NCBI GenBank assembly: GCA_017427385.1
Contig: JAFRSW010000019.1
Span: 62,001-126,000, forward strand
Length of the DNA: 64,000 nt
From: Bacteroidales bacterium
Lineage (GTDB): Bacteria > Bacteroidota > Bacteroidia > Bacteroidales > UBA932
Direction: 5' to 3'
Shown here: in pieces, positions 1 to 64,000 of the stretch
Numbering within the stretch: the stretch's first letter is position 1
How the letters are laid out: every line of letters begins with the position of its first letter
Made by a program: the position numbers and the translations under genes
Notes under the pieces: model-generated
Told to the model about the DNA's origin: nothing
Databases searched by the model: none
The model's input: only the letters and a program-made list of their open reading frames with translations

Positions 1-666
1 GTCGCCGCCGACAAGAAGAGCACGACCGAGCCCACCAAGGACTTCGAGTGCTACAGCGTGTACTGGTTCGGCAACGAGAAGAAATGGGCGGAAGGCGACG
101 GCCAGCTCGAGATCGGTGACGAAGTCATCGTCTGCGGAAAGGTCACCGTCTACAACGGCATTGCCGAAACTTCCAGCAAGAAGGCATGGGTTTACAATGT
201 GAACGGTGTAACTACCTCCGCCAACGGCCTCGGCAATGTCAATGCTCCTTTCAATGTGGCAGGTGCAGAGGCATGCATCGACTACCAGCAGGCAGCCATC
301 AAGGCCGCCAAGGATGCCGATCAGCCCGCCCCTACGTTCCCCGATGTTTGCGTAAAGGGTAAGATCTCCGCGATCCTCTACACCTTCAGCGCCAGCTACG
401 GCACAGGTACTTTCTGGATTTCCGACGACGGCACCGCTTACGGCGTGTCCGCCGACAAGAAGAAGACCACCGAGCCTGCCAAGGACTTCGAGTGCTACAG
501 CGTATATATGTTCGGCCTCGAGAAGCCTTGGGTTGATGGAACTTCTCCTCAGCCTGCAGTGGGTGACGATGTCATCGTGAAGGGCCAGCTGACCCTCTAC
601 AGCGGCACTTACGAGACTTCCAGCAAGAAGGCATGGATCTACTCCCTTAACGGAAAGACCGAATAA
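1..666 (+). CDS. Secreted OB-like repeat protein, 5'-partial
   Basis: The frame is open from the first base, so the N-terminus lies outside the window; 221 residues are visible. They contain the end of one copy and all of a second copy (about residues 76-221) of a repeat of roughly 125-145 residues. Both copies share the stretch around FECYSVY, a VGDDVIVKG-like strand and a TSSKKAW.YS/NLNGKT ending, and they stay similar at DNA level, so the duplication looks recent. The same repeat occurs twice in the next gene. It resembles the Bacteroidetes DUF6359 family of OB-fold-like secreted domains; that name is from memory and unsearched. The gene ends in a good terminator, so it is probably the last gene of an upstream transcript. 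Function unknown; binding of nucleic acid or another polymer is inferred from the neighbours. Confidence 0.8.
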   Translation, partial: VAADKKSTTEPTKDFECYSVYWFGNEKKWAEGDGQLEIGDEVIVCGKVTVYNGIAETSSKKAWVYNVNGVTTSANGLGNVNAPFNVAGAEACIDYQQAAIKAAKDADQPAPTFPDVCVKGKISAILYTFSASYGTGTFWISDDGTAYGVSADKKKTTEPAKDFECYSVYMFGLEKPWVDGTSPQPAVGDDVIVKGQLTLYSGTYETSSKKAWIYSLNGKTE

Positions 667-686
667 GCCTGTTATTATTCATTTAA

Positions 687-719
687 GCGCAGCTCCGCAA
701 GGGGTTGCGCTCTTTTTTT
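687..719 (+). terminator. Intrinsic terminator after the partial repeat protein
   Basis: A 10-bp stem (687-696 with 701-710, two G-T pairs) closes a GCAA tetraloop and is followed by TC and seven T residues. It separates the partial gene from the operon starting at 798. Confidence 0.85.
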
Positions 720-748
720 GTTTTATTCCGAAGGAATACTTATATTTG
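717..748 (+). promoter_or_regulatory. Bacteroidetes-type promoter of the scavenging operon
   Basis: TTTG (717-720) is followed after 20 bp by TATATTTG (741-748), an exact match to the -33 TTTG / -7 TAnnTTTG consensus with the expected spacing. It leaves a leader of about 45 nt before the ATG at 798. Confidence 0.75.
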
Positions 749-797
749 AAAGCTATAAAGGCAACGAAGCAACATAAACAATTAAAACATAACCATT

Positions 798-3011
798 ATG
801 AAATTCAGATCCCTTCTGGCTATCGCAGCGCTTGCATTGTTTGCAATCCCCGCCTGTGAAGAGGTGGCAAATCTGGGAGAGGCCCAGATTAACGTGACAC
901 CCAGCTCCATCACCCTCGCCGCTTCCGGCGAAAGGTCCGAAACCGTAGCCCTGCTCGCAACCCGCGAGTGGCGCGTTGATTACAAACCCGATTGGGTGAC
1001 TCTCGACAAGACTTCCGGCAAAGCTTCCACCGTGGAGCAGCTCATCACCGTTTCCGCCGATCCCAACAAGGGTAACAACCGCGAAGACGAGATCCTCTTC
1101 ACCATCGGCCTTGCAAAGGCTTCCCTGAGGGTCGTTCAGGAAGGCGAGAAGGGAGAAATCAGCAAGGGAACAGGCACGCTCACAGATCCGTTCAGCGTAG
1201 CGGGTGTCATCGAGTACTGCCAGAGCCTCGGCGCCGATGTACAGAGCACGAACAATGTCTACATCAAGGGCATCATCGCTTCCGTGGCCACCACCTACGA
1301 AGCGAGCGGTACCTATGGCAACGCCACGTTCTATATCGTGGACAACGAAGGGGACACCGACCAGTTCTATGTGTTCCAGACCCTCTACCTCGGCAATAAG
1401 AAGTGGACCAGCGGCAATCCCGACGTGAAGGAGAAGGATGAGGTCATCATCTGCGGCAAGGTTGTCAACTACAAGGGCAACACTCCCGAAACCGTGAGCA
1501 AGGGCGGCAGCTTCGTCTACTCCCTCAACGGCAAGACCGATGGTGGAAACGTAGAGCCCGAGGATCCCAGCAAGGTGGAGCAGATTACCTGCGCCCAGTT
1601 CATTGAGAAGGCAGATCCCGCCACCACCTACCGTCTCGTCGGTAAGGTCACTTCCGCTGTCAACACTTCCTACTGCTCGTTCGACATGAACGACGGCACC
1701 GCCACCGTTGTGGTCTGGACCGTGAACAACAAGGATGAATGGAAAGACGTAGTGAAGAAGGACGGCACCGTCACCGTTCGCGGCAAGTATCTCAAGTATG
1801 AGCAGAACGGCAACGTGAAGCACGAGATGGTGGATGCATACATCGAGAAGTTCGAGGCTTCGGACACTCCCGGCGGCACCACCGAGTCCGAGCCCAAGGG
1901 CACCGGCACCCAGGCCGATCCTTACAACGCGGCCGGCGTGCTGGCATTCATCAAGACTCTCGAAGGCTCCAACGAGAGCGCCAACGATGTCTACATCAAG
2001 GGCAAGATTTCTTCTGTCAAATACAGTTTCGATGCTGAGCATGGCACCGCCACCTTCAATATCTCCGACGATGGCACGACAACCAAGACTCAGTTCACCT
2101 GCTATGGAGTGCTGACCCTGGGCAACCAGGCCTGGGTCGACGGAAACACCCAGATTGCCGTCAACGATGAGGTTGTCATCTGCGGCAAGGTCTACAACTA
2201 CAACGGAACCACTCCCGAGACCGTGAGCAAGAAGGCCTATATCTATTCCCTCAACGGCAAGACCACCGATACCGTCAGCGATGTGTTCGGCGTGGAAAAG
2301 ACCGAGATCAGCGTGAGCGCTTCCGCCACTTCCGCCACCATCAACGTGACTGGCAATGTGGCATGGACCGCTGAAAGCCGCGATGCGCAGATAAGCCCTG
2401 CGTCCGGAACCGGCAAGGGTGAGATAACCGTGACCTTCGCCGCAAACGAGTCCACAGAGTCCGCCAAGACCTATACCGTTGTCGTGAGTACCACAGCTAA
2501 CGTGGACACCAAGAGCTATACCGTCAAGATCGTCCAGGCTGCCAAGGCTCAGGGGGGCGGTAGTTCATATGTGCTTGACGGCGCTGCAATTAAGGCAGCG
2601 CACACCTCCGCATGGTCTTACACCAGTGGTGAAAAAAAGGTGACCGCTACCGATGGCAGCGAGTGGATACTGTTCAATACATATGCAAGCACCAATCAGG
2701 TTACCGTCCAGATGAACAAGGGCAAGAGCGCGTATGTGCGTACCCCTATAGTGCCTGAAGGATATGAAATTAAGACTATCGCAGTCGTCCTGAACACCAA
2801 GAACGACGGCAGTGGTAATGTCGGCGACAGACCCATGGATATCATTGGTGCCGACGGCTCTGTTGTTCTTAACGATGTGAGCGGACAGTCTCTTGCAGAC
2901 GGGCTTGCGGTTGGTTCTTCCGGTCATAGAGTTCTGCAGATAATCTGCGACGAAACCAATGGCGGTGCAGTTTATATCACCAGCATCACCATAACTTACG
3001 GAGCTAAATAA
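798..3011 (+). CDS. BACON and OB-like repeat lipoprotein
   Basis: This 737-residue protein starts with a lipoprotein signal (lipobox ending at Cys20, followed by EE, compatible with surface exposure in Bacteroidetes). Visible modules in order: a BACON-like beta-sandwich (about 30-112); a DUF6359-like repeat starting GTGTLTDPFSVAGV (about 124-250); a different OB-fold-like domain (about 258-355); a second DUF6359-like repeat (about 368-490); a second BACON-like domain (about 499-581); and a C-terminal beta-rich domain (590-737). There are no catalytic motifs, so it is probably a binding or scaffold protein. It heads an operon whose other products include two nuclease-fold proteins and a TonB-dependent receptor, so I infer a role in capturing polymeric substrate at the surface. 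It shares its repeats with the preceding partial gene and overlaps the next start by 1 bp (TAATG). Confidence 0.85.
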   Translation: MKFRSLLAIAALALFAIPACEEVANLGEAQINVTPSSITLAASGERSETVALLATREWRVDYKPDWVTLDKTSGKASTVEQLITVSADPNKGNNREDEILFTIGLAKASLRVVQEGEKGEISKGTGTLTDPFSVAGVIEYCQSLGADVQSTNNVYIKGIIASVATTYEASGTYGNATFYIVDNEGDTDQFYVFQTLYLGNKKWTSGNPDVKEKDEVIICGKVVNYKGNTPETVSKGGSFVYSLNGKTDGGNVEPEDPSKVEQITCAQFIEKADPATTYRLVGKVTSAVNTSYCSFDMNDGTATVVVWTVNNKDEWKDVVKKDGTVTVRGKYLKYEQNGNVKHEMVDAYIEKFEASDTPGGTTESEPKGTGTQADPYNAAGVLAFIKTLEGSNESANDVYIKGKISSVKYSFDAEHGTATFNISDDGTTTKTQFTCYGVLTLGNQAWVDGNTQIAVNDEVVICGKVYNYNGTTPETVSKKAYIYSLNGKTTDTVSDVFGVEKTEISVSASATSATINVTGNVAWTAESRDAQISPASGTGKGEITVTFAANESTESAKTYTVVVSTTANVDTKSYTVKIVQAAKAQGGGSSYVLDGAAIKAAHTSAWSYTSGEKKVTATDGSEWILFNTYASTNQVTVQMNKGKSAYVRTPIVPEGYEIKTIAVVLNTKNDGSGNVGDRPMDIIGADGSVVLNDVSGQSLADGLAVGSSGHRVLQIICDETNGGAVYITSITITYGAK

Positions 3012-4225
3012 TGCGTTCCCGTTGGATGAGTATATGGATGCAAGTGGCAGCATACATTTTGCTGCCACTGGCATTTGTTTCCTGCGGCGAGACCATTACG
3101 CCTGAAGATCCCTTCGAACCGTCCATCAGCACGAAGGAGAGTCAGGTGAGCAGTGACGACGGATTCGTCTATGTGATCATCGGCGCCAAGGGCGAGTGGA
3201 CCATAGACCTTCAGTATCCTGCCGAAGGCCCTTCGGACTGGGCGACCATGGATCCCGCCTCTGGCGTTGATGTGCCCCCGGCTGCGCGTCTGCGTTTCAG
3301 CCAAAACGAGTCCGAAGAATCCAGGACCGTCACCCTGGTGCTGAACAATCGCGGCAAGCAGGTTTCCACGACAGTGGAGCAACTGGGGCACTCCGAGCCG
3401 GTGCCGCCTCCGGGACCAACCCCGGGCGCATACGGATACGGAGAGGATGTCTGCAAGGCCGACTGGCTGGAACTGCCCGAAACCAAGGCCGGTGACGGCT
3501 GCGAACTCCTGATACATGACATGGAGGGCAAGAAGTACACCACCCAGGCCCAGAGCGGGGTGCGCAACTGGTCCTGCTACTGGAGCTACGACGAGCACGT
3601 TTCCTACTGGGTGGCTTATCCGCACAACAGCGCGCTGATCGGAAAGGGCAGCCGTTCGGACGCATGGGGCGTTTTTGATCCCATAATTCCGTCCAGCATG
3701 CAGCCGAATATGGGATATACCTATGGAGGTGGATGGACGCGCGGACACCAGATCGCTTCCGCAGACCGCTATATCTCTCAAGCCAACAGGTCTACCTTCT
3801 ATCCCACCAACATGACTCCTCAGGATTACGATTTCAATGCGAAAATCTGGGCCAACCTGGAGAATCAGATCAGGAACTATGCGTCCACGTCGGACACCCT
3901 GTACGTGGTTACCGGTTGTGTCCTGGAGGGTTCCAACACCTACTCCGGTAACAATTCGGGATTCACCGTGAAGGTGCCGGCCGCATATTTCAAGGCCGCC
4001 CTGCAGAAGAGCACCAGCACGTCCGTCGGCTACAGCGGATGGCGTGCCGCCGCATGGTACATGCCACATGACTCGGGTATAGCAACAGGCAATTACAAAT
4101 CTTATGTGATGACGGTAGACGCCCTGGAGGCAAAGCTGGGTTACGACCTGTTCGTCAACCTGCCTGCCAAGGTGGGCAAGGACCTCGCAGATAAGATCGA
4201 AGCCGACTGCAACTGGGCCAAATAA
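3011..4225 (+). CDS. DNA/RNA non-specific endonuclease lipoprotein with BACON domain
   Basis: The 404-residue protein has a lipoprotein signal ending ...LAFVSC (Cys25), a BACON-like domain (about 38-128), a proline-rich linker and a C-terminal beta-beta-alpha-metal nuclease domain (about 150-404). The nuclease core is TRGHQIASADR with catalytic His246, and Asn282 in IWANLE is the expected metal ligand; both fit the NucA/Serratia nuclease family. It should cut DNA and RNA of any sequence outside the cell, tethered to the outer membrane. The start overlaps the upstream stop by 1 bp, which suggests translational coupling; Met6 and Met10 are alternative starts that keep the signal. The next gene follows after 20 bp. 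Confidence 0.9.
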   Translation: MRSRWMSIWMQVAAYILLPLAFVSCGETITPEDPFEPSISTKESQVSSDDGFVYVIIGAKGEWTIDLQYPAEGPSDWATMDPASGVDVPPAARLRFSQNESEESRTVTLVLNNRGKQVSTTVEQLGHSEPVPPPGPTPGAYGYGEDVCKADWLELPETKAGDGCELLIHDMEGKKYTTQAQSGVRNWSCYWSYDEHVSYWVAYPHNSALIGKGSRSDAWGVFDPIIPSSMQPNMGYTYGGGWTRGHQIASADRYISQANRSTFYPTNMTPQDYDFNAKIWANLENQIRNYASTSDTLYVVTGCVLEGSNTYSGNNSGFTVKVPAAYFKAALQKSTSTSVGYSGWRAAAWYMPHDSGIATGNYKSYVMTVDALEAKLGYDLFVNLPAKVGKDLADKIEADCNWAK

Positions 4226-4245
4226 TAGAATCAATACACTGAAAC

Positions 4246-5322
4246 ATGAAAAAATACATCTACATCCTGCTTGCGGTTTTTCTTCTTGCAATGCCCTTCA
4301 GGGCTGATGCAGGCAAGCACCGCAGCTACGTGATAGGCTTTTATAATCTGGAAAACCTTTTCGATACATTCCACGACGAAGGCAAGAACGACTACCAGTA
4401 TCTTCCCGACGGCCAGAACGAGTGGACCGAGGCCAAATATGCCAAGAAGCAGCGCAACATGGCTCAGGTCATCCGCGCCATGCACGACGACAACAAGTGC
4501 TGGCATGCAGTCCTGGGAGTCAGCGAAATCGAAAACCGCCACGTGCTGGAAGACCTGGTGAGCGAGCCCGCCATCGCGGAAGCCAACTACCAGATTATCC
4601 ACTACGACGGCCCCGACAGGCGCGGTGTGGACGTGGCCCTGCTCTACAAGCCGGAGATTTTCAAGGTCATAATCAGCGAGAGCATCCCCTATACCTTCTT
4701 CCCGTCTCGTATAGACTGGAGTCAGTGGACGCAGGAGGAGATGGACAGTTTCAAGACCCGCGACGTGCTGATGGTGCGCGGAACGATAGACGGCGAGATG
4801 TTCGCTTTCTTCGTCACCCACCTTCCTTCCCGTCTCGGCGGCAAGGGCGCAGACCTGCGTCCCCGTGGAGCTGAAATCATCTACATGCGCGCCATGGAGC
4901 TCCAGAGGGAATTTCCCGGCATCAAGATCGTGGTGATGGGCGATATGAACGATAATCCTACCGACCCTTCCATGACCGAATTCCTCCGTGGAAAAGAGTT
5001 TATCAATGAAGTTACAAACGACGACTTCTTCGATCCGTTCCTGAGCATGATCAAGGCAGGATACAGCTCCCTCTATTATCAGGGCGCCGGCAACATTTTC
5101 GACATCGTAATGGTGAACAATGCCCTGGCAAATGCCCCCAAGGGAACTTTCCAGATCCAGCCTATCGTGCAGAAAAAGTATTATGGCCGTGTATTCAGCA
5201 AGCCGTTCATGACCAATCAGAGCGGCCAGTACAAAGGCACTCCTTTCCGTACTTTCTCTGGCGGTGCGTTCGTCGGCGGCTACTCCGACCACTATCCTAC
5301 CTACATAGTAATATCCAAATAA
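4246..5322 (+). CDS. Secreted endonuclease/exonuclease/phosphatase (EEP) family protein
   Basis: The 358-residue protein has a Sec signal peptide (about residues 1-22) followed directly by an EEP fold. Recognisable motifs are FYNLENLFD, the metal-binding Glu in GVSEIEN, DRRGVDVALLY, GDMNDNP and the terminal SDHYP, so the catalytic Asn, Glu, Asp and His are present. EEP enzymes hydrolyse phosphodiester or phosphomonoester bonds in nucleic acids, nucleotides or phospholipids. Placement between a secreted endonuclease and a TonB-dependent receptor suggests it shortens nucleic acid or releases nucleotides or phosphate for uptake; that substrate is inferred. The receptor starts 6 bp downstream. 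Confidence 0.88.
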   Translation: MKKYIYILLAVFLLAMPFRADAGKHRSYVIGFYNLENLFDTFHDEGKNDYQYLPDGQNEWTEAKYAKKQRNMAQVIRAMHDDNKCWHAVLGVSEIENRHVLEDLVSEPAIAEANYQIIHYDGPDRRGVDVALLYKPEIFKVIISESIPYTFFPSRIDWSQWTQEEMDSFKTRDVLMVRGTIDGEMFAFFVTHLPSRLGGKGADLRPRGAEIIYMRAMELQREFPGIKIVVMGDMNDNPTDPSMTEFLRGKEFINEVTNDDFFDPFLSMIKAGYSSLYYQGAGNIFDIVMVNNALANAPKGTFQIQPIVQKKYYGRVFSKPFMTNQSGQYKGTPFRTFSGGAFVGGYSDHYPTYIVISK

Positions 5323-5328
5323 CGCTAT

Positions 5329-8300
5329 ATGTCTAAAAGAATCATAGCCTTTCTAATGGCAGCCGCGGCAATGATGGCCGTTACTGCCACTCCGGCACTC
5401 GCAGATGACGGCGACAAGACAGACTCTTCGGAGATGTTTAAATTCTCCGAGGGCTGGCAGCTCGGTGCCGGGTTAGGTTTCAATGTTGCTGCCGACGGGT
5501 TCCTCAGCGGAAAGCCTCAACTTTTCGTAGGTATCCCTACAGTCCAGTTCCATGCCACAAAATGGATTGTACCGGAAATCGGGCTGCGTGCCAACCTGCA
5601 GGGTATCTGGGGTGCCGCAATGTCCGGCACATCCGGATATACCATGTGGGCGGTACCGTTCGACGTCATGCTTAATGCCGGCAGGATACTGTTCAACACG
5701 CCTACCGATGCTTTCTATAATATGGCCCCCTACTTCTCGTTTGCGGCCTATTATGGCAGCGGGGCATCCTCTGCAGGATTAGGCGTCGGTTTGATGAACT
5801 CCTTCCGCATGAACGATAGCTGGGATGCGTTCGTGGACCTTCGAGCCATGGTAACCGGGCAGAAAGTGACCGGCGTAGATTCCGGAATGTTCGGAATGGG
5901 TACTGCCTCGTTCGGCGCCCAGTATAATTTCGGCAGGGGAGCAGCAAAGCCTCAGGCAACTGCGGTCGCCGAGTCCGCCCCCGTTGCACCGGTGCTTGCC
6001 GATGCCGCTGCGGCCGACATCATCGCAGCCGAGCAGGCGGCCAAACCCCAGCCTGAACTCCGCACCTATGCAGTTTCCGACCTGATCGGCGACTACACCG
6101 GTGGCGTGAAGGGCGTTGTGGTGAACCGTAACGGCAGGCAGCCAGTCGAAAATGCGAAGCTGACGCTCATGAAGGGCGCTACCGAACTTGCGGTTGCTAC
6201 TACCGGCGAAGACGGAAGCTTCTACATTCCCGGCCTGAACAACGGGATGTACACCCTCGTCATCGAGGCCCCGGACTTCCTGGAGAGTCAGGTGCAGGTG
6301 ACCGTGAACGACGGCTACGTGAAGAACATGTTCAACCTTGGCCTCACCGGCATGCAGCGCGTCGCTGAGGTCGATGACGATTCCTTCGCCCAGTTCGACA
6401 TGGATGACTCCGGCTACAACGACAACCCCACCATCCTCTTCGGCTCCAACGATGTGTTCAACAACATAGCCGGCTACAACTTCTCTTCCGTGCGCTTCCG
6501 CGCTCGTGGCTATGCCTCCGAGACGCAGGATGTATATCTCGCAGGAGTGAAGATGAACGATGCCATCACCGGATACTCCCCGTTCTCCCTCTGGAGCGGC
6601 CTGAACGAGGCCATGCGCACCAAGGAGACCACCAATGGAGTAGAGGTGTCCGACTATGGCTTCGGCGGATATAACGGCGTCACCAACATCTTCGGCAACG
6701 CTACAAACGTGCGCAAGGGCCTCCGCGGAAGCGTGCTCACCAACAGCACTCTCTACCGCCTGCGTCTCATGGGTTCCTACGCCACGGGCATGATGGACAA
6801 CGGCTGGGCATTCGCAGCCAACGTTTCCGCCCGCCTCGGCGGCAACGACTGGATCGACGGCGTATACTACCGTTCTTTCGCATACTATCTCGCCGCCGAC
6901 AAGGTGCTGGACGACACTCACAAGATGAGCTTCATCTTCTTCGCCACACCCGGCCAGCGCGGTGCGCAGAATGCTTCCACCCAGGAGGTATATGACCTGG
7001 TAGGAGACAATATGTACAACTCCAACTGGGGATACCAGAACGGCAAAGTCCGTAACGCGCGCGTCCGCAAGACCAACGAACCTATTGCCATCGTCAAGTA
7101 CGATTACACCCCTTCCGATACGTTCAATGGATCGGTTACCGCTCTCTACCGCTTCGGTAAGAACGGTTACACCGCCCTCGACTGGTATGATGCCCAGGAT
7201 CCCCGTCCTGACTACTACCGCAATCTGCCCAGCTATTTCTATGATGCCAATCCGGACATGAACCGCAACAACGGCATGAAGAACGGATGGGCTAACGAAA
7301 TCTGGACCCATGCGGAGAATTATCCTACCCTCACCCATATCGACTGGGACCGTTTCTACTATGTGAACCGCATCCAGACCGATGATTCCGGTCTGAACCG
7401 TTCCAAGTACATACAGGAGCAGAGGCATGTAGACCAGAACGACTTCAACCTGGCTGCAACCTTCAAGTACCGTCCGCAGGACAACGTGACCGTGACGGGT
7501 GGACTCAATGCCCGCATCAACCGCACCGAGTACTACAAGATCGTTGCAGATCTCCTCGGCGGTGATTACTACATGGATATCGACAATTTCGCCGAGCGCG
7601 ACTTTGCCGCCACTCCTTACAAGCTTCAGAACGACCTCGACTATTACATGAAGCACGGCTCCGCCCAGGTCCTGCACAAGGGAGATAAATACGGCTATGA
7701 TTACTATGCTCAGGTCCGCAATTACGGCGGCTGGCTGAACGCCAGATATACATACGGCAACTTCAGCGCCAATATCGGCGGACGTGCCGGTTACGAGTCC
7801 TTCTGGCGTGAAGGCCTGGTGCGCAAGGGTCTGTTCCCCGGCCTGGACGAGAACGGCAACAAGCTGGTCGTGGACGGCGTAACGGTGGAACCTACCTACG
7901 AGAATGACGGTTCCGTGGTAACATCCTACGGCAAGAGCAAGGTTTCCAAGTTCTTTACCTATGCCGGAAAGCTCGGGCTCAACTACGTGATCGGCGGTAC
8001 CCAGAGGGTATATGCAAACGTGGGCTATTTCAACGATGCGCCCAAGTTCAACCAGGCATTCCTCTCGCCACGCACCCGCAATTCCATGGTGGATAACCTG
8101 AAGACCATCAAGACTTTCTCCGCAGACATCAACTGGCAGTATTCCGGTAACGGCGTGAACGTGCGCACCACCGCATACTACACTACCATCAAGGATCAGT
8201 CCAAGGTGATGAGTGCATACGACGACCTGCAGAACGCATTCTCCAACTTCGCCATCAACGGTATCGACCAGCGCAATATGGGTATCGAGGCGGGATTCAA

Positions 8301-8931
8301 GTTCCCCACCTATGTGATTCCCAACCTGTCGGTGCAGGGCGTAGTTGCAGCAGGACGCTACGTCTATACTTCCAATCCTACCATGACCCAGACCGTCGAT
8401 AACAGCGCGGAGGTAGTGATGGAGAACGTAGATGTGCCTTACTGGAAGAGCACCCTGCTCGCCGACGGCACCATCAAGCAGCACTACGTGCCTTCAACTC
8501 CCCAGCTTGCCTTGAGCCTCGGTCTCGCGTACAACCGCAACTACTGGTTCATCGACGGCGACGTCGAGTATTTCGGCAAGTCCTATCTGGATATGAATCC
8601 TCTCTACCGCACCGAGACTGCCGTCACCGGTCCCGACAATCAGATGACCGCCACGGAGCTTGAGTATATGACGGAACAGGAGGAATTTGCACCCGCAGTT
8701 CTGGTCAACTTCTCGGTTGGCAAGAGCTGGTACATCCACTATAAATACCAACTCGGCTTCTCATTCAACGTGAAGAACCTCCTGAACAACAAGAACGTGA
8801 AGACCGGTGGTTACGAGCAGACCCGAATGGTGGACAACACCGTCAGCAAGAGTCAGTATTATCGTTTCGATTCCAAGTATTTCTACATGGCCGGAACCAA
8901 TTATATGTTGAACGTTTATTTCAGATTCTAA
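5329..8931 (+). CDS. TonB-dependent receptor with extra N-terminal beta-barrel domain
   Basis: The 1200-residue protein has a Sec signal (about 1-25), then an outer-membrane-protein-like region (about 37-204) of alternating amphipathic strands ending QYNFGRG. An Ala/Pro-rich linker (205-245), a carboxypeptidase-regulatory-like domain (about 250-338) containing GVVVNRNGRQPVENA, a plug (about 345-470) and a 22-strand-type barrel follow, ending in ...MLNVYFRF with the terminal Phe typical of BAM substrates. It probably imports the product of the neighbouring nucleases across the outer membrane using TonB energy. The barrel-like N-terminal module is unusual for a receptor. It is not a classic SusC: no SusD partner follows, and the DUF5689-like lipoprotein takes that position 4 bp downstream. 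Confidence 0.88.
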   Translation: MSKRIIAFLMAAAAMMAVTATPALADDGDKTDSSEMFKFSEGWQLGAGLGFNVAADGFLSGKPQLFVGIPTVQFHATKWIVPEIGLRANLQGIWGAAMSGTSGYTMWAVPFDVMLNAGRILFNTPTDAFYNMAPYFSFAAYYGSGASSAGLGVGLMNSFRMNDSWDAFVDLRAMVTGQKVTGVDSGMFGMGTASFGAQYNFGRGAAKPQATAVAESAPVAPVLADAAAADIIAAEQAAKPQPELRTYAVSDLIGDYTGGVKGVVVNRNGRQPVENAKLTLMKGATELAVATTGEDGSFYIPGLNNGMYTLVIEAPDFLESQVQVTVNDGYVKNMFNLGLTGMQRVAEVDDDSFAQFDMDDSGYNDNPTILFGSNDVFNNIAGYNFSSVRFRARGYASETQDVYLAGVKMNDAITGYSPFSLWSGLNEAMRTKETTNGVEVSDYGFGGYNGVTNIFGNATNVRKGLRGSVLTNSTLYRLRLMGSYATGMMDNGWAFAANVSARLGGNDWIDGVYYRSFAYYLAADKVLDDTHKMSFIFFATPGQRGAQNASTQEVYDLVGDNMYNSNWGYQNGKVRNARVRKTNEPIAIVKYDYTPSDTFNGSVTALYRFGKNGYTALDWYDAQDPRPDYYRNLPSYFYDANPDMNRNNGMKNGWANEIWTHAENYPTLTHIDWDRFYYVNRIQTDDSGLNRSKYIQEQRHVDQNDFNLAATFKYRPQDNVTVTGGLNARINRTEYYKIVADLLGGDYYMDIDNFAERDFAATPYKLQNDLDYYMKHGSAQVLHKGDKYGYDYYAQVRNYGGWLNARYTYGNFSANIGGRAGYESFWREGLVRKGLFPGLDENGNKLVVDGVTVEPTYENDGSVVTSYGKSKVSKFFTYAGKLGLNYVIGGTQRVYANVGYFNDAPKFNQAFLSPRTRNSMVDNLKTIKTFSADINWQYSGNGVNVRTTAYYTTIKDQSKVMSAYDDLQNAFSNFAINGIDQRNMGIEAGFKFPTYVIPNLSVQGVVAAGRYVYTSNPTMTQTVDNSAEVVMENVDVPYWKSTLLADGTIKQHYVPSTPQLALSLGLAYNRNYWFIDGDVEYFGKSYLDMNPLYRTETAVTGPDNQMTATELEYMTEQEEFAPAVLVNFSVGKSWYIHYKYQLGFSFNVKNLLNNKNVKTGGYEQTRMVDNTVSKSQYYRFDSKYFYMAGTNYMLNVYFRF

Positions 8932-8935
8932 GCAT

Positions 8936-10129
8936 ATGAAAAAGTTAGTTTATGCAATTGCGGCGTTTGCCGCCCTTGTTTCCTGCCAGAGTCTGAAAGA
9001 AGAATGGCAGCCCGTATTCACCTTCGGCGACAATGAACCCGCCGAGATGAAGATATGGACCGAGGCCGACCTCACCAAGTACGGATTCTCCGGCACCTTC
9101 ACTACCATTAAGGCCATGAAGGGCCAGTACGAGAAGAAAACTTCGCTTGAGAGGAAGATGACATCCGGCCACACCATCACTGAAAACATCTGGATAAAAG
9201 GCCAGGTGGTCTCCGACGATAAGACCGGCAATCTTTACCGCGAAATCTACCTTCAGGATGCCACCGGTGGCATCGACCTCAAGCTTGGCAAGTCTTCGCT
9301 TTACAGCGATTACAAGCTTGGCCAGTGGGTCTATGTAAGATGCTCGGACCTCTGCATAGGTGCCTACAACGGCATGCCTCAGCTCGGTCTTGAGCCCGAT
9401 AACACCACCACGAACGAGTACGAGACGTCCTACATCGACAACCAATATATCATCAACTCCCACGTATTCCGCGGAGCGTACGATACGCCCGTCACCCCCA
9501 AGGTGGTGACCGAAGCGGAGGTCAAGGCTAGCATCACCGCCGGTTTTACCGGAGACCTCTGGGGCACGCTGGTCAAGGTCAAGGGAGTGAAATACGGTAA
9601 TCAGATATTCGCCCTCGTATATCCCCACGGCATACTTGCCCACAAGTCCACGAATCCCTACAACCGTGTATTCCTTTCGGATGCCGGCACCTGGGGAATC
9701 ACCACCTGGGGCATGTCCAAGGCGAAGTATGTCGAATACATCCAGGCCGGACAGTTCGACGCTGTCGTGGTGGGCAGCGGCGCCACCAAGTACGGCACCA
9801 TCCTCACCAAGCCCGTAGACTACAAGGCCCAGATGGGCAATGATGTCATCACCGCTTTCGGCCCCGACGCCTATATCACCTACAAGGAGATGATGATAAA
9901 GTACGCAACCGCCAACTACGTGTCGCACTACTTCAAGTTCGGGTCCACCGACGTGCAGGTTCGCACCAGCGGATATGCCAAGTTCGCGGACCAGGATCTG
10001 GATGCAAAGATTATCGGCGGCTCCAGCGTAGACCTCACCGGCATCCTGACCATTTACAGCGGAGCGGCCCAGATGTCGCTCGTGACATCTCCCGACGATC
10101 CCGACAACCCTTCAGTCAAGATTAATTAA
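8936..10129 (+). CDS. DUF5689-like surface lipoprotein
   Basis: The 397-residue protein has a lipobox ending ...AALVSC (Cys17). The N-terminal half contains OB-fold-like strands: NIWIKGQVVSDDKTGNLYR, then EIYLQDATGGIDLKLG and a YKLGQWVYVRC strand. This pattern resembles the DUF5689 family of Bacteroidetes lipoproteins (name from memory, unsearched). The second half repeats the theme weakly (LVKVKGVKYGNQIF). It has no enzyme motif. Sitting 4 bp after the TonB-dependent receptor, it occupies the place a SusD lipoprotein has in glycan loci, so I infer that it presents substrate to the receptor. It overlaps the M3 peptidase start by 1 bp (TAATG). Confidence 0.82.
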   Translation: MKKLVYAIAAFAALVSCQSLKEEWQPVFTFGDNEPAEMKIWTEADLTKYGFSGTFTTIKAMKGQYEKKTSLERKMTSGHTITENIWIKGQVVSDDKTGNLYREIYLQDATGGIDLKLGKSSLYSDYKLGQWVYVRCSDLCIGAYNGMPQLGLEPDNTTTNEYETSYIDNQYIINSHVFRGAYDTPVTPKVVTEAEVKASITAGFTGDLWGTLVKVKGVKYGNQIFALVYPHGILAHKSTNPYNRVFLSDAGTWGITTWGMSKAKYVEYIQAGQFDAVVVGSGATKYGTILTKPVDYKAQMGNDVITAFGPDAYITYKEMMIKYATANYVSHYFKFGSTDVQVRTSGYAKFADQDLDAKIIGGSSVDLTGILTIYSGAAQMSLVTSPDDPDNPSVKIN

Positions 10130-12150
10130 TGAAACGCATTTTCACAGTTATCACGCTTGCACTCTCGCTTATGGCTTGCAATCGCACAAATCCCTTTCTT
10201 ACGGAATGGGACACCCCTTATGGAATTCCTCCTTTCGACAAGATAAAAACCTCCGACTACATCCCTGCAATCAAGGCCGGCATAGCCGAGCAGCAGGCGG
10301 AGATAGATGCCATCACGGCTTGTGAGGAGGCCCCCACCTTCGAGAATACCATCGTGCCTCTGGAGCTTTCCGGACGAATCCTCGCCAAGGTGAGCGGTGT
10401 TCTCTACAATGTGGCCGAGACCGACCGCAGCGACGCCCTCGACAAGGTCGTGGAGAAATCTATCCCGCTCATGAGCGAGCACGAAGCCAACATCTCCTTC
10501 AACAAGGCCCTCTACGAGCGCATCGTCGCCATTTGGAACGCTGACCAGAGCGGCCTTACCCGCGAGCAGCAGATGGTGCTGAAGAAGCACTACGAGAGTT
10601 TCGAGCGCGAAGGAATCGGCCTGCCCGAAGAGCAGCAGGACCGCCTCCGTGTGATCAACTCCGAGATCGCTGCCAAGACCCAGAAGATAGGCAACAACAT
10701 CCTCGCGGAGAGCAATGCCTTCAAGGAGAAGTTCGGATTCAGCGTGAGCGCATATCCGGATAAGATGACCTCCACCGCCGACCGCGAGCTCCGCAAGCAG
10801 TACTACGAGGCCTACACCACCCGCGGCCATCACGGCAACGAGAACGACAACGCCCTGCTGGTGATCGAGGTTCTGCGCCTGCGCCAGGAGAAGGCAAAGA
10901 TGCTGGGATTCCCCAGCTCCGCCGCCTACACCCTGGACAACAAGATGGCCAAGGACCCCGCAACTGTCGATGGGTTCCTGCGTGGCATAATCAAGGCTTC
11001 CACCGCCAAGGCCCGCGAGGAAATCGCCGATATGCAAAAGGTTATGGACGAGGATATCGCCGCCGGTGTGCTGCCTGCCGGCTCCAAGATCGAGCCTTGG
11101 GACTGGTGGTACTATGCCGAGAAGGTCCGCAAGGTCAAGTACGACCTCGACGACGAGGAGGTTAAGCCTTACTTCCAGAAGGATTCCGTGCGGAACGGCA
11201 TCTTCAAGGCTGCCAAGTGGCTCTATGGCGTGAACTTCGAGAAACTCGAGGGCGTGCCTGCATACAACAAGGACTGCGTGGATACCTGGAAGCTTACCTA
11301 CGACGATGGTTCCCTCATCGGTATTTTTACCACCGACTATCTGCCCCGTGACAGCAAGCGCGGCGGCGCATGGATGAACAACATCCGCGAGCAGTATGTA
11401 GATGCCTCGGGTGAGGATATACGCCCGATAATCGTGAACGTCGGTAACCTTGCCGAGAACATGAACGTAGACCAGGTTCAGACCGTTTTCCACGAATTCG
11501 GCCATGCCCTGCACGGCCTGCTTACCAAGTGCAACTATCCTTCCGTGAGCGGCACGAACGTCACCCGCGACTTCGTGGAGATGTTCAGCCAGTTCAATGA
11601 GAACTGGGCCTTCCAGCCCGAACTGCTTGCACAGTATGCCAAGAATGCCGAGGGTGAAGTGATTCCTGCTGCGCTTGTGGACAAGATCAACAACTCCCTC
11701 AAGTTCAACCAGGGATTCATGACCACCGAGCTTTGCGCCGCCTCTATCCTGGACCTCAAGTGGCACGAGCTGGCCGATATTCCCGAAGGACTGGACACCA
11801 GGGAGGCTGCCACCGAGTTCATCGATGCATTCGAGGCCAAACTCGCCGAGCTCATCGGCCTGAACCCCGAGATTACCTACCGCTACCGCACCACATATTT
11901 CAACCATATCTTCTCCAGCGGCTACAACACCGGTTACTACGGCTACCTCTGGAGCGAGGTTCTCGACAAGGATGCCTTCAGCATCTTCGAGGCATCTCCT
12001 AACGGGCCGTTCGATCTGGAGCTCGCAAAGAAGTTCAAGGAGACCTTCCTTGAGAAGGGTGGCAGCGAGGAGCCCATGACGCTCTTCACCAGTTTCGCCG
12101 GTCGCGAGCCCGACTCGCATGCATTCCTTGTTGGACGTGGATTACTTTAA
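10129..12150 (+). CDS. dcp: M3 family metallopeptidase (peptidyl-dipeptidase Dcp-like)
   Basis: The 673-residue protein is the usual length for M3 enzymes of the Dcp/oligopeptidase A branch. The zinc site is complete: HEFGH at 455-459 and Glu484 in DFVEMFSQ, 25 residues later. A lipoprotein signal (Cys17) places it in the periplasm or on a membrane, common in Bacteroidetes Dcp homologues. It releases dipeptides from short peptides. The 1-bp overlap with the upstream DUF5689-like gene puts it in the same transcript, although its job (peptide turnover) looks separate from nucleic-acid use. gpmA follows after 15 bp. Confidence 0.92.
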   Translation: MKRIFTVITLALSLMACNRTNPFLTEWDTPYGIPPFDKIKTSDYIPAIKAGIAEQQAEIDAITACEEAPTFENTIVPLELSGRILAKVSGVLYNVAETDRSDALDKVVEKSIPLMSEHEANISFNKALYERIVAIWNADQSGLTREQQMVLKKHYESFEREGIGLPEEQQDRLRVINSEIAAKTQKIGNNILAESNAFKEKFGFSVSAYPDKMTSTADRELRKQYYEAYTTRGHHGNENDNALLVIEVLRLRQEKAKMLGFPSSAAYTLDNKMAKDPATVDGFLRGIIKASTAKAREEIADMQKVMDEDIAAGVLPAGSKIEPWDWWYYAEKVRKVKYDLDDEEVKPYFQKDSVRNGIFKAAKWLYGVNFEKLEGVPAYNKDCVDTWKLTYDDGSLIGIFTTDYLPRDSKRGGAWMNNIREQYVDASGEDIRPIIVNVGNLAENMNVDQVQTVFHEFGHALHGLLTKCNYPSVSGTNVTRDFVEMFSQFNENWAFQPELLAQYAKNAEGEVIPAALVDKINNSLKFNQGFMTTELCAASILDLKWHELADIPEGLDTREAATEFIDAFEAKLAELIGLNPEITYRYRTTYFNHIFSSGYNTGYYGYLWSEVLDKDAFSIFEASPNGPFDLELAKKFKETFLEKGGSEEPMTLFTSFAGREPDSHAFLVGRGLL

Positions 12151-12165
12151 TAACTATTATAACAA

Positions 12166-12912
12166 ATGAAAAACATCGTACTAGTACGCCACGGCGAAAG
12201 CCAGTGGAACAAAGAGAACAGGTTCACCGGATGGACCAATGTTGATTTAAGTGAGAAAGGCCTCCAGGAGGCCCTGGATGCAGGCAAAGCCCTGAAAGAA
12301 GCCGGATTCAAGTTCGACATCGCCTACACCTCATACCTCAAGAGGGCAGTTAAAACCCTCAACAATGTGCTGGATGCAATGGACCTCGACTGGATTCCCG
12401 TCGAGAAGACATGGCGCCTCAACGAAAAGCACTATGGAATGCTGCAGGGCCTCAACAAGGCCGAGACCGCAGCCAAGTACGGCGACGAGCAGGTGCTCAT
12501 CTGGCGCCGCAGCTACGACGTGGAGCCCCTCCCTCTTCCCGATGCAGATCCCAACTCAGCTACTCAGGATCCCCGCTACGCGGACGTTCCCGACCAGTAT
12601 GTTCCCCGCACCGAGGCCCTCAAGCAGTGCATCGAGCGCGTAATGCCTTTCTGGGAGTGTGAGATCTTCCCCAAGCTCAAGACTGTGGATAATATCATCG
12701 TGGTCGCACACGGTAATAGCCTTCGCGGTGTAGTGAAGCACCTCAAGGGCATCTCCGACGAAGCTATCGTCAAATTGAACATCCCCACGGCAGTGCCGTA
12801 CGTGTTCGAATTCGACGACGATCTTAATCTCGTACGCGATTACTACCTCGCCGATCCCGACGAACTCGCCGCCAAGCAGGCAGCCGTCGCCAACCAGGGC
12901 AAGGCCAAGTAA
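12166..12912 (+). CDS. gpmA: 2,3-bisphosphoglycerate-dependent phosphoglycerate mutase
   Basis: The 248-residue cytosolic enzyme interconverts 3- and 2-phosphoglycerate in glycolysis. It has the histidine phosphatase signature [10 protein letters not shown] with phospho-acceptor His9, the [13 protein letters not shown] segment that follows it in dPGM enzymes, and the second histidine motif [11 protein letters not shown]. Length matches the E. coli enzyme (about 250). No start-proximal promoter is obvious in the 15-bp gap after the M3 peptidase, so it is probably co-transcribed. Its stop directly abuts that of convergent manA, with no room for a terminator between them. Confidence 0.95.
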
Positions 12913-13776
12913 TTATAGATGGGTAGTTAACAGTTTCAGCTTCGGGCTAGACGGCTCGAAGCTGATTTCTTTTTCGCCCATGGCCAGGACTGCCTCGCCT
13001 GCCTTTATGGGCGTTCCGCCGATGTGGCCCTCGCCCTCGAGGGCCATCACTATGTAGAAATTGTCCGGCACGGAGGCCAGGCCTTCGAGATTGACTGTGA
13101 GCGGCTTTGTCAGTTCGTAGACATCCGTCGTAAAGTACTGGCATCTGGCCACTTCCACGCCTGCGTTCTCTTTGCGCTCGTAGGGCGTCTTGTATTCCGG
13201 ATATACCTTATAATCTATTACATCCTTCGCCTCCTGCGTGTGCAGTTGGCGCGGCTTGCCGTCCAGCCCGGGGCGGTTGTAGTCGAAGATGCGGTAGGTG
13301 ATGTCGGAAGTCTCCTGGATCTCGGCCAGATAGCATCCTCCGCAGATGGCGTGGATGCGCCCTGCGGGCAGGAAGTAGACATCTCCCGGAGCTACCTTAT
13401 GATCTGCAAGCACCTCGGTGATGCGGCATTCGCCCACCAGCTTCACATAATCTTCCGGAGTGATTTCCTTGGAGAGTCCGGCCAGCAGATGCGCGCCCTC
13501 GGCCGCGCCGATGATGTACCACATCTCGGTCTTGCCGCGGCACCCGTGTCGCTGCTGCGCCACTTCATCGTTCGGGTGCACCTGGATGCTCAGGTCCTGC
13601 TTTGCATCGATGAACTTGATCAGGAGCGGGAACTCCTTGCCGTAGAGTTCGTTCAGCGTCTTGCCATCCTCCGGCCCGCCGACCACCTTGGTTTCGTTGC
13701 CCTTCACGCCGGACAGCACCCAGTTCTCGGTGCCCCACACCAGTGTCTTCAGTATAGGTTCGAATTTGTATATCAT
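12913..13776 (-). CDS. manA: Type I mannose-6-phosphate isomerase
   Basis: The 287-residue protein interconverts mannose-6-phosphate and fructose-6-phosphate. The zinc-site motifs are present: QVHPND, the Glu in GKTEMWYI, and PAGRIHAI with the late His; the FEPILKTLVWG opening is typical. It is the short bacterial form (about 290-315 residues) rather than the E. coli length. It is the last gene of an operon with rnr, a YtxH-like gene and a holin-like gene, 3 bp after the holin-like gene. Its stop touches the stop of gpmA. Confidence 0.93.
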   Translation of the reverse strand: MIYKFEPILKTLVWGTENWVLSGVKGNETKVVGGPEDGKTLNELYGKEFPLLIKFIDAKQDLSIQVHPNDEVAQQRHGCRGKTEMWYIIGAAEGAHLLAGLSKEITPEDYVKLVGECRITEVLADHKVAPGDVYFLPAGRIHAICGGCYLAEIQETSDITYRIFDYNRPGLDGKPRQLHTQEAKDVIDYKVYPEYKTPYERKENAGVEVARCQYFTTDVYELTKPLTVNLEGLASVPDNFYIVMALEGEGHIGGTPIKAGEAVLAMGEKEISFEPSSPKLKLLTTHL

Positions 13777-13779
13777 GGT

Positions 13780-14211
13780 CTATTTGCGTACCAAAACCCG
13801 TAGCAGGATGCGCACGAAACGGAGGCCGAGGCTGCCCCAGCCCAGGAAATCGGTGTTATTGTCCTGAAGGCGGACATCCAGCAGTTCCTCGCTACGCACC
13901 AGATCCTTGTAGTCCTTCTTGCCGCTCAGATTATGCGCAAACTCATCGCGGAACATCTTTTTACGGCAACAGAAAAGAATAAGCAGAATCAGTAGCAGTG
14001 CCCCGCAGACAATCAAAGCCCCGAGGGCATAATTATCCAGCCACTTACCCAGGAACAGGGTGCCTGCCAGCACCAGCATGGTAAGGAACAGAAGGGCGAC
14101 GGCAATGATCAGGAACCAGGAGAGAACGGCGCCAAGTGCTTTGGATGCGGTGTCGCTGCCTTTCAGCTTGAGCTGTTCGATACGCAGGTCGACGTAATCG
14201 CGTGTATTCAT
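13780..14211 (-). CDS. Small membrane protein of the phage-holin-3_6 type
   Basis: The 143-residue protein has a short basic/acidic N-terminus (YVDLRIEQLKLKGSDTAS), two adjacent transmembrane helices (about 27-52 and 60-82) and a charged cytoplasmic tail. This matches the widespread 'phage holin family protein' group that travels with YtxH-like genes in Bacteroidetes; despite the name there is no phage here. Probably an envelope or stress protein; exact role unknown. It overlaps the YtxH-like gene by 4 bp. Confidence 0.75.
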   Translation of the reverse strand: MNTRDYVDLRIEQLKLKGSDTASKALGAVLSWFLIIAVALLFLTMLVLAGTLFLGKWLDNYALGALIVCGALLLILLILFCCRKKMFRDEFAHNLSGKKDYKDLVRSEELLDVRLQDNNTDFLGWGSLGLRFVRILLRVLVRK

Positions 14212-14465
14212 ACCGTCTCCGGCTCCTCTGCCGGCTTATCCTTTTTATTCAGAGCATTCTCCAGTTCGTCCAGCCCTTTCGAGACAGTATCCATCACGGT
14301 GTCGGCCACTTCGCCGGCCTTGTTCTTGGCCTTTTCCGCGATGTCGCCCGCGGCCTGCTTCACGCGTTCTGCATCTTCCTTACCCTTGTCGGAAAGAAGA
14401 TAAGCGGCTGCCACCGCACCAAGTGCGGCACCTGCCAGGAAACTAAAAAAAGAATTGCTTGCCAT
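14208..14465 (-). CDS. YtxH domain-containing small protein
   Basis: The 85-residue protein has an N-terminal Gly/Ala-rich membrane segment (FFSFLAGAALGAVAAAYLL) followed by an amphipathic, Lys/Glu/Ala-rich helix (residues 25-75), the layout of YtxH/general-stress proteins. It is probably membrane-anchored with a coiled-coil tail. It starts 1 bp after the rnr stop and overlaps the holin-like gene by 4 bp, so translation is likely coupled. Confidence 0.78.
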   Translation of the reverse strand: MASNSFFSFLAGAALGAVAAAYLLSDKGKEDAERVKQAAGDIAEKAKNKAGEVADTVMDTVSKGLDELENALNKKDKPAEEPETV

Positions 14466-14466
14466 A

Positions 14467-16521
14467 TTATCGTAGGTTTTCGATTAATTCGTAATCCAGT
14501 AGCCTCTGCTCGAGGTTCGCGTTCTTCACGCGGATGCGCACCGGATCTCCCAGGCGGAAGATCTTGTGGGTGCGCTTACCCACCAGGCGGTAGCGCTCCT
14601 CGTCGAATTCGTAGAAATCCGAACGTATCTCGCGGAGCGACACCATGCCCTCCACCTTGCTGGGCTCGATCTCCACATACATGCCCCACTCTGTCACGCC
14701 GGACACGTGCCCATCGAACTCCATGCCCACTTTGTCCTGCATGTACTCCACCAACTTGTATTTGATGCTGGTGCGCTCGGCATCCGCTGCCACCACCTCC
14801 CGGTCGGAAGCGTGCTGGCACTCGATCTCGTAGAAGCCCTTGTTGGCGCTCTCTTTGCCTGCCAGATACAGGGTCAGGAGCCGATGGACCATGAGGTCCG
14901 GATAGCGGCGGATGGGGGATGTGAAGTGGGTGTAGAAGTCGAAAGCCAGGCCGTAGTGGCCGATGTTCTCGGTGCTGTAGCAGGCCTTGGCCATCGACCG
15001 GAGGGCTATATCCTCGAAGGCGGCCAGTTCCGGTTTGCCGGCGGCGGCCTTCATAAGGGCGTTTATGCTCTTTGCCGCGCCCCGGCCTTCGATGGAGTCT
15101 CCCATCTTGTAGCCGAAGCCCTTGGCAAAGCGCTTCAGGCTCTCAAGTTTCTCTGTATTAGGCACATCGTGGATACGGTAGACGAAGGTCTTGGCCTTCT
15201 TGGAAGCCACCCCGTTCATCTGCCCGTCCGTTGCTACGTACTCCGCAACGGTTCGGTTCGCCAGCAGCATAAACTCCTCTATCAGCCAGTTGGCCTCCTT
15301 GCTCACCTTCTCATACACGTTGATCGGACGCCCCTTCTCATCCACCTCCACCTTCATCTCCGGACGGTCGAAATCCACTGCCCCCGCCTTGAACCTCTTC
15401 TCCTTGAATTTGGCCGCGAGTGCGTTACATGTCAGTATGGCTTCGCGGAGGGTAGGGTCTGCGTCGGGAGAATTATCTTCTATAATGGCTTGAGCCTTAT
15501 CATAATCCAGACGGAAATCCGAATTGATGACAGTCCGGCCAATCCACCGACTCTTGATCTCCGCCTTCGGAGTAATCTCGAAAACGGCCGAATATGTGAG
15601 TTTATCCTCATTGGGACGCAGGGAGCAAAGCTTGTTGCAGAGCTTCTCCGGAAGCATCGGCACCGTGCGGTCTACAAGATACACGCTCGTGCCACGCTCG
15701 CGGGCCTCCTTATCTACTGCCGAGCCGGGCTTCACGTAATAGGACACATCGGCTATGTGCACGCCCACCTCATAGTTGCCATTGTTCAGCTTGCGGAACG
15801 ACAGGGCATCGTCGAAGTCCTTGGCATCCGCCGGGTCTATCGTAAAGGTAAAGACGTTCCGGTAGTCCTTGCGGCCCTTAAGGTCGGCGGCCGTAATCTC
15901 TTCGGATATGGCATCCGCCGCATCCTCCACTTCCTTCTCGAAGCGGTAGGGAAGGTTGAACTCTGCCAGGATGGCGTGCATCTCGGTATTGTTCTCGCCG
16001 GGCATACCCAGCACATCCACGATGTGCCCGATAGGGGAGGAATCCCCACGTCCCCATCTGTCCACCACGGCGGAAACCTTCATCCCGCGCTTCGCACCCA
16101 GGCGGGCGCCTTCTTCGGCATCCACCTCGATATCGTAGGGCATATTCTTGCTCTGCATCATCACCCAGGCCTGTGCGCCCACGGTGTGGTAGATGCCCAC
16201 GAACTGTTTGCCGCTGCGCTGCACTATCTCAATCACCTCGCCCTCGCGCTTGCGGACTGCCCGGTCTCCGGCCCTCGGGGCCGCCTTGGCACCGCCCTGC
16301 TTGGTCACGGCAACTTTCACTATGTCGCCGTCCAGGGCGTTGCGGGTCTTGGATGCCTTCACGAAGATGTCGTCATCCTGCCCGTCCACTGTCACGAAGA
16401 TGAACCCCTCGCGGGTCATCTGCACGCGCCCCTCGAAAACCGGGACGAATTTCTTCTGTCTGCCGGAACCGCTCCGGCCACTGCGGGAACCACTCCCGCC
16501 TTTATTCTTTCTTTTTGTCAT
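14467..16521 (-). CDS. rnr: Ribonuclease R (RNB family 3'-5' exoribonuclease)
   Basis: The 684-residue enzyme degrades structured RNA from the 3' end. Order: a basic Gly/Ser/Arg tail (1-24), cold-shock-like OB domains, the RNB catalytic domain with the Asp cluster DPADAKDFDDALSF, and a C-terminal S1 domain (GHVSGVTEWGMYVEIE). I chose MTKRKNKGG at 16521 as the start; the frame stays open about 540 bp further upstream, but that stretch is antisense to the phosphoesterase and lacks family similarity. TAACTTTG lies 6 nt before this ATG, so the mRNA may be leaderless. It is the first gene of the operon rnr - ytxH-like - holin-like - manA. Confidence 0.94.
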   Translation of the reverse strand: MTKRKNKGGSGSRSGRSGSGRQKKFVPVFEGRVQMTREGFIFVTVDGQDDDIFVKASKTRNALDGDIVKVAVTKQGGAKAAPRAGDRAVRKREGEVIEIVQRSGKQFVGIYHTVGAQAWVMMQSKNMPYDIEVDAEEGARLGAKRGMKVSAVVDRWGRGDSSPIGHIVDVLGMPGENNTEMHAILAEFNLPYRFEKEVEDAADAISEEITAADLKGRKDYRNVFTFTIDPADAKDFDDALSFRKLNNGNYEVGVHIADVSYYVKPGSAVDKEARERGTSVYLVDRTVPMLPEKLCNKLCSLRPNEDKLTYSAVFEITPKAEIKSRWIGRTVINSDFRLDYDKAQAIIEDNSPDADPTLREAILTCNALAAKFKEKRFKAGAVDFDRPEMKVEVDEKGRPINVYEKVSKEANWLIEEFMLLANRTVAEYVATDGQMNGVASKKAKTFVYRIHDVPNTEKLESLKRFAKGFGYKMGDSIEGRGAAKSINALMKAAAGKPELAAFEDIALRSMAKACYSTENIGHYGLAFDFYTHFTSPIRRYPDLMVHRLLTLYLAGKESANKGFYEIECQHASDREVVAADAERTSIKYKLVEYMQDKVGMEFDGHVSGVTEWGMYVEIEPSKVEGMVSLREIRSDFYEFDEERYRLVGKRTHKIFRLGDPVRIRVKNANLEQRLLDYELIENLR

Positions 16522-16527
16522 AACATA

Positions 16528-16535
16528 CAAAGTTA
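16528..16535 (-). promoter_or_regulatory. -7 element of rnr
   Basis: The minus strand reads TAACTTTG, an exact TAnnTTTG match, only 6 nt before the rnr ATG. No good TTTG lies at -33. Confidence 0.5.
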
Positions 16536-16559
16536 CTACAAAAATCTTGCTTTTTTGCT

Positions 16560-16567
16560 TATCTTTG
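16560..16567 (+). promoter_or_regulatory. -7 element of the phosphoesterase gene
   Basis: TATCTTTG matches TAnnTTTG and lies 20 nt before the ATG at 16588. It is divergent from the rnr promoter in the same 66-bp gap. The -33 TTTG is not evident. Confidence 0.5.
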
Positions 16568-16587
16568 TTGTAACTAATACTAGTTTC

Positions 16588-17769
16588 ATGATGAAGAGAT
16601 TCTTCTGCCTTCTGGCCCTGTGCCTGACACTCACTGCCTTTGCCCAGCAGACCCCCGACAAGGTCCGTCCCATCTGCGGCCCCATCATCGAAAACCCCAC
16701 CACCACCGGCTTCACGGTGATCTGGGAAACCAATATGGATGCCATCGGTTGGGTTGAGGTGGCAGCGGACGACGGATCCCACTTCTACAACAGGGACCGC
16801 ACCAAGTTCTACGACCTCCGCGGGCACGGCAACCAGGTGATCAGCAATATCCACAAGGTGCGTGTGGACGGCCTCAAGCCGGGCACGAAGTACCGTTACC
16901 GCATAATGATGAAGGGCGTGAAGAGTTTCGACGGCCCTTCGAACGTGGATTACACCCGCCCCTGGGGCAGCGATGTTTACAAGAAGAATCCCTACACCAC
17001 CAGCACCCTCAAGGAGAGCTACGACCAGGTCCGCTTCGATGTCTACAACGACATCCACCAGAAGGATTCCATACTGAACGTCCTGATGCAGGCCGCAAAG
17101 CCGGAAGAGCTTGACTTTGCCGTCTTCAACGGCGATATGGTGAGTTCGATGGCTTGGAAGGAGAAGATCCGCGAGATGTTCCTCGCCACTGGTGCCGCCA
17201 ACCTGAAGGGCAGCGTGCCCCTCTTCCTACAGCGTGGCAACCACGAATTCCGCGGCAAGGACGCCAAATACTGGTTCGACTACATCGACGGCGAGCAGTA
17301 CGGTACCGCCAGCTTCGGCAAGTTCTTCTTCATCTTCCTTGACACCGGGGAGGATAAGCCCGACAACGATATAGAGTACTCCGGTACTATGCTCTCCGAG
17401 CCCTACCTCAAGGCCCAGGCCCGCTGGCTTGAGGAAGTCATCAAAACCCCCGAGTGCAAGAATGCCGACGTCCGCATAGTCTTCGGCCACATCCCTCCCC
17501 GCAAGGGCGGATGGCACGGGGATGAGGTCATCAACGAGCTTTTCGTGCCCATACTTAACAAAGCCGGCATCAGCCTGATGATCAGCGGCCATCTGCACAG
17601 ATGGGAGGTTTACGAGCCCGACGGGAGCGTCTCGGATGCCAACTTCCCCGTGGTAGTGAACAGCAACTGCGAGCGCCTCGAGGTCGTCGCCGGCAAGAAA
17701 GACATTACCCTCAAGGCCTTCAGCCCCGAGGGTAATGAAACTCACAGCTTCAGCTGCAAGGCCCGTTAG
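16588..17769 (+). CDS. Secreted calcineurin-like metallophosphoesterase with FN3-like domain
   Basis: The 393-residue protein has a Sec signal (MMKRFFCLLALCLTLTAFA), a fibronectin-like domain of the purple-acid-phosphatase type (about 25-115) and a metallophosphoesterase domain. Metal motifs are VYNDIHQ, NGDMVSS, RGNHEFRG, FGHIPP and SGHLHRWE. It probably hydrolyses phosphate esters in the periplasm; substrate unknown. The frame stays open about 2 kb upstream, but that part is antisense to rnr; the signal peptide and the promoter at 16560 fix the start at 16588 (or the in-frame ATG at 16591). Confidence 0.9.
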   Translation: MMKRFFCLLALCLTLTAFAQQTPDKVRPICGPIIENPTTTGFTVIWETNMDAIGWVEVAADDGSHFYNRDRTKFYDLRGHGNQVISNIHKVRVDGLKPGTKYRYRIMMKGVKSFDGPSNVDYTRPWGSDVYKKNPYTTSTLKESYDQVRFDVYNDIHQKDSILNVLMQAAKPEELDFAVFNGDMVSSMAWKEKIREMFLATGAANLKGSVPLFLQRGNHEFRGKDAKYWFDYIDGEQYGTASFGKFFFIFLDTGEDKPDNDIEYSGTMLSEPYLKAQARWLEEVIKTPECKNADVRIVFGHIPPRKGGWHGDEVINELFVPILNKAGISLMISGHLHRWEVYEPDGSVSDANFPVVVNSNCERLEVVAGKKDITLKAFSPEGNETHSFSCKAR

Positions 17770-17775
17770 CCTGTT

Positions 17776-19455
17776 TTAGAATATCAGGTGCCAGAGCTTG
17801 AGGAAGATCTTCCAGAGCCACTTTATAAGCACATACGCCAGCATTATGGCGTAGAATATTACAATCAGGATAATCTTCACCACTTGCCATGCGAGCCAGA
17901 ATATTCCGGCCGTGATGGCGGGCAGGCCGAGGTAGTTCAGCCCCAGCAGCACGGCGATGATGCCAACTGCAATCAGCAGATACATCCCCATACCTTTCAC
18001 CACAAAACCGAAGACGGTTGCGTGTCGTTCCCTGCTGTGGTCACCTTCATTCACCATGAATTTCGCGAACCATAGCAGCCCGAGGATGATGATGCACTGC
18101 ACCACAGGCACCCAGCCGTATGGCCTCCAGGCGGGATCGTTTATGAAATGTGCATAGCGCATCACCGGGTTGAGGGTGTCGTAGAAATTGTAGATGAACG
18201 GTGTTCCCAGCAGCGCTATCAGCCAGAACATCAGGTCGTTACCCAGATTGTACATGACATTCAGGTGCCGCCCCACCTTGGATTTGAGGCCGTAAACGTT
18301 CCCTTGTATGCCATAGACTTTCAAGTTGTCGACCTTCTCCAACAGTTTCCTGGCTTTCACCGTGCCCACACCGCCTATCTTCTTGTTCGCCTCATTAATC
18401 CACTTCGCGGCCAGTTCGGTAATGGGAGATGATTCGGGGTAGAAACGCTCCTCTCCGAGGCCCGAGGTTATGCAACCGTTGTAGGTCTTTCCCTGGAAGG
18501 TGTACTGCACCCACCAGACCTCTATCCTCTGCACACAGGTCTCCTGGAAGAGGATGTGGCAGCCGCCACCCACGGGGAGCGCGTGCTTGTCAATAAAGGC
18601 ATTCAGAGTGCCCGAGATTTGGGTATCTTCGCTGAAAACACCCTTGCTCATTGAATTCTGACGTATATGGAACAGGTTCCGGCCGCGGCATTTTTCCTTT
18701 TGCTCTGCAATCTCACGCACCGCTGCAACCCTGTCATCGAAGAAATAGTCATCGACATAGATATTATACAACTTCTGGTCGATGGCATAACAATGCACGT
18801 TCTTGCCATATCCTTCGCAAACCGGGCACGTAACCTTTGTGGAACCGCCGCAGGTGGAGCAGCTGACTCTTCCGTCACCTCCGCAATTACCGCAGGTCTC
18901 ATAATAAGTTACGTTCACATAACTGTAAACAGGTTCCCTGTGCCCATCCGAGTAAACTTTGTCGGCTGTATGCCGGTACTCCTGACGTGTTTTCTGGATC
19001 TGTCCGTTTCCGTGGCATACACTGCACTGCCTGGTTCCGCTTCCGCCACAGGTAGGGCAGGGAACCTTTCCGGATCCGCCGCATCTGCCGCAGGTCTCTA
19101 CATGATGCGAGCCAGGCACTTCGTAAGATTCGCTCTCCTGTTTGAACTCATTTGTGGAGAGGAGATCATAGTCCCACACTTTTACGTCAGAAGTCTTGAA
19201 GAACCGCCGGGTATAAATGCTGCCGCCCTTGTACGGGAACTGTCTGTTGCTGACGTTACGACTGTCATACTGAGTACGAAGATTCACCGTATAGATAGGG
19301 CACAGCTCGTATTTCTGAAGTGTTATCTGGTCGCCGTAATTGGCGTACGGGTGGCCTTCGCCTTGCGCTGAATAGGCATTCACCAGGTCCTTGACCCTCT
19401 TTCTCGCCGCATCGTCGATGGGGAGAACCTGCCGTCTTATATACTTGTCTTCCAT
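17776..19455 (-). CDS. Membrane protein with DnaJ-type zinc ribbons
   Basis: The 559-residue protein has six CxxCxGxG-like motifs between about residues 122 and 217 (CGRCGGSG, CPTCGGSG, CSVCHGNG, then CGNCGGDG, CSTCGGST, CPVCEGYG), the arrangement of the DnaJ cysteine-rich zinc domain but without a J domain. A middle region of about 200 residues is unrecognised. The C-terminal quarter has about four to five hydrophobic segments, ending in a Trp/Leu/Ile-rich tail. It is probably an inner-membrane protein with a large soluble zinc-binding part. It is the distal gene of a three-gene minus-strand cluster, 8 bp after the lipoprotein gene. Function unknown; an assembly or quality-control role is a guess from the zinc domain. 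Confidence 0.8.
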   Translation of the reverse strand: MEDKYIRRQVLPIDDAARKRVKDLVNAYSAQGEGHPYANYGDQITLQKYELCPIYTVNLRTQYDSRNVSNRQFPYKGGSIYTRRFFKTSDVKVWDYDLLSTNEFKQESESYEVPGSHHVETCGRCGGSGKVPCPTCGGSGTRQCSVCHGNGQIQKTRQEYRHTADKVYSDGHREPVYSYVNVTYYETCGNCGGDGRVSCSTCGGSTKVTCPVCEGYGKNVHCYAIDQKLYNIYVDDYFFDDRVAAVREIAEQKEKCRGRNLFHIRQNSMSKGVFSEDTQISGTLNAFIDKHALPVGGGCHILFQETCVQRIEVWWVQYTFQGKTYNGCITSGLGEERFYPESSPITELAAKWINEANKKIGGVGTVKARKLLEKVDNLKVYGIQGNVYGLKSKVGRHLNVMYNLGNDLMFWLIALLGTPFIYNFYDTLNPVMRYAHFINDPAWRPYGWVPVVQCIIILGLLWFAKFMVNEGDHSRERHATVFGFVVKGMGMYLLIAVGIIAVLLGLNYLGLPAITAGIFWLAWQVVKIILIVIFYAIMLAYVLIKWLWKIFLKLWHLIF

Positions 19456-19463
19456 GGCCGATG

Positions 19464-19988
19464 CTATTTAGGAGATATGAAGAAAGCCTTGATGACCTTT
19501 ATTGTAAAGATGATGGCGAAAGCAATCAGCATCACAAAAAAGTAGATAGTAAGCGATGGGCTGTAACCCTCTCCGGGGAGGAACTTGAAGGTGGCTTCGA
19601 GGCGTTCGGTAGTGCTGGGCTCGAATTCTGCCAGGACATCGGTAGATGCCTTTGCCGCGGCTTTCTTGGCCTCATCCTCCTTCATCTTGTCTTTCTTGTG
19701 GAGTTTTTCCGCATATTTCTCGCGGGCGGCCTTTTCCGCCGACTCTGGCCATGAGGCCTTGATCTCGGAGAATAGTTTTCCGATAGCGATCTTCTTGAAA
19801 GGAGATGCTATCTCACGGGATGCTTTCGCCGTAAACAGCGAATCGATAGGAATGTCTTCATTCCTGGTTCTCAGTGCTTCCTGCTGCACCGGGTCGGTGA
19901 TCTTCTCCCTTTTGTGCTTTTTGGAGCAGGAGGAGAAACTGACCATCACCGCCAGGGCAAGGATGATTATTATACGCAGTTTTCTCAT
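19464..19988 (-). CDS. Lipoprotein with C-terminal transmembrane helix
   Basis: The 174-residue protein has a lipobox-like signal ending VSFSSC (Cys21) followed by a Lys-rich stretch, then a helical, Lys/Ala/Glu-rich region (about 85-115) and one hydrophobic helix near the C-terminus (about 146-168, LTIYFFVMLIAFAIIFTIKV). Carrying both a lipid anchor and a terminal membrane helix is unusual. I do not recognise the family. It lies 4 bp after the Sel1-like gene and 8 bp before the zinc-ribbon gene, so the three are likely one unit. Confidence 0.72.
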   Translation of the reverse strand: MRKLRIIIILALAVMVSFSSCSKKHKREKITDPVQQEALRTRNEDIPIDSLFTAKASREIASPFKKIAIGKLFSEIKASWPESAEKAAREKYAEKLHKKDKMKEDEAKKAAAKASTDVLAEFEPSTTERLEATFKFLPGEGYSPSLTIYFFVMLIAFAIIFTIKVIKAFFISPK

Positions 19989-19992
19989 AATA

Positions 19993-21423
19993 TTAAACGT
20001 AAGGGTCCCAGCGGCTGTCGTCTTCTTCGTAGTCGTCGTAGTTGTCCGGTAGCCAGTATTTTTCTATTTCGTCCTGGTATTCCTTGAGCAGGCCGCGGCG
20101 GTAGGCGATTATCACCTTGGATTGCGCGGATTCGTCGCCGAGTCGCAGGGCCTTCAGGCGGTACACCGCAGCATCCTTTCTGTCCTGGTCGGACGGTATG
20201 CCTATCTCCAGGATATCTGCGAGGAAACTGTAGCAGGTGAAATCGCCCCAGGCCATTCCCCTTTCGAGGCAGCGGTATACTTCGTTGCTGTCCTGCTCGA
20301 ACCCCAGGGTGCCGTAGAAGTAGTTGTATGCCAGGAAGTAGGCGCAGGTGCCGTCGGCAAGCTTCATGCCCCGCTGCAGCTGTTCCTTTATGTATCTGGT
20401 GAAATGCCGCTTGAGTTCGGGCGTTTTCTTCTGGTATTCGTCTTCGTCGAGATCTGCATGCAGGGTGAAGCAGAAACCGCATCCTGCATTCTTCCCCTCC
20501 TCCATCAACTTGTCATATTCTTCCTCATTTCCCTGCTGCTGGTGCCATAAGGCAAGCTCATAGTAGCAGCGCAGGCAGCCATGCTCTATGCCCTCCCTGT
20601 ACATCGCCCCGGCTTCCTTTACCTTCCCCAGGGTTTCGTAGGCATAACCCAGGATTGAATACCATCCGGGATTGATGTCGTCATCCTCCTTGAGCAACTG
20701 TTCGATTTCTTCCGCCACTTTCGCAGGCTCTTCCGGTGCGAGCAGTAAGCCTGCGATGCGGTTGCGTGCATATCTCATCCTGGCTGCCTCGCTTCCGCGT
20801 CTGATGGCCTCGTCCCGCAGGCGGGCGGATTCTTCCATGTCGACCCTGTCTTCTGCCGTATCGGCATTGGCATACATGATGGACAGCATGTTATATGCAT
20901 CTGCGATGCCTGCATCCACCGCCTCGCGGGTGTATTTTTCTGCCAGCTGGGCGGAATCCTCCCTCGGCATCAGCACGTAGTGCCAGCGCCCGAGGACGAA
21001 CTTGGCACAGGGGTCGTTGGAGGCCTCGAAGAGCTGGATGTCCCGATCGTTCAGCCTGAGCAGCTGCTCCCTTGTCTGGAACTGGCGGAAGAAGGCAGGG
21101 GTGTTCTCGATCACGAAGTCGAGCACCAGATAGGTGTTGAGTTCGAAGCTGGTATAGTCCCGCCCGCCTTCGGCAAGACGCCTGTGGCTCTGCCCTTCGC
21201 GGAGGGTGTAATCCTCGCCCCCGTAGCTCAGCACCACCTTGCTGTCGTCGACCTCTTTTACGGTAATGCCGCCGAAGAGCCTGCCGGGATCCTCGTACGA
21301 CAGCTTTTTGCCGGCTGTCAGATCGGCTTTGTTGTATTTGGTGCTCTCGCAGAACCAATTGTTGATTCCCGGGTCGGAAGGGGAGTAGTCAACGTCGATT
21401 ATAAGCTGGCTCCATTTCTTCAT
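19993..21423 (-). CDS. Sel1/TPR-like repeat protein
   Basis: The 476-residue protein has no signal peptide. The first 100 residues look beta-rich (KVVLSYGGEDYTLREG). The rest, from about residue 130, consists of Sel1-like helical repeats, for example AEKYTREAVDAGIADAYNML, GKVKEAGAMYREGIEHGC and YRCLERGMAWGDFTCYSFL. Sel1 repeats make scaffolds for protein interaction. The start at MKKWSQLIIDVD was chosen because the longer open frame runs through non-homologous sequence and a TATCTTTA element lies just upstream. It is the first gene of the unrecognised cluster. Confidence 0.82.
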   Translation of the reverse strand: MKKWSQLIIDVDYSPSDPGINNWFCESTKYNKADLTAGKKLSYEDPGRLFGGITVKEVDDSKVVLSYGGEDYTLREGQSHRRLAEGGRDYTSFELNTYLVLDFVIENTPAFFRQFQTREQLLRLNDRDIQLFEASNDPCAKFVLGRWHYVLMPREDSAQLAEKYTREAVDAGIADAYNMLSIMYANADTAEDRVDMEESARLRDEAIRRGSEAARMRYARNRIAGLLLAPEEPAKVAEEIEQLLKEDDDINPGWYSILGYAYETLGKVKEAGAMYREGIEHGCLRCYYELALWHQQQGNEEEYDKLMEEGKNAGCGFCFTLHADLDEDEYQKKTPELKRHFTRYIKEQLQRGMKLADGTCAYFLAYNYFYGTLGFEQDSNEVYRCLERGMAWGDFTCYSFLADILEIGIPSDQDRKDAAVYRLKALRLGDESAQSKVIIAYRRGLLKEYQDEIEKYWLPDNYDDYEEDDSRWDPYV

Positions 21424-21438
21424 GGCAGTAGATTTTTG

Positions 21439-21446
21439 TAAAGATA
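21439..21446 (-). promoter_or_regulatory. Possible -7 element of the Sel1-like cluster
   Basis: The minus strand reads TATCTTTA, one mismatch from TAnnTTTG, 15 nt before the ATG at 21423. Confidence 0.3.
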
Positions 21447-21461
21447 GGAATTTCTTTTTAT

Positions 21462-22901
21462 TTATTTGCCTATGATGCTGCCGCGGTAGCGGAGGGTGAG
21501 GTAGATGGCGCGGGCGGCCAGATGGGCGAAGTAGGCGGCCAAAAGCAGGTGTATGGCCCCCGCTCCGGCGGTCAGCCGGACGTGCCCGGCGAGCCAAACC
21601 CCGAAGAAGGCCGCCACAGCCCAGATCATGGAATCCCGGATCCCCTTCGAGGCGGTCGCCCCGATGTAGATGCCGTCCCAGGTGAAGGCGGCGCATCCTA
21701 TCAGCGGCATCACCGCCAGCCAGGGCAGGAACTGCCGGCACGCATCCACCACCACCGGGTCATCCGTCATCATGTGCAGCATCGGCAGCCCTGCCATCAG
21801 GTAGATGGCAATCCAGATACCTGCGACCCCGAAACTCCAGCGGAAGGTACCCCGGACCGCCGCTCGCAGCATCCCGTCGTCGCCCTCCCCGATAAAGCGC
21901 CCGGTCAGCGCCTCGCCGGCATACGCGAACCCGTCGGTGAAATACGAGAAGATCATCAGCAGGTTCATCATTATGTTTGCGCAGGCAAGGAGGACATCGC
22001 CGGAACGCGCTGCCAGGACGGTGTAGCCGAAGTAGATGGCGGTCATGCACAGCGAACGCACGAACAGATCGGCGTTGATCCGGAAGAAGGATTTGTTCCC
22101 GTTATCGGCCGTTCTCACTTGTTTTTCGGAACAAATGTGAATCCGGTAACGGAAGTGACAGATAGCCAGCGCCAGGATGAACCCGGTCCACTGCGCGATG
22201 ACTGTGCCGAGGGCGATTCCGGGGAAGCCGAGGCCCTGCCAGTCGCCTATGCCGAGGGTCAGTATTATGCTTGCGGCGATGTTGACCAGGTTTACCGTGA
22301 GGTCGGTAATCATGCTGCTGAAGCTGTCCTGCATCCCTATGAACCAACCCTTCAGGGCCATCAGGCTAAGGGTCGCTGGGGCTGCCCAGATTCGTATGAG
22401 GATGTATTGCGCTGCGAGGATGGCGACTCCCGGGGTGGCGCTGCGGAACAGCAGGCTCAGCTTCGAAAGGGGCCATCCCAGCACCAGCAGTATCGCCGAT
22501 ATGGTCAGCGCCAGTTTCAGTGCCCGCCGCAGGATACTGCCCTCTTCGGAACTCCGTTCGCTTCGCTCACTCCGGCCCCTCCCATCGCAAGCGACGGGCC
22601 CCTCCCCCTGCCCCTGTCCGGGGGTGGACAGGTCCTCAGAGGGCAGTATCCTGCGGCTCTTTCCGAACGCCTGTGCCGTCAAACCGCCGGTCGAGGCGCG
22701 GAGGAAACCGAAGTTCCAGTAAATGACATTGAGCACCATGGCCCCTGCGGAGATGCCGCCGATGAACTCGGCGCTGCTGCCGGCCGCCGAATGCAGATGC
22801 CCGGCCACGGCGGTATCCACCAGTCCCACCAGCGGAACGGTGATGTTCGCCAGAATGCTGGGCAGCGCCAGACGCAGTATCTCCCGGTCCAGAGCCTTCA
22901 C
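21462..22901 (-). CDS. MATE family efflux transporter, DinF-like, with in-frame palindromic insertion
   Basis: The 479-residue protein has about 12 transmembrane helices and the opening LRLALPSILANITVPLVGLVDTA typical of DinF-type MATE exporters (drug or metabolite/cation antiport). Between LTAQAFGKS and the helix ALKLALTISAIL, where homologues have a short loop, it carries about 43 extra, polar, low-complexity residues (about 82-125). These are encoded by a palindromic DNA element at 22527-22656, and the frame is kept across it. Whether the loop disturbs transport is unknown. The gene starts 1 bp after the upstream DUF1295 gene ends. Confidence 0.9.
   Translation of the reverse strand: MKALDREILRLALPSILANITVPLVGLVDTAVAGHLHSAAGSSAEFIGGISAGAMVLNVIYWNFGFLRASTGGLTAQAFGKSRRILPSEDLSTPGQGQGEGPVACDGRGRSERSERSSEEGSILRRALKLALTISAILLVLGWPLSKLSLLFRSATPGVAILAAQYILIRIWAAPATLSLMALKGWFIGMQDSFSSMITDLTVNLVNIAASIILTLGIGDWQGLGFPGIALGTVIAQWTGFILALAICHFRYRIHICSEKQVRTADNGNKSFFRINADLFVRSLCMTAIYFGYTVLAARSGDVLLACANIMMNLLMIFSYFTDGFAYAGEALTGRFIGEGDDGMLRAAVRGTFRWSFGVAGIWIAIYLMAGLPMLHMMTDDPVVVDACRQFLPWLAVMPLIGCAAFTWDGIYIGATASKGIRDSMIWAVAAFFGVWLAGHVRLTAGAGAIHLLLAAYFAHLAARAIYLTLRYRGSIIGK
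22527..22656. repeat. Palindromic element inserted in frame in the MATE gene
   Basis: Perfect 19-bp inverted repeats bound the element: CCGCAGGATACTGCCCTCT at 22527-22545 and its exact complement at 22638-22656. The 92-bp interior folds into smaller hairpins, including CCTGTCC/GGACAGG and a CCCatCGC/GCGacGGG stem. It has the look of a REP/MITE-like or Rickettsia-palindromic-element-like insertion that stays translated. It has no coding capacity of its own beyond the host frame. Confidence 0.7.
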
Positions 22902-23837
22902 TTAACGCCAGGGAAAGAACTTGGAAACGGACTTGCAGTAGCTATCGTATTCCGGATACTTGCTCGCGCTGATCTGCTCCGAAAGGGCGGAACTGCCGAG
23001 GAACAGCACCACCAGAAGCAGAGCACCGATGATGCTCCAGTTGAATACCCCGATTCCGGCGCCGATAGAGAAGATATAGAATGCGATCCAAGTCCCCTGC
23101 TCGGCAAAGTAGTTGGGGTGGCGGCTGAGTTTCCAGAGGCCGGTGGTGTTGAATCCCTTGTTGTAGGGCTCCGGCAAATCTTCAAGTTTCTGCCCAGCAT
23201 TTATCATCGCCCACTTTCCTGTCTGGAATACCCACTGCTGCTCGTCCGCTATGGTTTCATAGAGGATGAACCCCAGCATGAAAACCGCGGCGACAGCATC
23301 CACCCAACCGAAAGGGGCGCTAGAAGTCATCGACACCAGCGCGGGGAAGGTAATCAGCAGCACCAGAACGTTCTGGTAGATGGAGATGAAGAAAAGGTCG
23401 AACAGCATCCAGGCCGCCTTGTTGCCCTTGAAAGGAGGGCCGGAACGGACCACGCTCCAGCGGTAATCTTCGTTTCCTTCCCAGAATTTGAGGCGATAGG
23501 CCCCTTTGCGGGCGAAGTTGAAGGTGAGGCGTATGCCCCAGACGGTGGCTAGTATAGCCATTACCACCAGGCGTGTACTGAAGCCGCCCTTGAAGGCAAT
23601 CAACCATACGTATGCAATGGGAAGCAGGCTCCAAAGTTTGTCCATCTGGGAATTGTTGCCGGTGAGTTCCCCTGCGATGAAACAGAATGCTGCGCTGCAG
23701 GCGGCTATTATTCCCAAGGTCTTGAGGGTGTCGAGTTGTCTCGGATCCAAGGCTGGCCCGACCGTAAAATACAGTATAGGACAGACAATCAGAGACAATC
23801 CGATAAGAGTCCCCATGAGGGGAATGTTCATTTTCAT
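22902..23837 (-). CDS. DUF1295 family membrane protein (steroid-5-alpha-reductase-like)
   Basis: The 311-residue protein has about eight transmembrane helices. Family signs are the N-terminal TGNNSQMDKLWSLLP region, WGIRLTFNFARKGAY, and the C-terminal KLSRHPNYFAEQ motif shared with steroid-5-alpha-reductase/isoprenylcysteine-methyltransferase-like enzymes. A reductase or methyltransferase role on a lipid is possible; no substrate is known. The stop directly abuts the MATE start, so the two are probably co-transcribed. Confidence 0.88.
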   Translation of the reverse strand: MKMNIPLMGTLIGLSLIVCPILYFTVGPALDPRQLDTLKTLGIIAACSAAFCFIAGELTGNNSQMDKLWSLLPIAYVWLIAFKGGFSTRLVVMAILATVWGIRLTFNFARKGAYRLKFWEGNEDYRWSVVRSGPPFKGNKAAWMLFDLFFISIYQNVLVLLITFPALVSMTSSAPFGWVDAVAAVFMLGFILYETIADEQQWVFQTGKWAMINAGQKLEDLPEPYNKGFNTTGLWKLSRHPNYFAEQGTWIAFYIFSIGAGIGVFNWSIIGALLLVVLFLGSSALSEQISASKYPEYDSYCKSVSKFFPWR

Positions 23838-23843
23838 ATCTGT

Positions 23844-24353
23844 TCAGATTTTAATACTCATTATATAATCGTTCATATAGAATCCGTGGCCTATGGGAAA
23901 GTCTCCCTGTCGTAGGATGCTCATGCCGAGTTTCTTGTAGAAACCTACGGCAGGGTTGTTCCTGTTGACGTTGAGCTCCATTCTGGCCGGAGCGTTGTTG
24001 ACGGCTTTACGTACTGCCGTCACGGCGGTCTCGAAGAGAGCCTTTCCCAACCCGAAGCCCTGCGATTCCGGCATTACATATATCTTTTCAAGATGGAAAA
24101 CCGGCACCCCGTCGGCATCCGAGCCGTCCGGGCGTATGGAAACATAGCCCTGTGGGATGAGGCCCCCCTCAGCAATGAAAAACCTGTGTCCGCCATCCAT
24201 CTGCGCAGTGAGGTTCTCCGGGGAATACATCCAGTCCATCATAAACTCCATCTGCTCAGGAGAAAGGATGTCTCTGTAGGTCTGCCGGAACACCACCTGC
24301 GCCATCGCGTTGATGGCGGGAATGTCGTCGTATGTGGCCGGGCGGATAGTCAT
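23844..24353 (-). CDS. GNAT family N-acetyltransferase
   Basis: The 169-residue protein has a GNAT fold: N-terminal MTIRPATYDDIPAINAMA, beta4 HLEKIYVMPESQGFGLGKAL with the acetyl-CoA-binding Q-x-x-G-x-G/A pattern (SQGFGLG), and the C-terminal NPAVGFYKKLGM. The acceptor substrate is unknown. I chose the ATG at 24353; the longer TTG start would sit inside the TATATTTG promoter element at 24360-24367, which ends 6 nt before this ATG. The DUF1295 gene follows after 6 bp. Confidence 0.9.
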   Translation of the reverse strand: MTIRPATYDDIPAINAMAQVVFRQTYRDILSPEQMEFMMDWMYSPENLTAQMDGGHRFFIAEGGLIPQGYVSIRPDGSDADGVPVFHLEKIYVMPESQGFGLGKALFETAVTAVRKAVNNAPARMELNVNRNNPAVGFYKKLGMSILRQGDFPIGHGFYMNDYIMSIKI

Positions 24354-24359
24354 CGTTTG

Positions 24360-24367
24360 CAAATATA
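24360..24367 (-). promoter_or_regulatory. -7 element of the GNAT operon
   Basis: The minus strand reads TATATTTG, an exact consensus match, 6 nt before the ATG at 24353. It rules out the longer TTG start and predicts a leaderless or nearly leaderless mRNA. Confidence 0.55.
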
Positions 24368-24371
24368 GTGT

Positions 24372-24379
24372 TATATTTG
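24372..24379 (+). promoter_or_regulatory. -7 element of the phosphatase gene
   Basis: TATATTTG lies 21 nt before the ATG at 24401, back to back with the GNAT -7 element with 4 bp between them. Confidence 0.5.
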
Positions 24380-24400
24380 CTCATTCTAAACGCGAGCAGT

Positions 24401-24850
24401 ATGAAAATCCTTTTCGTGTGCCACGGCAACATCTGCCGCAGCCCCATGGCGGAGTTCATCCTGAAGGACCTCGTTCAGAAGCGGGGGCTGGAGGGGGAGT
24501 GGCTGATCGAGTCCGCGGCGGTGTCGTCGGAGGAGACGGGCAACCCCATCTATCCGCCTGCGAAAAGCTGCCTGTACCGGCATGGGATACCGTTCGACAA
24601 CGGAAAACGGGCGCGGAAAGTGCGGACGGAGGACTACGGCCGCTTCGAACTCATCATCTGCATGGACGAGTCCAACATTCGCCTGATCCGCCGCATAATT
24701 CCGGAGGATCCGGAGGGGAAGATCCGCCTGCTGATGCCCTACGCCGGCAAGAACCGGGACGTGGCCGACCCGTGGTACACGGGGGATTTCGAGACCACCT
24801 ACCGGGATATCGTGGAAGGCTGCGAGGCCTTCATTCAGAAGAAGAAATAG
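24401..24850 (+). CDS. Low-molecular-weight protein-tyrosine phosphatase
   Basis: The 149-residue protein begins MKILFVCHGNICRSP, the LMW-PTP phosphate loop (C-x5-R-S) at the N-terminus as the family requires, and has the general-acid motif VADPWYTGDFE near residue 127. It dephosphorylates phosphotyrosine; in bacteria it often regulates exopolysaccharide kinases, but no such kinase is nearby. I chose the ATG at 24401 because the upstream extension overlaps the promoter. Its last 16 bp overlap the convergent repeat-protein gene. Confidence 0.93.
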   Translation: MKILFVCHGNICRSPMAEFILKDLVQKRGLEGEWLIESAAVSSEETGNPIYPPAKSCLYRHGIPFDNGKRARKVRTEDYGRFELIICMDESNIRLIRRIIPEDPEGKIRLLMPYAGKNRDVADPWYTGDFETTYRDIVEGCEAFIQKKK

Positions 24851-25236
24851 TACGCCGCCCACTTGAGGGGGATGCCGTCGGCGTGGCCGATGGTGCGGTA
24901 GGATGCGTCTTGCACCGTGCCGTCGCTTTTCACGTGGCCGATGGTGTGATAGGAGGCATTCTGCACGGTGCCATCAGACTTGATGTGCCCTACGGTGCGG
25001 TAGGATGCATCCTGCACGGTTCCGTCGGATTTGATGTGGCCGATGGTATGGTAGGATGCATCCTGCACGGTTCCGTCGGATTTGATGTGGCCGATGGTAT
25101 GGTAGGATGCATCCTGCACGGTGCCATCACTCTTGATATGCGCGATCGTGCGGTAAGACGCATCCTTCACCGACTGGGCCTGGGCGGCCAGACAGAAAGC
25201 AAGGATGCACGCAAGTATGGAGAGGATTCTTTTCAT
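24835..25236 (-). CDS. Secreted five-repeat protein (beta-flower-like)
   Basis: The 133-residue protein has a Sec signal (MKRILSILACILAFCLAAQA) and then little but a 17-residue repeat, HIKSDGTVQDASYHTIG, in five full copies plus a final half copy, ending in an aromatic tail (AYYFFF). Each unit should form a short beta-hairpin; five units suggest a closed five-fold ring. I recall 'five-fold beta-flower' proteins in Bacteroidetes with this kind of repeat, but could not check. Function unknown. It overlaps the HAD gene by 4 bp (ATGA) and the convergent phosphatase by 16 bp. Confidence 0.8.
   Translation of the reverse strand: MKRILSILACILAFCLAAQAQSVKDASYRTIAHIKSDGTVQDASYHTIGHIKSDGTVQDASYHTIGHIKSDGTVQDASYRTVGHIKSDGTVQNASYHTIGHVKSDGTVQDASYRTIGHADGIPLKWAAYYFFF
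24883..25170. repeat. 51-bp tandem repeats inside the beta-flower-like gene
   Basis: Five 51-bp units (from 24883, 24934, 24985, 25036 and 25087) and a 33-bp partial unit encode the 17-residue protein repeats. The units at 25036 and 25087 are nearly identical to each other, so copies have been homogenised or duplicated recently. Confidence 0.85.
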
Positions 25237-25892
25237 ATGGATTCGATCTTTTTTGTCAGTTCGGCGATATCATCGATGATGAAGTCCGCGCTCGCGGCGG
25301 CCAGGGCCTCCCTGGAGGAGTTCCCGTAGGTGACGGCGACCGTCCTGGCGCCGGCGGCCCGGCCCATCTGGATATCCACGGGCATATCTCCCACCACCAC
25401 GGCCGCGGAGGCATCTACCCCAAACTGCTCCAGCGTCCGGAGCACAGGCTCGGGGTGCGGCTTGGCCTTTTCCACGTTATCCGCCCCCAGCACGAAACTG
25501 ATGCAGTCGGCGATGCCCATATCGCGCAGGAACCCGTTGAGCGAAGCGGAAGAGCGGGAGGATGCAACTGTGAGGATGTATCCGCTCTTTTTTAGGGCGG
25601 CCAGCGTCTCCTTCACATGCGGGAAGAGTGCCGGCACGAGGTCCTTCTTGTTTTCTTCGAAGATGGCCCGATACGTCCTCACGCAGAGTTCTTCCTGCTC
25701 CGGAGTCAGATCCGGGAACATCTGCAGGAACCCTTCTCCCAGCGGGATTCCGATTGTGGCCCCGATGGTATCGTCATCCTTCTCGGAAAGCCCCAGCTTG
25801 CGCAGGGTCATCCTCATGGTCAGGAGGATGTTCGCCCGGGTGTCGCCCAGCGTGCCGTCGAAGTCGAAAATGATTATGCGGATAGCTGTCAT
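25233..25892 (-). CDS. HAD family hydrolase (phosphoglycolate-phosphatase-like)
   Basis: The 219-residue protein has the HAD motifs in order: IIFDFDGTLGDT (nucleophile Asp), a helical cap (about 20-85), TVASSRSSA (motif II), the Lys in KAKPHPEPV (motif III) and VVVGDMPVDIQMG (motif IV). It probably dephosphorylates a small metabolite; 2-phosphoglycolate is the closest family guess. The ATG at 25892 was chosen because it directly starts the HAD fold and lies 5 nt after a TATCTTTG element. It overlaps the repeat-protein gene by 4 bp. Confidence 0.9.
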   Translation of the reverse strand: MTAIRIIIFDFDGTLGDTRANILLTMRMTLRKLGLSEKDDDTIGATIGIPLGEGFLQMFPDLTPEQEELCVRTYRAIFEENKKDLVPALFPHVKETLAALKKSGYILTVASSRSSASLNGFLRDMGIADCISFVLGADNVEKAKPHPEPVLRTLEQFGVDASAAVVVGDMPVDIQMGRAAGARTVAVTYGNSSREALAAASADFIIDDIAELTKKIESI

Positions 25893-25897
25893 TAGTG

Positions 25898-25905
25898 CAA
25901 AGATA
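25898..25905 (-). promoter_or_regulatory. -7 element of the HAD gene
   Basis: The minus strand reads TATCTTTG, 5 nt before the ATG at 25892; an identical element faces the other way 13 bp further on. Confidence 0.55.
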
Positions 25906-25918
25906 GCAATAAAAGGAT

Positions 25919-25926
25919 TATCTTTG
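25919..25926 (+). promoter_or_regulatory. -7 element of the alpha/beta hydrolase gene
   Basis: TATCTTTG lies 6 nt before the ATG at 25933. It is the mirror copy of the HAD -7 element in a 40-bp divergent gap. Confidence 0.55.
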
Positions 25927-25932
25927 CCGTAG

Positions 25933-26682
25933 ATGGATTTCAAGGTATTCGGAAAAGAAGACGCCAAGACGCTGCTGCTGATCCCCGGGCTGGGAGTCTC
26001 CTACGAGATATTCCTGCCGCTGATTGGTTTGCTGGAAGACCGGTTCCGCATCATTGCGGTGCAGGTGGACGGGTTCACGCTGGGAAAGCATACGCGTTTC
26101 ACGTCGATAGACGACCAGGCAGCGCAGGTGATAGCCCATGTGAAGGAACAGTATGCCTGTCATCTGGACTGCGCGTATGGCCTGTCCCTCGGCGGAAAGA
26201 TCCTCTCACGCGTGCTGGAGCGGAATGAACTCACTATATACCATGCCATCCTGGATGCCGCCCCGCTACTGCCGCTGCCCAAGTGGCTGGAGGGGCCGCT
26301 GCGCTACTACCAGTGCGCGAACGTGTGGACATGCTATCACTGGACCGGCTTCTGGAGATGGGTGTTCCATTCCCACTATTTCGATGTGCTTCTGGATGAA
26401 TGCCGTAAAGTATATCCTTTTGGCGGCGGGCAGGCGGTGCTGGACGGCTACAAATCAGTCTATACCAACAAGTTGGAAGAGATTCACGGTGCCGACATCC
26501 ATTTCTGGTACGGCACCCTGGAAGCCTTCGTTGCCAAGCCTCAGGCGAAGCACCTGAAGGCCATCTTCCCGGATGTGAACATAGAAATCTTCCCCAAATC
26601 GAACCATGGCCAACTGCTCGTCGACCATCCCGAGGAAGTGGCTAAACGAATAGAAGGGCTTACCCTTCCAGAATCTGGGTAG
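25933..26682 (+). CDS. Alpha/beta hydrolase
   Basis: The 249-residue cytosolic protein has an alpha/beta-hydrolase fold: the oxyanion region LLLIPGLGVSYEIF, the nucleophile elbow YGLSLGGK (Ser in G-x-S-x-G), and a late His in KSNHGQLLVDHP. The lid region (about 115-180) is rich in Trp, His and Tyr. Substrate unknown; an esterase or thioesterase role is likely. Its 3' end overlaps that of convergent bcp by 23 bp. Confidence 0.88.
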   Translation: MDFKVFGKEDAKTLLLIPGLGVSYEIFLPLIGLLEDRFRIIAVQVDGFTLGKHTRFTSIDDQAAQVIAHVKEQYACHLDCAYGLSLGGKILSRVLERNELTIYHAILDAAPLLPLPKWLEGPLRYYQCANVWTCYHWTGFWRWVFHSHYFDVLLDECRKVYPFGGGQAVLDGYKSVYTNKLEEIHGADIHFWYGTLEAFVAKPQAKHLKAIFPDVNIEIFPKSNHGQLLVDHPEEVAKRIEGLTLPESG

Positions 26683-27115
26683 CGGCGTTTTTGGTATCCA
26701 CTTTTTCGATGATGCGTTCGAGGATGCCATTGGAGTCGAAAATGAATGTGCGGCGAAGGGTGCCCAGCACCGCTTTTCCGTACATCTTCTTTTCTCCCCA
26801 TGCGCCGAAATCCTGAAGCATCTTCGTAGAGGTATCGGCCAGCAGTTTGAACGGCAGTTCATACTTTGCCCGGAAGCCTGTATGAGATTTCGCGCTGTCT
26901 TTGCTGACGCCAACCACGTTGTAGCCGGCGGCTGTCAGTTCGGCATAATTGTCCCTGAATGAGCATGCTTCGGCCGTGCAGCCGGAGGTGTTGTCCTTGG
27001 GATAGAAGTAGATGATGGTCTTTCGGCCCTTGCCGATGAAATCTTCCGACTTGACGGTGTTCCCGTCCTGGTCCTGGACTTCAAAGGACGGCATTTTATC
27101 TCCTGGCTTAAGCAT
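26660..27115 (-). CDS. bcp: Thioredoxin-dependent peroxiredoxin (Bcp/PrxQ)
   Basis: The 151-residue peroxiredoxin reduces hydroperoxides using thioredoxin. It has the PrxQ pattern YFYPKDNTSGCTAEACSFRD, with peroxidatic Cys and a resolving Cys five residues later, and the usual length (about 150). It is the last gene of a five-gene minus-strand operon, 1 bp after dtd, and runs 23 bp into the convergent hydrolase gene. Confidence 0.95.
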   Translation of the reverse strand: MLKPGDKMPSFEVQDQDGNTVKSEDFIGKGRKTIIYFYPKDNTSGCTAEACSFRDNYAELTAAGYNVVGVSKDSAKSHTGFRAKYELPFKLLADTSTKMLQDFGAWGEKKMYGKAVLGTLRRTFIFDSNGILERIIEKVDTKNAATQILEG

Positions 27116-27116
27116 A

Positions 27117-27569
27117 TTATTCCTTGTTTTTCGTGTCGATGCAGATGGTGACGGGGCCGTCGTTCACGAGGGCGACCTTCATATCGGCGCCGAACTCACC
27201 TGTGCCGACGGGTTTGCCGATGGCAAGCGAGAGAGCCTTGCAGAACTGGTTATAAAGGGGGATGGCCTTTTCATGCCCGGCAGCGCCGATGTAAGACGGG
27301 CGGTTGCCCTTCTTGGTGGATGCCATCAGGGTGAACTGGCTTACCACGATGATATCCCCGCCGGTATCCACCACGCTGAGATTCATGACCCCCTCGGCAT
27401 CGTTGAAGATCCTAAGGCAGGCAATCTTTTTGGACAGCCAGTCGATATCCTCGCAACCATCCTCGTGGCCCACGCCGAGGAGTACCAGCAGCCCAGGCCC
27501 GATCTTGGACCGGACAGCTCCGTCGATCGTGACGGAGGCGGAGGACACCCTCTGGATAACGGCTCTCAT
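27117..27569 (-). CDS. dtd: D-aminoacyl-tRNA deacylase
   Basis: The 150-residue enzyme removes D-amino acids (and glycine mischarged on tRNA-Ala) from tRNA. It starts [17 protein letters not shown] and carries the two active-site motifs SQFTL and NDGPVT, with a typical length. Its ATG overlaps the stop of the upstream phosphoesterase by 1 bp (TGATG), pointing to translational coupling. Confidence 0.95.
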
Positions 27570-29032
27570 CAGTACTCGAAGTGATAGTCGTATTCCTCGC
27601 CGCCGGCGCCGATGCGGAAGGTGTGCACCTCACGCTTGGCGGGCTTCACTGCTACCACGTCGATGCAGAGGCACTGGCGGTAGTCGAAGTAGGCGTGCTT
27701 GTTTGTAGGCAGCAGCATCTCGGGGCCATTCCATCCGTAACCCTGCGAGATATAGTAGTTTACGCCGTCGGTGCGGTCGTAGTCGTTCACGTGGCTGTCG
27801 CCGGTGAACATGCCCACGAGGATGCCTTTGGCGGCGTAATCTGAGAGAACCTTCATCACCCGGGCGTTGTTCTCCTTCAGGTAGTTGAGGTTCATGTTGG
27901 TTTGCCAGCGGCCCATCGGGTCGGGCATGAAATGCGCGAGCACGATCACGTGCATCCCCTCGGGGGTGGCGTCCAGAATCTCCTTCAGCCATACCTCCTC
28001 TTCTTCATCTATCAGATAGTAGGTTCCTCCGAGGGTGCGGGTGCAGCAGCTGTTGAGGAAGACGATGCGGAAGCCCTTTCCGGGGATGTCGTACCAGCCG
28101 TAGGTCTTGCCTGTGAGATGGAGATTGCCGCCCGCACGGGGCTCCCAGGGGCGCTGGAAGGTGTCGGTCAGATACTCCTCCGTGAGCCACTCGCCCTCGC
28201 CGCCGTCCCAGTCGTGGTTGCCGGGGGCGAAGATCCACATCCCTTTCCACTTGTGCATCTGCTCAAGGGTGTTGTCGATCATCTTCCTGGCCTCGCCCTT
28301 GTCGAGGGTGGTGGGGATGGAGTTGAGGCCGATGTCGCCCAGCAGGGCCATGAAGTCGGCGCCGAACATCTTGCCGGCGACGGCGGCATAACCTATGTGC
28401 TTGTACTGGTAGTTGTTGTTGGAGTGGATGTCGGTGAGGATGGGGAAGACGAGTACCTCGTCATCGCCCTTCCAGGCCGCGAAGCGCTTCCACGCCTCCT
28501 TCACCTGGGGCTTCACGAAGCCCTTCCTGCTGGTAAGCCGGTCCTGCTCCTGCTCTATCCTGTCGTTGAACCGGCGCTCCGCGATGGTGGGGGTGGAGTA
28601 CAGGAACTCCAGCGTCTGCAGCTTGTCGTAGTCGAAGAACTCGAGTTTAAGCTCGTGTTTGCCCTTCTCCAGGGTCTTGGTGCAGAACTTCTGAATTGGG
28701 CGGTGTGCGCCGTCGTTCTCTATCAGGAGTTCCCCGTCGATGTAGAAACGGGAGCCGTCGTCGGTGGTAATGTTGAAGGTGTATTCCTCGGTCGCGGGCA
28801 CCTTCAGCGTGGTCTCGAACAGCGCGGCGTAGTGGTTCATGGTGTCCACTATGTCCATCAGGTCGAGATTGCGCTTTTCGCCCTGGACATCAGGTTCTCC
28901 GAGGGTAGAGAAATCCGGAAGGAACCTCTCCGGCCAGTTGTACCATAGTTTATAACTAACCGGCGCCGTTTTGTCTGCGGCGCAAGAAGCGAATAGCAGC
29001 AAAGCCACTATCGCAATAAGATATTTTCTCAT
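27569..29032 (-). CDS. Lipoprotein metallophosphoesterase with PA14 domain
   Basis: The 487-residue protein has a lipobox (LLLFASC, Cys17), a PA14-like domain (about 65-150; [18 protein letters not shown], then a [12 protein letters not shown] strand) and a calcineurin-like phosphoesterase domain (about 195-420; [40 protein letters not shown]). PA14 domains usually bind glycans, so it may act on phosphorylated or teichoic-like surface polymers; this is inference. It lies 4 bp after a 59-codon membrane protein gene and overlaps dtd by 1 bp. Confidence 0.9.
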
Positions 29033-29036
29033 ACTT

Positions 29037-29216
29037 CTACTTGAACCACTCGGTGATGTGGTCCTTCGCGTAGAGGAAGTAGACCAGGAGGCCGATCCAG
29101 CTGGTGGCGAGCACGAGCACGGCGCAGATGATTTTGCCCACGAGGGAGATGGGCTTCTTGATGATGTCGAGGACGGCGATGATGGCCAGTACGAGGCCGA
29201 TGAGATAGATAATCAT
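29037..29216 (-). CDS. Small two-helix membrane protein (PLDc_N-like)
   Basis: The 59-residue ORF begins MIIYLIGLVLAIIAVLDIIK and ends YFLYAKDHITEWFK. It has two transmembrane helices joined by a KKPISLVGK turn, and a GLLVYFLY second helix, the pattern of the phospholipase-D-nuclease N-terminal-like (PLDc_N) small proteins. It sits 4 bp before the PA14 phosphoesterase gene in the same operon, which supports a real gene. Function unknown. Confidence 0.7.
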   Translation of the reverse strand: MIIYLIGLVLAIIAVLDIIKKPISLVGKIICAVLVLATSWIGLLVYFLYAKDHITEWFK

Positions 29217-29222
29217 GATAAA

Positions 29223-29330
29223 CTAAACTTTAAGAAAAACGTTCTTTTTATAGGTGATAACCTTTCCCCAGGGGTCGCCGCAAGACACCAGGAGCAGCCG
29301 GGTGGTCAGGGCAACAATGAGCTTTTTCAT
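29223..29330 (-). pseudogene. 35-codon lipoprotein-like ORF; remnant of a DUF5009-like 3' end
   Basis: The ORF reads as a lipoprotein signal (MKKLIVALTTRLLLVSC) joined to GDPWGKVITYKKNVFLKV. That tail matches the last residues of the DUF5009-like protein at 31517 (CGDAWGKVIT ... YKKDVFLKV) with 15 residues missing, and the DNA at 29252-29286 is nearly identical to 31591-31624. It is best explained as a duplicated, internally deleted gene end, now possibly read as a tiny lipoprotein. It has an upstream TATATTTG element and is 6 bp before the 59-codon gene. Confidence 0.4.
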
Positions 29331-29350
29331 ATATTATAGGATTGACAGTA

Positions 29351-29358
29351 CAAATATA
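29351..29358 (-). promoter_or_regulatory. -7 element of the dtd-bcp operon
   Basis: The minus strand reads TATATTTG, 20 nt before the 35-codon ORF and upstream of five closely spaced minus-strand genes. Confidence 0.45.
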
Positions 29359-29385
29359 CGAAAGCATTTTACAAAAAAAAAGTGC

Positions 29386-29393
29386 TAACTTAG
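29386..29393 (+). promoter_or_regulatory. Possible -7 element of the TerB-DnaJ gene
   Basis: TAACTTAG has one mismatch to TAnnTTTG and lies 6 nt before the ATG at 29400, the same spacing as several exact elements in the window. Confidence 0.35.
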
Positions 29394-29399
29394 CACGGT

Positions 29400-30170
29400 A
29401 TGGGAACAGCGAAATGGATAGCAGGACTCCTGGGATGGGTCGCCTTCGGGCCCATCGGCGCACTGCTGGGCGTGATTGCCGGGAGCGTGATCGAGGGGGC
29501 CGTCGAAGCGGCGCACCAGATTAGCGGAGGAGCGGCGCCCGGCGGGGCGCAGGGTGGTGGATACCGTGGCGGCTACGGCGCCTCGGAGCAGCGGAACAGC
29601 TTCCTCGTGAGCCTTCTGGTGCTCTCGTCCGCGGTGATACGCGCCGACGGGAAGACACTCCAGGCGGAACTGGACTACGTGAAGGCATTCGTCCGGCAGA
29701 ACTTCGGCGAGGCGGCCGTGAGCGAGGCCATGCGCATCCTCTCCGGCCTATCCTTGCAGGAGGTAAACGTCTACTCTGTCGGCGGGCAGATAGCCGCCAA
29801 CATGAACTACTCCCAGCGCCTCCAACTCTTCCATTACCTCGCGGGTATAGCGAACGCGGACGGGGACTTCAGCGCCAGCGAGAAGAGCGTCCTCGAAGCG
29901 ATAGCCTCCGCCATACGGCTGAACGCCTCCGACGCGGCCTCTGTCATCGCGATGTACTACAGGGATACGACCTCCGCCTATGCAGTGCTGGGGATTTCCC
30001 CGTCGGCCACGGACGATGAGGTGAAGGCGGCCTACAGGCGCATGGCGATGAAGAACCACCCGGACAAGGTGGCATCCCTCGGCCCGGACGTGCAGAAGGC
30101 TGCCGAAGAGAAATTCCGAAAGATCCAGGAGGCGTATGAGACTATCAAGAAACAGCGTGGAATCAAATAA
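29400..30170 (+). CDS. Membrane-anchored TerB-DnaJ co-chaperone (DjlA-like)
   Basis: The 256-residue protein has an N-terminal Gly-rich membrane segment (about 5-38), a Gly/Tyr-rich linker, a TerB-like helical domain (about 65-180) and a C-terminal J domain (about 190-256) with the HPD motif in MKNHPDKVAS. This is the layout of DjlA-type co-chaperones that stimulate DnaK at the membrane. Its partner and trigger are unknown. A small Asp-box repeat protein follows after 12 bp. Confidence 0.88.
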   Translation: MGTAKWIAGLLGWVAFGPIGALLGVIAGSVIEGAVEAAHQISGGAAPGGAQGGGYRGGYGASEQRNSFLVSLLVLSSAVIRADGKTLQAELDYVKAFVRQNFGEAAVSEAMRILSGLSLQEVNVYSVGGQIAANMNYSQRLQLFHYLAGIANADGDFSASEKSVLEAIASAIRLNASDAASVIAMYYRDTTSAYAVLGISPSATDDEVKAAYRRMAMKNHPDKVASLGPDVQKAAEEKFRKIQEAYETIKKQRGIK

Positions 30171-30182
30171 ACGAACAACGCC

Positions 30183-30533
30183 ATGCCTCAACTTATTACT
30201 TACGGAAACGAGTTGATCAGGATCAACCCTTCCAACAACAAAATCGAATACTCCACTAACCGCGGTTCCTCCTGGATTACCCGATACAGCGGAAGTGGAT
30301 GCGGCCAGTTCCGCGACCTTCTCGAATACGGGAACGAAATCATCGCCTGCACGGACAAAGGCTTGTATTACTCCACCAACAAGGGTTCTTCGTGGATTTG
30401 CCGTAGTTCCGGCAGTGTGGCAAAGACGCTCATTGCCATTCAGGATGGCGGCCGCGAACTCCTCGGCAGCTCCAATGACGGTCACCTCTACTACTCTACC
30501 AATAAGGGGTCGTCGTGGATTAGGCGCAGATAA
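30183..30533 (+). CDS. Small cytosolic Asp-box (BNR) repeat protein
   Basis: The 116-residue protein has no signal peptide and consists of about three 37-40-residue repeats, each with an Asp-box-like motif: YSTNRGSSWI, YSTNKGSSWI, YSTNKGSSWI. Asp boxes normally sit in beta-propeller blades of secreted sialidases and related proteins; three blades are too few for a closed propeller, so it may oligomerise or be a fragment. It lies 12 bp after the TerB-DnaJ gene. No enzyme function can be assigned. Confidence 0.72.
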   Translation: MPQLITYGNELIRINPSNNKIEYSTNRGSSWITRYSGSGCGQFRDLLEYGNEIIACTDKGLYYSTNKGSSWICRSSGSVAKTLIAIQDGGRELLGSSNDGHLYYSTNKGSSWIRRR

Positions 30534-30609
30534 CACAGAAAGTCAACAACCTCCCACGAGAAGGCCAGCAGCTACTGCGAAGAGGGTGTTAGACATCATT
30601 GTTTTTTAG

Positions 30610-31509
30610 ATGAATCGCGACAAACTCACAGGACACCTGTCGATAGCGGGGACATACACCATCTTCGGGCTTAACCTGATATTCTGCAAGGACATAGCCA
30701 ACGCTCAGCTGATCCCTCCCATTGTCCTCTTCACCCTGAGGGCAACGGGTGCGAGCATCCTGTTCTGGCTCCTGTCGGCATTCCTCCCGAAGGAAAAGGT
30801 CGCCAGGGAGGACTATGGAAAGATCTTCCTGGCCTCGATGGCGGGGCTGTTCATCCCACAGCTCACCTTCCTCTCCGCGATCACCATGGCCACGCCCTTA
30901 GACACGGGAATCCTCGGCACCCTCGGCCCGATCTTCACGATGTTCTTCGCATTCCTGTTCCTTGGGGAGCCCATCACCCTCAAGAAGGCCGGGGGAGTGG
31001 CGCTGAGTTTCGCCGGCGTGCTCTTCTTGGTCTACAATTCCGTGCATACGGGCGGAGCGGCCTCGACAAAGCCGATGGGCGTAGTGCTGCTGCTGGTAAA
31101 CAGCGTCAGTTTTTCCCTCTACCTTGGCGCGTTCAGGCCGCTGATATCACGCTACGGGGTAGTGACGTTCATGAAATGGATGTTCCTCTTCTCGCTGATA
31201 GTCTCGATTCCTTTTTCCGCCAGCGGACTGGTTCACACGGATTTCGCAGCCATACCGTCCGGCATCCTATGGGAGGTCGGATACCTGGTGTTCTTCGCAA
31301 CCTTCGTGGCTTATTTCCTGATCCCGTACGGCCAGAAGAGGCTTCGCCCGACGCTTGTCAGTATGTACACCTACCTGCAGCCGGTCATAGCGGCCGTAAT
31401 CAGCGTCTGGATAGGAATGGACACCATAACGTGGCGGAAAGTCCTGGCGACCCTGCTCATCGTCGGTGGCGTCGTGCTCGTGGGACGAAGCCGCGCCGCG
31501 GGCGAATGA
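30610..31509 (+). CDS. EamA/DMT family transporter
   Basis: The 299-residue protein has ten predicted transmembrane helices in two EamA repeats (MATPLDTGILGTLGPIFTMF in the first; LVSMYTYLQPVIAAVISVWI in the second, the conserved 'TYLQPV' pattern). It probably exports or imports a small metabolite; substrate unknown. It is separated by 76 bp from the Asp-box gene and converges on the DUF5009-like gene, with 7 bp between stops. Confidence 0.92.
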   Translation: MNRDKLTGHLSIAGTYTIFGLNLIFCKDIANAQLIPPIVLFTLRATGASILFWLLSAFLPKEKVAREDYGKIFLASMAGLFIPQLTFLSAITMATPLDTGILGTLGPIFTMFFAFLFLGEPITLKKAGGVALSFAGVLFLVYNSVHTGGAASTKPMGVVLLLVNSVSFSLYLGAFRPLISRYGVVTFMKWMFLFSLIVSIPFSASGLVHTDFAAIPSGILWEVGYLVFFATFVAYFLIPYGQKRLRPTLVSMYTYLQPVIAAVISVWIGMDTITWRKVLATLLIVGGVVLVGRSRAAGE

Positions 31510-31516
31510 GATTGAT

Positions 31517-32632
31517 CTACACCTTCAAAAACACATCCTTCTTGTAAAGGAAATACAGTATCAGCCAGCAGACTAGCACGTATCCGGCGGAGGTGATTAC
31601 CTTTCCCCAGGCGTCGCCGCAGAGGCCCGCGAGGCCGCCGAAGAAGAAGTTGTTGATGGAACTGATGGAAACGATTCTCTGGAGGAGGTAGATGGTGATG
31701 GAGTTCATGCCTATCACCTTGAGCGGGAAGGCCCATTTCTTCCAGCCTTTCACGTCAATGATGTAATAGAAGATGGCCAGGCAGGCGAAGGAGTAGGAGC
31801 CTACCGCCAGCACGAAGGAACTGGTCCAGAGTTTCCTGTTGATGGGGAAGTCGAAATTCCAGGCCCATGCAAGCACCCCGCACACCACGGCCGCCGCGAG
31901 CAGCCAGAGCGTCTTGCGTCCGCCGGACATCTTTTCGTCGGGAAGGCGTACAAGGTCGCCGGCAAACATTCCGAGCATGGCGGTGACTATCGCGGGAACC
32001 GCGCTGAGCAGGCCCTCGGGGTCGAAGCGGCCGCCGTCGTAAAGAAGCCTGCCGAGCAGCAGTTTCCTGTCTACCCAGCCCACGAGGTTGCCCTGGAGCG
32101 ACAGGGGATCCCCTCCCGGCACGTCAGGCGCGGGCACGAAGCGTATCAGCAGCCAATATCCTATCAGGATCGCCGCGGCGATGATGCCGCGTTTCCAGGG
32201 AGATTTCACAAAAAGATAGATAAGTGCCGCTCCTGCCCAGGCGATGCCGATGCGCATCAGCACGCTGGCAACGCGCAAGGTCTTGAAGTCCAGCCTGAAG
32301 ATGCCATTGTACACAAGGCCCAGGGCGATGAGGATGAGACAGCGGCGGATGATCTTCCAGACTATCTGCCCCGTGCTCTTGCCGGCCTCGCGCTGCCTGG
32401 AGAGGGAGAAAGGCCACGAAACGCCCGCCAGGAAGATGAACAGCGGGAAGATGGTGTCGTGATGCCTCAGGCCGTTCCAGTCCACATGGCCCATCTGCTG
32501 TGCGAGCCAGAAATTGTCCCCGTCCGGGAACAGGCGGCAGATAGAAACAATCAGCCCGGCCACACCCATGATAAACATCATGTCGAAGCCCCTCAGGGCA
32601 TCCAACGAAGCAAGTCTTTTGGATTTGTCCAT
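31517..32632 (-). CDS. DUF5009 / HGSNAT-like membrane acyltransferase
   Basis: The 371-residue protein has about ten transmembrane helices and the family motifs RLASLDALRGFDMMFIMG and HHDTIFPLFIFLAGVS, shared with heparan-alpha-glucosaminide N-acetyltransferase and bacterial NagX-like proteins. It may acetylate amino sugars across the membrane. The start at MDKSKR (32632) leaves a 1-bp gap to rsgA. A degenerate copy of its 3' end lies at about 29223-29290. It is the last gene of the polyprenyl synthase - rsgA - acyltransferase operon. Confidence 0.88.
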   Translation of the reverse strand: MDKSKRLASLDALRGFDMMFIMGVAGLIVSICRLFPDGDNFWLAQQMGHVDWNGLRHHDTIFPLFIFLAGVSWPFSLSRQREAGKSTGQIVWKIIRRCLILIALGLVYNGIFRLDFKTLRVASVLMRIGIAWAGAALIYLFVKSPWKRGIIAAAILIGYWLLIRFVPAPDVPGGDPLSLQGNLVGWVDRKLLLGRLLYDGGRFDPEGLLSAVPAIVTAMLGMFAGDLVRLPDEKMSGGRKTLWLLAAAVVCGVLAWAWNFDFPINRKLWTSSFVLAVGSYSFACLAIFYYIIDVKGWKKWAFPLKVIGMNSITIYLLQRIVSISSINNFFFGGLAGLCGDAWGKVITSAGYVLVCWLILYFLYKKDVFLKV

Positions 32633-32633
32633 A

Positions 32634-33611
32634 TTAGAAACCTTTTCTGAATTTTCCGTCTTCTTCCAGCATACCAAGGTAGGAGTTGTAGCGCTCCGCG
32701 CTGATGGTGCCGGCCTCTACGGCCGCCTTGACGGCACAGCCGGGTTCATGCGTGTGGGTGCAGGGGACGAACCGGCACTCGTCCGCCACGCGCAGCATCT
32801 CGGGGAAGTACTTGGCTATTTCCTCCTTCTCCAGGTCCACCAGGCCGAATCCGCGCAGTCCGGGGGAGTCTATCAGGTAGCCCGCTGGCTCCTGGCTGTC
32901 TCGGGGTACATTAGGGGCAGAGCCCCTGATAGGATACATCTCATACAAAGATGTTGTATGCTTGCCCTGCAAGTGCGCCAGTGAAATCTGCCCGATCTTC
33001 GGCGACAGCGAAGGGTCTATGGCCTTTATTAGGGAGGATTTCCCCACGCCGGACTCGCCTGAGAACAGGCTCAGCTTGCCGCTGCAGGCTTCCCGCAGGG
33101 CGTCTATCCCTTCTCCCGTCTTGCAGGATGTGTCTATCACGCGGTACCCCGCGCCCTCGTATATCCTGTGGAAATCCGCCACAGCCTCGGGAGCGTCCTC
33201 ACGGTAGAGGTCCATCTTGTTCAGGGCGATGATTACGGGAATCTTGTAGACTTCGCAGGTGACCAGTATGCGGTCCAGGAACGGCAGCTTGATTTCCGGG
33301 AAGTACAGGCTCACGGCGATTACCGCCTGGTCGAGATTGGCAGCGATGATGTGTGCCTGCCTGCTCAGGTTGGTGGATTTGCGGATTACGTAGTTCCGCC
33401 GCGGCAGGATCTCGGTAATCATGGCGGGCTCCCCTTCGGCCGCGGGTATGTACCGCACCTGGTCACCGACCGCGACGGGGTTCGTCGCGGCGGACCGCTG
33501 CAGGCGCACCTTGCCGCGGAGCACGGCAGGGAACGGCTCCCACGCCGGGAGTTCGCAGAGCAGATAATGACTGCCCGCATTCTTTACAACCGTCGCAACC
33601 CTCTCTTCCAT
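32634..33611 (-). CDS. rsgA: Ribosome small subunit-dependent GTPase RsgA, with short palindromic insertion
   Basis: The 325-residue protein has an N-terminal OB fold, a circularly permuted GTPase (ALNKMD as G4, SGESGVGKSSLI as G1, DSPGLRGFG as G3) and a C-terminal zinc motif (CRFVPCTHTHEPGC). It assists 30S maturation. Between EMYPI and GYLIDSPG, where homologues have about three residues, it carries about 12 extra residues (around 222-237) encoded by a GGGGC-AGA-GCCCC palindrome. The start MEERVATVV leaves 2 bp to the polyprenyl synthase stop; the longer frame is antisense noise. Confidence 0.93.
   Translation of the reverse strand: MEERVATVVKNAGSHYLLCELPAWEPFPAVLRGKVRLQRSAATNPVAVGDQVRYIPAAEGEPAMITEILPRRNYVIRKSTNLSRQAHIIAANLDQAVIAVSLYFPEIKLPFLDRILVTCEVYKIPVIIALNKMDLYREDAPEAVADFHRIYEGAGYRVIDTSCKTGEGIDALREACSGKLSLFSGESGVGKSSLIKAIDPSLSPKIGQISLAHLQGKHTTSLYEMYPIRGSAPNVPRDSQEPAGYLIDSPGLRGFGLVDLEKEEIAKYFPEMLRVADECRFVPCTHTHEPGCAVKAAVEAGTISAERYNSYLGMLEEDGKFRKGF
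32886..32933. repeat. Short palindromic insert in rsgA
   Basis: AGGGGCAGAGCCCCT (32913-32927) forms a 6-bp-stem hairpin in a segment absent from RsgA relatives; the segment keeps the frame. Its boundaries are approximate. Confidence 0.45.
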
Positions 33612-33613
33612 AG

Positions 33614-34597
33614 CTACTTGGCCCTGCTTACAAGCTTTTCTGCAAAGCGCCTCAGCACCTCGTAACGTACATTGCCGAGCTTGAGTCTGCGTGCAGCCTT
33701 CAGCGCCTCCTCGGTGTAGCGGCACACCTCTGCGCGCGCGTCGGCATCCACCCCGCACTCGACATATATCTTCTTGATATCGGCAATCTTGCGCACACCG
33801 GCATCTCCGTCCTCCAGCTCGTTGAACCGGGTCAGGAAATCCTGTCTCTCCTTGCCGGACAGCTTCTCGCAGGTGCGCACGGTAAGCCAGCTCTTCTTGC
33901 AGTTGAGGATGTCGCCGCCGATGGGCTTGCCGAACACCTTCTCGTCGCCGAAGGCATCCAGATAGTCATCCGCCACCTGGAAAGCCATCCCCAGCTGGTA
34001 GCCATAGTCGTAGAGCGCCTGGCACTCCTTTTCGCCGGCACCGGCCATCAGCGCACCCATCTTGGACGAGCAGGCCAGCAGCACCGCAGTCTTGAGGCCT
34101 ATCATCTTGCAGTAATCCTTCATGGAAACCTCGCTCACGCGCTCGAATTCCATATCGTACTGCTGGCCTTCGCAGACTTCGGCCGCCGTCTTGGAGAAGA
34201 GTTCCAGCACCTCATCCAGTTTGTCCACGGGGGCCTTGGCGATGCGCTTGTATGCGTCGATCTGCATCACGTCGCCGGAGAGGATGGCGGTGTCTTCGTC
34301 CCACTTCTTCCAGACGGTGGGCTGACCGCGGCGGAGAGCCGAACGGTCCATGATGTCGTCGTGCAGCAGGGTGAAGGTATGGAAAACCTCGAGGGCGCTT
34401 GCGACATCCATCAGTTTCGGGGTGAGGCGGTTTTTGAAAACCGCATAGGTGGTGAGGCAGAGCCGGGGGCGGATGCGTTTTCCGCCGATGGCAATCATAT
34501 ATCTGAGGGGGTCATATAGCCCTGCAGGCTCATCCGGGAACTGTATTTCTTTGAAAAGACGCTCGATTGCTGCGTCGATGTGGTTTTCGGTTATCAT
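33614..34597 (-). CDS. Polyprenyl (isoprenyl) diphosphate synthase
   Basis: The 327-residue trans-prenyltransferase has both aspartate-rich motifs: DDIMD (in LLHDDIMDRSALRRG) and DDYLD (in FQVADDYLD), plus GGKRIRPRL near residue 34. It condenses isopentenyl diphosphate with allylic diphosphates; product chain length (geranylgeranyl, or longer for quinones) cannot be read here. It is the first gene of an operon with rsgA and the acyltransferase. TATATTTG lies 5 nt before its ATG. Confidence 0.92.
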   Translation of the reverse strand: MITENHIDAAIERLFKEIQFPDEPAGLYDPLRYMIAIGGKRIRPRLCLTTYAVFKNRLTPKLMDVASALEVFHTFTLLHDDIMDRSALRRGQPTVWKKWDEDTAILSGDVMQIDAYKRIAKAPVDKLDEVLELFSKTAAEVCEGQQYDMEFERVSEVSMKDYCKMIGLKTAVLLACSSKMGALMAGAGEKECQALYDYGYQLGMAFQVADDYLDAFGDEKVFGKPIGGDILNCKKSWLTVRTCEKLSGKERQDFLTRFNELEDGDAGVRKIADIKKIYVECGVDADARAEVCRYTEEALKAARRLKLGNVRYEVLRRFAEKLVSRAK

Positions 34598-34602
34598 ATA
34601 TG

Positions 34603-34610
34603 CAAATATA
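34603..34610 (-). promoter_or_regulatory. -7 element of the polyprenyl synthase operon
   Basis: The minus strand reads TATATTTG, an exact match, 5 nt before the ATG at 34597. For the divergent SusC gene at 34667 I see no convincing element in the rest of this 69-bp gap. Confidence 0.5.
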
Positions 34611-34666
34611 GCTAAATTTTGATTTGTATCAGTTTTTTACTATTTTGCGGCCAAATGTAGTGTATT

Positions 34667-37600
34667 ATGAGGTGTGGCAAACTATTCCTCCCGCTGTTGT
34701 TGTCTCTTATAGTGGCCGTGTCGTCCGTCCAGTCAGGATGGGCCCAGGGTGCTGCCGGAGTGGCTCCGCAGCAGAAAACCAAGCAGGATCTTTTCGGAAA
34801 AATCGTGGATGATGCCGGAGAACCGCTCCCCGGTGTCGTAGTCTTTCCCAAGGGAGAGATGGCCAAGGCCGTCACTTCCGACCTGGACGGCAATTACTCT
34901 GTCCGGATCCCCTCCGGCAAGAATACCACGTTCGTTTTCCAGTTCCTGGGGATGGAGACGCAGGAGATTGCGGTCAGCGCCCCGGGACGGAAGGATGTGG
35001 TGATGAAGTCGGACAATATGTTGGACGCCGCCGTAAGTATAGGGTATGGACTGATCCAGAAAAGAGATGACTTCACCGGTTCCGCTGTGCAAGTGAGCAA
35101 GGATCAGATTGCAATGCGTCCTGCAGACCGTATCGACAACCTCCTCGCAGGCTCTGTGCCTGGCATGAATGTGATAGAAGATTCAACTAACGGCAGGCCT
35201 TCAGTCAAAATCAGGATCAGGGGCGATGGCTCCTTGAGCGCCTCCAACGAGCCGTTATGGATTATTGATGGTGTGCCGGTATTCCAGGGCACAAGGACAA
35301 ATTCTGTTACAGGCACGTCCTACACCGTGAGCCCTCTTTCGTATATGAATCCGGATGATATCGAGTCCATAACAGTGCTTAAAGATGCCTCTACCACTAC
35401 TCTATATGGTGCAGACGGCTCAAACGGTGTCATTCTGGTAACTACAAAGGGGTCCAAGGGAGGAGAAGTATCGTACAATGCATCTGTGCGCTATGGACTT
35501 TCCAACCTCGACAAAAGCACGGTAAAGAAGTTGGTAAATGGCCCGCAGTATCTTGCCCTGGCAAAAGAAGCCTGGACCAATTCGGGCCGCAGCCTCTCCA
35601 CGTTCCCTTATCAGGATAACGAATACCAGACATTCTCCAATATGGATTATGACTGGACAAATGCGTATCTTGGAGTAGGGCAGACCACCCAAGCAAACTT
35701 CTCGGCGGCCGGCGGAAGCGACAAGATGAAGTTCGTCCTTTCAGGAGGCTGGTTCGACAGCTCTTCCTATGTAAAAGGTAACAACAAGAACCGTTTCTCC
35801 CTCTCTGCCAAGACAGATGTCAAGTTTTCGCCAAAACTGAAGATGCAGGTGAAAATGGCTGCCGACTACAATGTTGATGACGTATTCTCGCTTTATGGAC
35901 AGTACGATGAGATCCTTCCTATCTTCTCTCCCTACAACGAAGACGGATCGTATCGTTACTATAACTATTATAGCAAGAAAGATGACGGCACCTACGAGGT
36001 CCAGAAATACAACAACTACGGCAACGATCTCATGGAACGTGAGTTTGATGAGAACCGTCAGTACACTCTCAATGCCGAAGGATCTGTTGTCCTGACTTAC
36101 AATCCATTGAAATGGCTCACGTTCACGTCCCATACCAGCGAGAGGCTCATTTCCATATATGAGTCCCAGTACTATACCCGTAAATCACTCGCAGGCATCA
36201 ATTCGTCAGACCCCTCGCTGTCGGGTTATTCCCGTCGGTCCGGCGTATTCAATATGGCATTCTATGAGAACTTGCGCGCCAATGCAAACCATACATGGGG
36301 TAAGTTCAATGCCAATGGTTTCGTGGGAGCCGAATACAAGACATCGGGGCATTTCTCCCTCTATGCAACTGGTAATGGCTTCACCAACGACAGCATCAGG
36401 GAAATCTCCTACGCCAATGCCGATACCCGGAAAGGGTCATCTTCCCGTTCGGAGAGCAAATCGTTATCGTACATAGCCAATGCCAATGTCTCCTACGACA
36501 AACGCTATGTGCTATCTGCCAACTGGCGCCGGCAGGGTAATTCCAGTTTCAGTGAATACTCCCGCTGGGGAACCTTCTGGGCAGCCGGCCTGAGCTGGAA
36601 TATTCATAATGAGCATTTTATGGATATTCCCTGGCTCAACACCCTGCGGGCAAAGTACACCTACGGCAGTTCGGGCAATTCTCGCGTGGATTCTTCCAGC
36701 GCAGACGGCTCTTATGTGATTAACTCATCTCACTCTTACGGAGGAAAGTCGGGCGCCGCGCTCAGCAAACCTGCAAATCCCGGCCTCCGCTGGGAGAGAA
36801 CCTATACCAGCGACTGGATGTTCGACTTCGGAGCATTCAAGAACAGGGTGGAACTGAGCCTTGAATATTATGTCCGTCGCACCAGGGATGTCCTTTACGG
36901 CGGAAGGGTGTCCTCCATTATTACCGACGGAGACGTGACCCGGAACGTGGGTGTGATATCCAACAAGGGTATTGAGTTTACCTTGACTACTGTGAACATC
37001 CGTAAATCCGGCTTTACCTGGACTACCTCCATTAACGGTGCCCATAACCATAATATGATTGAAGAGCTCTACAAGGATACCCATACCGGATTCTTCGATT
37101 CGATCTGGGTGGCGGGGCAATCGAAGGATGCCTTCTGGCTCGTCCGCTGGGCGGGAGTGGATCCCGTAACGGGAGAACCTATGTGGTATGATATAAACGG
37201 AGACCTTACATACAACTTCTCTCTGGACAACCGCGTATATCTTCCGCAGTATTCCAAGGAGCCGATCCTCCAGGGAGGAGTCTCGAACGACTTCACCTTT
37301 GGTAGGTTCAACTTGCGGATTATGTTCGACTACCGCCTTGGAGGCTGGGATTACATCCCTCTTGAGAATGACGGCTCCGACATCGTGGATTACACCGGCA
37401 GGCCTGCCATCGAGGAATTGAACCACTGGACAACCCCAGGGGTGGGCAATGTCAGTCCTGAATTCCGTTATAAATATGGGGCGAATAACGACTGGAACTC
37501 GACGCGCTCGCTATGGAATACCACCTATATCCAGTTCCGGAGCATTTCCTTTGGGTATCGCTTGCCAGAGAGGGTAAACCGTGCGCTCCATGTTAAGAAT

Positions 37601-37738
37601 ACTTCGATCAGTATCATTGGGGACAATTTGTACCTTTGGACTCCCGGTCAGGGCAGGAGCAGGAACAGTTACAAGACGCTCAAATACTCCGATGGACTCC
37701 GCCGCGGCCTTTCCGCTCAGGTTTCGTTCAACTTCTAA
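34667..37738 (+). CDS. SusC/RagA family TonB-linked outer membrane protein
   Basis: The 1023-residue protein has a signal peptide (about 1-27), a carboxypeptidase-regulatory-like domain (about 47-120; GKIVDDAGEPLPGVVV), a plug (about 125-245) with IRIRGDGSLSASNEPLWIIDGV and VLKDASTTTLYGADGSNGVI, and a C-terminal barrel ending LSAQVSFNF. The RagA/SusC plug signatures are clear. It imports an oligomer (glycan or peptide) captured by the SusD partner 12 bp downstream. No glycoside hydrolase, lyase or sensor is next to it, so the substrate cannot be named. Confidence 0.95.
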   Translation: MRCGKLFLPLLLSLIVAVSSVQSGWAQGAAGVAPQQKTKQDLFGKIVDDAGEPLPGVVVFPKGEMAKAVTSDLDGNYSVRIPSGKNTTFVFQFLGMETQEIAVSAPGRKDVVMKSDNMLDAAVSIGYGLIQKRDDFTGSAVQVSKDQIAMRPADRIDNLLAGSVPGMNVIEDSTNGRPSVKIRIRGDGSLSASNEPLWIIDGVPVFQGTRTNSVTGTSYTVSPLSYMNPDDIESITVLKDASTTTLYGADGSNGVILVTTKGSKGGEVSYNASVRYGLSNLDKSTVKKLVNGPQYLALAKEAWTNSGRSLSTFPYQDNEYQTFSNMDYDWTNAYLGVGQTTQANFSAAGGSDKMKFVLSGGWFDSSSYVKGNNKNRFSLSAKTDVKFSPKLKMQVKMAADYNVDDVFSLYGQYDEILPIFSPYNEDGSYRYYNYYSKKDDGTYEVQKYNNYGNDLMEREFDENRQYTLNAEGSVVLTYNPLKWLTFTSHTSERLISIYESQYYTRKSLAGINSSDPSLSGYSRRSGVFNMAFYENLRANANHTWGKFNANGFVGAEYKTSGHFSLYATGNGFTNDSIREISYANADTRKGSSSRSESKSLSYIANANVSYDKRYVLSANWRRQGNSSFSEYSRWGTFWAAGLSWNIHNEHFMDIPWLNTLRAKYTYGSSGNSRVDSSSADGSYVINSSHSYGGKSGAALSKPANPGLRWERTYTSDWMFDFGAFKNRVELSLEYYVRRTRDVLYGGRVSSIITDGDVTRNVGVISNKGIEFTLTTVNIRKSGFTWTTSINGAHNHNMIEELYKDTHTGFFDSIWVAGQSKDAFWLVRWAGVDPVTGEPMWYDINGDLTYNFSLDNRVYLPQYSKEPILQGGVSNDFTFGRFNLRIMFDYRLGGWDYIPLENDGSDIVDYTGRPAIEELNHWTTPGVGNVSPEFRYKYGANNDWNSTRSLWNTTYIQFRSISFGYRLPERVNRALHVKNTSISIIGDNLYLWTPGQGRSRNSYKTLKYSDGLRRGLSAQVSFNF

Positions 37739-37750
37739 AGACTGCGAAAA

Positions 37751-39259
37751 ATGAAAAACATAGTCAAATACATATTGGTCGCAGTTATGGCGACAGTCCT
37801 GCTGTCCTGCGAGAGAATGGAGAAGAAACTCCTGACGGTCGATGTGCTCGGCAAGAACACCATTGCCGGCTTTATGTTGGAGTATGACGGTTATGTGAGT
37901 GCCGGTGAAGGGCTCCACGCCGAAATCCGCACTTTCTACCCGACATATATCAAGTATGCAGAGATTGCCGGCGACCTGCTGAACATTACGGCAAATGCCG
38001 ATGAAGGCGACCAGTTGCTGTTCAACTATCAGATGGAGCAGCAGCACATAGCCACCTATCCCCGCAACTACTGGGCGAACGGCTGGTCTATCGTTACACA
38101 GGTTACATATCTTCTTGAATACGGCCCCAGGAATCTGGAGCAGGGATGGTCGGCCGCCGAGAATAATATGGTTAAAAAGATCATGGCGCAGGCGCATTTT
38201 GCTCGAGCTCTGGCAATGTTCGAGATTTGTTGCGCCTATGCACAGCCATACAATTATACGGATGACCATTCACACATCGGAATTCCCATCCTTACGCATG
38301 TAGCCTCTTTCGAGGAGGTCCTTCCAAGACAGTCGGTCAAGGAAGTATATAATCAAATCCTTGATGATCTGGACAAGGCGATGGACTTGTTTAAGACAGT
38401 GGCAAAGGATAATCCGACCGGTGCCCAGGTCGATGCTATCACCGATCCGTACCACATCTCCTATATCGCGTGCGAGGCTCTCCTGGCCAGGGTTTACTTG
38501 TTTATGGAACGCTGGGACGACGCGGCAAAGATGGCGCAGTCCGTAATCGGAAAGGTCCCTCTTACCCCGAGGTCGCAGTATATCGATATGTACCGTAATT
38601 CTCAGGCGGTCCCCGGAAAGGAGACTATATTCCGGTTGAATCATTTCGATGCCAGCACAACCCTTTCCAGTTTCTTCGACCCCGTACGTGGAGCCAAGTT
38701 CGAGCCGACCGAGATGATGTACACCCTTTACCCGGACGACGATATACGGAAGCAGTTGCTGACCTACATACCTCAGGATGGAGAAGAAGGCATCATGCCA
38801 GGTTCCAAGCCAAAGGCTGTGTGCAAGTATCTTTGGTGGAAGCAGGGAATCTCCGATGAAATGGCCCGCGTGCACGACAACTTCGTGTTCCGTGTGTCGG
38901 AAATGTACCTGATTCACGCCGAAGCCGTGCTTCAGGGGAGCGGAGATACAGCCGGTGCGGCAGCCGACTTGAAGGCGCTCATAGCCCGCGCCCGTGGCGT
39001 GGCGGAATCGGCGGTTACCGTCCCTTCCGGAAAGGATGCCCTTCTGGAGGCCGTCAAGACCGAGCGTGTGAAGGAACTCTGCTACGAGGGGCATCGTATC
39101 TTTGACATCACCCGACGCAAGGAGGACCTTGTCCGTACCAACAATTCATCGGTCAAGTTGGTGAAGTATCCCAACTACCGTTTTGTGCTTCCTATTGATC
39201 AGATGGAGATGCAGTCGAATGAAAATATGATTCAAAATGAAGGCTATGGTGTACAATAG
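37751..39259 (+). CDS. SusD/RagB family nutrient-binding lipoprotein
   Basis: The 502-residue protein has a lipobox (MATVLLSC, Cys20) and a SusD-like helical fold: the N-terminal segment with AEIAGDLLNITANADEGD, the AHFARALAMFEICCAYAQPYNY helix-turn typical of SusD TPRs, and the C-terminal ERVKELCYEGHRIFDITRR followed by LPIDQMEMQSN. It sits on the cell surface as the lid of the SusC pore. Its last 23 bp overlap the start of the next lipoprotein gene. Confidence 0.95.
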   Translation: MKNIVKYILVAVMATVLLSCERMEKKLLTVDVLGKNTIAGFMLEYDGYVSAGEGLHAEIRTFYPTYIKYAEIAGDLLNITANADEGDQLLFNYQMEQQHIATYPRNYWANGWSIVTQVTYLLEYGPRNLEQGWSAAENNMVKKIMAQAHFARALAMFEICCAYAQPYNYTDDHSHIGIPILTHVASFEEVLPRQSVKEVYNQILDDLDKAMDLFKTVAKDNPTGAQVDAITDPYHISYIACEALLARVYLFMERWDDAAKMAQSVIGKVPLTPRSQYIDMYRNSQAVPGKETIFRLNHFDASTTLSSFFDPVRGAKFEPTEMMYTLYPDDDIRKQLLTYIPQDGEEGIMPGSKPKAVCKYLWWKQGISDEMARVHDNFVFRVSEMYLIHAEAVLQGSGDTAGAAADLKALIARARGVAESAVTVPSGKDALLEAVKTERVKELCYEGHRIFDITRRKEDLVRTNNSSVKLVKYPNYRFVLPIDQMEMQSNENMIQNEGYGVQ

Positions 39260-39725
39260 AATAATCAAGGCATTGGCAATGATTGCCTTATCATGCACTC
39301 TTATTTCTTGCGATGACCGTCCTGACAGGATGTTTAGAGATTTCTTCGTTAGCGTGGCCGATGAAACCGGAGCGCAGACATCCCGTATCCTGTCGTCGTC
39401 CAATAATCTGGTCATGACGTATTATTTTTCATTGGTATCAGAAGAATTGAAAGAGCCGCTGACAGTCAATTTCGACCTCCAGGTCGGGGACGGTCTTAAA
39501 GAGGGGAAGGATTTTGCTTTTCAGACTCAGGCCCGTAGTATTACATTTGAGCCTGGCGTTTACAAGAAACCCTTCAGAATCAACTACTTGAGCAATCCGG
39601 TAGATGACTCCAAAGACAATACCATCAAGATTATTATCACATCGACTTCGGATCCTTCCATCATTATCGGTTATCCGGGTCCATCTGCAAAATATAGCAC
39701 ACATACAATAACAAAGTATAATTAG
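39237..39725 (+). CDS. Small SusE-position lipoprotein (DUF4843/Calx-beta-like)
   Basis: The 162-residue protein has a lipobox ending CTLISC (about Cys25) followed by DD, then a single beta-sandwich-like domain with FFVSVADETGAQTSRIL and a C-terminal DNTIKIIITSTSDPSIIIGY edge, resembling the Calx-beta-like accessory lipoproteins (DUF4843 type) of SusCD loci. It probably helps bind substrate at the surface. The start overlaps the susD-like gene by 23 bp. The next gene begins 22 bp on. Confidence 0.72.
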   Translation: MKAMVYNRIIKALAMIALSCTLISCDDRPDRMFRDFFVSVADETGAQTSRILSSSNNLVMTYYFSLVSEELKEPLTVNFDLQVGDGLKEGKDFAFQTQARSITFEPGVYKKPFRINYLSNPVDDSKDNTIKIIITSTSDPSIIIGYPGPSAKYSTHTITKYN

Positions 39726-39747
39726 TTAGTTTTAAACCTTGAAGAAG

Positions 39748-41279
39748 ATGAAAAAATTTGTTTTCGTCCTTGCAGCATTGGCCGTAGCGGCTGTTGCCTG
39801 CGAAAAGCCGGAGCCGGAAGTCCCGGATACCACTCCTGCTGAACTGCTCTCCTTTAAGATCCTGGCTGCCGACAATGAAGGCCTGGATGCCGACTATGTG
39901 GCGAGACTATCGAACAGTCTATGGTAATCCGTATCCCCGGCGGTGGCCAGGGCAAAACTCTCAAGGCGACTCTTACCGCTGGCGAGAACGACGAGATCAA
40001 GGTGAATGACGTTGTCGTCGTGGATGGTAAAGCCAGCTTTAATGCTTCTTTCCCAGTGGATATTGTCGTAACCAATGCCAAGTCGGGAAAAAGTGCCCAG
40101 TATGAAGTGAAGATTGGTAAGATACTTCAACTCGTTTCCAAGAAACTTGGGACTATGCCGGCTTCGGAGGGTATGGTATATACCAGTTCCAGTTATCAGG
40201 CTGCTGTCAACCCTATCACAGGTGAGATGTGGGTGGCTTATTCTTTCACTCCCACCGGAGGCGTTAAGAATATCGGAGTTAAGAAATACAGCGGTGATAC
40301 ATTCGTTCAGGTTGGAAATGAAGGCATTGTGCCTGCTCCGGCAGAAGGCACTGCAATTGCTACCAGCAATGTGGTGGATCTTGCTTTCAATGCATCCGGA
40401 GAAGCATACCTCCTGTATTATGCGGGTGATGCAAAGAACACGATGACTCTCAGGAAATTCGATGGTACCGACTGGACTCCTGTCGGCAAAACCGGATTCA
40501 GCGAAAAAGCTAATTTCTCTTGGGGCAACTATCCGTCAATCTATTTTGATGCATCCGGCAACCCTGGTTTCATTTATCTCAAATCCACTTACGACCACGG
40601 TGTTTATCAGTTCGATGGCTCTGAATGGAAGACGGGCGCCATCACCGGATTCCCGGCATATAATAAGGGTGGCTCTCGTGGCTCCAATGAGGGCATTTTC
40701 TACAATGGCCCTATAGCGAGCCTTAATGGGAAAAAATATGGTTTCTTTACCGCCAACTGGTATGGCTTGTATGTTTATGAATTCTCCGGTTCCGAATGGA
40801 ATACGGCAATTATTCAGGATTATATGGAAACCGGCGAGAAGAACATGCTCCCTGGTAATATGTCCACGGCAATCAAGGACGGAAAGATTCTGCTCCTCGC
40901 AACCAATCAAGTTGCAGCGCAGGAACAGATTTATGAGTTCGATGGGACCAAACTTGAAAAATACGGGGATGCTTTCTCCATCAATGTCAGCAGCAGCGGC
41001 TCCCCCGATGTTGTAGTCTTCGGTGTGAATCCCAAAAACGGTCAGATTCTGGTTGTTAAACTCGATGCAGACAGCAAGCCTTGGTTCTCCGTCATGGATG
41101 AGAATCGCAAGTGGAGCGATTATGTTGCTGTGGCAGATGCCCCTGCAACCTATGGAGGCATCGTGATGGGATTTGATTTGAATGGCAATGCTTTGCTCGT
41201 ATGGCCTGACAAAGAAAGAGGAACAAGCGGATTCCCGCTTTATTCCATCGGCCTCGAAGACGATGTCCTTCCCGAATAA
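39748..41279 (+). CDS. Beta-propeller-like accessory lipoprotein, frameshifted
   Basis: The ATG at 39748 gives a lipoprotein signal (MKKFVFVLAALAVAAVAC) that stops at 39927, while the rest continues in another frame that is open to 41279. The two parts fit if one base is missing near 39902 (reading DADYVAET.. then IEQSMVIRIPGGG); a lost C in a GCC codon would do. The joined product would be about 510 residues: a short beta domain, then repeats with FDG(T/S)(D/E)W motifs and aromatic strands typical of a beta-propeller. It takes the SusE/F-like position of the SusCD locus, so is probably a surface glycan- or peptide-binding protein. Either a sequencing/assembly error or a genuine mutation. Confidence 0.7.
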
Positions 41280-41291
41280 TCTCTGATATCC

Positions 41292-41322
41292 AAAGGGTGC
41301 CGGAAAGCCCGGCACCCTTTTT
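41292..41322 (+). terminator. Intrinsic terminator of the SusCD locus
   Basis: GGGTGCCGG (41295-41303) pairs with CCGGCACCC (41309-41317) around a 5-nt loop, extended by AAA/TTT, and runs into TTTTT. It closes the SusCD operon. Confidence 0.9.
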
Positions 41323-41336
41323 AATCTTTAATAACA

Positions 41337-44132
41337 TTGAAGCGCTTTTTAACCATCATCCTGCTCTTCGCGGCCGTCACTCTGGCGGCGCGGGAGAAGC
41401 CGCTGCCGCAGCGGGATTCGCTGCGTGTGGGCACCCTCAAGAACGGTTTTACCTATTACATCCTTCCCAACCGCTATCCGGAGGGGGAGGCTGTGTACCG
41501 GCTTTTCGTGAAGGCGGGGTCCCTCTTTGAGGAAGACAGGCAGAGGGGGCTGGCGCACTTCCTGGAGCATCTTGCCTTCAACGGCACGGAGAATTTCCCG
41601 GAAGACGCTATAATCAGGGTCCTGGAGCGCCATGGCGCATCTTTCGGCAAGGACCTCAATGCCCACACTTCCTATGGCGAGACGGTCTATAAACTCCAGC
41701 TCCCCACGACATCCGAGGCGCTGGTAGATACCACCCTCCTTGTTTTGAGGGACTGGGCCCGGGGGCTCACCATCGACTCTCTGCAGGTGGAAAAAGAGCG
41801 CGGAGTCATCCTCTCCGAGCGGCTCCAGAGGCGAAAGGCCGGGCAGGCTGCAAGCGATGCCTTCCTCGACGAAATCCTCGGCGGAAGCCGCTATGCCCTC
41901 CGCCGCACCATAGGCGATACTCTGGTTATCCAGAACTGCACGGTGAAGGACATCCGGGACTTCTATGAATGCTGGTACAGGCCATCACTGATGGCTCTGG
42001 CCGTAGTCGGCGATGTGGATCCGGACGCGATTGAAGCCCGCATCAAGGCTCTGTTCGCCGATATGCCCAAGGTAAAGCTCCCCAAGCCCCAGCACTACGG
42101 CATTCCCCCTTATGAGGGCTTCGCCGCGAGCGCGGTCTTCGATTCGACTCTTACGGATATCAAGCTGGATATTCTCCAGAAGGCCCCGGCCCGGCCGCCG
42201 ATCGCCACCGAAAAGGAATTCCGCCCTTATCTGGTGCGGACTATGGCGAACCGTCTGGCAAAGCAGCGCCTGGCCCGCCTGTCTTTCGACGGCAAGGACT
42301 ATAAGGACGTTTCCCTCGGCGTTTCCGGCCTTCTCGGCGCCACCGAAGTGGCAGATCTTTCCGTGCAGCTCCAGAAGGGCAAGGTGGCTTCCGGCATCGA
42401 GCAGGCTCTGGCCGCCGCCCGGCAGATCCGGGACTACGGTTTCACTGCCACCGAGATAGAGCAGGCCAGAAGGAGCCTCCTGTCGGCCTACCGCAACCGC
42501 ACTAATCCCAAATACCGCACTTCTTCCTCCTCGCTGATGGAAGAAGTCTATAACGCCTATTATCTGGGGGATGCCATACTCGGCCCCCGGAAGGAATACG
42601 AACTGATGGAGAAGTATCTGCCGACGGTGGACTCCCTGACACTCGTATCCTATCTGCAAGAAATATACGCCAGGGCACCCTTCCACGCCATACTGCGCGC
42701 TCCTGCTTCGCTCCGCGGGGAATGTGGAGGCGAGGCCTGGCTGGATTCCCTGGTGCACGCTGCTTTTGCCAAGCCTTCGGAGCCCTATGCGTTCAAGCTG
42801 GACATCCCTTCCGAGCTTTGCGAGGCCCCGGCTCCCGGCAGCATAGTGGCAGAAACCAGGCATCCGGAACTGGACCTGGTGGACTGGAAGCTTTCCAACG
42901 GCGCCCGCGTGCTGTATCGGCGGAGCGCCCTCAATCGTAATAAAATCAGCCTTTCCGGCTGCCGTGCCGGAGGCTTCGCCGCCCTGGATTCCGCCGACTA
43001 CTACAACGGCGTCTTTGCCGACAGGATAGTTCCCGGCAGCGGGGCCGGCGATTTCAGCAGAGATGCCCTCCGATTCTTCATGTCCGGCAATTCCGCATCG
43101 GCCCTGTTCATCGGAGCGCCCGGCCGCACTGGCATACTGTGCTCGGCTGTGGACGAGGAAATCGATTCCATGTTCCGCCTTTTCTACCTCCGCTGGACCC
43201 AGCCCAGGGTGGATGAGGATTATGCCCGGCTGATGATACAAAAGACCGTGGAGAGCTACCGCAGCAAGGAGCCCGATCCGCAGGAGGATTTCTCCCGCGA
43301 ACTGAGCTGGCTTCTCACCGGATCCAACTATACCAACGCTGAACTGACGGATACCCTGATACTATCGCAGGTGCGGGTGGACCGCCTGCTCCCCGTGTTC
43401 AATCAGCTTTATGGCAGCGCCGACGGATATATATTCGTGCTGACCGCCGATATGGACGAGTCGGAGGTGCGCCCTTATGTGGAGCAGTATCTGGCCGCCC
43501 TGCCCGGAGGCCCTGCGCGCACTCAGCGCCTCTCTCCCGACCGTGTCATCCCCGCAAGGGACACATCCCTCATCCGCCATACCTCCAAGACGGAACGCAC
43601 AATCGTTTCGCTTATATTCCAGGGCACCTCCAATCCGGGCAGGACGGTGATCGAAAACCAGATGGAGCTCGGCGCGGTGAAGGCCGTGCTGCGTACCGCC
43701 CTGATGAAACGCCTGCGCGAAGATATGGGCAAGGTTTACAGCGTGGGAGTGTCGTCTGCATCGTCCATCTATCCATCTTACCTCGAACGTACCAACATCC
43801 AGTTCTCCTGCAAGGAAGAGGATGCCACGCTTCTGGTGGAGGAGAGCCTCCGCGTGATACGGGAATTGGTGGCCGATCCCGCCTCCTTTGCCCAGACCCT
43901 TGCCGATGTGCAGGCGAACCTTAAGAAGGAGCATACTATGAACCTCCAGAAGAGCAGCTGGTACTCCACATACATCCGGGACTCCATCTACCACGGCGAA
44001 GAAGACTGGGGCCTGCCCGGGCGCTATCCTTCGCTGGTAGAGGCACTTACTCCCGAGAAGGTGGCCTCCCGCATCAGCGCGATTCTCGCCGAACCCAAGG
44101 TGACAGCCATACTCTATCCGGAAAAGAATTGA
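41337..44132 (+). CDS. M16 family zinc protease (pitrilysin-like), TTG start
   Basis: The 931-residue protein has a Sec signal (KRFLTIILLFAAVTLAA), an active M16 half with the inverted zinc motif H74-F-L-E77-H78 in GLAHFLEHLAFNG, a further Glu in VEKERGVILSE, and a second, inactive-type half (about 500-931). It should degrade peptides in the periplasm. An in-frame stop at 41322-41324 and lack of an upstream ATG force a TTG start at 41337. It is followed by an outer-membrane beta-barrel gene overlapping by 1 bp, a common M16/receptor pairing in Bacteroidetes. Confidence 0.9.
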   Translation: MKRFLTIILLFAAVTLAAREKPLPQRDSLRVGTLKNGFTYYILPNRYPEGEAVYRLFVKAGSLFEEDRQRGLAHFLEHLAFNGTENFPEDAIIRVLERHGASFGKDLNAHTSYGETVYKLQLPTTSEALVDTTLLVLRDWARGLTIDSLQVEKERGVILSERLQRRKAGQAASDAFLDEILGGSRYALRRTIGDTLVIQNCTVKDIRDFYECWYRPSLMALAVVGDVDPDAIEARIKALFADMPKVKLPKPQHYGIPPYEGFAASAVFDSTLTDIKLDILQKAPARPPIATEKEFRPYLVRTMANRLAKQRLARLSFDGKDYKDVSLGVSGLLGATEVADLSVQLQKGKVASGIEQALAAARQIRDYGFTATEIEQARRSLLSAYRNRTNPKYRTSSSSLMEEVYNAYYLGDAILGPRKEYELMEKYLPTVDSLTLVSYLQEIYARAPFHAILRAPASLRGECGGEAWLDSLVHAAFAKPSEPYAFKLDIPSELCEAPAPGSIVAETRHPELDLVDWKLSNGARVLYRRSALNRNKISLSGCRAGGFAALDSADYYNGVFADRIVPGSGAGDFSRDALRFFMSGNSASALFIGAPGRTGILCSAVDEEIDSMFRLFYLRWTQPRVDEDYARLMIQKTVESYRSKEPDPQEDFSRELSWLLTGSNYTNAELTDTLILSQVRVDRLLPVFNQLYGSADGYIFVLTADMDESEVRPYVEQYLAALPGGPARTQRLSPDRVIPARDTSLIRHTSKTERTIVSLIFQGTSNPGRTVIENQMELGAVKAVLRTALMKRLREDMGKVYSVGVSSASSIYPSYLERTNIQFSCKEEDATLLVEESLRVIRELVADPASFAQTLADVQANLKKEHTMNLQKSSWYSTYIRDSIYHGEEDWGLPGRYPSLVEALTPEKVASRISAILAEPKVTAILYPEKN

Positions 44133-47047
44133 TGAAACGTCTCCTTTATATAGTCCTCTTGCTGTGGGCGCTTCCTCTCTGGGGGCAGCCCTCGGGAATG
44201 CGCATCCGCCCCGGCCAGGGGAGTGACAGGGCCTTCTTCGTGATGATGGAGGTGGCCGACTCCCTTTCCGGAGAGCCCGTGCCTTTCGCTTCGGTCTACC
44301 TGAAGCCGGCAAAGGACACCATCATCACCAATTTCACCCTCTCCGATGCCAAGGGAAAAGCCTTCCTGAGCAACGTGGTGCGCGGGGAATACAGCGTGAA
44401 CGTGGAGATGATGGGTTATCTGCCCTACCGGAAGGTGATGTATTTCACCAGCGGCAAGGACCTTGGCAGGATACTGATGAAGGAAGACAAGCAGATGCTG
44501 GAGGCAGCTACGGTTTCGGCCGCGGTCGCTCCCGTGGAGATGAAGGGGGATACCCTTGTCTATAATGCGGCGGCTTATTCCATCGCCGAGAACGACGTGC
44601 TGAGGGACCTTCTCAAGAAGATGCCCGGCATCGAAGTGGAGGAGGACGGTTCCGTGAAGGTGCAGGGCGAGAGCGTTAACCAGATTACGGTGAACGGGCG
44701 CACTTTCTTCATGGGCGACAAGCGGGCGGCGCTGGACAACCTTCCCGCCAAGGCGGTGGAAAAGATCAAGGTGACCGACCACGAGTCGGATATGGAGAAG
44801 GTTACCGGCATCAGGAATAACTCCGCTACCCGTTCCAGGAATATGGATGTGTCGCTCAAGCAGGAGTACAAGAACGGCACTTTCGGCAATCTGCAGGCCC
44901 ACGGCGGCGCCTCGCTGCCTTCCAAAGACCAGGACGAGATGCTGGCAAGCATCCCCTTCCTCTGGAATACCTCCGGTCTGCTTTCCACTTTCAGGGATAA
45001 AGACCAGCTGACATTTGTGGGCCGCGGCCAGAATGTGGAGAACGGCTCCCGTATGGTAGTCCGCCAGGGGTCCGGCCTTACCACGGGCGGCCAGGCGGGC
45101 GTAAACTATAATACCGACCGCATCAAAAAAGCAGATGCGGGCTTAAGTGTCTATTACAACGGCACTTCCAAGGATAACGCGTCACGCTCTTCAAGCGAGG
45201 AATTCCCGCTTTCCGGCGACGAGGTCCATTCCGTCAAGACCAGCAATTCCACTACCGATGCGCATCAGGTGACGGCCAGCCTGAGCCTGCGGCCGAAGCG
45301 TGATCAAAGAGGCCTCTTTTTCGACTTCGATCCCAGAATCACTTTCCGCGACCAGAGTTCGGTCAGCACTTCCACTTCGGCCTCCGAGGTGAATGGTGTT
45401 CAGAGCAACAGCTCCAATTCGAACAACAGTTCCAAGTCGCGGTCCTTGAGCTCGAACGGACGGCTGACGTTCGCATACGGCAAGTTTGCCAAGAAGGGCC
45501 GTTCCGTGAGTGTGAACGGGCAATACAATATTGGCGGAAGCAAGGGAGACAGCCGGGATTATTCCCTTACCCAGTATGCGGCCTCCGGCTCATCCAGCGA
45601 AAGGGATCTGCATTACGACAATAACGGCGGCAACGGGTCCGGCAGCCTTTCGGTTGGTTATGCGGAGCCGATAGCCGATAAATGGAAGATCCAGACTACG
45701 GTGGACGGAAGCGTTTCGCGTTCGCGCCAGAACAAGGATGCGTTCAATGCCGACGGCAGCGCCAATGATTACTATACAACCGCTTCGCTGAACAGGTCCC
45801 TCACCGGCCGCGGCGCGGTGCTGGCTCAGTACAGCACTGATAAATCGGTTTTGCAGGCCGGTATTTCCGTGAACTCCAGCAATCTTTACACTTATTCCAA
45901 GTCGCTTGGTCAGGAAAAGGAACTTGGAATAGGGGAGTGGCAGTGGAACTGGGCCCCTCAATTGAGCTATTCGCACGGCAATACCTTCATATCCTACCGT
46001 GGCCAATCTTCCCAGCCCGACCAGGAGCGGATGATATCGCTTCTGGATATTACCGATCCTCTCCGCATATCCACGGGTAATATATACCTCCGTCCCGGAT
46101 TCACTCATACCCTTTCTTTCCGTGCCGGAACCGGCAGGCGCAGGGGAGGGCGTGTCAGCCTGGAAGACAGGCTAAGCGGAGCACGCGAGATGAGCCGCGG
46201 GTCCCTCAATGTGAATGCGTCGGCCTCCATGAATCAAAATTCGGTGGTGAGCGCCACCTGGTACGATGCCGACCGCGTGCGCTATACCGTGCCGGTGAAT
46301 ACCCGCCGGCCCGCCTGGTCGGCAAATACATCCGTCACCGGCTACCGGGCGCTGGACGAGAGACAGTACTGGCGCCTGATGTTATCCGGAATGGTGAACT
46401 TCCGCTCCAGCGTCAATTATCAGCCGGTCGGCACGCTGGCCGGAATCGACAGCAAGACCTTCGACTACAACGCCTTTATGGCCAGTTTCTGGGGAGATAC
46501 CTCGGGCAACCGCTTCTACGATGGCAGCAGCGGCTTTTGCGAGAGCCTGACCAGACAGCTTGGCTACAGCGCCACCCTGGACCTGACGTATTCCAACCCC
46601 AGGAGACTCCGCTTTACTTTCACAAACTCTTTTATCGGCAGCAACGCCTGGTATTCTCTGGACAACAAGGCCAACACGAATACCTATGTGTATACCCTTT
46701 CGCTGGATGCCACATACACCACTCCGCACCAGTTCAAGCTGAACGGGTATTACTCGATGCAGCGTTACTTCGGCTATTCCGACAGTTTCTCGAAGCTCAC
46801 CAACGCCCTTAACTTTACGGTGACCAAGGACTGGCGTGCGTTTACCTTCAGCGCACAGGCGAGGGATATCCTCAATAACGGCCTCACCGTTTCGCACTCC
46901 GTGAGCGAGACCGGCACCACGGACAGCTACCGCCTCTCCATGGGGCGTCACTTCCTGCTGGGCGTTACCTGGCGCTTCGGACGTATGGGCAATATGCAGA
47001 TGAACCGTGCCAACAGGGCTTCGGAGGGGATTCAAAGAGACTTCTAA
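44132..47047 (+). CDS. Outer membrane beta-barrel protein, TonB-receptor-like
   Basis: The 971-residue protein has a signal peptide (MKRLLYIVLLLWALPLWG), a carboxypeptidase-regulatory-like domain (about 35-115; MEVADSLSGEPVPFASVYL), a plug-like region (about 140-240; LRDLLKKMPGIEVEEDGSVK, QITVNGRTFFMGD) and a long barrel rich in Ser/Asn/Gly. This is the 'outer membrane beta-barrel' branch related to TonB-dependent receptors but without SusC plug motifs; it has no SusD partner. Possible ligand: peptides, given the coupled M16 protease (inference). Its ATG overlaps the M16 stop (TGATG). Confidence 0.85.
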   Translation: MKRLLYIVLLLWALPLWGQPSGMRIRPGQGSDRAFFVMMEVADSLSGEPVPFASVYLKPAKDTIITNFTLSDAKGKAFLSNVVRGEYSVNVEMMGYLPYRKVMYFTSGKDLGRILMKEDKQMLEAATVSAAVAPVEMKGDTLVYNAAAYSIAENDVLRDLLKKMPGIEVEEDGSVKVQGESVNQITVNGRTFFMGDKRAALDNLPAKAVEKIKVTDHESDMEKVTGIRNNSATRSRNMDVSLKQEYKNGTFGNLQAHGGASLPSKDQDEMLASIPFLWNTSGLLSTFRDKDQLTFVGRGQNVENGSRMVVRQGSGLTTGGQAGVNYNTDRIKKADAGLSVYYNGTSKDNASRSSSEEFPLSGDEVHSVKTSNSTTDAHQVTASLSLRPKRDQRGLFFDFDPRITFRDQSSVSTSTSASEVNGVQSNSSNSNNSSKSRSLSSNGRLTFAYGKFAKKGRSVSVNGQYNIGGSKGDSRDYSLTQYAASGSSSERDLHYDNNGGNGSGSLSVGYAEPIADKWKIQTTVDGSVSRSRQNKDAFNADGSANDYYTTASLNRSLTGRGAVLAQYSTDKSVLQAGISVNSSNLYTYSKSLGQEKELGIGEWQWNWAPQLSYSHGNTFISYRGQSSQPDQERMISLLDITDPLRISTGNIYLRPGFTHTLSFRAGTGRRRGGRVSLEDRLSGAREMSRGSLNVNASASMNQNSVVSATWYDADRVRYTVPVNTRRPAWSANTSVTGYRALDERQYWRLMLSGMVNFRSSVNYQPVGTLAGIDSKTFDYNAFMASFWGDTSGNRFYDGSSGFCESLTRQLGYSATLDLTYSNPRRLRFTFTNSFIGSNAWYSLDNKANTNTYVYTLSLDATYTTPHQFKLNGYYSMQRYFGYSDSFSKLTNALNFTVTKDWRAFTFSAQARDILNNGLTVSHSVSETGTTDSYRLSMGRHFLLGVTWRFGRMGNMQMNRANRASEGIQRDF

Positions 47048-47050
47048 ACT

Positions 47051-48229
47051 ATGAAACGTGCACTTTGTTTACTGATGGCGCTGCTGCTGGTGCTCCCGCT
47101 TGGAGCCAAGCGTCTGCGCGTGGCGTTTGTGGGTGATCCACAGGTGGATAACGAAACCGAACTGGGCTATGCCCGACGTTCGATATATAAGGAACTCCGT
47201 GAGCGTAAGGACCTGGACCTTGCCATCTTCCTGGGAGACCTCGTGAACGATGACGTGGCCCTTCTGGCCCCAAGCCGGGCCACCCTGGATTCTCTCCCGT
47301 ACCCCTGGGCCTGCGTGCCGGGCAATCACGACCGGGACGTGTACCGCGTGAAAGGACAGGCCAGGGATATGGCCACATATACCCGTGTGATCCACGCTCC
47401 GGACACTTGTTTCGAACGTGCCGGGGTGAGTTTCATTATGATGGATGATGTGCGCCTGGTGGGCACCGGAGGCTATGAAGGAGGTTTCCGTGAAGACCAG
47501 AAGGCCTGGCTTCGAAAGCAGCTGGAATCGCTTCCGGCCGACCGTCTGGCCGTTCTCTGCGCCCACATCCCTTTCAATGAATTCAAGGCAAAAGACTCTC
47601 TGGAGACGATATTGAGCATCCATCCCAAGATGCTCCTGATGTGCGGTCACACTCATACTATGGCCCGCTCCAAGCTGGTTTTCCCTTCCGGCCTTTCTCT
47701 GGAGGAGGTGCTTGCGGGGGCCGCCTGCGGATCGTGGTGGCGGGGGCGACCCGACCGTCACGGCATCCCCGTGGCCACGCAGAATTGCGGGGCACCCCGT
47801 AGCTATTATGTGGTTGATTTCAAGGACGGTGACTATCGCCTGGACTATAAGGTGATTGGAGAGCCGGCCTCGGTCAAGGGCTCGGCCACCCTGATGGATT
47901 CCACGCGTCTGGTGCTGAATGTTTACGGAGGCTCCACCTTCGGCGAGGTGCAGGTGAAACTGCCAGGCCGGCGTGGCTGGATATCCATCCCCCGGCATAA
48001 AGAAGTCGCTCCCGAAGTGCTGGAGACATATCAATTCAACAAAACTCTGGAGAAGCGCAGCCGCAATCCACTCTTCATCCCCATGCTGCGTCAGAAATCT
48101 CCCCACATCTGGTCCCTGGACTTCGCCGACGACCCCTCCGCCCTCGCCGCCCTCCGCTCAGGCCGTCCCATCCGTCTCCGCTACACTGATTCTTCGATGA
48201 GTTTTTCCGTTCGCGTTCCAGTTCGATGA
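47051..48229 (+). CDS. Secreted calcineurin-like metallophosphoesterase
   Basis: The 392-residue protein has a signal peptide (MKRALCLLMALLLVLPLGA) and a phosphoesterase domain with VAFVGDPQVDN, FLGDLVND, VPGNHDRDVY, AHIPF and MCGHTHTMAR. The C-terminal part (about 265-390) forms an extra beta domain common in these Bacteroidetes proteins (calcineurin N/C-like). Substrate unknown. It follows the beta-barrel gene by 3 bp and so likely belongs to the M16 operon. Confidence 0.88.
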   Translation: MKRALCLLMALLLVLPLGAKRLRVAFVGDPQVDNETELGYARRSIYKELRERKDLDLAIFLGDLVNDDVALLAPSRATLDSLPYPWACVPGNHDRDVYRVKGQARDMATYTRVIHAPDTCFERAGVSFIMMDDVRLVGTGGYEGGFREDQKAWLRKQLESLPADRLAVLCAHIPFNEFKAKDSLETILSIHPKMLLMCGHTHTMARSKLVFPSGLSLEEVLAGAACGSWWRGRPDRHGIPVATQNCGAPRSYYVVDFKDGDYRLDYKVIGEPASVKGSATLMDSTRLVLNVYGGSTFGEVQVKLPGRRGWISIPRHKEVAPEVLETYQFNKTLEKRSRNPLFIPMLRQKSPHIWSLDFADDPSALAALRSGRPIRLRYTDSSMSFSVRVPVR

Positions 48230-48236
48230 TTTGTGC

Positions 48237-48244
48237 TATCTTTG
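48237..48244 (+). promoter_or_regulatory. -7 element of the YgjP-like gene
   Basis: TATCTTTG lies 4 nt before the GTG at 48249, which supports that start and predicts a leaderless mRNA. Confidence 0.45.
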
Positions 48245-48248
48245 CATA

Positions 48249-48662
48249 GTGCGAATAACATTGGCTGACATATTGTCCGGAAGGGTGCGGATCGTGGTCC
48301 GCAGGCGCAGGGCAAGGCGCCAACTGGCGGAGACGCCGGAGGTTGCTGAGTTGCGCAAACAGGCCAAGGCATATCTGCCCGGACGGCTTGCAGAACTGGC
48401 TGCGCAGCATGGCTTCAGCTACAATCAGGTGCGCATCAAACACAATGTGAGCAATTGGGGCAGTTGTTCGGTGAAGAAGAACATCAACCTGAATCTGAAC
48501 CTGATGCGGCTGCCAGCCGAACTGCGGGACTACGTGATGCTCCACGAACTCTGCCACCTGAAGTATATGAACCACGGCAAAGAGTTCCACGCCCTGCTGG
48601 AAAGCGTTTGCCCGAATCACAAGGCACTGCGCAGACAGTTGCGGGATTATAAACTGGTATGA
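48249..48662 (+). CDS. YgjP-like (DUF45) zinc metallopeptidase
   Basis: The 137-residue protein has the YgjP/WLM-type core: RIKHNVSNWGSCS and the zinc motif HELCHLKYMNHGKEFH (HExxH plus a downstream His). The start is not certain; I chose GTG at 48249 (RITLADILSG) because the longer TTG start would overlap the TATCTTTG element. The N-terminal part (RIVVRRRRARR) is basic. Homologues are thought to be cytosolic proteases or nucleoprotein-processing enzymes; role here unknown. It overlaps the U32 gene by 4 bp (ATGA). Confidence 0.82.
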   Translation: MRITLADILSGRVRIVVRRRRARRQLAETPEVAELRKQAKAYLPGRLAELAAQHGFSYNQVRIKHNVSNWGSCSVKKNINLNLNLMRLPAELRDYVMLHELCHLKYMNHGKEFHALLESVCPNHKALRRQLRDYKLV

Positions 48663-49918
48663 ACAGGAAAGAACTGGAAATAATGGCGCCGGCGGGCAAT
48701 TTCGAGTGCCTGAGGGCGGCGATAGAAGGGGAAGCGGATTCCGTGTATTTCGGGGTCGGCAACCTTAATATGAGGGCTCACTCCGCCAATAACTTCAAGC
48801 CGGAAGACCTGAAGGAGGTCACGCGCATCTGCCGCGAGGCCGGAGTCAAGAGCTATCTCACGCTGAATATCTGCCTCTATCCTGAAGACCTTCCCGCCAT
48901 GCAGGAAGCGCTCAACAAAGCCAAAGAAGCGGGCGTCACCGCCATCATCGCATCCGACATGGCCGCCATCAGCTACTGCCGGCAGATAGGTCTGGAGGTG
49001 CATATTTCCACCCAGCTGAGCATCTCCAACCTGGAGGCCGTGCGTTTCTACGCGCAGTTCGCCGACGTGGTGGTGCTGGCCCGCGAGCTCAATCTGGACC
49101 AGGTTCGCGCCATCTACGACGGCATCGTCCGTGAGGGCATAAAAGGCCCCTCCGGCCAGCTCGTCCGCATTGAGATGTTCGCCCACGGGGCCCTCTGCAT
49201 GGCCATCTCCGGCAAATGCTACCTGAGCCTGCACACCGCAGGCCAGTCCGCCAACAGGGGAGAGTGCATCCAGATCTGCCGCCGCGGCTATGGCGTCACC
49301 GACCTCGAGACCGGCAACGAACTCAACATCGACAACAAGTACATTATGTCGCCGAAGGACCTCTGCACCATAGAATTTATGGACCGTATCATCGAGTCCG
49401 GGGTGAAAGTGTTCAAGATAGAAGGCCGCGCCCGAAGCGCCGAGTACGTAAAACGCACGGCGGCATGCTACCGCGAGGCTGCGGATGCGGTCTGCGACGG
49501 AAGCTATACCCCCGAAAAGGCTGAGGAACTGAAACAACGCCTCGCGGAAGTCTTCAACCGCGGATTCTGGGACGGATATTATCAGGGCGCCTATCTGGGC
49601 CAGTGGAGCGACGTATATGGCTCCCAGGCCACCAGGCGCAAGGTCTACGCCGGCAAGGTCACCAACTGGTTCGACCGCATCGGCGTAGCGGAAGTCACCG
49701 TGGAAAGCGCCCCCATCAAGGTCGGCACGGACCTTATGGCCATAGGCACAACCACCGGAGTGGTGGAGTTCCGGGCGGAGGACATCCGCGTAAACTTCGA
49801 GCCCGTCGGCGAAGCCCCCAAGGGCTGCAAGTGCTCCATCGCCTTGCCGGAAGGTGGCAAACTGCGCCGCGGCGACAAGGTTTATATCTGGGAAGAAGTG
49901 GAACGGATTATGCAGTAG
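48659..49918 (+). CDS. U32 family peptidase / tRNA hydroxylation TrhP-like protein
   Basis: The 419-residue protein has the U32 signature: ELEIMAPAGNFECLRAAIEGEADSVYFG, EMFAHGALCMAISGKC and GRARSAEYV, with Cys residues (SGKCYLS, GECIQICRR) that bind an Fe-S cluster in the RlhA/TrhP group. E. coli TrhP (YegQ) helps make 5-hydroxyuridine in tRNA; this protein may do the same, but U32 proteins also include collagenase-like peptidases. The S41 protease gene follows after 12 bp. Confidence 0.9.
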   Translation: MNRKELEIMAPAGNFECLRAAIEGEADSVYFGVGNLNMRAHSANNFKPEDLKEVTRICREAGVKSYLTLNICLYPEDLPAMQEALNKAKEAGVTAIIASDMAAISYCRQIGLEVHISTQLSISNLEAVRFYAQFADVVVLARELNLDQVRAIYDGIVREGIKGPSGQLVRIEMFAHGALCMAISGKCYLSLHTAGQSANRGECIQICRRGYGVTDLETGNELNIDNKYIMSPKDLCTIEFMDRIIESGVKVFKIEGRARSAEYVKRTAACYREAADAVCDGSYTPEKAEELKQRLAEVFNRGFWDGYYQGAYLGQWSDVYGSQATRRKVYAGKVTNWFDRIGVAEVTVESAPIKVGTDLMAIGTTTGVVEFRAEDIRVNFEPVGEAPKGCKCSIALPEGGKLRRGDKVYIWEEVERIMQ

Positions 49919-49930
49919 AATCGCACGATT

Positions 49931-51535
49931 ATGAAGAAGATTATTATAGCCATCCTGGCCCTGTCGGCCTGTATCGCCGCCGGCGCACAGTCCAAATTAT
50001 TCAAGCTCGGACAGTCGGTGGAGGTGAACACCGCCATCCTGCAGGAACTCAACCGCAGCTATGTGGACACCCTGCCCGTCAGCAAGATGACCATCGCCGG
50101 CATCAACGCCATGCTGGAAACCCTGGACCCCTACACCATCTACGTTCCTGAAGAGGAGAACGAGAACTTCGAGATGATGATAGGCAAGACCTACGGAGGC
50201 ATCGGCGCCATCATCTACAAGCCCAGGAAAGAGGACCCGGTGCTAATCAATGAGCCTTATGCCGACTCTCCGGCTGTCCGGGGAGGACTCCAGTGCGGAG
50301 ATGCCATCCTGGCCATCGACGGCCTCACTACCATAGGCCTGACCGCTGCCGAGAGCAGCGAGAAGATGAAAGGCAAGCCCGGCACCCAGGTCACCTTCCA
50401 CGTGCGCAAGGTACGCACCGGCGAGATTAAGGATATCACCATCACGCGCGAGCGCATCCACATCCCCGACATAGAATATGCCGGTCTGCTGGATGGCACC
50501 AAGACGGGTTACATCCGCATCGGCGGCTTCACCGAGGGCTTGGGAGCAGATTTCCGCGGCCGCGTGAAGGAGCTCAGGAAGCAGGGGATGGAGAAGCTTG
50601 TGGTGGATCTCCGCGGCAACGGAGGCGGCCTGATGAACGAAGCGGTGAACATAGTGTCGGCGTTCGTGCCCAAAGGATCGCTGGTGGTGAGCTCCAAGGG
50701 CAATGACCTGATCGGCGAGCAGAAGTTCAGCACGACCATGGAACCCCTCGACCTCGAACTTCCTCTGATAGTGATGGTGGATTCCGGTTCCGCATCCGCA
50801 TCAGAGATCGTGTCCGGTGCGCTGCAGGACATGGACCGCGCCACCATCATGGGCACGCGCACCTTCGGCAAGGGCCTGGTGCAGAGCATACGCCCTCTGC
50901 CCTATAATGGCCAGCTGAAGATAACCACGGCCAAGTACTACACCCCTTCCGGCCGCTGTGTACAGGCCATCGACTACTCCCACCGTAACGAGGATGGCAG
51001 TGTGGGACACATCCCGGATTCTCTCACGCACGAGTTCAAAACCGCCCACGGACGTGTAGTCCGCGATGGCGGCGGCATCACTCCAGATGTGAAGATAGAA
51101 GGTAAGGAGTACAGTCGCCTGGTCTACTCGCTGGTGGTTAACGGAGTGGTGGAGCAGTACGCCATGGAGTTCGTCAAGAGCCACGAGAACATCCCCGCGG
51201 CCAAGGATTTCCATTTCGAGGATTTCGACGGCTTCGTGGAGTTCGCGGTGGGCAAGGAGTTCGACTACCGTTCTTCCGCCAAGGCCAGCTTCGACCAGAT
51301 GAAGAAGCAGTTGGTGAAGGACCAGCTGGCGGATTCCATGAAGGATCAGCTGGATGCCATGGAGAAGGCTCTGGAGATGGATAAAGAGGCTTTCCTTCGC
51401 CTGAAGAAAGATGAGATCATCCCGTTCATCGAGCGCGAGATTGCCATCCGCTATTGGTATCAGGTCGGCGGCGTGGAGGTAGACCTCCGCTACGACGATG
51501 CCCTCCGCACCGCTCTTTCCAGTCCGCTTATCTAA
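49931..51535 (+). CDS. S41 family C-terminal processing protease
   Basis: The 534-residue periplasmic protease has a signal peptide (about 1-19), an N-terminal helical part, a PDZ domain (about 85-170; YADSPAVRGGLQCGDAILAIDG) and the S41 catalytic domain with GYIRIGGFTEG, Ser in VDSGSASASEI and Lys in TFGKGLVQS. It should trim protein C-termini. The C-terminal 110 residues are helical and Lys/Asp-rich. rdgB begins 29 bp on, after a small repeat. Confidence 0.93.
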   Translation: MKKIIIAILALSACIAAGAQSKLFKLGQSVEVNTAILQELNRSYVDTLPVSKMTIAGINAMLETLDPYTIYVPEEENENFEMMIGKTYGGIGAIIYKPRKEDPVLINEPYADSPAVRGGLQCGDAILAIDGLTTIGLTAAESSEKMKGKPGTQVTFHVRKVRTGEIKDITITRERIHIPDIEYAGLLDGTKTGYIRIGGFTEGLGADFRGRVKELRKQGMEKLVVDLRGNGGGLMNEAVNIVSAFVPKGSLVVSSKGNDLIGEQKFSTTMEPLDLELPLIVMVDSGSASASEIVSGALQDMDRATIMGTRTFGKGLVQSIRPLPYNGQLKITTAKYYTPSGRCVQAIDYSHRNEDGSVGHIPDSLTHEFKTAHGRVVRDGGGITPDVKIEGKEYSRLVYSLVVNGVVEQYAMEFVKSHENIPAAKDFHFEDFDGFVEFAVGKEFDYRSSAKASFDQMKKQLVKDQLADSMKDQLDAMEKALEMDKEAFLRLKKDEIIPFIEREIAIRYWYQVGGVEVDLRYDDALRTALSSPLI

Positions 51536-51536
51536 C

Positions 51537-51564
51537 TGTCATTCCGAACGAAGTGAAGGAATCC
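51537..51564. repeat. Short intergenic repeat before rdgB
   Basis: The 28-bp gap sequence from TGTCATTCCGAACGAAGTGA onward has the look of the 'GTCATTCCGAGCGAAGTGAGGAATC' family of dispersed bacterial repeats. It fills the whole space between the S41 stop and the rdgB ATG. Only one copy is in the window. Confidence 0.45.
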
Positions 51565-52170
51565 ATGAAACTGATTTTCGCGACTGCCAACCCCGGCAAA
51601 CTGCGCGAAGCGCGCGAGATCCTCGAACCCCATGGCTTCGAGGTGGTTTCACCGTATGACCTTGGCCTGACCAAGGAGCAGGTGGATGTTGAGGAAACGG
51701 GTAAGACTTTCGAGGAGAATGCCATAATCAAGGTACAGAACCTATGGCAGTTGACCGGCCTTCCTTGCTTCGCCGATGACAGCGGCCTCGTGGTGGATGC
51801 CCTCGGCGGCGCCCCCGGCATCTATTCTGCTCGCTATGCCTCCCTCGACGGCTCCGGCGAAGATCACAACTTCGCCTCGAACATCGACAAATTGCTTCAT
51901 AACCTGCAGGGTGTCTCGGATAGGACTGCGCGTTTTGTCTGCGTCGTGGCTCTAATACTGCCGGAGGCAGGAATAAAGACATTTAGGGGAACCTGTGAAG
52001 GCCGTATCGCGTACGAACCCGCCGGCTGCGGCGGCTTCGGCTACGACCCCGTCTTCATCGCCGACGCCTACCCCGACCGCACCCTTGCCGAAGTCGACGA
52101 AGACGCCAAGAACGCCATCTCCCACCGCGGCAACGCCCTAGCCGCCATGGTGGAAGCTCTGAATCATTAA
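51565..52170 (+). CDS. rdgB: XTP/dITP diphosphatase (RdgB/HAM1)
   Basis: The 201-residue enzyme hydrolyses non-canonical purine nucleoside triphosphates. It starts MKLIFATANPGKLREAREIL (the family's (S/T)xNxxK motif), then CFADDSGLVVDALGGAPGIYSARYA, and ends with the SHRGNALAAM motif. The start is the ATG at 51565; the longer frame overlaps the S41 gene and is not homologous. The convergent symporter gene ends 8 bp after its stop. Confidence 0.94.
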   Translation: MKLIFATANPGKLREAREILEPHGFEVVSPYDLGLTKEQVDVEETGKTFEENAIIKVQNLWQLTGLPCFADDSGLVVDALGGAPGIYSARYASLDGSGEDHNFASNIDKLLHNLQGVSDRTARFVCVVALILPEAGIKTFRGTCEGRIAYEPAGCGGFGYDPVFIADAYPDRTLAEVDEDAKNAISHRGNALAAMVEALNH

Positions 52171-52178
52171 ACGAACAA

Positions 52179-53570
52179 TTATTCCAAAATGGGAGGCTCC
52201 TCTGTGTCCACGTCGTCGAGGCGGCCGGACCAGAGATATTTTCTGGTTTCCCGCACTATCACGCCGCTGAGTAGCAGCACCGCCAGCAGGTTGGGAACGG
52301 CCATTATGGCATTCGCAACTTCCGCCAGATTCCATACCAGCGAAAGGCTTATCACAGAGCCGGCGAACACCGCAGCCACCCAGATTATCCGGTAGATTCC
52401 AACCATGATTCTGCTGCGCCGTGCATTGCGTCCGGCAAGATATTCCACCGCGCGCTCCCCGTAGTAAGACCATCCCAGGATGGTGGAGAATGCGAATGTG
52501 ACTATACCTACGGACAGTATCATAGGCCCGATGACAGGCAGTTTGGAGAAGGCCGCATGGGTGAGGGCGGCTCCGTGAGTGCTGTCGATATCCGGATGTG
52601 CAATCACGCTGCTCACCAGCACCAGACCGGTGAGCGCGCATACCACGACGGTGTCCCAGAAGGTGCCGGTAGATGAAACCTGGGCCTGACGCACGGCGTT
52701 GCGTGTTTTTGCCGCTGCAGCTACGATGGGCTCGGAACCAAGGCCTGATTCATTCGAGAACAGCCCGCGTGCAATACCGAAGCGGCATGCAAGCATGACC
52801 GTCGATCCTACGAATCCGCCTCCGGCCGCCTTTGCGGAGAAAGCGCTGGAGACGATCAACTGCAAAGACTCCCCCAGATAATGCCAGTTGAGGCCAAGCA
52901 GCACCAGGCATCCCAGCACATAGAGCACTGCCATGAACGGCACCAGGGCGGAGCAGACCCTTGCAATGCCTTTCACTCCGAAAATGATGACCAGCAGTAT
53001 CAGCCCTGCCAGAACGGCTCCGACGAGCCACTTGGACAGGCCGAAACTCTCGTCCAGGAGCAGCGATATGGAGTTTGCCTGCACCGTGTTGCCGATGCCG
53101 AAGGCGGCGAGCGCCGTGAATACCGCGAACAATACGGCCAGCCACTTGGAGTGAAGCCCACGCTCGAGTGCGAACATCGGCCCTCCAAGCATCCGTCCGT
53201 CATGAGTGCGGACGCGGTATTTAACAGCCAGAAGGGATTCGGCATACTTCGTAGACATTCCCAATACGCCGGTAATCCAGCACCAGAGCACTGCTCCCGG
53301 GCCTCCTAGCGTTACCGCAGTAGCCACGCCCACTATGTTGCCTGTGCCGATGGTGGCGGCGAGTGCGGTGGCAAGGGCTCCGAAGGCCGACACGTCGCCG
53401 CTGGCTCCATGGTCCTTGGTGAACGAAAGGCGTATGGCAGTGCCTATCTTCAGCTGAGGGAAACGCAGCCGCACGGTCATGAACAGATGCGTTCCCAGAA
53501 GCAGGATGATCATCGGCCAGCCCCAGATGAAGCCGGAAATCGTTTCCAGGATCTTGCCAAAGCCTTCCAT
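52179..53570 (-). CDS. Sodium:alanine/glycine symporter (AGCS family)
   Basis: The 463-residue protein has about 11 transmembrane helices and the AGCS signature in GALATALAATIGTGNIVGVATA, with GGPGAVLWCWITGVLGMSTKYAES and RGLFSNESGLGSEPI. It imports alanine or glycine with Na+. It starts 7 bp after the convergent-strand esterase gene ends (same strand), so it may be co-transcribed with it. Confidence 0.94.
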   Translation of the reverse strand: MEGFGKILETISGFIWGWPMIILLLGTHLFMTVRLRFPQLKIGTAIRLSFTKDHGASGDVSAFGALATALAATIGTGNIVGVATAVTLGGPGAVLWCWITGVLGMSTKYAESLLAVKYRVRTHDGRMLGGPMFALERGLHSKWLAVLFAVFTALAAFGIGNTVQANSISLLLDESFGLSKWLVGAVLAGLILLVIIFGVKGIARVCSALVPFMAVLYVLGCLVLLGLNWHYLGESLQLIVSSAFSAKAAGGGFVGSTVMLACRFGIARGLFSNESGLGSEPIVAAAAKTRNAVRQAQVSSTGTFWDTVVVCALTGLVLVSSVIAHPDIDSTHGAALTHAAFSKLPVIGPMILSVGIVTFAFSTILGWSYYGERAVEYLAGRNARRSRIMVGIYRIIWVAAVFAGSVISLSLVWNLAEVANAIMAVPNLLAVLLLSGVIVRETRKYLWSGRLDDVDTEEPPILE

Positions 53571-53577
53571 CAGCGTG

Positions 53578-55305
53578 CTATTCTTTTATGAAAGGCTGGA
53601 GGTATTCCGCTATACGCTCCATCCAGGTGTAGCTGCCGGTGCCCGGGGAGGCGGTCCGCTGGAAGCAGTGGGGGCGGAGGGCAAGGGTATGCAGTTCGCT
53701 CTGGATCCCCATCGCACGCATCTTCTCCCAGACTTTCACGGAGTTCATTGCGGGCCAGGAGTCGGCATCGCCGTGGATGAAGAGCATCGGTGCGGTGTCG
53801 AGGTCGAAAGTGAACTCGGGCACAAGCGCGTCGGAATCCTCATTTCCTCCCGGCATGTTCTTGCTCCAGTCGGAGTTGCCCTCAAGGGCATATGCGGGAT
53901 AGATGCCGATTCCCCACTGCACCTTGCAGGAGAGTTTGTCTATGTTGTCGATGGGATAGTAGCTCTTGTGGCGGGAGGATGTGACCCCCATGAGGGTGAG
54001 ATGGCCTCCGGCGGATGAGCCCATGATGCCTATGCGCTTAGGATCCAGCCCGTGGGAAGGGGCCTCGCTGCGGACCACCCTAATGGCTCGCTGAAGGTCC
54101 TGCCAGGCGGTGGTGTGCTTGGCCAGGGGTGCGGCCGGGCGGGGAGTGCGGTATTTGAGGGTTACCACGGTGATTCCCAGGGAATTGAGGTATCTGCGTA
54201 TGGGCGCAACTTCGAAGTCGTCCGGATTGTTGCCGGTATAGCTTCCTCCGGAATAGATTATCTGGATTGCATGGGTCTGCAACTGATGGGGGAAGTGCCA
54301 TTCGATGTAAGGCTCGCACTGGTTCTCCTGGCGGTCCGGCATCTTGCCTTCCGGCCAGATGGCTTCTTTCTTGTAGCCTGCGCGGTCCTCATCGGAAGGG
54401 AAGCGGTCCATAATCTTCTCTTCGGGCTTCACGGGGCCTAGGTAACCCATCTGGGTCATGAATTCCACCGCCCTCTCGAAGCCGAACGCTCCGTGGGGCT
54501 TGTTGGGATAGAGGTGGAGTTCGGCGGGAACCTTGCGTTTGCGCAACTCCCTGTAAACCAGCGTGGAACCGTTGGGGGAGTAGGGGTCCTTGCCTCCGTG
54601 GTGAAGGCTGACGGGGCAGGTGTGGCCATCGAACTTGAAGACCTTGCTTATGGTAACATCCTTGCCATATCCTTCGCGGGGTGCCGGGATGCCTTTTTCA
54701 TCGGCATCGGAAGTGACGTATGCCGGTGCATTGGCCACCGCCCAGTTGATGTGGCAGGGCACGGCATCCAGTTTATCTATAGGTTCGTATGCAGGAGTCT
54801 CCGAACTGGTGGCCAGCAGCAGGGTGAGATGCCCGCCTGCAGACATTCCTATCGCTCCTATCTTTTCGGGGTCGAAACCGCGTTTCTTGGCTTCGCTGCG
54901 GACCATGCGAACGGCCCTCTGGCCATCTTCCCAGGCAGTCTGGTAGTAGGGAATACCCTTCGGACGGGTGGTGCGGTATACGAAATTGACGCACTGCACG
55001 CCAAGCTTTGTGAACTCCTCATGCCACATCTTGATCAGCCCCACGTCGCAGCAGTTGTAGTAACCGCCGCCGGAAATCAGGATCATACACGCTCCGTTGG
55101 GGTTGGAAGGCTTTTCGAACCACTCCAGATACGGGATACGGTACTCGTCCGGGTTGAAGCCTTCCGCCTTGGAAACATCCGTCATAGCGGCAATCTGATG
55201 CGCCTGCGTGTCCGGCATCTTGCCGGCCGGCCAAATATACTCGCGTTCCCACGCACCGAGCTGCAGGGAGACGAAAATGAGGATAAGGGAGAGAATCTTT
55301 TTCAT
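53578..55305 (-). CDS. Secreted tandem-domain esterase (two BD-FAE/Aes-like alpha/beta hydrolases)
   Basis: The 575-residue protein has a signal peptide (about 1-18) and two alpha/beta-hydrolase domains that are clearly copies of each other: both begin IWPxGKMPD (about residues 25 and 315). Domain 1 has Ser in GAIGMSAGGHLTLL, Asp in HHGGKDPYS and His in NKPHGAFG; domain 2 has Ser in GIMGSSAGGHLTLM, Asp in HGDADSW and His in RPHCFQ. Both triads look complete. The family includes acetyl-xylan and other carbohydrate esterases, so it probably deacylates plant glycans, but no polysaccharidase is adjacent. TATATTTG lies 4 nt before the ATG. Confidence 0.88.
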   Translation of the reverse strand: MKKILSLILIFVSLQLGAWEREYIWPAGKMPDTQAHQIAAMTDVSKAEGFNPDEYRIPYLEWFEKPSNPNGACMILISGGGYYNCCDVGLIKMWHEEFTKLGVQCVNFVYRTTRPKGIPYYQTAWEDGQRAVRMVRSEAKKRGFDPEKIGAIGMSAGGHLTLLLATSSETPAYEPIDKLDAVPCHINWAVANAPAYVTSDADEKGIPAPREGYGKDVTISKVFKFDGHTCPVSLHHGGKDPYSPNGSTLVYRELRKRKVPAELHLYPNKPHGAFGFERAVEFMTQMGYLGPVKPEEKIMDRFPSDEDRAGYKKEAIWPEGKMPDRQENQCEPYIEWHFPHQLQTHAIQIIYSGGSYTGNNPDDFEVAPIRRYLNSLGITVVTLKYRTPRPAAPLAKHTTAWQDLQRAIRVVRSEAPSHGLDPKRIGIMGSSAGGHLTLMGVTSSRHKSYYPIDNIDKLSCKVQWGIGIYPAYALEGNSDWSKNMPGGNEDSDALVPEFTFDLDTAPMLFIHGDADSWPAMNSVKVWEKMRAMGIQSELHTLALRPHCFQRTASPGTGSYTWMERIAEYLQPFIKE

Positions 55306-55309
55306 ATTC

Positions 55310-55317
55310 CAAATATA
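55310..55317 (-). promoter_or_regulatory. -7 element of the esterase gene
   Basis: The minus strand reads TATATTTG, 4 nt before the ATG at 55305. Confidence 0.5.
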
Positions 55318-55324
55318 AACAAAT

Positions 55325-55355
55325 TTTGCGGATTGACACTTATTTAGTAACTTGC
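55325..55355 (+). promoter_or_regulatory. Possible promoter of the hypB operon
   Basis: TTTG (55325-55328), a 19-bp spacer, then TAACTTGC (55348-55355), 6 of 8 matches to TAnnTTTG. It lies 20 nt before the hypB ATG. Confidence 0.4.
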
Positions 55356-55375
55356 AGGACTAACCGACCACACTA

Positions 55376-56059
55376 ATGACCAAAAACCAAGAGGTGAAGG
55401 TGATAGAGATCAAGAAGAGCATCTTCGCCGACAATAACGCCGATGCGGACAATCTCCGCAAAGAGCTGAAGGACAAGGGAGTATTCCTCCTTAATTTGAT
55501 GTCGTCCCCCGGGAGCGGCAAAACCACCACGCTTATACGCACGCTGAATCTGATTAAAGATAAGCTGCGTGTGGCGGTGATGGAGGCGGATATCGACTCC
55601 GACGTGGATGCCGTCAAGATTAAAGAGGCCACAGGCATCGAATCCATCCAGCTCCATACCGGCGGGATGTGCCATCTCGATGCGGAAATGACCCGCCAGG
55701 GCCTGGACAACGTGCCGTTGGACAGCCTGGATCTGGTAGTATTGGAGAACGTGGGCAATCTGGTCTGCCCGGCCGAGTTCGACACCGGGAGTTGCCGCAA
55801 TGCCATGATTCTATCCGTGCCGGAAGGGCACGACAAGCCACTCAAATATCCCCTTATGTTCTCGGTCTGCGACCTTGTGCTCGTGAACAAGACCGACGTG
55901 ATGCCATACTTCGATTTCGACCTTGCAGAATGCGAGGAGTATGTGCATATGCGCAATCCCAAAGCCACCGTCATCCCCATCTGCGCCAAGACCGGCGAGG
56001 GGGTGGAGAAATTTGCCGGGTGGCTCCTGAACGAAGTGAAAAACTGGAAAGAGAACTGA
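55376..56059 (+). CDS. hypB: Hydrogenase/urease nickel incorporation GTPase HypB
   Basis: The 227-residue protein is a HypB-type SIMIBI GTPase: P-loop SSPGSGKTTT (43-52), VAVMEADIDSDVDA, the metal-site Cys99-His100 in GGMCHLDAEM, ENVGNLVCPAEFD and NKTDVMPYF. HypB uses GTP to drive nickel delivery by HypA to [NiFe]-hydrogenase large subunits. It lacks the His-rich and CxxCGC N-terminal nickel-storage motifs. It is the first gene of a five-gene operon, 3 bp before the flavoprotein gene. No hydrogenase subunit or hypCDEF gene is in the window. Confidence 0.94.
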   Translation: MTKNQEVKVIEIKKSIFADNNADADNLRKELKDKGVFLLNLMSSPGSGKTTTLIRTLNLIKDKLRVAVMEADIDSDVDAVKIKEATGIESIQLHTGGMCHLDAEMTRQGLDNVPLDSLDLVVLENVGNLVCPAEFDTGSCRNAMILSVPEGHDKPLKYPLMFSVCDLVLVNKTDVMPYFDFDLAECEEYVHMRNPKATVIPICAKTGEGVEKFAGWLLNEVKNWKEN

Positions 56060-56062
56060 TAT

Positions 56063-58891
56063 ATGCCTGAAATGTCCACCAAGTTCGTCCCCAAGCATTT
56101 TGGCGACAAGAACCCCAATCCTAAACTTATCAAGTTCGTGCGTCACGTCACCGACCGCGTTCCCGGCAAGATCAAGATGACTACGGAAGCCCCCGAATAC
56201 TGGGGCCTTGCCTGCATCTTTGAAGACGAAATGGACGCCGCCACCCGCGAAGCGTCGCTGGACCTCCTGCTGGCCATGCTTCCCGGCAGCCCCTTCAAGG
56301 TGCGCAAGCATTGGACATACGCCCAGCTGCACACGCTGAACGCTGAAAAGCATTTCACCCCGGACGATGCCAGCCTCGACGAATTGCTGGACAAACTCGC
56401 CTATTTCGGCATGCTTGAATATGACTATGGCGACAAGTACACCGACGACGGTCCCGTGCCCGGCACCACCTACAAGCGGGAAGACCGCATTTACTGGGTG
56501 CCTATGTTCGTGCCCGGCAGCGCCGAGTATACCAACATGAACACAGACCTGATGGACCGCCATCCGGAACTCGCGATGTTCTTCGAGCGTATGACCTTCC
56601 TCCCCTTGGAGAAGATCACCCCGATGGTGCCAATGGGCGGATCCGGCATCGGCATGCACGTCATCCCGGTGGAGAAGGCTATAAGCATGGAGAACCAGTC
56701 GGTCAGCATCGAGCACATCTCCTACTGGCTGAAGAAGTACGAAGGCCACATCGGCGTGGGCATCTGCTCCTGCCGCTACGGCCGCAAGAAGCTGGATGAG
56801 GGCTGTGCGGACGACTACCGCGACTGGTGCATAGGCGTTGGCGACATGGCGGACTACCTCCGTGAGACCGGCCGCGGCCACGATATTACCTACGACGAGG
56901 CGATGGCTATCCTCAAGAAGGCTGAGGATCACGGTTTCGTGCACCAGATAACCAATATTGACGGCGAGGGCAAGATCTTCGCCATCTGCAACTGCAACGT
57001 CAAGATCTGCAACGCGCTGCGCACCTCGCAGCTCTTCAATACTCCCAACCTGAGCCGCAGTGCGTATGTGGCGAAGGTGGATCCCAAGAACTGCGTGGCT
57101 TGCGGCCGATGCGTGGAGTACTGCCCGGCCGGTGCCGTCAAGCTCGGCCAGAAACTCTGCACCCAGCACGGTCCCCAGACCTATCCCAAGCAGGAACTGC
57201 CGGATGCGGTCGCATGGGGCAAGCACAAGTGGAACGAGGACTACCGGGACCGCAACCGCATCAACTGCTACCCGACCGGCACAGCACCCTGCAAGACCGC
57301 GTGCCCCGCGCACATCGCCGTGCAGGGCTACCTGAAGAAGGCCGCCGAGGGCAATTACACCGAGGCGCTCGAGCTCATCAAGCGCGAGAATCCCTTCCCG
57401 GCCGTGTGCGGACGCATCTGCAACCGCCGTTGCGAGGATGCCTGCACCCGCGGCACCATCGACAAGCCCATAGCCATCGACGCGGTGAAGAAGTTCATCG
57501 CGGAGCAGGACCTGAACGCCGAAACCCGCTTCATCCCCGAGGTGAACATATGCTCCAACGTTGAGGAGCGCTGGCCCGAGAAGATCGCCGTCATCGGCGG
57601 CGGCCCCGCGGGTCTCTCCTGTGCCTACTACCTGGCCACCATGGGATACAAACCGACCGTGTTCGAGAGGAACGCCGAGCCCGGCGGAATGCTCCGCTAC
57701 GGCATACCTTCATATAAGTTGGAGAAGGATGTGATCGCCGCTGAAATCGACGTGATGCGTGAGATAGGTGTGGATATCAGGTGCGGCGTCGAGGTGGGCA
57801 AGGACGTAACCATCGCCGGTCTGCGGGAAGAAGGATACAAGGGCTTCTACGTGGCCATCGGCTGCCAGGGCGGACGCCTGCCCGGCATTCCCGGCGAGGC
57901 TCTTCCCGGCACAACTACTGCCATCGATTTCCTGCACGATGCCAACTGCGGCAAGGTGAAGGTGAGCGGCAAGGTGGTCGTGGTTGGCGGCGGCAACGTC
58001 GCCATCGACGCGGCGCGCGTGGCAAAGCGCAGCGGTGCGTCCGAGGTGACCATGCTGTCGCTGGAGACCGAGGACATCATGCCCGCATCCCTCGAAGAGC
58101 GCACCGAGGCCCGCGAGGACGGCGTTGTTCTGAATCCGGGCTGGGGCCCGAAGGAAGTGCTGGGCGACGGCAAGGTGAGCGGAATCGTGTTCAAGAAGTG
58201 CACATCCGTGTTCAACGCAGAGCACAAGTTCGCCCCGGAATACGATGAAAATGAATTGATTACGCTGGATGCCGACATGGTAATCTTCGCCATCGGCCAG
58301 ACCGTGATACTGAAAGACCTGCTCGCCGGCACCAAGGTGGAATTCTTCCGCGGAGTGTACCCGGTGGCGGACAAACTGACCTACCAGACTGCCGAGCCCG
58401 ACATCTTCGTGGGCGGCGACTGCTTCACCGGTCCTAAGTTCGCCATTGATGCCATCGCGGCCGGAAAGGAGGCCGCCGAGAGCCTGCACCGCTACGTGCA
58501 GCACGGCCACATGACCATCGGCCGCAACAGGCGGGACTTCATCGAGCTTAACAAGCAGGATATCCTGGTCGAGAGCTACGACAACGGCTCCCGCCAGGAT
58601 CCGGGCGTGAAGCCCGCTCCTAACGCGTTCGCGGAGTACCACGGCACCCTCACCGAAGAGCAGGTGCTCAAGGAAACCGCCCGCTGCCTCAGCTGCGGCG
58701 CATCCGTGGTGGACGAGAACCGCTGCATCGGCTGCGGCATCTGCACCACCAAGTGCGGCTTCGACGCCATCCACCTCTACCGCGAGCATCCCGAGGCCAG
58801 CAAGCTGATCACCTCCGAAGACAAGTTCAGCGGCATTCTCCCGTACATGATCAAGCGCACAGGAAAGATATTGTTCAGTAAAAAGAAGTAA
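56063..58891 (+). CDS. Fe-S flavoprotein oxidoreductase, GltD-like with extra ferredoxin domains
   Basis: The 942-residue cytosolic protein has an unrecognised N-terminal part (about 1-330, with a CSCRYG and a CNCNVKIC motif), a 4Fe-4S motif CVACGRCVEYCP (Cys344-354), a GltD-type Fe-S domain (about 405-470; PCKTACPAH, VCGRICNRRCEDAC), two Rossmann folds (FAD GGGPAGL at 512-518; NAD(P) GGGNVAIDAAR near 642) and a C-terminal ferredoxin domain (CLSCG, then CIGCGICTTKCG near 889-900). It should move electrons between NAD(P)H and a low-potential partner. Lying between hypB and hypA, which overlap or nearly touch it, it may serve a nickel enzyme; partner unknown. Confidence 0.88.
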   Translation: MPEMSTKFVPKHFGDKNPNPKLIKFVRHVTDRVPGKIKMTTEAPEYWGLACIFEDEMDAATREASLDLLLAMLPGSPFKVRKHWTYAQLHTLNAEKHFTPDDASLDELLDKLAYFGMLEYDYGDKYTDDGPVPGTTYKREDRIYWVPMFVPGSAEYTNMNTDLMDRHPELAMFFERMTFLPLEKITPMVPMGGSGIGMHVIPVEKAISMENQSVSIEHISYWLKKYEGHIGVGICSCRYGRKKLDEGCADDYRDWCIGVGDMADYLRETGRGHDITYDEAMAILKKAEDHGFVHQITNIDGEGKIFAICNCNVKICNALRTSQLFNTPNLSRSAYVAKVDPKNCVACGRCVEYCPAGAVKLGQKLCTQHGPQTYPKQELPDAVAWGKHKWNEDYRDRNRINCYPTGTAPCKTACPAHIAVQGYLKKAAEGNYTEALELIKRENPFPAVCGRICNRRCEDACTRGTIDKPIAIDAVKKFIAEQDLNAETRFIPEVNICSNVEERWPEKIAVIGGGPAGLSCAYYLATMGYKPTVFERNAEPGGMLRYGIPSYKLEKDVIAAEIDVMREIGVDIRCGVEVGKDVTIAGLREEGYKGFYVAIGCQGGRLPGIPGEALPGTTTAIDFLHDANCGKVKVSGKVVVVGGGNVAIDAARVAKRSGASEVTMLSLETEDIMPASLEERTEAREDGVVLNPGWGPKEVLGDGKVSGIVFKKCTSVFNAEHKFAPEYDENELITLDADMVIFAIGQTVILKDLLAGTKVEFFRGVYPVADKLTYQTAEPDIFVGGDCFTGPKFAIDAIAAGKEAAESLHRYVQHGHMTIGRNRRDFIELNKQDILVESYDNGSRQDPGVKPAPNAFAEYHGTLTEEQVLKETARCLSCGASVVDENRCIGCGICTTKCGFDAIHLYREHPEASKLITSEDKFSGILPYMIKRTGKILFSKKK

Positions 58892-59232
58892 TGCACGAAC
58901 TGGGAATAGTATTCTACATCATCAAGGACGTCAAGAAGGCGGCCTCGGAACACGGCGTCCAGCATGTGAACGCCGTTGTGATGAACATAGGAGAAGTATC
59001 CACCATCGTGCCCGATTACCTAACCGACTGCTGGCGCTGGGCGGTTACCAAGGAGCCCATGCTGGACGGTGCCGAACTGCGCATCAACACCATCCCGGCG
59101 GTAACCCATTGCGATGCCTGCGGGAAGGAGTACGAAACCGTCCGCTACGGAAAAACCTGCCCGCACTGCGGGAGTGCCGAGACCTGGCTGCTGCGCGGTA
59201 ATGAAGTAGAAATCAAACAAATAGAAGTATGA
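58891..59232 (+). CDS. hypA: Hydrogenase maturation nickel metallochaperone HypA
   Basis: The 113-residue protein starts MHELGIV, with the nickel-binding His2 of HypA, and has the zinc site Cys74-x2-Cys77 and Cys90-x2-Cys93. It delivers nickel together with HypB. The ATG overlaps the flavoprotein stop (TAATG), and the next gene overlaps by 4 bp, so the operon is translationally coupled. Confidence 0.94.
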   Translation: MHELGIVFYIIKDVKKAASEHGVQHVNAVVMNIGEVSTIVPDYLTDCWRWAVTKEPMLDGAELRINTIPAVTHCDACGKEYETVRYGKTCPHCGSAETWLLRGNEVEIKQIEV

Positions 59233-59519
59233 GTTGTTATATTATTCCACTTGCGCAGGCTGCGCTGACCAGCGTCTGCCGCAAGGCCGGTTGGAAGACC
59301 GGATTCATCGGCCGCAACCTGGCATCTCTTGAAATGATGCTCTGGGGCGGTTCCGTCATGCTGGTCGTAGATCACGCAATCAATGGAGAACTGTTCGCCT
59401 GGACTCCGATGGAGATGCTTAAAGTCGGGGTGCCGATGAGCGTGGCCATAACCCTGGTATGGTTGGGCTACGCTATGATTAAGGAATACAGATCGAAACG
59501 TTTAGTTACTAACCAATAA
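59229..59519 (+). CDS. Small membrane protein of the hyp operon
   Basis: The 96-residue protein has two or three hydrophobic segments (about 32-52 WGGSVMLVVDHAINGELF and 65-83 VGVPMSVAITLVWLGYAM), a short N-terminus with two Cys (MSCYIIPLAQ, TSVCRKAG) and a basic C-terminus. I do not recognise the family. Coupled to hypA by a 4-bp overlap and 8 bp before the large membrane protein gene; it is probably a subunit or helper of that protein. Confidence 0.75.
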   Translation: MSCYIIPLAQAALTSVCRKAGWKTGFIGRNLASLEMMLWGGSVMLVVDHAINGELFAWTPMEMLKVGVPMSVAITLVWLGYAMIKEYRSKRLVTNQ

Positions 59520-59527
59520 TTTTTACT

Positions 59528-60625
59528 ATGTTTTTCCAAGTTTACGGGGCTAATGCCCTTTCTCAGTGGGGGATGTTGATAGTGGTCCTTCTGGGACTCA
59601 TCCTCTTCAATGAATTCGCCCGTCGCACCAAGCTGGGCGGCATCATCACCTTCCTTGCCATTCCTGTCGCTCTCACCGCCTACTTCCTGGCCATTTGGCT
59701 TGGAGTGCGCAGCGGAGCACAGTGGGCACTCGAGAATCAGACCCATATCTACATGCAGGGCTGGTTCCACTATGCCAAGCTGTATGCCGCGACCGCAGGG
59801 TGCATCGGTTTCATGATGATCAAGTACAAATGGGGCGTAGGTGCAAAGCACTGGTTCAAACCCTTCCCCTTCATCATCGTGGGTATCAACATCCTCATCG
59901 CCTGCGTCTCCGACTTCGAGAGCGCGGTGATGGGCTGGAACAAGTGGTGGCTCACCTCCGAAGGCGTCTGGCAGTACGGTGGCTGGCATAATGTGATGAA
60001 CGGCGTGGCAGGTCTGATCAACATCATGTGCATGACCGCATGGTGGAACGTCTATCCTTCCAAGGATAAGAAGGATATGATCTGGGCCGACATGACCTGG
60101 GTCTACATCGTGATCTACGATATCTGGAACTTTGCCTACACCTACAATTGCCTGCCTACCCACAGCTGGTACTGCGGTATCGCACTGCTTCTCGCTCCTA
60201 CCGTGGCAGCTCTCTGCTGGAACCGTGGCGGCTGGATCCAGAACCGTGCCAACACCCTCGCAATCTGGTGCATGTTCGCACAGGTGTTCCCTCTCTTCCA
60301 GGAGACCTTCAAGAATGGTCAGCAGTGGTTCAGCTGGGCAACTCTGCCTGTGCTTTATCCCGAGGGAGTGAACACCATCAGCAAGCTCTATGAGGTTGCC
60401 GGCGGCGAAGCTGCAGTAGTCGGAACCACAGTGGATCCTTCCGTGGTGGCAGCCAATCCCACGATGATGACAGTCATCAGCGCCCTGGCCCTTGTAACCA
60501 ACATCGCTGCCATCTGCTGGATCATCTGCATCTCCAAGAAGCGTCACATCAATCCTTACAAGGAAGACGTCTTCGTGGATCAGAAGTACTACAAGGATGC
60601 TATGGCCCGCGCCGACGTCGCCTAG
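59528..60625 (+). CDS. DUF5692-like polytopic membrane protein
   Basis: The 365-residue protein has about eight to nine transmembrane helices. It is very rich in Trp, Tyr and His near helix ends (QTHIYMQGWFHYAKLYA, KHWFKPF, GGWHNVMNG, YNCLPTHSWYCG). It resembles the uncharacterised DUF5692 family (from memory, not searched). It has no known transporter motif; the conserved-looking His/Trp residues could bind a metal, haem or quinone. It is the last gene of the hyp operon and is followed by a strong terminator. Confidence 0.8.
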   Translation: MFFQVYGANALSQWGMLIVVLLGLILFNEFARRTKLGGIITFLAIPVALTAYFLAIWLGVRSGAQWALENQTHIYMQGWFHYAKLYAATAGCIGFMMIKYKWGVGAKHWFKPFPFIIVGINILIACVSDFESAVMGWNKWWLTSEGVWQYGGWHNVMNGVAGLINIMCMTAWWNVYPSKDKKDMIWADMTWVYIVIYDIWNFAYTYNCLPTHSWYCGIALLLAPTVAALCWNRGGWIQNRANTLAIWCMFAQVFPLFQETFKNGQQWFSWATLPVLYPEGVNTISKLYEVAGGEAAVVGTTVDPSVVAANPTMMTVISALALVTNIAAICWIICISKKRHINPYKEDVFVDQKYYKDAMARADVA

Positions 60626-60655
60626 TACTCCCGCTGATTATCAATTAGTTACTAT

Positions 60656-60690
60656 AAACCGTCTGGTGCATTTTCACCAGACGGTTTTGT
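60656..60690 (+). terminator. Intrinsic terminator of the hyp operon
   Basis: A perfect 13-bp stem (60656-60668 with 60675-60687) around a CATTTT loop is followed by a short T run. It ends the hypB-DUF5692 operon and stands between it and the convergent antiporter gene. Confidence 0.88.
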
Positions 60691-60721
60691 GTAAGTTCTT
60701 GATATTCAGGTGGAGGGAGTG

Positions 60722-61996
60722 TCAGGCTTGCCGGGGGAAGCGGAAGATGATGGCGGCGACAGCGAAGAAGAGCAGGGCCAGGGGGTAGTACAGATATCCG
60801 ATGATGGATGCCACACTGATGCCGGCCAGGCCGGAGGCCATCAGCAACTGGGCGCCATAAGGGAGGAATCCCTGCACTATGCAGGAAAAAGTATCCAGAA
60901 TACTAGCTGACCTTCTGGGATTTACCCCGAAATGCGTTGCTATATCCTTGGCAATGCTGCCGGTAGTAATGATTGCAATGGTATTGTTGGCTGTGCAGAC
61001 GTTTGCCAGAGCCACAAGCGCAGCTATGCTGAATTCTGCTCCCCGACGCCCGTTTATGCGCCTGGTGAGCAGATTGATGATATAATCTATCCCTCCGTTA
61101 ACTCGGATGATCTCCAGCATTCCCCCTGCCAGCATCGTAACTATGATGAGGTCGCCCATCGAGGCTATCCCGGTACCAGCGGATTCCAGGAATCCGGTCC
61201 ACTCGTATTTACCGAGCGATAGCCCGATCACTGCATTTAGCAATATGCCTATGCTCAACACGCCCATTACGTTCATTCCCATCAAAGCCAGCACGATTAT
61301 GCTTAGATATGGCAATAACAATAGGAAATTGCTCTCTACCGTAGGAGCGGAAGCTTCGAATCCCTGCCCCAGGAATATATACAGTACTGCAACAACAATT
61401 GCGGCCGGACCGGCAATCCAGATATTAGTCTTGAATTTGTCGGCCATTGAACAGCCCTGGCTACGGGTCGCTGCTATGGTGGTATCAGAAATAAATGACA
61501 GGTTGTCTCCAAAGAAAGCACCACCTACTATCGCCGCCACAATCATCGCCAGAGGTGCTCCAGTGCCTTCTGCAAGGCCCGAAGAAATAGGCACAAGGGC
61601 CACAATCGTGCCCACGCTGGTGCCGATGGCCATGGAGATGAAGCATGCTGCAACGAACAAGCCGACCAGAATGAATCTCCCGGGAAGAACACGCAGGGTG
61701 AAAGCCACTGTAGCATCGATACTGCCTATTGCACTGGCGGTAGAGGCAAAGACTCCAGCCAGCACGAAAATCCAAATCATCAGCAGCACGTTGTGGTCGC
61801 CAGCTCCTCTCGAGAATAATCCTACTCTCTCTTCTATTCCGCCTTTCGTTATCAGCAATGCATAGGCAGATGCCAGAAGGAAGGCAGCAACAACCGGCAC
61901 CTTGTAGAAATCTTTAGCGATGAAAGACGATACAAGGTAAACTCCCAGAAAGACCAGGAGGGGGCTCAGCGCCAGAATGCCGCGGCCTTTCGTCAT
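60722..61996 (-). CDS. NhaC-type Na+/H+ antiporter family protein
   Basis: The 424-residue protein has about 11 transmembrane helices with the NhaC-family features FVLAGVFASTASAIGSIDAT, GTSVGTIVALVPI and GGAFFGDNLSFISDTTIAATRSQG. It probably exchanges Na+ (or an organic ion) for protons. Its ATG overlaps the stop of the S41 protease gene by 4 bp, so the two share a transcript. Confidence 0.9.
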   Translation of the reverse strand: MTKGRGILALSPLLVFLGVYLVSSFIAKDFYKVPVVAAFLLASAYALLITKGGIEERVGLFSRGAGDHNVLLMIWIFVLAGVFASTASAIGSIDATVAFTLRVLPGRFILVGLFVAACFISMAIGTSVGTIVALVPISSGLAEGTGAPLAMIVAAIVGGAFFGDNLSFISDTTIAATRSQGCSMADKFKTNIWIAGPAAIVVAVLYIFLGQGFEASAPTVESNFLLLLPYLSIIVLALMGMNVMGVLSIGILLNAVIGLSLGKYEWTGFLESAGTGIASMGDLIIVTMLAGGMLEIIRVNGGIDYIINLLTRRINGRRGAEFSIAALVALANVCTANNTIAIITTGSIAKDIATHFGVNPRRSASILDTFSCIVQGFLPYGAQLLMASGLAGISVASIIGYLYYPLALLFFAVAAIIFRFPRQA

Positions 61997-64000
61997 TTGG
62001 AGACTTCCTTCAGCATTTCGGCCACGGCGGCTTCAAGCTGCTTGTCTTCGCCGCGCGCGACGCTTTCGGGATCGTTGTAGACCACGATGTCCGGCTCAAG
62101 CTGCAGATTCTCTAGATAACGGCCGTTGGAGACGCTCCAGGAGCCTATCTGCGGGATGCCAAATACAAGGCTGGGATCCACCTGGTTCTCCCACCACACC
62201 GATGTGGCGGTGCCGGGAACTGGTGCCCCGATAATCTTGCCGGTGCCAAGGGCCCTGTAGCAGTAAGGGAAGCCGCAGGCGTCGGAGTAGTTGGCTTCGC
62301 AGACGACCACGCAGGAAGGCTTCACCCACTTGTCGTAAGGTTCGGGTGCCATGTACACGCCGCGGGACTCGCGTTTGGTATACATCTTTCCGTCCAGGAA
62401 AGTGGCCAGGTCGTTGTGCAGCCAGCCGCCGCCATTGTTACGGGTATCCACGATCAAGGCGTCGCAGGTGCGATACTTGCCCAGGGCCTTGGAATAGACC
62501 TCGCGGAAGCTTGCGGAGTTCATGCCGCGCACGTGCACATAACCCACGCGGCCGCCGGAAAGCTGCTCGACGCGCTTTTCGTTGTTGCGAACCCATCGCT
62601 GATAGTATCCTTCGGTGTCATTGGCGGAAGGAGTGATTATAATTTCCTTTTCCTTGCCTCCGGCCTTTACGGTAAGAAGTATGCGTTTGCCGTTCTTCCT
62701 GTACAGCGCCTGATACCAGGGTGTACCGGCCTCAACGGGCTTGCCATCAACAGCAAGCACCAGATCGCCTTCCTTCATTTCGGGGACTATGCGCTGCAGG
62801 TTGCTATAAGGCAGGAATTCCTTGATCTTCAGGCCCTTGCCCGTGTAGTCTTCATCGAATATCACACCCAGGTGTCCTATACCTGTGGATGATCCGCCGT
62901 AGCGGCCACCGGTGTGCGATCCGTTAAGCTCTCCGAGCATCTCGGAAAGGATCTCGCGGAAGGCCCAGTTGTCGGTCACGTAAGGGAGGAACTGGCGGTA
63001 GTTCTCGCAGACCGCATCCCAGTCCACGCCGTGCATGTCGGCCACATACCACTTCTCCTTGACCTGCCTCCAGCAGTGGTCGAAGATGTATTCGCGTTCC
63101 TTGGCGGCATCGTATTCAAATTCGCCGCTGAAGCTGACGTTCTTGGTGCTGAAGGTCTTGGGATCAGCCTTCACAACGCTGTTGCCTCCCACCACAAACA
63201 CGCTCTTGCCGTCGGCGGAAGGGATCAGGCGTCCGGTGAAGCTCTTCTTCACCACCTTGATGCTGCCGTCGGTGCGGTCTACGCACACCAGGTCGTGATT
63301 CTTTTCGAGCTGCACGGTATAGTAGAGTTTCTTGCCGTCGGGGGTGAGCAGGTAGTCGCCTATATGGCCGGAGTTGCGGGTAAGCTTGACTACGCGGTCG
63401 AAGCGGCGTTCGAGCTCCAGTTTCACCTTCTCGGGCTTCTTGGAAGCGGTGCTGTCCTTTTTCTCCTTCTCATCCTTCTTCTTGTCCTTGGCGGCCTGCT
63501 TGTCGCTCTTGAGGAGGTTCTCTATCTTTTCCATATCCTCGCCCTGCACGAACTTGAGGTAGGCCTCGTCGTCGAAGAACATGATGTAAATGTCGCCCTC
63601 GGCGCCCCAGCTGCCGTGGCTGCGGTAGCCGGCCTTATCGCTCTCCCACATCATCGCCTTACCGCCCATGGCCCACTTGAAGTTGCCGTCGGAGTAGCCA
63701 CTCAGGGTGAGGTCGGTGATCTCCCCGGACTCGATGTCTATCAGGCAGATATCCTCATTGTACATGCGCTGCTCGCCCTCGTAGCTGGAGAGGATGTAGC
63801 GGCTGTCCGGGCTCCACTCGAACTGGATGTCGCCGTCGGAGTAGGAGTAGTTGACGCCCTCGGGGATGAGGACCTTCTCCTTGCCTCCGTCGGTGCTGCA
63901 GATCACGAGGCCGGTGCGGTTGCGGAGGTATGCCACCCACTTGCCGTCCGGCGAGACGCTGGGCTGGAAGCAGACCTGCCCTTCGGGGGTGATGCGCTTC
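61993..64000 (-). CDS. Tricorn-like S41 family protease, 5'-partial
   Basis: The frame is open to the end of the window, so the N-terminus is missing; about 668 residues are visible. N-terminal WD40/PD40 beta-propeller blades (QFEWSPDSRYIL, YLLTPDGKKLYY, LIPSADGKSVF) contain a Lys/Glu/Ser-rich insertion (about 150-200). They are followed by the tricorn core domain, a PDZ domain (VPEMKEGDLVLAVDGKPV) and an S41 catalytic domain with the active Ser in CEANYSDACGFPY and DTRNNGGGWLH. It should degrade peptides in the periplasm. It overlaps the antiporter gene by 4 bp. Confidence 0.88.
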   Translation of the reverse strand, partial: KRITPEGQVCFQPSVSPDGKWVAYLRNRTGLVICSTDGGKEKVLIPEGVNYSYSDGDIQFEWSPDSRYILSSYEGEQRMYNEDICLIDIESGEITDLTLSGYSDGNFKWAMGGKAMMWESDKAGYRSHGSWGAEGDIYIMFFDDEAYLKFVQGEDMEKIENLLKSDKQAAKDKKKDEKEKKDSTASKKPEKVKLELERRFDRVVKLTRNSGHIGDYLLTPDGKKLYYTVQLEKNHDLVCVDRTDGSIKVVKKSFTGRLIPSADGKSVFVVGGNSVVKADPKTFSTKNVSFSGEFEYDAAKEREYIFDHCWRQVKEKWYVADMHGVDWDAVCENYRQFLPYVTDNWAFREILSEMLGELNGSHTGGRYGGSSTGIGHLGVIFDEDYTGKGLKIKEFLPYSNLQRIVPEMKEGDLVLAVDGKPVEAGTPWYQALYRKNGKRILLTVKAGGKEKEIIITPSANDTEGYYQRWVRNNEKRVEQLSGGRVGYVHVRGMNSASFREVYSKALGKYRTCDALIVDTRNNGGGWLHNDLATFLDGKMYTKRESRGVYMAPEPYDKWVKPSCVVVCEANYSDACGFPYCYRALGTGKIIGAPVPGTATSVWWENQVDPSLVFGIPQIGSWSVSNGRYLENLQLEPDIVVYNDPESVARGEDKQLEAAVAEMLKEVSK

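Follow-up and report, generated by a model that had tools for sequence, protein, structure and literature searches.

A HypAB-flavoprotein-DUF5692 operon of rumen Bacteroidales that resembles the isr operon of Acetobacterium

HypA and HypB, the textbook helpers of hydrogenase and urease, go together with a single large redox enzyme in an operon of a rumen Bacteroidales genome, and no classical client for the pair was found in the same-genus genomes searched. Judged by its sequence, with IsrA compared by published positions, the operon belongs to a kind already described in 2023, here seen in a rumen Bacteroidales genome. We propose, with moderate confidence, that it encodes an IsrA-type oxidoreductase, here called FOX, together with its own maturation pair, HypA and HypB, which would bring metal into FOX, and a membrane partner, and that FOX reduces C=C bonds. 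The observations behind this proposal are the genes, their order and co-occurrence, the motif spacing of FOX, the separate clade formed by HypA and HypB, and the lack of any match in the genus to the classical clients searched for.

Genes and signals of the operon

The window (the whole 64,000-nucleotide stretch analysed) comes from a 1.93-Mb draft genome that is 77.75% complete. Five open reading frames, all on the + strand, follow one another in the order hypB, FOX, hypA, MP96 and DUF5692 with intergenic gaps of 3, -1, -4 and 8 bp; recomputed coordinates and gaps were identical to those in the preliminary description of this DNA. The features are:

55376..56059, + strand: hypB, a type-1 HypB GTPase of 227 aa (TIGR00073, 228.5 bits)
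56063..58891, + strand: FOX, a 942-aa IsrA-type Fe-S flavoprotein (Pfam/NCBIfam matches and motif spacing)
58891..59232, + strand: hypA, a divergent HypA metallochaperone of 113 aa (PF01155, 113 bits)
59229..59519, + strand: MP96, a small membrane protein of 96 aa (hydropathy; no Pfam/NCBIfam family)
59528..60625, + strand: DUF5692, a multi-pass membrane protein of 365 aa (PF18948, 422.9 bits)
60656-60668 and 60675-60687, + strand: arms of a perfect 13-bp inverted repeat with a 6-nt loop (from the sequence, arms checked)

The preliminary description had bounded the operon by a promoter and by this perfect stem. The stem is indeed present at 60656-60687 and, from its sequence, is likely to be a terminator, though it was missing from the list returned by our terminator scan (5 hits in total, 4.9 expected). 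Genes converge on it from both sides, and it may act for both. The promoter fared less well: none was predicted on the + strand upstream of hypB, and the number of promoter-like sites (4 versus 2.6 expected, sd 1.6) was near chance. The convergent gene (60722-61996, - strand) encodes an NhaC-like Na+/H+ antiporter, may share the 13-bp stem and is no recurring neighbour of the operon in relatives. On the other side, the divergent upstream neighbour (53578-55305, - strand) encodes a protein of 575 aa that gave two matches of esterase type (BD-FAE/alpha-beta hydrolase).

Both maturation proteins carry the metal-binding residues that had been ascribed to them. HypA begins with MHE, which supplies His2 and Glu3, and has CxxC pairs at 74 and at 90, while HypB, which exceeds the TIGR00073 cut-off of 121.2 bits, has Cys99-His100 and Cys131 in its G-domain. 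The first 40 residues of HypB contain no His, meaning that it has no His-rich N-terminus. Against TIGR00100, the NCBI model for hydrogenase HypA, HypA scored 76.1 bits, below the cut-off of 88.1, and we therefore call it a divergent HypA; the HypA of the operon's clostridial counterpart, from Subdoligranulum, likewise stayed below the cut-off (71.6 bits).

Conservation and distribution of the module

We surveyed the best 80 of 361 related stretches, among which the nearest named loci were from Bacteroidales MAGs, and the record titles that named a site referred to the rumen, another stomach or the gut of sheep, goats, yaks, buffalo and deer. The survey of gene order that had been suggested at the outset showed conservation beyond chance, with all five genes in order in 56 of these best 80 loci and a further 9 lacking only a detectable MP96. 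HypA followed FOX in all 75 loci in which FOX was uncut by the locus end, HypB preceded FOX in 78 of the 80 (locus L100 is cut), and in the five loci that held HypB and FOX alone FOX was invariably cut at the locus end. No DUF5692 stood beside the core in L081 and L096, despite full-length flanks, or over 3.7 kb in L123. Gaps between the aligned genes ranged from -1 to 183 bp, indicating that order is kept while spacing drifts. Apart from ORFs antisense to the operon, no other gene family recurred in the flanks of more than 10 of 81 loci, as judged with a crude ORF caller that recovered FOX itself in 66 of the 81, and the operon looks like a self-contained module.

Across 72 same-genus genomes, FOX was present in 33, or close to half (counted at E <1e-100, with an edge fragment in G036 left out), HypA in 30 and DUF5692 in 33; 28 genomes had all three and 35 had none. 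Fisher values for this co-occurrence overstate the case, since the related genomes are not independent and are draft MAGs. In all four cases of FOX without HypA (G002, G051, G061 and G062) the contig end cuts FOX before HypA, and G011 holds HypA and DUF5692 with the cut C-terminal end of FOX. HypA was thus found in the genus only alongside FOX, whole or as a truncated piece. DUF5692 is itself cut at contig ends in G004, G036 and G059, as is a second piece in G002, and G043 (89% complete) has the full core without DUF5692.

Rearranged yet complete gene sets are better evidence than these counts. DUF5692 was retained on a separate contig from the core in G008, G014, G034 and G065 and lay in the opposite orientation in G022 and G031, and in G018 three genes (DUF5692, MP96 and HypB) point away from FOX and HypA. 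What is new here, at the level of sequence comparison, is further support for counting HypAB and DUF5692 as parts of the module, with DUF5692 kept even when unlinked. The lineage-specific character of MP96 and the failure to find the classical HypAB clients that were sought are new as well.

The clostridial copy, in Subdoligranulum variabile (OY725877.1), has the order hypB-FOX-hypA-DUF5692, with identities of 69, 62 (over 1-941 of FOX), 48 and 55%, and differs in having no MP96 and a GntR/FCD-type regulator divergently upstream. In trees of HypA and of HypB (37 rows each), the operon copies joined the single Subdoligranulum copy with support of 100/96 and 100/100, respectively. In both trees, in which the tree tool flagged long branches, this operon clade stood apart from the proteins of the order's other families, represented by 12 HypA and 13 HypB rows from 14 genomes, 12 of them with a PF00374 match. 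Transfer between Clostridia and the genus would fit these sequences, in which one clostridial copy was seen and from which the direction is our inference.

MP96 has one strong hydrophobic segment and is only 38-56% identical between genomes. It is absent from the one clostridial copy seen and was undetected beside the core in G014, G034 and G054, and on these comparisons it is a lineage-specific accessory, leaving DUF5692 as the only widely shared membrane partner. This weakens the membrane pair originally envisaged as partner of the flavoprotein.

The flavoprotein and its relation to IsrA

As first described, FOX has 942 residues with Fe-S and FAD sites: 4Fe-4S motifs at 344-354 and 888-898, a Fer4_20 match at 402-485 and an FAD/NAD(P)H domain (Pyr_redox_2) at 507-801. 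Residues 1-335 (window 56063-57067) had no Pfam or NCBIfam match and are a domain not described in these collections, parts of which are kept in the clostridial copy. Within it, Cys235, 237, 248, 256, 309, 311 and 316 were invariant across the aligned FOX sequences and are kept in the clostridial FOX. Cys235/237, Cys309/311 and the Fer4 motif at 344 correspond to positions 180/182, 254/256 and 289 of IsrA, a constant offset of 55 at five places, with the IsrA positions taken from published numbers (PMC10134865). The clostridial FOX shows the same motif spacing (212, 286 and 321).

At E 1e-20, none of 394 further genomes drawn from the phylum matched FOX, which likewise fits transfer between Clostridia and the genus. 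Its Cys-rich region was matched (model positions 150-371, E 1e-16 to 1e-18) by short ORFs of 354-426 aa from three other families of the order (G079:C4:122325-122819, G085:C299:5558-6067 and G087:C183:3684-4343), showing that proteins other than FOX can carry the Cys-rich domain, which is not unique to HypAB operons. In this the short ORFs recall the ferredoxin that the isr operon encodes as a protein of its own.

Residues ~400-813 of FOX resemble the FAD modules of NfnB, GltD and dihydropyrimidine dehydrogenase, and the structurally solved proteins related to it in sequence comprise Nfn/GltD-type subunits, dihydropyrimidine dehydrogenase and comparable parts of larger oxidoreductases. This likeness would suit an electron-bifurcating or plain NADPH:ferredoxin oxidoreductase in place of a C=C reductase, with HypAB metallating one cluster for another reason, and bifurcation has been considered for IsrA (PMC10134865). 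We hold such an enzyme to be quite unlikely, however, given that all these matches start at residue 345 or later and leave the Cys-rich N-terminal 335 aa uncovered, and given that IsrA is up on isoprene with a log fold change of 10.7 (PMC10134865).

IsrA is the putative isoprene reductase of Acetobacterium, and is called putative by its own paper (PMC10134865); a 2025 genome note refers to the Acetobacterium set as a putative diene reductase cluster (PMC12509576). The features that liken FOX to the IsrA-type ("clade 9") proteins are its length (942, for ~900 aa), the FAD/NAD domain, Fer4_20, two further 4Fe-4S sites, the published N-terminal CxC...CxC spacing, and hypA, hypB and DUF5692 nearby. 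Its motif spacing and neighbour families thus match published IsrA, making it an enzyme of a known kind. The preliminary description had taken the system to be possibly undescribed. Yet Kronen et al. 2023 (PMC10134865) already report HypAB in association with the oxidoreductase, DUF5692 as a neighbour and the suggestion that nickel is inserted; there nickel is proposed at the Cys6 site of the IsrA-type oxidoreductase and, among 988 IsrA homologs, HypA is near 73%, HypB near 56% and DUF5692 near 40%. The neighbourhood network of these clade 9 homologs shows the same neighbour families and includes Bacteroidetes among its phyla; MP96, the five-gene order and rumen Bacteroidales are not described for clade 9 in the sections of that paper that were consulted (PMC10134865).

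The isr operon of A. wieringae ISORED-2 and strains Y and N encodes IsrA, two HypA, HypB and a 4Fe-4S protein (PMC10134865, PMC12509576). Like the rumen operon, it joins a ~900-aa FAD/Fe-S oxidoreductase of the same Cys motif spacing with HypA and HypB, but it has another HypA and a stand-alone ferredoxin-like protein where the rumen operon has DUF5692 and MP96. Neither an additional HypA nor a separate 4Fe-4S ferredoxin is among the five genes, and the source genome has one HypA match. An isoprene link is known for the isr operon, whereas none is known for the rumen operon.

Clients, membrane partner and proposed function

The client of HypA and HypB might simply be an ordinary one, a [NiFe]-hydrogenase or a urease encoded in the part of the genome that is missing from a draft only 77.75% complete. 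We searched for such clients beyond the source genome. The [NiFe]-hydrogenase large subunit (PF00374) was found in none of the 72 same-genus genomes, and HypD and urease alpha were found neither in the source genome nor in the other same-genus genomes searched (0 of 44); the source genome, at its 77.75% completeness, also gave no match to [NiFe]-hydrogenase or CODH/prismane. In other families of the order, PF00374 was matched in 19 of 47 genomes (15 over the cut-off) and HypD in 9 of 28. Together with the separate HypAB clade, and with the restriction of HypA in the genus to genomes that hold FOX or a truncated FOX, these results make a missing ordinary client extremely unlikely. The hydrogenase locus that was to have overturned the preliminary description was sought and not found, and the parts of its reading that survive are the failure to find a classical client in the source genome and the same-genus genomes searched and the tie of HypAB to the flavoprotein and DUF5692, borne out by conserved order and co-occurrence; its novelty is not supported, and its membrane pair is weak. 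The ISORED-2 genome, similarly, is without [NiFe]-hydrogenase structural genes (PMC10134865).

The source genome also encodes a LarA-family (lactate racemase-like, nickel racemase) protein (G000:C22:5878-6333, E 1.8e-9), and nickel may accordingly have another user there. LarA is served by LarBCE and is not known to rely on HypAB.

The preliminary description had counted genomes with the flavoprotein and membrane proteins but no hypAB as evidence against it. In this respect, one FOX locus, L126, has HypA and no HypB within 2.9 kb upstream, and DUF5692 occurs alone on a 592-kb plasmid of Latilactobacillus curvatus (CP117684.1, 7929-8858), with no hypAB or FOX nearby. The latter suggests that DUF5692 probably has a function of its own, which carriers of FOX use. 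The Latilactobacillus gene lies three genes from an azoreductase gene.

DUF5692 has 80 invariant positions across 22 Bacteroidales rows, Subdoligranulum and Latilactobacillus, many of them polar, including N28, E29, H81, K84, D129, D188, D198, N201 and H212; one copy with an internal TAG stop (L019, from G040) was left out of the alignments. A fold search with its predicted structure (pLDDT 71.6) gave no clear match. In the arrangement first envisaged, FOX would do no more than supply electrons, and catalysis would fall to DUF5692 (with MP96) as a membrane complex that receives its nickel or zinc from HypAB. The number of polar residues, among them H81, H212, D129 and D198, that are invariant in this multi-pass protein speaks for such an arrangement, as do the retention of DUF5692 with the core even when unlinked and the GltD/NfnB-type electron-transfer unit at ~400-813 of FOX. 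It is nevertheless unlikely, as the unusual Cys-rich site sits in FOX, DUF5692 exists without FOX or HypAB nearby, and MP96 was unseen in the single clostridial copy. Moreover, HypA tracks FOX more than DUF5692 does (73% versus 40% of the 988 homologs), and in the published reading the flavoprotein itself is the reductase (PMC10134865).

We therefore return to FOX as the reductase. Here the substrate, the nickel and the role of DUF5692 are our own extrapolation. HypB, as GTPase, and HypA would insert nickel (or another metal) into the N-terminal Cys-rich site of FOX, CxC...C...C...CxC...C. NAD(P)H would reduce the FAD, and electrons would pass over four [4Fe-4S] clusters to the Cys-rich site, where a poorly activated substrate could be hydrogenated, as an electron sink or for detoxification. 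This substrate would most plausibly be a rumen compound, of plant or lipid nature, with a conjugated or isolated C=C bond. DUF5692 would most likely handle the hydrophobic substrate or dock FOX at the membrane, with substrate handling for a hydrophobic compound the simplest guess, and MP96 would be an accessory of the rumen Bacteroidales lineage. Observations that count against this model include DUF5692 without FOX nearby in Latilactobacillus, the core without DUF5692 in G043 and with none beside it in L081 and L096, the Cys-rich region in short ORFs outside HypAB operons, and the LarA-family protein as another potential nickel user.

A nickel-bearing FOX would add one more kind to the nickel enzymes, and its rumen copies would then be a testable candidate for an enzyme that hydrogenates unsaturated compounds in ruminants, a matter that touches both fat quality and hydrogen sinks. 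A bolder version, which we rate as a long shot, is that rumen FOX represents a new nickel-iron-sulfur enzyme class hydrogenating unactivated C=C bonds in plant compounds of the diet (conjugated fatty acids, terpenes or the like), with DUF5692 presenting the membrane-dissolved substrate, and that it is a hydrogen sink and an unrecognised part of rumen biohydrogenation. Oleate hydratase is a neighbour in two Acetobacterium species (PMC10134865); it had no match in the source or same-genus genomes and is no help to the fatty-acid reading. The divergent regulator gene of the Subdoligranulum locus (3210-3977, - strand) encodes a protein of the GntR/FCD (FadR-type) family, whose ligand could point to the substrate.
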